A stretch of DNA of 21,207 nucleotides. Source: a virus. Each line of letters opens with the position of its first letter. Position 1 is the first letter of the stretch. Of this stretch, positions 1 through 21,207 are shown in pieces. Location: IMG/VR virus record IMGVR_UViG_3300010042_000024, positions 1-21,207 of that record. One strand, given 5' to 3'. The notes below the pieces were generated by a model. That model was not told where the DNA came from. It searched no databases and saw only the letters and a list, made by a program, of their open reading frames with translations. The position numbers and the translations under genes are program-made.

Positions 1-258
1 ATTAGTGATTATGTAGTGAGAACTACAAGGAAATTGATAATTAGCTATTGACGGAGTAAGAGACACTTTATCTCCGTTTTCAATGAGAGTCCACATATTA
101 GGGCTTAGCGGTGTAACCGTATCGACACCACAGCCGCATAAGCATAAATGACGAGCAACTCCGTATTCCTTGCTAATATATAAAATACCTTGCTCCATTG
201 GGTTTGGTATAAACCCTACATACACAGGCTTGATAATGACTTTTTTTAGTGTTTTCAT
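1..258 (-). CDS. DUF6527-family protein, 3' end cut by window edge
   Basis: The first 86 codons of a minus-strand gene run off the left edge. The start MKTLKKVIIKPVYVGFIPNP is followed by EQGILYISKEYGVARHLCLC, then a CLCGCG cysteine cluster (about residues 47-52) and TPLSPNMW. This order matches what I remember of DUF6527, a small cysteine-rich, probably metal-binding family usually a little over 100 residues long. Some relatives lie in bacterial ubiquitin-like conjugation loci beside E1/ThiF-type genes; none of those partners is visible here. The ATG at 258 overlaps the upstream stop by one base (TAATG), which supports translational coupling. The function in this element is unknown and the C-terminus is not visible. 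Confidence 0.75.
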   Translation of the reverse strand, partial: MKTLKKVIIKPVYVGFIPNPMEQGILYISKEYGVARHLCLCGCGVDTVTPLSPNMWTLIENGDKVSLTPSIANYQFPCSSHYIITN

Positions 259-677
259 TATTCCTTTGGTTTTAGTGCTTCGGTTGCTATAATTTGACAT
301 TTAGTTACACCAAGATTGAATCCTGATGCTACATCGTACGACTCACGTATAGGTTTAATATTAGCTATCTCCCTCAAAGCCTCTTCCTGCTTCTTGCATT
401 TGGCTTCTGATTGAGAAATTCGATGTTCTAATACATTAATATAATCCTTTTCTACTGTGTTTGATTGCTTATTATCTATTATCATGGTTAGATAGTTAAG
501 CTCAGGAACCTCAGAAATTAGTTCCTCAACAGTTTCAGGTATATAATCTACCTCCGCACCTTTTACACCTTTTGAATAATCATAAGGGTCTTCGTAGACT
601 ATTGAGGCGGTTATGCTTTTTAGGTAATTCAATATTGCTTCTTGCCAACTCTGCGGCTTTTCGTTGTTTTCGCTCAT
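258..677 (-). CDS. Hypothetical protein with predicted coiled coil
   Basis: 139 aa, family not recognised. The N-terminal half is acidic and mixed. Residues about 75-105 (KDYINVLEHRISQSEAKCKK onward) have the charge and heptad pattern of a short coiled coil. There is no signal peptide or membrane segment. The start overlaps the end of the 674-1141 gene by 4 nt (ATGA), and its stop overlaps the DUF6527 start by 1 nt, so it sits in a tightly coupled string. Both this protein and its upstream neighbour begin MSE and carry C-terminal helices, but I see no clear homology between them. Confidence 0.75.
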   Translation of the reverse strand: MSENNEKPQSWQEAILNYLKSITASIVYEDPYDYSKGVKGAEVDYIPETVEELISEVPELNYLTMIIDNKQSNTVEKDYINVLEHRISQSEAKCKKQEEALREIANIKPIRESYDVASGFNLGVTKCQIIATEALKPKE

Positions 678-1141
678 GGTTTTGGGTTTAGTACTTGTTC
701 TGCTTTTTCGATTATATATTTACATCCTTGGTGTCGGTCTCTATCTTTCAGAGCAGGTAAAATTAAACTCAAAACCCCTTCCAACTCCTTTACTCTTTCC
801 TGAAGGGCGGCGATTTGCTCCGTCTCATATTGCTCCACCTTATCCTTAAATTCATAGAAATGTATCAAGGTGCATCCGGCTTTATTTGCAAATTCTTCAT
901 CGCAGTTTGCGGAAAGATATCCGGCCGTCAAAGAAATGTGGACACCAAACGTTCTATCTTCACCCATACCAAGTCTGCCTCCGTTTAGAATTAACATATG
1001 AGTTGGATTGAAAACTTTCAACCATTTTACCACATAATCAACTTCGTATTGATTGGTTACTGTAACTGCTAAGTATTTTTGATCTACAAGGAATGCTTTT
1101 GCTTTAAGTGCGATTTCCTCTGCTGTTTTTTGTTCGCTCAT
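674..1141 (-). CDS. Hypothetical protein, coiled-coil C-terminus
   Basis: 155 aa, family not recognised. Residues about 20-95 look like a compact alpha/beta domain (YLAVTVTNQYEVDYVVKWL, then HMLILNGGRLGMGE). Residues about 98-125 are strongly helical and coiled-coil-like (DKVEQYETEQIAALQERVKE). Its ATG overlaps the stop of the 59-aa gene upstream as ATGA, and its own stop overlaps the next gene in the same way. Confidence 0.75.
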   Translation of the reverse strand: MSEQKTAEEIALKAKAFLVDQKYLAVTVTNQYEVDYVVKWLKVFNPTHMLILNGGRLGMGEDRTFGVHISLTAGYLSANCDEEFANKAGCTLIHFYEFKDKVEQYETEQIAALQERVKELEGVLSLILPALKDRDRHQGCKYIIEKAEQVLNPKP

Positions 1142-1317
1142 GGTTTTCCAAATATATGTTCAACTCTTCTGTTTAGTTCTCTATATGTCTCATTTCCTAC
1201 TTCTATCCAATAGTCAAACTGAGGGGTATGTGTTATATGCTTCTCCATTCTTTCTTTAGAGAAGGTGTATAATGCCTTTAAGTCGGAAATGGTTAAGTCT
1301 TCTAAATTGTTCTTCAT
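1138..1317 (-). CDS. Small hypothetical protein, 59 aa
   Basis: A short minus-strand frame (begins MKNNLEDLTISDLKALYTFS, ends HIFGKP). It fills the gap between two longer genes exactly. The ATG at 1317 lies 1 nt after the stop of the 1319-1747 gene, and its TGA forms an ATGA overlap with the next start. That fit is the main evidence that it is real. The protein is mostly helical and charged, with no recognisable family. Confidence 0.65.
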   Translation of the reverse strand: MKNNLEDLTISDLKALYTFSKERMEKHITHTPQFDYWIEVGNETYRELNRRVEHIFGKP

Positions 1318-1318
1318 G

Positions 1319-1747
1319 TTAGTAAATTTTAAATTGTCTTATTTGAATAGGGAAGTCTCCAAATCCTATTGGATAGATTTTAAAAACTCTCATATCGTCA
1401 GTAATGAAATCTCTAAAGTACTCCTCTCCCATAGCAAAGAAAATGTTTTTAGGCATCTTACCTATTTCAGTGAATACACGTTTAAGTTCGTCTATTTGCT
1501 TCCATTTAACGCCTGTTGTGCCTAATACAATTGTTTCAAAATCTAAATACTTTAGAGCCATCATTTGTTCAGGATTATCATATAGATTTGAAATTACAGT
1601 AGATATACAACCTGAGTCTGCTATTGACTTATACACCTCTTCTTGAGTGTCAGGCAAGTACTGACTTCCTTCTAAGAATAAGAATTTACCGAAATCATGA
1701 ACCCATAATTCCTTATTTTCTAGGCTTAATATATTTAATTCTCTCAT
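1319..1747 (-). CDS. Hypothetical protein, 142 aa
   Basis: Soluble protein with alternating hydrophobic strands and helices (LWVHDFGKFLFLEG near the N-terminus; KNIFFAMGEEYFRDFITDDM near residues 98-119). No family recognised and no signal peptide. The ATG at 1747 overlaps the stop of the 56-aa gene upstream (ATGA). Confidence 0.75.
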   Translation of the reverse strand: MRELNILSLENKELWVHDFGKFLFLEGSQYLPDTQEEVYKSIADSGCISTVISNLYDNPEQMMALKYLDFETIVLGTTGVKWKQIDELKRVFTEIGKMPKNIFFAMGEEYFRDFITDDMRVFKIYPIGFGDFPIQIRQFKIY

Positions 1748-1914
1748 AGCTCACTTATTAATTGTTTCCAAATGTCTTCTTCATCAGCATGTTCTTGACC
1801 TGCTCTTATTCCTTCTTCAAATATCTGTCTGAATAATGCTTCAGTGCTCTCTATTGATTCAGGTATCTGTGAACCCATGTATACTGCATCAGTATCTACT
1901 ATTCTGTATCTCAT
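1744..1914 (-). CDS. Small acidic hypothetical protein, 56 aa
   Basis: Short minus-strand frame starting MRYRIVDTDAVYMGSQIPES and rich in Glu/Asp toward the end (EHADEEDIW). It starts 2 nt after the DnaA-like gene's stop and ends in an ATGA overlap with the next gene. Its exact fit between two genes is the support. No family recognised. Confidence 0.65.
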   Translation of the reverse strand: MRYRIVDTDAVYMGSQIPESIESTEALFRQIFEEGIRAGQEHADEEDIWKQLISEL

Positions 1915-1916
1915 AA

Positions 1917-2306
1917 TTATGATAATTTAAGTAAAACGTGGTTCCTGCACATATCTAATCTCTTCCTGTATCTCTTATCTGTCTCTGCCCTGTTTTTAAC
2001 AGTCTTACAGGCGTGAATTACTGTAGCATGGTCTCTATCTCCAAATAAGCTTCCAATGCTCTTTAAGGACATCATAGAGTGCTTCTTGATTAAATACATA
2101 CTGATGTGTCTGGCAATAACAAGTTCTGCATTTCTGGATTGTCCTTGTACGTCTTCTACTTCTACGCCTAAATACTCGCTTACTGCCTCAAGTATGGCAA
2201 TTTCTGGTAAAATCCTAGCTTTAAAAGTATGATCCATTAAATAGTTGTCATTCAATCCGGCAAATACGTATGGATGAAGTTGTTTAAGTTTCTTGGTGTA
2301 TAACAT
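1917..2306 (-). CDS. DnaA domain IV (DNA-binding) stand-alone protein
   Basis: 129 aa with a DnaA C-terminal, DnaA-box-binding domain at about residues 37-118. Visible elements are SRNAELVIARHISMYLIKK (usual SRKxExVxARxIAMYL), IGSLFGDRDHATVIHACK (the DnaA signature GxRDHxTVxHA) and a following basic helix. The AAA+ ATPase and N-terminal domains of full DnaA (about 450 aa) are absent, and there is no upstream frame to supply them, so this is not a truncated DnaA at a contig edge. A protein of this kind may bind DnaA boxes on host or element DNA, either to recruit or to block host DnaA; that role is inference. It sits in an operon with HNH, RuvC-like and Rad52-like genes, which fits replication or recombination. 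Confidence 0.88.
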   Translation of the reverse strand: MLYTKKLKQLHPYVFAGLNDNYLMDHTFKARILPEIAILEAVSEYLGVEVEDVQGQSRNAELVIARHISMYLIKKHSMMSLKSIGSLFGDRDHATVIHACKTVKNRAETDKRYRKRLDMCRNHVLLKLS

Positions 2307-2309
2307 AAT

Positions 2310-2654
2310 TTAGTCATCTAGTATAACACTTGGATTTACTTTCTCATAGCTCTCATAAGCATCCATAAGCTCTGTTAACTGAGTTGTATCCATAGTAGAG
2401 AAGAATGTAAATAGCCTATGAACTTGTACAGGGTGATCAATATTCATTAGTTCTCTGTCTTTGACTTTATATTTGAAATTAAGACCCTTTTTAATCTGCT
2501 CAAGGGATTCTTTTATTCTTCTGATATGATTATTCATATTTGGCTCTTTGAAACGGAAATCCACTAAATCTGAAAAATATTCTATTTCCATACAGGAGGC
2601 TAGTACGCTCATTATTTGAACGTGCCTGAGTATACGTTGTTCTTTCTCTGTCAT
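2310..2654 (-). CDS. Hypothetical helical protein, 114 aa
   Basis: Mostly alpha-helical and charged (KEQRILRHVQIMSVLASCME at the N-terminus; RIKESLEQIKKGLNFKYKVK mid-protein). No recognised family or motif. It lies between the HNH gene (2-nt gap) and the DnaA-domain gene (3-nt gap), so it is probably co-translated with them and may be a partner protein; this is context only. Confidence 0.75.
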   Translation of the reverse strand: MTEKEQRILRHVQIMSVLASCMEIEYFSDLVDFRFKEPNMNNHIRRIKESLEQIKKGLNFKYKVKDRELMNIDHPVQVHRLFTFFSTMDTTQLTELMDAYESYEKVNPSVILDD

Positions 2655-2656
2655 AT

Positions 2657-3112
2657 CTATTTGTTTAATCTGTCTACTGATAATCCTAGTTCTTTAGCGT
2701 GAAGCGGATTTAGTTCACATATACGATGATGTTCATCACACAGAGAGGCGAAATTCCGTTTGTCAGTTAAAAGACTGCCTATACGCCCACCTCGATGATG
2801 CAACTGTATTTGAGTGCTGTTGCAGTTAGGATATTCACATATAGGCTTTTCTTTGAAGTACTCTTCCTTTGCTTTCTTATATTCCTTTAGACGCTCCAAT
2901 TGTTTCTGACTGACGTTAGGTATGGGCTTAAGCTTTTTAGTCTCTCCTGAGTCCTTATTTGCCTTTCTATCGGCATACACCTTCTCTTTATACTTCTGAT
3001 AGTGGAAGGGATATTCAAAGCATCTACCGGATATAGTCTTTCTTATTGTATCGTCTCCACAGTCTATGCAAGTAGTCTCCTTGTAAGGCTTAATAGTGCT
3101 GTTACGTTTCAT
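2657..3112 (-). CDS. HNH endonuclease-like protein (NinG-like layout)
   Basis: 151 aa. The N-terminus has a zinc-ribbon-like CIDCGDD (C15, C18) and a later C31. A lysine-rich helix lies at about residues 68-90. A C-terminal HNH/zinc domain follows: C92 and C97 (CEYPNCN), the HH pair H105-H106 (IQLHHRGGR), N120, and C125/H128/H129 (LCDEHHRIC). The order zinc finger, basic linker, HNH resembles the phage NinG/Rap recombination-protein group, but I am sure only of the HNH fold. The expected role is metal-dependent DNA cleavage in recombination or DNA processing. It overlaps its upstream gene by 4 nt (ATGA). Confidence 0.8.
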   Translation of the reverse strand: MKRNSTIKPYKETTCIDCGDDTIRKTISGRCFEYPFHYQKYKEKVYADRKANKDSGETKKLKPIPNVSQKQLERLKEYKKAKEEYFKEKPICEYPNCNSTQIQLHHRGGRIGSLLTDKRNFASLCDEHHRICELNPLHAKELGLSVDRLNK

Positions 3113-3654
3113 GGCTTTTCAATAAATATGTATTCCCACCATTTCCTTGTATGCATGACCCTTCCGGCAGGCTCCCAATTCTTCGTGTACCTATATCCAC
3201 TCACATACCTTGATTCGTCTCCAAACATGTCATATCTGCCCGATTGACTACTACGAACTATATGTAGCACATCAAGTAATTTCCAGAATTTATTACTGAT
3301 ATAATTCCAGACTTTCCAAAGTTTATGCATAATAGATTTGTTTGGTATAAGTTTCCTTTCAGCACCACACATGCAAAATACTTTACCGTTCCAAAAGATA
3401 AAGCTGCTAGAGCCCTTTAAGCAAGAGGAGCATACCTCTTTATGGCTATGTTTGTGCCCTCCCAAGATAAAACTAGGAAGCTTACGATATATAAACCACC
3501 TAAGAGTATAACGTTTCCAGAAAGGCTTAATTTGCTTCGAAATCTCTTCTGCTTGCTTATGCCTTAATCCTATTAGGGTCATAGCATCCCATAGTTCATC
3601 ACCTTCTAAATCGGCATATTTAGGATAATCCTTTTTAAATTCCTGTACTGTCAT
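3109..3654 (-). CDS. Hypothetical protein with zinc-ribbon-like cysteines
   Basis: 181 aa from the ATG at 3654 (MTVQEFKKDYPKYADLEG). The frame is open further upstream to a GTG at 3726, but that would overlap the upstream gene by 92 nt; the ATG leaves a 20-nt overlap. A CSSC pair and a CMCG pair about 17 residues later (about residues 74-94) suggest a small zinc ribbon. The C-terminal half is basic and Trp/Tyr-rich (HKLWKVWNYISNKFWKLLD). No family recognised. Confidence 0.7.
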   Translation of the reverse strand: MTVQEFKKDYPKYADLEGDELWDAMTLIGLRHKQAEEISKQIKPFWKRYTLRWFIYRKLPSFILGGHKHSHKEVCSSCLKGSSSFIFWNGKVFCMCGAERKLIPNKSIMHKLWKVWNYISNKFWKLLDVLHIVRSSQSGRYDMFGDESRYVSGYRYTKNWEPAGRVMHTRKWWEYIFIEKP

Positions 3655-3988
3655 CGTCTTCTTTTTTAAATCCGTATTGATCAATTTCGTGTCCCCATGC
3701 AGGCCTAAAGAAGCGATATAGGCCACTTTCTTGTTCTTGTGGGCTATCGTTCCATAGTTCCCTTAAAAACTTGGACTGAGAGTCTATATCATTGTCAATC
3801 GTAGAGATAATAACTTTACCTTGTATCCCCTTAACCTTTTTAAGCACTTTATCAAAAGGGAATCCATTAGGGTTAGCTTCCTTCCAACGTTTCCACATTT
3901 GACGTTCATACTCCATATCCAATTCAAGGAACATGTTTCTAGTTTTACGTAGACTATCGTGTATACCGTCCCAATCGTTATCTTCCAT
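3635..3988 (-). CDS. Hypothetical protein, 117 aa
   Basis: Acidic ends surround a charged central part (RQMWKRWKEANPNGFPFDKV; then KVIISTIDNDID). No known domain recognised. Its start overlaps the upstream gene's end by 11 nt. Its end overlaps the next gene's chosen start by 20 nt, which suggests coupled translation. Confidence 0.7.
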   Translation of the reverse strand: MEDNDWDGIHDSLRKTRNMFLELDMEYERQMWKRWKEANPNGFPFDKVLKKVKGIQGKVIISTIDNDIDSQSKFLRELWNDSPQEQESGLYRFFRPAWGHEIDQYGFKKEDDDSTGI

Positions 3989-4337
3989 AGTCTTTAAGTT
4001 TAAACCAATCAGGGTCGTTTTCTATTTTAATGATTATGCCGTATACAACTATTCTAAAGCTGTGACCATCCAGCACCAAATGGCTAGTACTATACGTCTC
4101 AAATTCCTTAGTCATCAGCTCGAACTTGCGAGTGTTTACTTTCTTGGTTACAGAGGATATGCTAAACTTTTTTAGTTGTCGAGCCATATCTTGCATCTCG
4201 TTAAGAAAAGGTTTGTTCATTTTGCTTTCTAAATAAGTGTGTTGAGATTCATTTAAGTCTCGTATAAAGTCAGGATAATGTATGGGCTTCTTTATCTTAG
4301 CTTGCAGGGCTATCCACATATCATAAACACTAATCAT
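3978..4337 (-). CDS. Hypothetical protein, 119 aa
   Basis: The N-terminal helical part (MISVYDMWIALQAKIKKPIH) is followed by a basic stretch and a C-terminal beta-rich segment (HLVLDGHSFRIVVYGIIIKI). No family recognised. The start overlaps the 4334-4519 gene by 4 nt. Confidence 0.7.
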   Translation of the reverse strand: MISVYDMWIALQAKIKKPIHYPDFIRDLNESQHTYLESKMNKPFLNEMQDMARQLKKFSISSVTKKVNTRKFELMTKEFETYSTSHLVLDGHSFRIVVYGIIIKIENDPDWFKLKDYGR

Positions 4338-4519
4338 AACACTTCTTGTTTAGGTATAAATCTATCTGAATAAAAGCTTCCTAAAGGATAGCCTATAGGT
4401 CTTTTAAGACTTGTGAAGGCATCTACTGATGCTTCGTGAATACGTTTCTCCTGAAGCTTTATTTGGGCTTCTAAGAGACTATTCATTGGTCTATGCTTGA
4501 TTCTTTTCATTAGTTCCAT
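4334..4519 (-). CDS. Small basic hypothetical protein, 61 aa
   Basis: Basic protein with one predicted helix (MNSLLEAQIKLQEKRIHEA) and a proline/glycine-containing tail. No family recognised. A 10-nt overlap with the upstream gene and a 4-nt overlap with the downstream gene support it. A second in-frame ATG lies 3 codons in (MKRIKHRP), so the start is not fixed. Confidence 0.65.
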   Translation of the reverse strand: MELMKRIKHRPMNSLLEAQIKLQEKRIHEASVDAFTSLKRPIGYPLGSFYSDRFIPKQEVL

Positions 4520-4719
4520 CCTTGATCTGTAGATTCTCCTAAAAGCTCCATAGCTTCTTCACAAAGCTTTAAGCCTACCATTTGTTTTTCAGTAGGACTT
4601 TCTACCTCAGGATACTTCTCTGTAAAGTCTCTTGCTACCGCTCTCCATGAGTAGTTATGCTTAGTCCTTAAGTTTCGAATGAATGCTGCCTGTTCTTCTG
4701 TTAAATTATAGTTTTTCAT
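4510..4719 (-). CDS. Small helix-turn-helix-like protein, 69 aa
   Basis: Start chosen at the ATG at 4719 (MKNYNLTEEQAAFIRNLR). An upstream ATG at 4755 would overlap the previous gene by 50 nt. Residues about 6-35 look like a helix-turn-helix (EEQAAFIRNLRTKHNYSWRA, then VARDFTEKYPE), reminiscent of small phage proteins built around a 'tight turn then WRAVA' recognition-helix pattern. A DNA-binding role is likely but not proven. The C-terminus is acidic. Confidence 0.65.
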   Translation of the reverse strand: MKNYNLTEEQAAFIRNLRTKHNYSWRAVARDFTEKYPEVESPTEKQMVGLKLCEEAMELLGESTDQGWN

Positions 4720-5020
4720 CCTCTTTAGCTTTATGATAACCCATGTATAAACCATACAGTAGATTAAGTATTTCTCCCCTTGTTGTTGCCGATATTTGAA
4801 GTCTAGCTTCTGAATAGTCTGGTTTTGACCTATGGTATACGCTGTAGTGGTATTCCCTTAGAGGCTTTTTAAACCATCTACTTTTAAGTTCCACTCTTTC
4901 CTGTATATACCATTCAGGCATTACACTCCTTACTTCCTGCAAGGCTTCATTTATCCCGTTGTCAGCTACGCTTGAAAAATTATCAAATTCGTGATCTGAA
5001 AACCATGTATATGCTCCCAT
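4706..5020 (-). CDS. Hypothetical protein, 104 aa
   Basis: Trp/Tyr-rich soluble protein (MGAYTWFSDHEFDNFSSVAD; RWFKKPLREYHYSVYHRSKP). No family recognised. It lies 2 nt after the stop of the small membrane protein upstream and overlaps the next gene's start by 14 nt. Confidence 0.7.
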   Translation of the reverse strand: MGAYTWFSDHEFDNFSSVADNGINEALQEVRSVMPEWYIQERVELKSRWFKKPLREYHYSVYHRSKPDYSEARLQISATTRGEILNLLYGLYMGYHKAKEDEKL

Positions 5021-5022
5021 AG

Positions 5023-5178
5023 TTAATGTGTTAGTTCAGTTTTATGTTTAATTGCTAATGCAGGGTCATCACACGCTTTAAGATAAGCTATGAATAGCAC
5101 TAGAATAATAAATGCTACCATTCCCTGCTTCTGTGACCTTCTTGAGTCTTCTTCTGTTCTTGGAGTGAAAGGGTTCAT
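5023..5178 (-). CDS. Small single-span membrane protein, 51 aa
   Basis: A polar N-terminus (MNPFTPRTEEDSRRSQKQG) leads into one hydrophobic segment at about residues 20-33 (MVAFIILVLFIAYL) and a short polar tail. The frame fills the gap exactly: it starts 2 nt after the ParB-like gene and stops 2 nt before the next ATG. The positive charges before the helix suggest an N-in orientation. Function unknown. Confidence 0.65.
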   Translation of the reverse strand: MNPFTPRTEEDSRRSQKQGMVAFIILVLFIAYLKACDDPALAIKHKTELTH

Positions 5179-5180
5179 TG

Positions 5181-5978
5181 CTAAATGATAGGTTCAACAA
5201 TATTTGTGATGTTTAACTTCTTCACTTGCTTACCTTGTCTGTATAGATTCCAAGCTCTTACAATCAATGATACCTTTATGGTCATGCTGATCTTCATTTT
5301 ACTGATTTTATCTTCTGTAAGCCTTTTCCTAACCCAGACAATAGTATCGTTGCTAATCTCTCTTCCGTAGCATAATTGGTTCATGAAATCTAAGGCTATT
5401 TCTTCATCTGAAACATCTTTAAAAGCCTTATAGAGACCGCCAATGATGCTTAATGGAAGTATCTTACTGAATCCAGTAAACCAATAAGAGGTTTTATTAG
5501 CTACATCTTGCCATTCATCAGGGTTTTGCTCATAAATAGCCAACAATTCCTGAGAAGTCAATTTGCCATTTCTGCTAGGTTTAAGGTGGAATCCTTTTTT
5601 TATTAGTCCCCATGATTGTATAGCAGGTGGAATAATGTGTGCATTCTTTGCTCCACCAATGTGAAATATGTCTGCGCCCGTTCTGTTAGCCCCTGTATCT
5701 ATTACACTAAAGGCGTTGTCATTAATGCCGTAAGCAATATGGAAGTTTACTCCTTGATTTGCTTTTACAATTGCCATTAGCCGGTGTTGTCCGTCTAGGA
5801 TTCTTCCTCTGTCAGAGACTTTAATAGACTCTCCGGTATTTTCTTGCCAGTTGCCTTTTAGAATCTCTTGCGAATAACGATGTACAACTGTAAGTCTTGC
5901 TTTTCTGTTGTGGGTGTTTCTGTTTAATAATTCAATAGCCCGCTCAGGAGTAATGAACTCTTGTTTAAATTCAATCAT
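5181..5978 (-). CDS. ParB-like/DGQHR-domain DNA-binding protein
   Basis: 265 aa. The N-terminal half follows the phage and mobile-element ParB-like pattern: ITPERAIELLNRNTHNRKAR, then YSQEILKGNWQENTGESIKV, then ILDGQHRLMAIVKA with the DGQHR box at residues 62-66, and later FSVIDTGANRTGADIF. In ParB relatives this box belongs to the nucleotide-binding fold. The C-terminal half is helical and less conserved. It is encoded just downstream of the RuvC-like gene, consistent with DNA handling, but the exact role of this subgroup is not established. The start is the only ATG near the gap; 32 nt separate it from the RuvC-like stop. Confidence 0.8.
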   Translation of the reverse strand: MIEFKQEFITPERAIELLNRNTHNRKARLTVVHRYSQEILKGNWQENTGESIKVSDRGRILDGQHRLMAIVKANQGVNFHIAYGINDNAFSVIDTGANRTGADIFHIGGAKNAHIIPPAIQSWGLIKKGFHLKPSRNGKLTSQELLAIYEQNPDEWQDVANKTSYWFTGFSKILPLSIIGGLYKAFKDVSDEEIALDFMNQLCYGREISNDTIVWVRKRLTEDKISKMKISMTIKVSLIVRAWNLYRQGKQVKKLNITNIVEPII

Positions 5979-6010
5979 ATTTTCTAAGTTTTTAAGTGTT
6001 TTTGTGATTA

Positions 6011-6469
6011 TTATAATCCTAATTCTTGTTTAACTAATTGGTATATCCACAAGGCGTCTGCTTCATTGTCATCATTGCCCTCATAACCCAATTTAAGCCT
6101 CGCTGCTTCAATCATTTTCTCTTTATTAGCGTTACCCTTCCCTGTGGCATATTTCTTTACCTCAGTGGCTGAAACGGCTTTATATTCAATTCCATTTTCC
6201 TCACAGAAACTTTCAATGATTGCTACCATTTTAGCTGCATGTATAATTGCTGCTTTGTGAAATCCGGCTACTCGTTCATAAACCACAAGATTAATTTCTT
6301 CTAATGCACATACCTCTTTTAGCTTGGCTCTAAATCTTAGCATCTTCATGCCACTAGATTCATCCTTACGAGTGTTAAAGTTCCATACTCCTGATGCGTT
6401 CTTAGAAGCCCATCCACAATTAGAAGCTTGATCTATCGCTAGAATATTAACGTTACTTTCCATTTCCAT
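6011..6469 (-). CDS. RuvC-like Holliday-junction resolvase
   Basis: 152 aa from ATG 6469, or 150 aa from ATG 6463; the frame is open to a TTG at 6478. It has an RNase H/RuvC fold. The first acidic residue sits in NILAIDQASNCGWA (D11 in the 150-aa numbering), the second in LVVYERVAGFHK (E63). A basic patch with KGNANKEKM follows, and the last acidic cluster is DDNEADALWIYQ (D131, D132, D136). These match the four acidic metal ligands of RuvC-type resolvases. The length fits stand-alone phage resolvases. It probably resolves branched intermediates made during replication or by the Rad52-like protein encoded about 1 kb upstream. The start overlaps the RHH gene by 11-17 nt. Confidence 0.88.
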   Translation of the reverse strand: MEMESNVNILAIDQASNCGWASKNASGVWNFNTRKDESSGMKMLRFRAKLKEVCALEEINLVVYERVAGFHKAAIIHAAKMVAIIESFCEENGIEYKAVSATEVKKYATGKGNANKEKMIEAARLKLGYEGNDDNEADALWIYQLVKQELGL

Positions 6470-6617
6470 TCGCTTCAAAGTACATCAATAGGGCTTTCTC
6501 AACAATAAAGTTAAGAGCAGTTCCTTTGTTTTTCTTCTCCGAATCGATAAGCTCTTTAAGCTCTCTAGGAATCTTTGCGTATAATGGCATCAGTGTTTTT
6601 TCTTCTTGTTCTTTCAT
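6453..6617 (-). CDS. Ribbon-helix-helix (CopG/Arc-like) small regulator
   Basis: 54 aa. The pattern is that of an RHH protein: a short strand (TLMPLYAKIP), first helix (RELKELIDSEKKNKG) and second helix (TALNFIVEKALLMYFEA). Such proteins dimerise and insert the beta-strand pair into the DNA major groove. It is encoded directly upstream of, and overlapping, the RuvC-like gene, and may regulate it or the operon. No cognate toxin gene is apparent, so an antitoxin role is not supported. Confidence 0.75.
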   Translation of the reverse strand: MKEQEEKTLMPLYAKIPRELKELIDSEKKNKGTALNFIVEKALLMYFEANGNGK

Positions 6618-6622
6618 GGTTC

Positions 6623-6922
6623 TTATTGTAATAATGATTCGTTAAATTCTGGATATACTATTTCTGCTTTACAGGTTTGCATCTGACCGTTCTTAAAGTA
6701 CTTATGCCACATATCAGGTGGCTCCTCTCCTATACCTTCTAATTTGATTAATACAGTAGGGTATTTCTCACTTATCTCTAATACATCCTCTTCGTGGTCA
6801 TACCATTTGCATTCCTCTTCAAGTGGGTTGATGTATTCTGATCTTTCAATTATATCCTGAATGATTTGTTCATTATGCTCAATACTATCTGTACTGATTG
6901 CATATTTGGTGTAATATCCCAT
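6623..6922 (-). CDS. Conserved phage hypothetical protein, 99 aa
   Basis: Starts MGYYTKYAIS and contains WYDHEEDVLEISEKYPTVLI (about residues 40-59), a central acidic turn (GIGEEPPDMWHKYFKNGQMQ), then CKAEIVYPEF. From memory, this pattern (MGYYT..., W.HEEDM..FS..YP, MW.KYFK.G..Q.C.A.I) recurs in uncharacterised proteins of many tailed phages. No function is known to me. Confidence 0.75.
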   Translation of the reverse strand: MGYYTKYAISTDSIEHNEQIIQDIIERSEYINPLEEECKWYDHEEDVLEISEKYPTVLIKLEGIGEEPPDMWHKYFKNGQMQTCKAEIVYPEFNESLLQ

Positions 6923-6935
6923 ATTGTTATTTTTG

Positions 6936-7172
6936 CTAATATTTCTCCATTACTAAAATGTACTCATTCTTCTGACTGTTGCTAGTTATTGTCTTAACTA
7001 CGTACCCTTGCTTAGTATACTTGTCTATGGCAGCAGTTAAACTAGTTGATAGGGCGTACCAATCGGTAAATACAGCTTTAGGAATTGCAGGTTGTGATAT
7101 GATTCTGTTTGTTGCTACTGTAGCAGATATAGATATAAAGGCTACAAGTATAATTAATGCTATGTTTTTCAT
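6936..7172 (-). CDS. Secreted or membrane-anchored small protein, 78 aa
   Basis: The N-terminus MKNIALIILVAFISISATVA is a signal peptide or signal anchor. The mature part (about residues 38-78) resembles short DUF4177-type proteins with a 'CYALSTSLTAAIDKYTKQGY'-style helix and a C-terminal strand (NEYILVMEKY); the W at 38 precedes YALSTSLT. Its ATG overlaps the TGA ending the frameshifted reading frame at 7169-7322 (ATGA). Confidence 0.7.
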   Translation of the reverse strand: MKNIALIILVAFISISATVATNRIISQPAIPKAVFTDWYALSTSLTAAIDKYTKQGYVVKTITSNSQKNEYILVMEKY

Positions 7173-7322
7173 TTTGCTAATTGATTATCGTAATAATGTT
7201 TTGTTATGTATTCCCAATTCTCATCCCGATTTAGTGAATTCGATGACCATGTGCTGTTTAATACTTATGCCTGATAAGTCTTTTGAAAAGTTCTCAGGGT
7301 ATACGGGCTCTTCTCCTGTCAT
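7169..7322 (-). pseudogene. Small gene split by +1 frameshift at a UGA
   Basis: The ATG at 7322 overlaps the Rad52-like stop (TAATG) and opens 33 codons (starts MTGEEPVYPENFSKDLSG), ending at TGA 7223-7221. Skipping one base at that TGA continues as ENWEYITKHYYDNQLAK and ends at a TGA overlapping the next start (ATGA) at 7169. Both ends therefore fit the operon, but in different frames (154 nt, not a multiple of three). It could be a broken gene, a sequencing indel or a programmed +1 shift. If real, the joined product would be about 50 aa of unknown function. Confidence 0.45.
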
Positions 7323-8092
7323 TACGCTGTAAGTTTAAGTCTGATTTTATCGATAAGAGCTTTAATCTTGGCATTTTCTTTCCATTCAGAAGATAATGAT
7401 GCTTCATAAGCATCTAAGGCTATTAGGGTTTTAATATCTCCTAGTTCTTTTACAATGGTCAGTAAGTCTTTCATATTGTCTTTTACAGTTAATAGTGTAG
7501 GTTTAATATCTGACGGTAATGCAGTCCATATCTTCCCTAGTTCAGCAACATCTTTAGCGTTCTCTAGGGCTGCCTTGTGGTCTACAGGGGGCGCAGGTGC
7601 AGCCGGAGGATTTGGCAATAAGCTGTTAATGTAAGTCGTCAGGTCTGCTATTTTCCTACCTTGACTGTCTACACAGTAAGGATAGTTGTTGCCGTCTTTC
7701 TTTTCATTGGTAGCAATCTTCTGAATAGGCTTGTCATATAAGAACCTACCGACTCCCCAATTGACTCCCGCTCTTTTGGCAGCATCAGAAGCTTGTCCTT
7801 TTTCCTTCTCAGTGTTACTCTCTACGCCACAATCGCTTCTCCATTGAACTGTACCGTCCGGTAAATGTATGCCTATACTACAGAATACATTTCCTGAAAT
7901 CTCTTCGTATCTCTTTTCCCATCCGTATTCGCAGTAAGCGTCTAATACATCCATCAAGTCTCTTTGGTCAATGTATGACATCACCGTTGCTTCTGGTTTA
8001 AATTTAGAGAAAGATTGTACTCTCCATTGGGATGGTATTTCTTTCTTTAGAAGTGGTAGTAATCGTGCTAAGTATTCTTTGTTTGTTTCCAT
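7322..8092 (-). CDS. Rad52-like single-strand annealing protein
   Basis: 256 aa from the ATG at 8092. The frame is open to a GTG at 8119, but the ATG sits 1 nt after the upstream stop. The N-terminal domain (about residues 1-122) matches the Rad52/Rad22 family: KKEIPSQWRVQSFSK, YIDQRDLMDVLDAYCEYGWE, a strand pair with GTVQWRSDCG, and the helix KEKGQASDAAKRAGVNWGVG (residues 96-115). A Pro/Ala linker (about 159-171, PNPPAAPAPP) joins a helical C-terminal tail of about 85 aa. Such proteins anneal complementary ssDNA in phage recombination. Its operon mates include RuvC-like and HNH proteins. I see no exonuclease partner in the window. Confidence 0.85.
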   Translation of the reverse strand: METNKEYLARLLPLLKKEIPSQWRVQSFSKFKPEATVMSYIDQRDLMDVLDAYCEYGWEKRYEEISGNVFCSIGIHLPDGTVQWRSDCGVESNTEKEKGQASDAAKRAGVNWGVGRFLYDKPIQKIATNEKKDGNNYPYCVDSQGRKIADLTTYINSLLPNPPAAPAPPVDHKAALENAKDVAELGKIWTALPSDIKPTLLTVKDNMKDLLTIVKELGDIKTLIALDAYEASLSSEWKENAKIKALIDKIRLKLTA

Positions 8093-8093
8093 G

Positions 8094-8906
8094 TTATTTC
8101 TTATTAGGGGTTTTTCCACTTATTTCGTAGCAATCTCTTTTGTGTTTAAGTGAGCCTTTTAAGGCATATCTCCATTTGGCTTCCATGATATGTTCAAGTG
8201 CTGAGATCCGGTACTTATCTCCATTGTATTCTACAATCTCGTACCGATTCTTAGGATTTATCTGAATATCTACTTTAAAACCATTGATGTATACTCTTTC
8301 ATCAAAATCATTTGAGTATAGCAATTCAAAGTCTTCGTCATCTTCACAGTCGTCAAGGTCTTTAAGAGTACGTATGTCAACGTCCAACTCTTCACTATAT
8401 TCAATCTTAGTGTAGTATGGAGCAATAAGATCAATATCTCCACTACCATGTTCAAGCCGTTTTAAACGTATTCCATGCAGGAACAGCGCTATGGAGCCAC
8501 CAACTTGAATAAGAGGATTTGCCTTTTGTATTTCTAAGACTGTAGATAATCCTAGTTTTTCGGCATACTTCTTTTCATTTTCAAGGCTTTTAACCTTTTC
8601 AACTTCTTCTTTGGATAGTTCTTTTAAAATCCTGAATGTAGTTGTTACTGATTTACCTTCTGTAGGACTATCGGTAAAATAGCCTAATATTTCTATCTCA
8701 CAGTATCTATGAGATTTGTCATTATAAAAGGTAAATACATCAGATAATTTATTGCAATAATGGTAGCCGTCTTTGCTGCAAACTTTAGGTTTTTCAATAT
8801 TGTCCTTGTAATAGACTTTGCCAATCTCAAATTGCTCGTTTTTACATTTTAAATCAGCATCAAAGCCTTTATATCCAATCTTAGGAGTATATTCTTTTTG
8901 TTCCAT
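8094..8906 (-). CDS. DUF7666-like domain fused to nucleotidyltransferase domain
   Basis: 270 aa in two parts. Residues 9-95 look like DUF7666: KIGYKGFDADLKCKNEQFEI, GKVYYKD, VCSKDGYHYCNKLSDVFTFY, then HRYCEIEILGYF. Residues about 112-262 look like a DNA polymerase beta-type nucleotidyltransferase of the MNT/AbiEii kind: GGSIALFLHG (GGS at 136-138), GSGDIDLIAP (D157, D159), a third acidic D213 in GFKVDIQI, and a C-terminal LEHIMEAKWRYALKGSLKHK segment. All three catalytic aspartates are present, so the transferase may be active on nucleotides, RNA or protein. The fusion is a single frame with no break. A toxin or defence role is possible but not shown; no matching antitoxin partner is obvious. 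Confidence 0.75.
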   Translation of the reverse strand: MEQKEYTPKIGYKGFDADLKCKNEQFEIGKVYYKDNIEKPKVCSKDGYHYCNKLSDVFTFYNDKSHRYCEIEILGYFTDSPTEGKSVTTTFRILKELSKEEVEKVKSLENEKKYAEKLGLSTVLEIQKANPLIQVGGSIALFLHGIRLKRLEHGSGDIDLIAPYYTKIEYSEELDVDIRTLKDLDDCEDDEDFELLYSNDFDERVYINGFKVDIQINPKNRYEIVEYNGDKYRISALEHIMEAKWRYALKGSLKHKRDCYEISGKTPNKK

Positions 8907-8907
8907 G

Positions 8908-9090
8908 TTATAAGTACTTTATCTGAAATTTTTTAATGTGATCGGTTGTGTTGACTACTGCTTGGAACTTAGATTTAAGATAAACTACATCTATTCCATC
9001 CCATTCAATTTCTTTTGCTAAAGCATCTGATACTTTGTGTAATGATTTGTCTGCCTCAAAGATGAGGTCTCTGATTTCTGTTGCTTTCAT
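8908..9090 (-). CDS. Small helical hypothetical protein, 60 aa
   Basis: Helical and charged (MKATEIRDLIFEADKSLHKV at the start). No family recognised. It lies 1 nt from both neighbouring genes in the compact operon (TAACATG-type junctions), which is the main support. Confidence 0.65.
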   Translation of the reverse strand: MKATEIRDLIFEADKSLHKVSDALAKEIEWDGIDVVYLKSKFQAVVNTTDHIKKFQIKYL

Positions 9091-9091
9091 G

Positions 9092-9154
9092 TTATGTAAG
9101 TAATGATATAATGATTAATAGTGTTATTAGTAGTAGGTAGATGTAGGGTTTCAT
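9092..9154 (-). CDS. Hydrophobic micropeptide, 20 aa
   Basis: A 20-residue peptide made of one transmembrane-like stretch (MKPYIYLLLITLLIIISLLT). It starts with the same TAACATG junction as its neighbours, 1 nt after the upstream stop. It ends 1 nt before the next ATG, filling the gap exactly. It could be a membrane micropeptide, or a coincidence in AT-rich DNA. Confidence 0.4.
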   Translation of the reverse strand: MKPYIYLLLITLLIIISLLT

Positions 9155-9155
9155 G

Positions 9156-9404
9156 TTATAGTGATTTAAAGAAATCAAGAAGTCTAGTTGATTCTTTAAT
9201 TTCTCTTTGATATTTATCAATAAAAGGTTGAATGAGTCTTTTTTTAGCCGACTCTATTTCACTTCTTTCGCATATCACATACTTAGACCCATCGGAATTA
9301 TAAAAGACATCTTCTAATTCCCATTTTACGTCTTCTGAATTATAAGGTGTAACTGTTAGTTTGTTGGTAAGTGTTATTTTAACGTAATCGTCTTGTATTT
9401 CCAT
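9156..9404 (-). CDS. Hypothetical protein, 82 aa
   Basis: N-terminal half is beta-rich and acidic (MEIQDDYVKITLTNKLTVTP); the C-terminal half is a long helix (EIESAKKRLIQPFIDKYQRE). No family recognised. The gene is separated from its neighbours by 1 nt on each side. Confidence 0.7.
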   Translation of the reverse strand: MEIQDDYVKITLTNKLTVTPYNSEDVKWELEDVFYNSDGSKYVICERSEIESAKKRLIQPFIDKYQREIKESTRLLDFFKSL

Positions 9405-9405
9405 G

Positions 9406-9624
9406 TTAGTAGTTTAAATCCCATCTTGAATTGGTTATTTGTTCATGCTTCATATCAGAAGAGATATGTTCTTGTTTAGGCTGTGTTTTAGCCTCTGTAC
9501 CGTACAATCTCTGTAAAGTGGATAGTAGATACAGTTGACCTGTTTTAATGTCCCTAAAGTAGCCGTTTCTCTGGTTTACAAAACGACTAGGAAGTGTTGG
9601 AATCTTTATGCGTTTAAGTGCCAT
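9406..9624 (-). CDS. Small basic hypothetical protein, 72 aa
   Basis: Basic N-terminus (MALKRIKIPTLPSRFVNQRN) and a polar tail rich in Gln, Ser and His. No recognised domain. It lies 11 nt from the next upstream gene. Confidence 0.65.
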   Translation of the reverse strand: MALKRIKIPTLPSRFVNQRNGYFRDIKTGQLYLLSTLQRLYGTEAKTQPKQEHISSDMKHEQITNSRWDLNY

Positions 9625-9635
9625 AATATCATAGT

Positions 9636-9806
9636 TTAAAATTCATCTGCTCTTTGTTCTTCCTTTTTAACCATATCCTCCCATTCCTCTTTTGTCATGG
9701 TCTTTAGGAACTTATCTGTATCCCATATTAGATGTCCCTCATGTTCAATAGGGATTCTGTCTTTCTTGAATTGATCGCCTCCTAAGGCTAGTGTTTCGTA
9801 TAACAT
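9636..9806 (-). CDS. Small hypothetical protein, 56 aa
   Basis: Starts MLYETLALGGDQFKKDRIPI, has HLIWDTDKFLKTMTKEEWED mid-protein and ends in an acidic helix (KKEEQRADEF). The ATG is 2 nt after the stop of the 246-aa gene. The frame is short but fits the operon spacing. No family recognised. Confidence 0.65.
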   Translation of the reverse strand: MLYETLALGGDQFKKDRIPIEHEGHLIWDTDKFLKTMTKEEWEDMVKKEEQRADEF

Positions 9807-9808
9807 GA

Positions 9809-10549
9809 CTAGAAAAGTAAATCTTCGTCTGATCCATTAACTGTAGACCCGAATCTATCAAACGCTTGTGTGCTTAAGTCATCAAGCCCTCTCTGAGCTT
9901 CTTTTATTTTCTTGTTAAACTCATTAGACGCCTCTTGAATATATCTTTCGGTAGCCATCTTAATTAACTCGCTAAAACTACGTTTAACATCTGCCCATTT
10001 TCCGATCAAATAATACCCTATGATCGTGTCACCACTGAAATAGTGGTTAGGTTTCTCCTTATTAAGGTCTCTTTCTTCTTTTGTACACTTTAATTGGGTA
10101 TATGATCCCGACTTAGAAACTCCATTATCATACATATATGAATAGTATTCCTTCTTAAGTCCTAAACATACTGGATCAGGAGATTTGTCATCATGCCATA
10201 TTTGAACTTCTTCAAAGTATTTTTCTTTAAATGACAATGCTATTAAATCTAAAATCTCCAATGGTATCGGAGTTAGATTATAATCTTTTACATCATATTT
10301 ACGAGGACATAATGTCTCGAAAGTATTTACAAGGCCTTGTTTTAAATGCATAAAAGGAATTGGACTTTTATCCTTAGTTACTATTTGAGTTTGTCCTTGA
10401 AGCCCTAGTTCTTTGACTCTTTCGTTCCACTGGTCTAATTGGTCATTATCGTAAATTAGACCAACTGTCTCTTCGATAAGAAATGTTTCTACTATTGTTC
10501 CCATTTCGTTGCTGTTGTTTTTTAATAAACCTTCCATTGTAATTTCCAT
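9809..10549 (-). CDS. Hypothetical protein, 246 aa
   Basis: The largest unassigned gene of this segment. The N-terminal 60 residues are acidic and helical. The middle is mixed alpha/beta with FMHLKQGLVNTFETLCPRKY, LTPIPLEILDLIALSFKEKY and VQIWHDDKSPDPVCLGLKKE. The C-terminal 60 residues form a helical, coiled-coil-prone region (KMATERYIQEASNEFNKKIK). The organisation suggests a soluble virion or DNA-associated phage protein, but I recognise no family. An alternative ATG lies 4 codons downstream (10537). Confidence 0.75.
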   Translation of the reverse strand: MEITMEGLLKNNSNEMGTIVETFLIEETVGLIYDNDQLDQWNERVKELGLQGQTQIVTKDKSPIPFMHLKQGLVNTFETLCPRKYDVKDYNLTPIPLEILDLIALSFKEKYFEEVQIWHDDKSPDPVCLGLKKEYYSYMYDNGVSKSGSYTQLKCTKEERDLNKEKPNHYFSGDTIIGYYLIGKWADVKRSFSELIKMATERYIQEASNEFNKKIKEAQRGLDDLSTQAFDRFGSTVNGSDEDLLF

Positions 10550-10560
10550 TTTATTTGTTT

Positions 10561-10893
10561 CTATAGTTTATAAATCCTTTTAGTTTCTTTTAATGCTTCT
10601 GATAGCGTATCTGATGTAGAGAAGTAGAAGTTGTAGCCACCCATAGAATCATCACCTAGATAATCTCCTACGTTGCCTTGTTCAATACATTTAACTACAT
10701 CTTCCCTAGTGGCACTTTTAAAATCATGTGAGGTGCCGTACAGGTAGAATGAGCTTGTGTCCCTATCATAGTGGAATAGCCCACCACCACGTACACGAAG
10801 TGGAGAATCCCAAACCAACTCTTTATGAAATGTTACTTTACCTATTATAAGGGTATCACCTTGAATAATCCATTTGGGGAATATGTCTTTCAT
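10561..10893 (-). CDS. Conserved phage hypothetical protein, 110 aa
   Basis: Contains FPKWIIQGDTLIIGKVTFHK, then VRGGGLFHYDRDTSSFYLYG and SHDFKSATREDVVKCIEQG. From memory this is a widespread uncharacterised family in Bacteroidota phages and mobile elements (pattern PKY.I..D.LIIGKCT.HKEL, KGGGWW..D.....LYG.SHDFG.A..ED). No role is known to me. It lies 1 nt from the next upstream gene. Confidence 0.75.
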   Translation of the reverse strand: MKDIFPKWIIQGDTLIIGKVTFHKELVWDSPLRVRGGGLFHYDRDTSSFYLYGTSHDFKSATREDVVKCIEQGNVGDYLGDDSMGGYNFYFSTSDTLSEALKETKRIYKL

Positions 10894-10894
10894 G

Positions 10895-11089
10895 TTAGTA
10901 AGGCATTATGGTTTGTATATCTTCCTCGGTTATTAACCCTTCTTTAAGCAATCTTTTAATCTTAGTCTCTGGAACTATCTTTCGTCCATTCCGTCTAATG
11001 CTAGTAGGAACAAAATAGTATGCTCTACCTTTTGAATCTCTTCTAAGACCCCCTTCTTTAAGCATATGTATGATGTCTGAATCTTTCAT
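10895..11089 (-). CDS. Small basic hypothetical protein, 64 aa
   Basis: Two short helical parts (MKDSDIIHMLKEGGLRRDSK and KIKRLLKEGLITEEDIQTIM) flank a basic, beta-prone middle (RAYYFVPTSIRRNGRKIVPE). The repeat of a 'LKEG' motif in both helices suggests a small internal duplication, but the match is short. It overlaps its upstream neighbour by 4 nt (ATGA). Confidence 0.7.
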   Translation of the reverse strand: MKDSDIIHMLKEGGLRRDSKGRAYYFVPTSIRRNGRKIVPETKIKRLLKEGLITEEDIQTIMPY

Positions 11090-11457
11090 AAAACCTCCAT
11101 AATTACCCTCTTAATACTCTCCAATTTATTATAGTCCATTTCATATATAGGAAGCCTAACCATCTTAACCCCTAAAGGAAAGTCTGAATATTCAAATACC
11201 ATTCCTTCTGTAGGGTCAATACCTGTTAATTCAAATACTCCTTTATATCCTTGTATACTCACAGGGATGCCTTTAGATCGATTAATAAGTTCAGACGGCT
11301 CATTGGTTGGCATTTGTCTGATAGTGTCTCTAAAGGCTCGTAATTCACTAGGAAAGGAAGCTATGTTCAATGCTTGTACTGAATCCATTCCAGTGCTTAC
11401 TAAATCGGCTTGTGTACCTAGTACATCACCGACAAATACTTTTAATAGTTCGTTCAT
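11086..11457 (-). CDS. Hypothetical protein, 123 aa
   Basis: Helical N-terminus (MNELLKVFVGDVLGTQADLV), then PSELRAFRDTIRQMPTNEPS, then a beta-rich part (GIPVSIQGYKGVFELTGIDP). No family recognised. Overlaps the next gene's start (ATGA). Confidence 0.7.
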   Translation of the reverse strand: MNELLKVFVGDVLGTQADLVSTGMDSVQALNIASFPSELRAFRDTIRQMPTNEPSELINRSKGIPVSIQGYKGVFELTGIDPTEGMVFEYSDFPLGVKMVRLPIYEMDYNKLESIKRVIMEVL

Positions 11458-11482
11458 TATTTTTATTTTAGAGCAAGTTTTA

Positions 11483-11863
11483 TTATGTGGCTAGTTTCAC
11501 TAAATAATCAATGTCTGACTTATGATAGTATTTTAATTTGTTTTCATAGTAAGCTAAAGGTCTTTTCGGTTCCACTTCACCATTTATAATTGATTGCCAA
11601 TATCTAATTGATTTAAGTAAAACTCTTGCTTGGTAAGGCTTTTTATTACGATGCATATGTGTAATTCGTTCAACTTCTGTAATACCTTCAAATTCCCCAC
11701 AACAATATTCAGATATGCCTTCATATTCTCTACCTAAAGCATCGTATCCAGTACATTTGTAAAAAACGCTACGTTCAATAGATTCTATTCGATCTATTTG
11801 TAGGTCATCCCAAAAAACTGTAAAGAAAGACCCTAAGCTGTCTTCATGTATTAATTTTTCCAT
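11483..11863 (-). CDS. Hypothetical protein, 126 aa
   Basis: N-terminal beta-rich part with cysteines (YKCTGYDALGREYEGISEYC, then CGEF) and a basic helical C-terminal part (KPYQARVLLKSIRYWQSIIN, NKLKYYHKSDIDYLVKLAT). It is near the DGR and close in size to an Avd accessory protein. Its beta-rich N-terminus does not look like the four-helix Avd fold, so I do not call it one. Confidence 0.7.
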   Translation of the reverse strand: MEKLIHEDSLGSFFTVFWDDLQIDRIESIERSVFYKCTGYDALGREYEGISEYCCGEFEGITEVERITHMHRNKKPYQARVLLKSIRYWQSIINGEVEPKRPLAYYENKLKYYHKSDIDYLVKLAT

Positions 11864-11967
11864 TATTTCTTTGTTTTAAAACTGTTAACTGCTGCGGTTA
11901 CTTTATGATATTGGTTATACTCCTTAATCCACTTGGAGAGGATAGACTCTAGTTTAGCGTATTTCAT
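11863..11967 (-). CDS. Very small basic hypothetical protein, 34 aa
   Basis: Short frame (MKYAKLESILSKWIKEYNQY, ends FKTKK), predicted helical and basic. Its stop forms a TAATG overlap with the next gene's start, and its start overlaps the upstream membrane-protein gene by 14 nt. Fit to the operon is the only support. Confidence 0.45.
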   Translation of the reverse strand: MKYAKLESILSKWIKEYNQYHKVTAAVNSFKTKK

Positions 11968-12145
11968 TGTCTTTTTTAGATAGGTGATAAGATAACATAC
12001 AATAACCTGCTATTAGAAATCCCATTATTCTTTGAAACCACGGGGTTATAGGGTCTTTTGGGTGTAATTCGTTAAACTGTAGTACTAGTATCAAATACAC
12101 TATTATCATTAGTGCATACAGGGTTATGTATTTTAATATCCTCAT
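11954..12145 (-). CDS. Small two-span membrane protein, 63 aa
   Basis: Two hydrophobic segments, at about residues 8-23 (LYALMIIVYLILVLQF) and 40-54 (IMGFLIAGYCMLSYH), are separated by a short polar loop with PKDP. The ends are basic, giving a hairpin topology with both ends inside. Function unknown; a phage inner-membrane protein is the likeliest general description. Confidence 0.7.
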   Translation of the reverse strand: MRILKYITLYALMIIVYLILVLQFNELHPKDPITPWFQRIMGFLIAGYCMLSYHLSKKDNEIR

Positions 12146-12324
12146 GATTCTGATTTTTTAAGTGATTTAAGCCATTGATAATACTCAGGATCGGTATCTT
12201 TAATCTCACCTGCTGTCTTGCCTTTGTACTTACCGTATTTAAGTTTATGGAAGTCCTCAATACCGGAGGCCAATTGAATATTCATGTTCTTCCAATTCTT
12301 ATACTTTTTAGTCCTGTGTATCAT
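12142..12324 (-). CDS. Small ExoX C-terminal-like domain protein
   Basis: 60 aa from ATG 12324 (17-nt overlap with the RT gene), or 47 aa from the internal ATG at 12285, which avoids the overlap. The core LKYGKYKGKTAGEIKDTDPE plus YYQWLKSL follows the 'FGKYKGK..EEI...DPEYLQWL' pattern seen at the C-terminus of exonuclease X-like proteins and as stand-alone small proteins. The nuclease domain itself is absent. As the first gene after the RT it may be co-expressed with the DGR, but no link to diversification is known. Confidence 0.65.
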   Translation of the reverse strand: MIHRTKKYKNWKNMNIQLASGIEDFHKLKYGKYKGKTAGEIKDTDPEYYQWLKSLKKSES

Positions 12325-13270
12325 TTGAGAATAGTTTACGTTCTAAATTACGGCAATCAGCCCACTTCATCCATCCACGGTAAGAAGCAATAGATTCTCT
12401 ATTTGGATTATACTTCATCATTTTGGCACATTTTACTTTGATTGACTTCCTTAATAGCGTTTTATCATGGTCATTTACATAACCCAAGAAATCTAATCCC
12501 CTACTTTCAATAGGAAATATCTGATAATTGCCTTTGACATCTAATTTCAGATTATCCCATAAGTAAGCCTTTATTGCAGCCAATAGATTATGCAAGTCAT
12601 GTTTGTTGTCTGCAAATATTACCACATCATCACAATACCTAAATACATCCTTGACTTTCATTTCTTCTTTTAGCCAATGATCAAAAGGACTAAGATAGAA
12701 GTTCCCTAAGAATTGACTTAAGTAATTCCCAATAGCTAATCCCTGTGCACTATCAATAATCTCAAATAATAGCTTTAAAAGCCGTTTATCTTTGATCTTA
12801 CGCATTAACATCCATTTTAGGATATCATGGTCTACTGAAGGATAAAACTTCGTTACATCCAATTTAAGAGCGTATCTCGTTAACACCTTATTTTGTAGTG
12901 CTTTTTTAACTCCTCTTAATGCTTTGTGGATTCCCCTGCCAGTTATACAGCTAAACGTATTCTTAGTCAGATTACGCCTGAACATTTCACCTATCACTTG
13001 TAATATTGCGTGATGTATGATTCTATCTTCATATGGCAATACGTAAATCTCTCGTTCTTTAGGCTCATAGATTAAAAAGACTTTATAAGGCGGGTTCTTA
13101 TATTCACAAGCTTTCAATTTCTCATGTAACCGCCTTATATTGCCTTCTATGTCTTTTTTGAATGTTATTACGCCTCTTTGTTTTGATTTGCCCTTACAAG
13201 CGTTCTTATGAGCTAATAAGAGGTTTTGTATACTGATAATCTTATCGTACACATTATTTATTCTTTTCAT
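12308..13270 (-). CDS. DGR reverse transcriptase
   Basis: 320 aa. RT motifs in order: TRYALKLDVTKFYPSVDHDI (motif A, catalytic D138), GLAIGNYLSQFLGNFYL (residues 177-193; the S185-Q186 pair in motif 4 is the hallmark of diversity-generating retroelement RTs), RYCDDVVIFA (catalytic YxDD, D214/D215) and RGLDFLGY (residues 257-264). Length fits DGR RTs, which lack a thumb/maturase or RNase H domain. The enzyme would copy the template-repeat RNA into cDNA with adenine-specific errors, and the cDNA then replaces the variable repeat. The assignment is independently supported by the template and variable repeats just upstream. The start MKRINNVYDK follows a 214-nt non-coding region that contains the template. 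Confidence 0.95.
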   Translation of the reverse strand: MKRINNVYDKIISIQNLLLAHKNACKGKSKQRGVITFKKDIEGNIRRLHEKLKACEYKNPPYKVFLIYEPKEREIYVLPYEDRIIHHAILQVIGEMFRRNLTKNTFSCITGRGIHKALRGVKKALQNKVLTRYALKLDVTKFYPSVDHDILKWMLMRKIKDKRLLKLLFEIIDSAQGLAIGNYLSQFLGNFYLSPFDHWLKEEMKVKDVFRYCDDVVIFADNKHDLHNLLAAIKAYLWDNLKLDVKGNYQIFPIESRGLDFLGYVNDHDKTLLRKSIKVKCAKMMKYNPNRESIASYRGWMKWADCRNLERKLFSNDTQD

Positions 13271-13386
13271 TCCTTTGCTATCGGGCTGAGCCTTCGCTAA
13301 TAAAAGCTACCAACACAGTTTTTCACCCATTTATTTTTCACTATGTGAGTGAGGTCTATACCATTTCCATTTTATATAGCAATTTG
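13271..13386 (-). ncRNA. Template-to-RT spacer, part of DGR RNA (putative)
   Basis: 116 nt without an open frame between the template repeat and the RT start, on the same strand. In the Bordetella phage DGR, the RNA segment 3' of the template is needed for cDNA priming. By analogy this spacer may be part of the RT-bound RNA (inference). It holds a second copy of the 9-mer AGGCTCAGC found at the 3' end of the template (13285-13293 versus 13386-13394) and short inverted repeats (CTATA...TATAG; CACT...AGTG). The exact RNA ends are unknown. Confidence 0.5.
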
Positions 13387-13441
13387 CTGAGCCTGAATTA
13401 CAATTGTTGTTGTAGTTGTTCGAGTTAGAAGAAAAGCTGCG
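13387..13441 (-). repeat. DGR template repeat (TR)
   Basis: 55 nt, non-coding, 44 nt after the stop of the nearer target gene. Read on the minus strand it is rich in AAC/AAT codons: AACTCGAACAACTACAAC is followed by AACAAT, a design that yields many residues but few stops after adenine mutation. It holds 18 adenines. The two variable repeats differ from it only at those adenines, plus one 3-nt deletion in VR1. In frame with the targets it would read FSSNSNNYNNNCNSGS. Confidence 0.95.
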
Positions 13442-13447
13442 CTTTTC
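13431..13447 (-). other. Hairpin at 5' edge of TR
   Basis: Perfect 7-bp inverted repeat with a 3-nt loop on the minus strand (GAAAAGC, GCA, GCTTTTC). Its 3' arm lies inside the template repeat and its 5' arm just outside. Neither variable repeat has the 5' arm. It could mark the TR boundary or structure the RNA. Confidence 0.6.
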
Positions 13448-13484
13448 ACTAACTTAGGCTTTTTCGGTATACAACCTTATTTGG

Positions 13485-13949
13485 TTAATATAGAAATTCT
13501 ATATATTCTTCTCGCATGATTAAAGCAACGTAATCAGCTTTATCTGATGACTGGATAGCTAAATCCGAGCCCGAATTACAAACGTTGTAGTAGTAGGAGC
13601 CAGAAGAAAAGCCGCGGGACTTGTTTCTAAAATAGTTAAACCATTTGTATTCATTTTCATTGTCCCAATTAGGAATCCAACCTTCATTGATTGCCTCAAT
13701 TACCGTTACTATTTTATGCCTTGCAAACTCTCTCTTAGCTTGCTTATCAGAACGTCCCAATGTAAATGCATCTAGTGTTAACCCGTGCCTACATAGTACC
13801 TTTAGAGCGTCTTTATATCCCTTTACACGGTCTTTAATGTCAATTAAGAAATGTTCTTCACCATGTAGGTCTATAAGGAGTTTCTTAATCTCTGCGCTAC
13901 CGTTATTATAAGCTTCTACAGCTTTTTCAAGTTCTATTTTTAGATTCAT
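13485..13949 (-). CDS. DGR target protein 1 (variable protein)
   Basis: 154 aa from the ATG at 13949 (MNLKIELEKAVEAY). The frame extends to a TTG at 13985 inside the upstream gene, but the ATG aligns with its paralogue and lies 4 nt after that gene's stop. Conserved blocks shared with the paralogue: IKKLLIDLHGEEHFLIDIKD (about 21-40), AINEGWIPNWDNENEYKWFN (about 86-105) and a C-terminal helix (DKADYVALIMREEYIEFLY). The variable segment is residues 112-128, with GFSSGSYYYNVCNSGS as its core. There is no signal peptide or membrane segment, so it is probably cytoplasmic or a virion part. From memory, Bacteroidota phages and integrative elements encode related proteins with the 'GSRLCFKSRELAEYAGKQF' C-terminal pattern. 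Ligand unknown. Confidence 0.92.
   Translation of the reverse strand: MNLKIELEKAVEAYNNGSAEIKKLLIDLHGEEHFLIDIKDRVKGYKDALKVLCRHGLTLDAFTLGRSDKQAKREFARHKIVTVIEAINEGWIPNWDNENEYKWFNYFRNKSRGFSSGSYYYNVCNSGSDLAIQSSDKADYVALIMREEYIEFLY
13565..13616 (-). repeat. DGR variable repeat 1 (VR1)
   Basis: 52 nt aligned to the 55-nt template. Nine substitutions, all at template adenines (for example AAC to GGC, AAC to TAC, AAT to GTT), and none at 36 other bases. One 3-nt in-frame deletion removes GAA from TCGAAC. At its 3' end (13565-13573) it reads CGGGCTCGG where the template has CAGGCTCAG, the expected place for IMH and IMH* elements. Confidence 0.93.
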
Positions 13950-13953
13950 AATT

Positions 13954-14424
13954 TTAGAATAAGTAATCAATGTATAATTGTGCAAATTTTACCCTAGCGT
14001 AATCCGCTAACTCTCTTGTTGGAAAGTATAAGTCCGAGCCCGAATCACAAAGGTCGTAGAAGTAGCTCGAGCTAGAAGAAAAGCATTTTTTATCTTTATC
14101 CCAATAGAAATAGTTATAGTATTTATATTCACTATAGTTCTTCCAATCAGGTTTCCAGTCCCCAATTAACGCCCTTACAATAATAGTAAGTTGGTATCTG
14201 GCATAATAACGCTTAGCATCGTCACCCATAAAGCCAAACTGCTCTATCGTAACTTGAAGAATGTTTAGCTCTTTACAGGCACTAGCATAGTCGGTAACAC
14301 GTTCTTTAACATCTGTAATAAAGTGCTCTTTTCCGTGCAGGTTGATGAGAAACTTTTTGATTTCATCATTACCATTTTTGTAGGCTTCTTGTGCTGCCTC
14401 AATTCTGATTTTTAAATGTTTCAT
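13954..14424 (-). CDS. DGR target protein 2 (variable protein)
   Basis: 156 aa, paralogue of the next gene. Shared blocks: EIKKFLINLHGKEHFITDVK (about 21-40), RALIGDWKPDWKNYSEYKYY (about 84-103) and the C-terminal TRELADYARVKFAQLYIDYL. The variable segment covers residues 114-130 (CFSSSSSYFYDLCDSGS); 26 residues follow it, unlike typical DGR targets where the variable repeat ends the protein. There is no signal peptide. It is the first gene after a terminator-like hairpin at 14451-14481. The two targets differ widely outside the shared blocks, so the duplication is old while the variable repeats stay recently template-derived. Confidence 0.92.
   Translation of the reverse strand: MKHLKIRIEAAQEAYKNGNDEIKKFLINLHGKEHFITDVKERVTDYASACKELNILQVTIEQFGFMGDDAKRYYARYQLTIIVRALIGDWKPDWKNYSEYKYYNYFYWDKDKKCFSSSSSYFYDLCDSGSDLYFPTRELADYARVKFAQLYIDYLF
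14034..14085 (-). repeat. DGR variable repeat 2 (VR2)
   Basis: 52 nt aligned without gaps to template positions 13387-13438. Twelve substitutions, all at template adenines (12 of 18), none at the other 34 bases. Changes go to G, T and C, as expected for adenine-directed random mutagenesis. Its 3' end carries the same CGGGCTCGG as VR1. Confidence 0.95.
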
Positions 14425-14450
14425 GTATTTATTGTTTTAGTTGTGAAATT

Positions 14451-14481
14451 AGATAAAAGAAGGGGGAAGCCTAAAACCCCC
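14451..14481 (-). terminator. Rho-independent terminator-like hairpin before DGR
   Basis: On the minus strand a GGGGG stem (10-nt loop) pairs with CCCCC, followed by a U-rich tract (UUCUUUUAUCU). It lies between the 67-aa gene and the first DGR target, 27 nt before its ATG. It should end or reduce leftward transcription before the DGR. The 88 nt between 14481 and 14568 contain no gene that I can see. Confidence 0.65.
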
Positions 14482-14568
14482 ATAAACCAAATTAAACGCT
14501 CTCAAGGCTTTTTGTTGCTCATCCAAGCAATGTCTTTACGCTCCGTTTGATGGGTAGCGGGGTGAATG

Positions 14569-14772
14569 TTAAAAATCTAAATCATTAGGTAATAATTCAA
14601 CAGGGATTTGTTTCCAATGAGAGAAAGAGGACAGCCACCTTTCCGGCTCTTGTAGATCAAAAAATACAGTATGGTTAACGTACCTGCTATTGCAATCTAT
14701 GGTTCTATACCATCCCTCTTTTTTAGGTAAATCCTTTTCAGAAAATATTTTAGTCCATCCGTTATTTTTCAT
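14569..14772 (-). CDS. DUF551-like small protein, 67 aa
   Basis: Contains GWTKIFSEKDLPKKEGWYRT, then VFFDLQEP and a C-terminal SHWKQIPVELLP. The order W..., LP...G.Y, F..., HW..IP resembles the DUF551 family common in phages, but the match is short. Function unknown. Last gene before the terminator-like hairpin at 14451-14481. Confidence 0.65.
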   Translation of the reverse strand: MKNNGWTKIFSEKDLPKKEGWYRTIDCNSRYVNHTVFFDLQEPERWLSSFSHWKQIPVELLPNDLDF

Positions 14773-14793
14773 ATCCTTTTAAGTTAAGCCCGG

Positions 14794-15081
14794 TTATTTA
14801 TTGATTTTATTAAAGAATGATATTAGCTTACTGTTATATATCTTATTGAATTTAAAAGTATAGCATTTATATACGCCTGTAGCCATTATCTTCTCGTCGT
14901 TAGTCCATTGCATGTATTTACCTTTAAACTCTCTTACAAGTAAGGATTTTATAGTCTCATTGTATGTAACAACGGTTGTGTATTTATCATGGTAGATGTA
15001 TGTTTCATCTGCTATAAGCTTTTGAGCCTTTACAGTAAATAATACCAAGGATAGGCTTAAGGTTAGGAATAGTGTTTTCAT
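14794..15081 (-). CDS. Small secreted protein, 95 aa
   Basis: The start at 15081 (MKTLFLTLSLSLVLFTVKAQ) gives a clean signal peptide with a likely cut after A19, and an ATGA overlap with the upstream gene. The longer frame to a TTG at 15189 would bury that signal, so it is rejected. The mature part is basic and Tyr/Lys-rich (DETYIYHDKYTTVVTYN; KCYTFKFNKIYNSKLISFFN). A periplasmic phage protein of unknown role. Confidence 0.7.
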   Translation of the reverse strand: MKTLFLTLSLSLVLFTVKAQKLIADETYIYHDKYTTVVTYNETIKSLLVREFKGKYMQWTNDEKIMATGVYKCYTFKFNKIYNSKLISFFNKINK

Positions 15082-15449
15082 TCTATTTCTATTAATGGTA
15101 TAACTACTAATTGATTTTTTATTACTAAAGCTCCTATTGTGAGTAGGAACCATTGCTTTATTAGCCCTCTTAAGGTATAAGTCCAACAAACAGATTGCTT
15201 CTTATATTCGTCCTTAATTAGAACTTCGTTATATTCATACATACGAGTAGTTTCTCTGTAATTACCTCCGGTGTACATATCTCTTACTCCTTTGCAGTAA
15301 GCATCTACAATATCATCCCACGTCATTGACTGTTTATTGAAAACTTTATGTGTGATAGTTTTTAATAATACGTGTTGGCCTCTGGTAAGTTTAGCCATTT
15401 GACCATATGTCTGAATTTGAAGAGATGGTATGTTTTTTACTACACTCAT
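15078..15449 (-). CDS. Hypothetical protein, 123 aa
   Basis: Basic protein with a helical middle (TWDDIVDAYCKGVRDMYTGG) and a hydrophobic C-terminal segment (about residues 98-121, IKQWFLLTIGALVIKNQLVV) that may be membrane-associated. No family recognised. It overlaps the secreted-protein gene by 4 nt. Confidence 0.7.
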   Translation of the reverse strand: MSVVKNIPSLQIQTYGQMAKLTRGQHVLLKTITHKVFNKQSMTWDDIVDAYCKGVRDMYTGGNYRETTRMYEYNEVLIKDEYKKQSVCWTYTLRGLIKQWFLLTIGALVIKNQLVVIPLIEIE

Positions 15450-15452
15450 AAT

Positions 15453-15638
15453 CTAGTTTTCTATATATGGTAATAACCTTTCGTTTTCAATACAATAAAC
15501 ATCTCCTTCACTATCTTCTACCCATGAAACATTTACATCCCCACCAATTATACCTCCTACAAATTCATGTGAATGAATATCTGTATCATTTGGCTCAGGC
15601 ACTACTACAAGCATCCCTAATTCTAGATAATTTCTCAT
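15453..15638 (-). CDS. Small SH3-like hypothetical protein, 61 aa
   Basis: Beta-rich: LELGMLVVVPEPNDTDIHSH, FVGGIIGGDVNVSWVEDSEG, then DVYCIENERLLPY. The pattern of a V.VP.P...D.H.HEF.G.I start and a VED..GDVY.IE..RL end looks like short SH3-fold phage proteins that I remember as uncharacterised. The start overlaps the upstream gene's end by 4 nt. Confidence 0.65.
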   Translation of the reverse strand: MRNYLELGMLVVVPEPNDTDIHSHEFVGGIIGGDVNVSWVEDSEGDVYCIENERLLPYIEN

Positions 15639-15868
15639 CTCTTTAATCTCCTTAAGAACTTAATACGTTTTAAATCTCCTTTGATAATAAGCCTATCTAC
15701 TTTATACCCTAAGCTAGTATAGGTAGCAATAAGAACATTCTTATAGCTTTCAGTATCGTAGATAATACACATCCTTTCATAAGGGATAGAACACTTATAT
15801 ATAGTGTCCCTTGTTTGAGCTAATGAAGTCGTACAGACAAACAATAGCATGGGTATAAGTAGTTTCAT
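15635..15868 (-). CDS. Small secreted protein, 77 aa
   Basis: Signal peptide MKLLIPMLLFVCTTSLAQ, cut probably after A17. The mature part has a 'NVLIATYTSLGYKVDRLIIK' helix-strand unit, like the DUF4177-type protein at 6936-7172, and a basic tail. Function unknown. The ATG lies 1 nt after the stop of the 52-aa gene. Confidence 0.7.
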   Translation of the reverse strand: MKLLIPMLLFVCTTSLAQTRDTIYKCSIPYERMCIIYDTESYKNVLIATYTSLGYKVDRLIIKGDLKRIKFLRRLKR

Positions 15869-15869
15869 A

Positions 15870-16028
15870 CTAGTCTAATATTTTTACTTGTATAGATTTG
15901 ATGTCTTTAGGTTCTGCAATTCTTTTGTAGTCTAACTCCTTATACAATCCTCTTTCAATTGCTTTGATTATATCGGTCTTATGCGCTAGTGTTTTGATGT
16001 TAATCTCTAATTTAATTTCTATTTCCAT
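15870..16028 (-). CDS. Small basic hypothetical protein, 52 aa
   Basis: MEIEIKLEINIKTLAHKTDI at the start, ending IKSIQVKILD, with beta-helix-beta character. It stops 1 nt before the next ATG, in keeping with the operon spacing. The 100 nt upstream (16029-16128) hold no gene and no clear promoter or terminator. Confidence 0.6.
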   Translation of the reverse strand: MEIEIKLEINIKTLAHKTDIIKAIERGLYKELDYKRIAEPKDIKSIQVKILD

Positions 16029-16128
16029 AATATTGATTGTTTATTTTAACGTATAGGTTATTTTAAAGCCATATAAGAGATTTTAATTGTTTTGTGGTGT
16101 TGTGGGTTGGAATTGAGGTTAAGTAGGC

Positions 16129-16305
16129 TTATAATGGCTTATTTAGTATAGCTATGAATCCGTATTTAATTTCCAGTCCATAGAATATATCAGTCATTTC
16201 CATTAATAGGTCGTCACTGACATCATTATATTTGTCTAAACTTCTTAATTTGTTAAACGCCTTTCTTTTTTTATCGTTAAGTTCTTCCTCTGTGATCTGT
16301 ATCAT
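16129..16305 (-). CDS. Small acidic hypothetical protein, 58 aa
   Basis: Start taken at the ATG at 16305 (MIQITEEELNDKKRKAFNKL), 7 nt after the upstream stop. An ATG at 16329 would add 8 residues and overlap that gene by 17 nt. Helical with a short C-terminal strand (YGFIAILNKPL). No family recognised. Confidence 0.6.
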   Translation of the reverse strand: MIQITEEELNDKKRKAFNKLRSLDKYNDVSDDLLMEMTDIFYGLEIKYGFIAILNKPL

Positions 16306-16312
16306 TTCTTTT

Positions 16313-16537
16313 TTATTTAAGCTTAACATTTAAGTATTGAATAGTTGGATAAACAGTAACACCGCTAATGACCAATGTATCTGTGATAGTTGTGTCAGGC
16401 ATACGCTTATCGCTTACCTCCCAATCACTGTCTGACGACTTTTGAAGGGTTATAGATTCGGTGTTAAGATTAATTGATATAGATAATCCAATTGCAAGCC
16501 CTACAAAGAGCCAAATTAGGTAAGATGATAAATTCAT
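16313..16537 (-). CDS. Small membrane-anchored protein, 74 aa
   Basis: An N-terminal hydrophobic segment (about residues 5-22, SYLIWLFVGLAIGLSISI) is followed by a polar, Thr/Ser-rich domain (residues 25-70), likely in the periplasm. Signal anchor or signal peptide not resolved. Function unknown. Confidence 0.65.
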   Translation of the reverse strand: MNLSSYLIWLFVGLAIGLSISINLNTESITLQKSSDSDWEVSDKRMPDTTITDTLVISGVTVYPTIQYLNVKLK

Positions 16538-16567
16538 AATTGATGTTTTAAGGTGCTTTATAAAGGC

Positions 16568-16864
16568 TTATTTAAAGTATTCAAGTATGCCTTCTTCATC
16601 GTCCCTTAGTTTGTTCCTGTATTTTATTGCTTCTCTTTCAGTGAGGAACATTTTCTTAATCGATATACTTCGGCTTTCTCTGCCGACTACAGGGCAAACA
16701 GTGCTTAAGAAATATTTGCTTAGAAAGACATGTTTAGCCTCTTTGGTTTCATGGTCTTTAAATATGCCTATGTATTGGTATGGGCTTATTCCTGTGCTCC
16801 CTGTATTACATACAACTTGAACAATATCTCCTATTTTTAGGCTATTAAAATCTGTTAGGTTCAT
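16568..16864 (-). CDS. Hypothetical protein, 98 aa
   Basis: The N-terminal beta-rich part (MNLTDFNSLKIGDIVQVVCN) suggests an SH3-like barrel. The C-terminal part is helical and basic (KKMFLTEREAIKYRNKLRDD). No family recognised. The ATG overlaps the stop of the 43-aa gene (ATGA). Confidence 0.7.
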   Translation of the reverse strand: MNLTDFNSLKIGDIVQVVCNTGSTGISPYQYIGIFKDHETKEAKHVFLSKYFLSTVCPVVGRESRSISIKKMFLTEREAIKYRNKLRDDEEGILEYFK

Positions 16865-16992
16865 TTCTTTTTTGATTTAGTTTGTCTACGTTTATTCTTA
16901 GCCTTTTTGCAAGACTCTTTAAACTTCTTTTCGTATTCAGCTACGGAGATACATGAGTCTCTACCGTGTTTGTTTTCTTGAAACTTATACAT
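16861..16992 (-). CDS. Very small basic protein, 43 aa
   Basis: MYKFQENKHGRDSCISVAEY start and a Lys/Arg-rich C-terminus (KKAKNKRRQTKSKKK), net strongly positive. An ATGA junction at the end and a 1-nt gap at the start fit the operon. It may bind nucleic acid non-specifically (inference from charge only). Confidence 0.55.
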   Translation of the reverse strand: MYKFQENKHGRDSCISVAEYEKKFKESCKKAKNKRRQTKSKKK

Positions 16993-16993
16993 A

Positions 16994-17371
16994 TCAATAA
17001 TTCCATTTATCGAAATCTTCCAATTCACTTTTAAAATAGTCGTCAGCTTTACATACAGCCCCTAGCATTTTGGCAAACTCTTCTTCCGGTAAGCCTGCTT
17101 CATTAAGCGTTACAGTTATACTAACATAGTTGCTTTCTTCCTGCTGAATCATCCAATAGTCATAGCCGGACACATCACACCAACAATATAGCTCCCAACC
17201 TTCACCAGATGCCTTGTAATCGTTTATCTTTTGTTCGCTAGCCTCATAGTCCTCTTTGCTGTCAGCACCCCAATAAGACGACCCATAGAAGTCTAATCGA
17301 TTGTCATCGTAATCAACATTACAATCTAAATCAATCTTTAATAGCTTATCAAAATCTTTAATCTGTATCAT
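16994..17371 (-). CDS. Acidic hypothetical protein, 125 aa
   Basis: Very acidic and Tyr/Trp-rich (DCNVDYDDNRLDFYGSSYWG; EGWELYCWCDVSGYDYW). The charge and the aromatic content resemble phage DNA-mimic or host-protein-binding proteins, but nothing specific identifies it. No family recognised. Confidence 0.65.
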   Translation of the reverse strand: MIQIKDFDKLLKIDLDCNVDYDDNRLDFYGSSYWGADSKEDYEASEQKINDYKASGEGWELYCWCDVSGYDYWMIQQEESNYVSITVTLNEAGLPEEEFAKMLGAVCKADDYFKSELEDFDKWNY

Positions 17372-17374
17372 AAT

Positions 17375-17452
17375 TTAAAAGGTTAATAAGCAACTAAGTG
17401 CTAAGGTGAGTATTAAAAGGAATTGTAGAAAGAAGGTTTCGTAGCTAGTCAT
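17375..17452 (-). CDS. Hydrophobic micropeptide, 25 aa
   Basis: MTSYETFFLQFLLILTLALS then CLLTF: a polar start and one membrane-spanning stretch. It overlaps the upstream gene's end by 8 nt and stops 3 nt before the next gene. Similar in style to the 20-aa peptide at 9092-9154. Confidence 0.4.
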   Translation of the reverse strand: MTSYETFFLQFLLILTLALSCLLTF

Positions 17453-17747
17453 TAGTAACGTCAATCAATTCACCGTCCCACTCTTTACCGTTCAAATACC
17501 AAACTCCCTTTTTCTGTTGAATAGAAACATTAGGAATGGCATTTAACCTATCTTTGGTTGTATTGGTAAACCATCCGCAATTGGTAATGGATAAAGTCCT
17601 TTCAGGATCATTATACAAGTAAGCTATTTTATTGCCGTGTAAGCTTAGTATAGTCACGTTTGGCAGTACTTCTACACTTGTGTTATTATCGTTAAACCTA
17701 GAGCCTTGTAAGAAGGCATTAACGGCATTCTGTGTTATCTTTCTCAT
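17445..17747 (-). CDS. Conserved phage hypothetical protein, 100 aa (DUF8033-like)
   Basis: MRKITQNAVNAFLQGSRFND at the start, TSVEVLPNVTILSLHGNKIA, then the conserved tail TKDRLNAIPNVSIQQKKGVW and YLNGKEWDG. From memory this is a very widespread small phage family, which I believe is DUF8033, usually beginning MRKIT...AVNAFL and ending KKGVWYLNG..WDG. The function has not been established as far as I know. Confidence 0.8.
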   Translation of the reverse strand: MRKITQNAVNAFLQGSRFNDNNTSVEVLPNVTILSLHGNKIAYLYNDPERTLSITNCGWFTNTTKDRLNAIPNVSIQQKKGVWYLNGKEWDGELIDVTND

Positions 17748-17758
17748 GTCCTTATTTA

Positions 17759-18136
17759 TTAATCTTCGTTTTCTAATTCCGTTTCTAGTTCTTCAATATC
17801 AATCATATCATACAAATCAGGATTCTCTATAACATGCAGAGCAATGACGCTAGGTAGTTCGCATAGCTGATCAACTGTAAAGCCGTTAAAACTCTCTAAA
17901 TTGCCGTACCCGTTAAACTGTACGTTGTCATGTGAGTAATGATATTCACCGTAACTAATAGCCCTTGCAACTTCCATTGGTTTACCACTGAAATACACAT
18001 CAAAGAAATCCTCATCATTGGCATACACCTCTGATTCAATACTATTTTCTTGGCAGTAGGTGTTATTCAATTCAATTAACTCATCACTGTTTAAATCGTT
18101 GATAGCGTCAATAACTAAATCTTGTAAAGTTTTCAT
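17759..18136 (-). CDS. Conserved acidic phage hypothetical protein, 125 aa
   Basis: MKTLQDLVIDAINDLNSDEL start; the middle has FFDVYFSGKPMEVARAISYG and HDNVQFNGYGNLESF; acidic tail ELETELENED. From memory, the 'YF.G.P.E.ARA...G.Y' plus 'FNGYGNLES' pattern recurs in many phages, uncharacterised. Net strongly negative, so possibly a binder of host proteins, but this is unproven. Confidence 0.75.
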   Translation of the reverse strand: MKTLQDLVIDAINDLNSDELIELNNTYCQENSIESEVYANDEDFFDVYFSGKPMEVARAISYGEYHYSHDNVQFNGYGNLESFNGFTVDQLCELPSVIALHVIENPDLYDMIDIEELETELENED

Positions 18137-18154
18137 ATTTTAAAGTTTATAGGT

Positions 18155-18511
18155 TTATAAATTATCCTTAAGCACAAAGAATGCTTTAGCTAGTTTTTCA
18201 AAGTAAGTATTACACAAGCTGTTTTCTTCACTGTCAGTCATCACCTTACCTGTAAATTCATTGTAGTTAGCAATAATATCATTGTAATAGCAAGGAACTG
18301 ATAATGCCGTAGGTAAACCCATGAGCCATTCATGAAATGCATTTAACTCGCCAACTCTGTCAATCACATGCCCGTATTCACTTTTAAATATCTCATGAGT
18401 CTTTTGAACCTTATCAAACAAATCAATAGCTTCCGATACATCATAACCGGATAAATCAATATTGTCAATGATAGTCTTTTCAAAGAATGTATAACCCGTT
18501 GTAGTTTTCAT
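18155..18511 (-). CDS. Hypothetical protein, 118 aa
   Basis: MKTTTGYTFFEKTIIDNIDL, then a conserved-looking core GELNAFHEWLMGLPTALSVP and CYYNDIIANYNEFTGKVM. Similar 'EWL.GLPT.L..P.Y...II' strings occur in phage accessory proteins I have seen, but I cannot name the family. Soluble and helical. Confidence 0.7.
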   Translation of the reverse strand: MKTTTGYTFFEKTIIDNIDLSGYDVSEAIDLFDKVQKTHEIFKSEYGHVIDRVGELNAFHEWLMGLPTALSVPCYYNDIIANYNEFTGKVMTDSEENSLCNTYFEKLAKAFFVLKDNL

Positions 18512-18521
18512 AATATATAGT

Positions 18522-18701
18522 TTAATAGTTTAAAAAATCTCTTATCTGCTTTATACTAAAGCCTGAAACATTTACCCAATTCCCAAAGCTTACCTTATTA
18601 ACAGTATCGTAATACTCATCATAAGCCAATATAAAGCCCTCTGACAGCTTAAAGGTTATTCCATGACTAGATAGTATAGATTGAATCTGTTCGTTGCTCA
18701 T
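18522..18701 (-). CDS. Small hypothetical protein, 59 aa
   Basis: MSNEQIQSILSSHGITFKLS start, YDEYYDTVNKVSFGNWVNVS middle, ends KQIRDFLNY. A 23-nt gap upstream and a 10-nt gap downstream. It fills what would otherwise be a 213-nt gap. No family recognised. Confidence 0.65.
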   Translation of the reverse strand: MSNEQIQSILSSHGITFKLSEGFILAYDEYYDTVNKVSFGNWVNVSGFSIKQIRDFLNY

Positions 18702-18724
18702 AACGTCTTGTTTATGGTTAAAAA

Positions 18725-18913
18725 TTATATAAAGTACTTAGATGCCGTGAACTGTTTGTCGAAGACAACCATTGACCTGTTGCTATCAGGGTAAGACCTA
18801 ACTAGAGCCATAGCTTCATCACGTGTTAATCCCGTCCTTATAATTTGGCGTCTCCCACTAATTCTAAACACTTTAAATACTTTGTAAGTTCCAATGTAAG
18901 TTTGCATATCCAT
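18725..18913 (-). CDS. Conserved phage hypothetical protein, 62 aa
   Basis: First gene after the leader. Contains YKVFKVFRISGRRQIIRTGL, TRDEAMALVRSYPDSNRSMV and VFDKQF. From memory, 'YKVFK.FR.S.RRQ...GLT..EA.RLV.SYPDSNRSMV.F.K' is a recurring small phage protein. The fold and role are unknown. The N-terminus may start at the second ATG (MQTYIG), 2 codons in. Confidence 0.75.
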   Translation of the reverse strand: MDMQTYIGTYKVFKVFRISGRRQIIRTGLTRDEAMALVRSYPDSNRSMVVFDKQFTASKYFI

Positions 18914-19286
18914 ATGTTTTAAGGTTTATAAATGTCATCTGTATTTACATCGGCTTTGAACGATACACTAAATCAATAGTATGCTACATTACATATTTCT
19001 CGTAGCGTGATGACTCACTAACACTAGTTGCTCGCTTTACAAGGTGTCGTTATGTTCACCGTTGCGGAGTCGTCTAAACCCCTATTCTATTAAGCCGTTA
19101 CACTTAATATCACGCCTGTTATTTTGATTCGGGTTAATCAGGTATTCGCTCCCTATCCATTTCGTTGGCACACGGTAAGTGACGTAACACTCACATACGT
19201 ATTGCTTAAGCCAATAACTCTTATTTCATTAAATTGATTATTCTAATCTAAGCAAGGAATCTTTATTTGGTACTATTCCTTATTGA
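18914..19286 (-). ncRNA. Structured 5' leader / putative ncRNA, no gene
   Basis: About 370 nt between the promoter at 19292-19322 and the first leftward gene, with no credible open frame. It is less AT-rich than its surroundings. Local hairpins on the minus strand: AAGGAAU...AUUCCUU right at the predicted 5' end (19253-19280, 14-nt loop); GUGAGUG...CACUUAC; UGAUU...AAUCA; AUUAAG...CUUAAU; GUGA...UCAC. This could be a regulatory leader, an abundant phage ncRNA, or both. I do not match it to a known riboswitch or tRNA. Confidence 0.5.
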
Positions 19287-19291
19287 CATAA

Positions 19292-19322
19292 CAAATATAC
19301 AACGATATATTAATATATGCAA
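19292..19322 (-). promoter_or_regulatory. Bacteroidota-type promoter for leftward operon
   Basis: -33 TTG at 19322-19320 and -7 TATATTTG (TAnnTTTG) at 19299-19292, separated by 20 nt. It is the only copy of this full layout I found on the minus strand. The spacer holds a perfect 14-bp palindrome ATATATTAATATAT (19305-19318) that could be an operator. Predicted transcription starts near 19286. Confidence 0.75.
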
Positions 19323-19352
19323 GAATATCACAATATATATTTACAACAAAAC

Positions 19353-19374
19353 AAAAAAGGGACAATAAAGCCCC
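19353..19374 (-). terminator. Rho-independent terminator of the 19405-19761 gene
   Basis: On the minus strand: GGGGC, 6-nt loop, GUCCC (one G-U pair), then UUUUUU. It lies 31 nt after the gene's stop and just upstream of the main leftward promoter, so it separates the two transcripts. Confidence 0.7.
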
Positions 19375-19404
19375 TCTAACACACCAATAACCCAATAAAC
19401 TATT

Positions 19405-19761
19405 TTATAAAAACTTACTAACCTCCCTCAACGCCTTATCCGTTGGATATAACTTATTAAATACTCCTGACTTATCAGCCATAACCAAACCTTTAGAAAT
19501 CAATCTTTCAATACAACCAACTAAAACACGCTTAGACGCTCCATTCCTCTTATCATACATTCTGTCAAAAACTCCTGTAGTACTACTATAAACACCAAAC
19601 TCATTAAACCTGTCACATATAATCAATAACGCAACAAAAGAATTAAAGCTAATCCTATATGATAAAATGTAAGAATGAATCTCAAAGATGCTTTTTACCC
19701 CGAATGACTTAGAAGGTGATTTCTTCACTCTCCTAGAGCTTGTATTCACGCTATTTATCAT
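19405..19761 (-). CDS. Winged-helix-like putative regulator
   Basis: 118 aa from ATG 19761; a GTG at 19770 would add 3 residues. Basic N-terminus (TSSRRVKKSPSKSFGVK), then a helical region (HSYILSYRISFNSFVALLII). The C-terminal part resembles a winged helix with a recognition-helix-like stretch RVLVGCIERLISKGLVMADK and a wing ending in KLYPTDKALREV. It has its own terminator, and its start faces the divergent rightward operon, a typical position for a phage lysogeny or copy-control repressor. DNA binding is inferred from fold and place. Confidence 0.65.
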   Translation of the reverse strand: MINSVNTSSRRVKKSPSKSFGVKSIFEIHSYILSYRISFNSFVALLIICDRFNEFGVYSSTTGVFDRMYDKRNGASKRVLVGCIERLISKGLVMADKSGVFNKLYPTDKALREVSKFL

Positions 19762-19774
19762 TGTATTCACGCCT

Positions 19775-19805
19775 CAAAATAACATAATAATAATGACATA
19801 GACAA
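19775..19805 (-). promoter_or_regulatory. Possible promoter of 19405-19761 gene
   Basis: -33-like TTG at 19805-19803 and a -7-like TATTTTG at 19781-19775 (one base shorter than TAnnTTTG), 21 nt apart. It would give a leader of under 10 nt before ATG 19761. Weak match. Confidence 0.35.
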
Positions 19806-20284
19806 TATGGAGCGTTTTAAATGAGGTAATGACCATTAGTGGGACAACAGTACAACACAATAGAGATAGTGCATTACAATCAATGAAAGGCAGCTTAACA
19901 ACAATACTATCACTAATCCAAACTAGTTAGTCATTCATTCTATCCTATCAATTCATTCAATCAATACCTATCAGTAATATTTTCATTCCATTTCATGGGG
20001 CAGGGGATCGAGAATGATTCGTTTTGGTTTTGGGAGGCAAGGGGGTTGTTGTGAGGGAGTCCTCCGTTCAACAGATATGTATACCCTATTTACTTAAAGT
20101 ACCTTATCGAAAGAGATACGTTCGTTTACTTATAATTTTATATACCTAGATATTGTTTAAATAGTGCGAAAACGAGTTTTAGTTATTTTATGTGCAATAA
20201 TCATCGTTTACGATATCAATAGCAGTGTTTTTAGGGGTATCAATATGTTAGGGTATTACCTTATTTAATTACACTATCAAATAT
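19806..20284. other. Non-coding divergent control region
   Basis: About 480 nt with no credible gene on either strand. It contains TCATTCATTC/CCTATCA-type short direct repeats (about 19928-19978), a G-run cluster (19997-20057), the palindrome AACTAGTT near 19921-19928, three TAGGG(G)TAT copies and the ATCG-TTTA-CGAT inverted repeat. It sits between two divergent regulator-like genes, so it is a likely operator and perhaps origin region. Confidence 0.5.
20081..20256. repeat. TAGGG(G)TAT repeats, candidate operator
   Basis: Three copies: ATACCCTA at 20081-20088 (inverse orientation), TTAGGGGTAT at 20231-20240 and TTAGGGTAT at 20248-20256. The last two are 17 nt apart in direct orientation and lie 30-50 nt upstream of the rightward promoter. 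Short and AT-flanked, so chance is not excluded. Confidence 0.4.
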
Positions 20285-20287
20285 TTG

Positions 20288-20317
20288 TTGTTTAATCATT
20301 TATTTGTTATACCTTTG
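20288..20317 (+). promoter_or_regulatory. Bacteroidota-type promoter for rightward operon
   Basis: -33 TTG at 20288-20290 (another at 20285-20287) and -7 TACCTTTG at 20310-20317, 19 nt apart. The ATG at 20322 is only 4 nt past the -7 box, so the transcript would be leaderless or nearly so, unless translation starts at the in-frame ATG at 20370. Confidence 0.7.
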
Positions 20318-20321
20318 GTGT

Positions 20322-20810
20322 ATGGAAATTTTAAAGAAAAGAGAATTTAAGCCTAATTACAATGAGGCTATGTTGGGTGTTAACCCTTTTCTGGACAATC
20401 TGGTGATTGAGGTTAGTGAGGTTGCTTATAAGAATCATTACAAGAAGGATAAGGATGGGGATTTGATACCTATGATTAGTGAGGTGGAGAGTGAGAAGAA
20501 GTGTTCTTTGTTTGTTGCGTCTGAGAAAAGGTTACGGGCGAATAAGCTTAGTCCTCGGGCGAAGGAGTTGTATTTGTGGTTGTTGTATGAGGCTGACAAT
20601 GGAAAAGACTACATGTGGTTGAATAGGGTAAGGTATATGAAGGAGAATGACATCTCATCTCCGACTACTTATAGGTCTGCTATAAATGAGCTTATTTCGA
20701 GTGGCTTTGTTACTAGGACAGTTGTTGGGGGCGTGTATTGGTTGAATCCGGCTTTGTTCTTTAATGGCAATCGTATTATAAAGTTCCCAAGTAAAGTTAA
20801 ACATAGATAA
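20322..20810 (+). CDS. RepL-like winged-helix replication/regulatory protein
   Basis: 162 aa from ATG 20322; the frame is open to a TTG at 20304, but that codon lies upstream of the -7 box. The C-terminal part (about residues 60-160) is winged-helix-like: LYLWLLYEADNGKDYMWLNR, SPTTYRSAINELISSGFVTR, then GGVYWLNPALFFNGNRII. This is like plasmid RepL proteins, whose tail reads 'YxINPxxFFxG'. Such proteins bind the origin or act as regulators. The codon use is G-rich (GAG, AAG, TTG, GGG) compared with the A-rich neighbouring genes, which suggests a different history. Whether it starts replication or regulates is open. Confidence 0.7.
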   Translation: MEILKKREFKPNYNEAMLGVNPFLDNLVIEVSEVAYKNHYKKDKDGDLIPMISEVESEKKCSLFVASEKRLRANKLSPRAKELYLWLLYEADNGKDYMWLNRVRYMKENDISSPTTYRSAINELISSGFVTRTVVGGVYWLNPALFFNGNRIIKFPSKVKHR

Positions 20811-20811
20811 T

Positions 20812-21186
20812 ATGAGGCTAAGTAAAAAATACATTAAAGAAACTTGTGAGGAAATGTGGACGGTAACTGTAGAATGTCCTTACTGTGAAAAAATACATCC
20901 TTATAGAAGTTTTGTCAATAACACTTTTGAGGCTAAGTGTAAATCCTGCCAAGAGATGTTTAAGGTTGATCACGATTTAGATGACCATGATATGCTTGAA
21001 GAAGGCTATTGTGTAAAATGGGGAGTTCACGATTGTATAACGACCAGTGGCATATACTCTGGTAAGAATGATAAAGACACAATAGACATAAAGATTGTCG
21101 GCACTGAGAAAATATTATCCGTATCTACATATGATTTAGAGATTGATAGAGAAAAGAATAAAGAATTATGGACTTATGGAAAATAA
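20812..21186 (+). CDS. Zinc-ribbon hypothetical protein, 124 aa
   Basis: Two CxxC pairs, CPYCEK (about residue 22) and CKSCQE (about residue 43), form a zinc ribbon near the N-terminus. An acidic middle (DHDLDDHDMLEEGYCVKWG) and a beta-rich tail follow. The start is 1 nt after the upstream stop, so it is co-transcribed with the RepL-like gene. Its codon use is A-rich like the rest of the window. Confidence 0.7.
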   Translation: MRLSKKYIKETCEEMWTVTVECPYCEKIHPYRSFVNNTFEAKCKSCQEMFKVDHDLDDHDMLEEGYCVKWGVHDCITTSGIYSGKNDKDTIDIKIVGTEKILSVSTYDLEIDREKNKELWTYGK

Positions 21187-21187
21187 C

Positions 21188-21207
21188 ATGAAAAATAACT
21201 CAATGAC
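21188..21207 (+). CDS. Possible start of next rightward gene (cut by window)
   Basis: ATG at 21188, 1 nt after the upstream stop (TAACATG), opening MKNNSM before the window ends. The junction looks like others in the element, but too little is visible to judge. Confidence 0.35.

Follow-up and report, generated by a model that had tools for sequence, protein, structure and literature searches.

Ribozymes in phage transcripts and the leader of the window

In the haloviruses HF1 and HF2, excerpts of one report place a hammerhead ribozyme 13 nt before the first open reading frame (ORF) of an early polycistronic transcript, the RNA 5' end of which was mapped within 3 nt of the hammerhead cleavage site (PMC3088659). 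The same excerpts describe clustered prophage hammerheads that flank genes and whose proposed function is to divide long transcripts into mRNAs the length of an operon or a gene (PMC3088659). Theta (HDV-like) ribozymes are linked to tRNA 3' trailers in the sections cited, and a part in the RNA processing of gut phages is proposed for them (PMC10879173). For bacteria and their phages more generally, passages of the literature state that it is unknown why hammerheads and twisters associate with Mu-like phage genes (PMC10085705), and describe the role of bacterial and phage twisters as unknown or speculative (PMC10085705, PMC5408937).

The locus analyzed here lies in a 21,207-base virus record, taken as a whole and referred to as the window. 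Its genes are nearly all encoded by the minus strand and form a tight block that runs from about 18.9 kb down to position 1. As in the described portion of the HF1/HF2 system, a putative ribozyme is located just before the first ORF of the early transcript (17 nt here, as opposed to 13 nt). However, the halovirus ribozyme is a hammerhead from a virus of an archaeal host and its RNA end is mapped, whereas the corresponding end in the window is predicted. The clustered prophage hammerheads, as excerpted, also flank phage genes; in contrast, the element in the window is of the twister class, single, and part of a leader. Unlike the theta ribozymes, as those sections present them, it has no tRNA nearby, and the window as a whole yielded none. 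Although the class of ribozyme is a known one, its placement and likely job in these phages are of interest; no papers on twisters in crAss-like phages were found in open-licence PMC text.

The initial annotation described this region as about 370 nt of non-coding leader behind the main promoter, and that description holds. Over the full minus strand of the window, the promoter pattern typical of Bacteroidota, which we take to be TTG-N20-TATATTTG, occurs once (Table 1), and the 5' end of the early transcript is placed near 19285 on the basis of this match, at a presumed offset from it. Between 18914 and 19272 there is no ORF of at least 40 aa on either strand, which rules out a missed coding gene of that size; the longest ORF is 37 aa, with a TTG start, on the plus strand. 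A 40-aa ORF with a TTG start (19273-19395) overlaps the promoter. With no ORF of at least 40 aa between about 19285 and the ATG at 18913, the existence of a long leader is confirmed. Other gaps had been said to span a few nucleotides. The gap that contains the leader (18914-19404, 491 nt) is indeed the largest within the minus-strand gene block, but seven further gaps measure 65-214 nt. Upstream of the promoter there is a terminator-like hairpin, which may shield it from transcription of the gene located at 19405-19770.

On the plus strand at 19283-19311, a sigma-70-like sequence (TTGACA-17-TATATT, 11/12 positions) overlaps the leader promoter on the opposite strand, and the promoter reading thus depends on a Bacteroidota host. 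Such a host is suggested, although not proved, by the protein similarities of the reverse transcriptase (RT), discussed below, and of a DUF7666 protein, which is 35% identical to proteins of Cellulophaga phages.

The leader had also been called less AT-rich and rich in hairpins. Its GC content (36.1%, compared with 35.0% for the window) differs in the direction claimed, but trivially, and its hairpins occur at chance level. The z-score for folding of the whole leader is -1.07, with 14 of 100 dinucleotide shuffles equally or more stable, and 60-nt leader windows (n=16) have a mean z of 0.02, compared with -0.08 for 60 random minus-strand windows. On this basis, folding does not count as evidence that the leader is special. 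The twister described below is absent from the unconstrained minimum-energy fold of the leader, and both of its pseudoknots are beyond that folding's model.

The twister match and its structure

The initial annotation had proposed a search of structured-RNA libraries. A permissive Rfam search of the leader detected a type-P1 twister (RF03160) at 18995-18931 on the minus strand, within the last 80 nt of the leader. The match scores 42.3 bits (cmscan) and covers the model end to end (1-68 of 68), with an E-value that depends on the search space: 2.1e-6 for the whole window, 1.5e-7 for 1.6 kb and 3.8e-8 for 396 nt. A default Rfam search misses it, because 42.3 bits is below the gathering score of 67.2, which is a curation threshold and not a structural feature; at gathering scores, no Rfam family matched anywhere in the window. 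Besides the twister, no family reached E<=5 in 18800-20400. The idea that the leader contains a structured functional RNA is upheld in the form of the predicted twister, while antitermination and a host-targeting non-coding RNA, also suggested originally, found no support in this search.

The sequence, the helices and both pseudoknots match the twister class. In the window, 20 of 21 pairs are formed, across all helices and both pseudoknots, and the alignment also includes the UAA element with the scissile U-A, the GC insertion, the loop GUUCAAAGCC, GUAAA and GAUGA. The pseudoknots T1 and T2 constitute an extra test, because neither RF03160 nor the independent model introduced below (R1) pairs them. 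T1 is a compensated UCA/UGA where the Rfam consensus has CCC/GGG, and the same T1 letters are found at two other sites (L168 and L171). Compared with RF03160, the element shares the full-length match, the UAA cleavage element, P1-P4, both pseudoknots and the AAGCC and UAAA core; it differs in its sub-threshold score, in T1 and P4 letters altered by paired changes, and in a weak P1.

Twisters are described as cleaving at the U-A step in the excerpts cited (PMC6154101, PMC5408937). In these excerpts, P1 is reported to be dispensable for cleavage (PMC5408937, PMC6154101), and P1-less twisters to cleave at near wild-type rate (PMC5408937). Thus the weak P1 in the window, with three consecutive pairs, does not preclude activity, and it would make separation of the cleavage products easy. 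Judged from its sequence, the element almost certainly belongs to the type-P1 twister class, and it is very likely to be active in cleavage.

Table 1. Predicted features of the leader and the head of the operon
Feature	Position	Strand	Basis or detail
Terminator-like hairpin and T tract, upstream of promoter	19356..19377	-	Weak: 1 found vs 0.9 expected in shuffles
Bacteroidota-type promoter, TTG-N20-TATATTTG	19292..19322	-	Only minus-strand match in whole window; consensus presumed
Leader RNA fragment, ~295 nt, released by predicted cut	18991..19285	-	Predicted from promoter and cleavage site
Type-P1 twister self-cleaving ribozyme, full model length (putative)	18931..18995	-	RF03160 and own model R1
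P1	18994-18992/18934-18932	-	AUG/CAU; 3/4 pairs, U-U at outer position
Predicted self-cleavage bond U18991/A18990	18990..18991	-	Homology with twister U-A site, as described in excerpts
P2	18988-18985/18943-18940	-	UGUA/UACA; 4/4 pairs
Pseudoknot T2	18984-18983/18954-18953	-	GC/GC; 2/2 pairs
P3 (optional helix)	18982-18977/18970-18965	-	AUACUA/UAGUGU; 6/6 pairs, G-U allowed
P4	18964-18962/18951-18949	-	AUC/GAU; 3/3 pairs
Pseudoknot T1	18959-18957/18937-18935	-	UCA/UGA; 3/3 pairs
77-nt 5' UTR after predicted cut (ribozyme body and 17-nt AT-rich spacer)	18914..18990	-	Sequence and ORF start
First operon ORF, 62 aa	18725..18913	-	ATG 17 nt past last ribozyme base; no family found

An independent covariance model was derived from other sites. 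Viral contigs and part of the genome contigs were scanned for the twister core, and a filter on the UAA element, P2, P4, T1 and T2 was passed by 31 of 171 distinct core matches, the window included. The genome-contig scan covered at least 119 stretches, and three loci (L055, L124 and L127) passed the filter among the matches listed; it gives nothing firm on the frequency of twisters in cellular genomes. The resulting alignment (A2) has 28 rows, leaving out the window and two loci with a long P3 (L127 and L183). In A2, paired cells amount to 95.7% and both partners vary in 18 of the 21 pairs, while shifting the partner by 1-3 columns reduces pairing to 27-43%. The high pairing of P2, P4, T1 and T2 is partly selected, since the filter required these elements. 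Double changes are also found in 4/4 pairs of P1 and 5/5 pairs of P3, helices that had no filter threshold, although they helped to choose the alignment register. The window keeps all 20 columns that are invariant in A2, several of which were fixed by the search pattern used to find the other sites.

The model built from A2 (R1), from which the window was excluded, supplies the covariance modelling that had been suggested as a check. With filters off, it matches the window at 18997-18929 over its full length (1-66 of 66), with 57.6 bits and an E-value of 5.3e-13; the runner-up in the window, among 15 places listed, reaches 10.6 bits (E 1.2). Over 72 loci, R1 yields 56 matches at E<=1. Of these, 49 reach E<=1.1e-7, and the window ranks 37th among the 49, within the range of the others. 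Copies outside the filter list are added as well, such as more sites in L030, L171 and L176. Scoring against RF03160 was confined to the window.

Distribution and context of related sites

R1 matches are present in 23 of 32 whole records. Of these 23, 20 were picked for a known site and two via DNA similarity, the last being the window itself. One record of 79.6 kb (G021, the same as L030) has eight twisters on the minus strand at 15902-28851, within 13 kb and in several cases between genes, and five records (G009, G010, G012, G018 and G025) have two each. Two are crAss-like phages: Burzaovirus coli cr7_1 (NC_055895.1, L193), with a twister at 15765-15827, and Burzaovirus faecalis cr124_1 (NC_055899.1, L194), with one at 39699-39761. 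Both of these score 68.3 bits, are located 63 nt before a CDS and are unannotated.

R1 detected no twister in five other crAss-like records (picked for their RT), and none is found in seven contigs that share the RT (L002-L008) or in L230, the nearest relative by neighboring gene, whose counterpart of the 18155-18511 gene is 52% identical. The presence of twisters is thus sporadic. No DNA match to the leader was found in 50,697 phage records, and the genes at 17759-18136 and 5181-5978 led to no relatives in viral contigs; the 62-aa first gene has one short match (L010). A syntenic leader in relatives was rejected, since L002-L008 and L230 lack the twister and named phages have no DNA match. 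The conserved structure that had been anticipated in relatives is seen at the level of the twister class, in many phage contigs, and is missing from those relatives that share genes with the window and were reached here.

The surroundings of the sites were compared across 46 sites. An initial 44 omitted identical copies (L181, L182, L184 and L188), seven weak matches (L014, L024, L027, L041, L044, L169 and the second L185 site) and the three genome-contig sites; L193 and L194 were then added. The counts are not of independent events, because L016/L020/L035, L173/L189 and L178/L193/L194 are related and G021 contributes seven of its eight copies. Half of the sites (23 of 46) are followed within 60 nt by the ATG of an ORF of at least 40 aa, compared with 28.9% of 1840 random same-strand positions. 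Where a following gene was called (39 sites), it shares the strand of the ribozyme in 36 cases. By simple gene calls, the closest upstream ORF is also on the same strand at 35 of 43 sites, which therefore look intergenic rather than like leaders.

The 45 nt before the cut fold with z<=-2 at 21 of 46 sites, compared with 4/46 and 6/45 further upstream and 10/45 and 4/44 downstream. The upstream stem often stops 4-9 nt before the cleavage bond, and looks as if it were a cap for the new 3' end. Strong hairpins just before the cut were seen in L176, L030, L171, L178, L043, L186 and others. The window has no hairpin at this position (z 0.0). A competing "anti-ribozyme" helix between an upstream GCUAC and the GUAGC of P2 is present in the window, but such complementarity was not enriched at the 45 sites compared (L017 was left out), none of which reached p<=0.05.

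Both the proximity of start codons and the upstream hairpins fit phage mRNA processing at gene starts. It may be, though this is tentative and on balance doubtful, that hairpin, twister and start codon form a cassette for protein-free operon punctuation in many dsDNA phages, crAss-like phages included. If so, upstream RNA would receive a hairpin-capped 3' end, much as at a terminator but with no termination involved, and the gene that follows would gain a short 5' end made by processing; the leader in the window would then be a hairpin-less variant at the head of an early operon. The cassette draws on related sites and simple gene calls, and is the most novel part of the analysis.

Possible roles of the leader ribozyme, and the reverse transcriptase region

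In the proposed mechanism, the early transcript would start near 19285 and the twister would fold once transcribed. The RNA would then be self-cleaved at the U18991/A18990 bond, which lies 77 nt upstream of the first start codon. The released leader fragment, about 295 nt long, would end in a 2',3'-cyclic phosphate, and the operon mRNA would begin with a 5'-OH. Self-cleavage and these ends are predicted from membership in the twister class. The 5' end of the mRNA would then be processed constitutively and without protein; the operon could thereby have a fixed 5' end, regardless of the upstream sequence, and altered stability or translation. That the leader twister processes the early operon mRNA is probably the best explanation overall; for constitutive, protein-free 5'-end processing as its actual function, which is read from context, the chances are about even. 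A twister 17 nt before the first gene of an early operon would give this ribozyme class a concrete role in the protein-free processing of phage mRNA ends, and comparable placements exist in crAss-like genomes with complete records. Default Rfam searches can miss ribozymes in phage leaders, and long "empty" leaders merit scans with permissive models.

The released leader could itself be what matters. A stable short RNA is possible, because self-cleavage would release a 5' fragment of about 295 nt, and such a phage small RNA, with its 3' end made by the ribozyme, might have RNAs of the host or the phage as targets. The length of the leader and its lack of coding sequence fit this, and the cut would define that 3' end. 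However, the leader has no Rfam family of its own beside the twister, folds locally at chance level and lacks DNA matches among the phage records searched, and at most other sites the same-strand upstream ORFs suggest intergenic positions instead of leaders. A small-RNA role is thus unlikely.

It may also be that the twister is a decaying or passenger element with no present function, spread among phages by mobile exchange. Its absence from the seven RT relatives, from L230 and from five of seven crAss-like records (those five chosen by RT) would be expected of a passenger. Against this, the window retains 20 of 21 pairs and every invariant A2 column, even if the search pattern fixed several of those columns, and both halves of T1 have changed from the Rfam consensus. 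A passenger origin is therefore improbable, and processing of the operon mRNA is still preferred.

A put- or nut-like antitermination element for crossing a 19-kb operon would suit a leader that follows the promoter of so long an operon and has several local hairpins, but is highly improbable, as those hairpins are at chance level, no Rfam family matches, and a leader-cutting ribozyme would sever such a cis-acting RNA from the nascent mRNA. Rejoining of the 5'-OH and cyclic-phosphate ends by a ligase into spliced or circular RNA, for which the records with two or eight twisters (five and one of the 23) might speak, has equally little to recommend it, since the window has only one ribozyme and, although a host ligase could still act, phage-encoded ligation is disfavored by a set of 22 records, 17 of them with a twister, in which RtcB is absent and a single record has an RNA_ligase domain.

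Elsewhere in the window, the RT gene (12308-13270, minus strand) is about 50% identical to RTs of crAss-like phages. In the gap just upstream of it lies a weak match (13254-13356, minus strand) to the Rfam RT-17 RNA, with 29 bits (cut-off 40.4) and an E-value of 0.065, and two phrog_11581 ORFs (13485-13985 and 13954-14424, minus strand) adjoin the RT. A scan for direct-orientation template/variable repeat pairs found none in the window; if the RT region is a diversity-generating element, its target may lie outside. The RT homologues of the twister-bearing cr7_1 and G011 have three and two in-frame TAG codons, respectively, and the RT of the window has none. Stop-codon recoding in some of these phages is possible.
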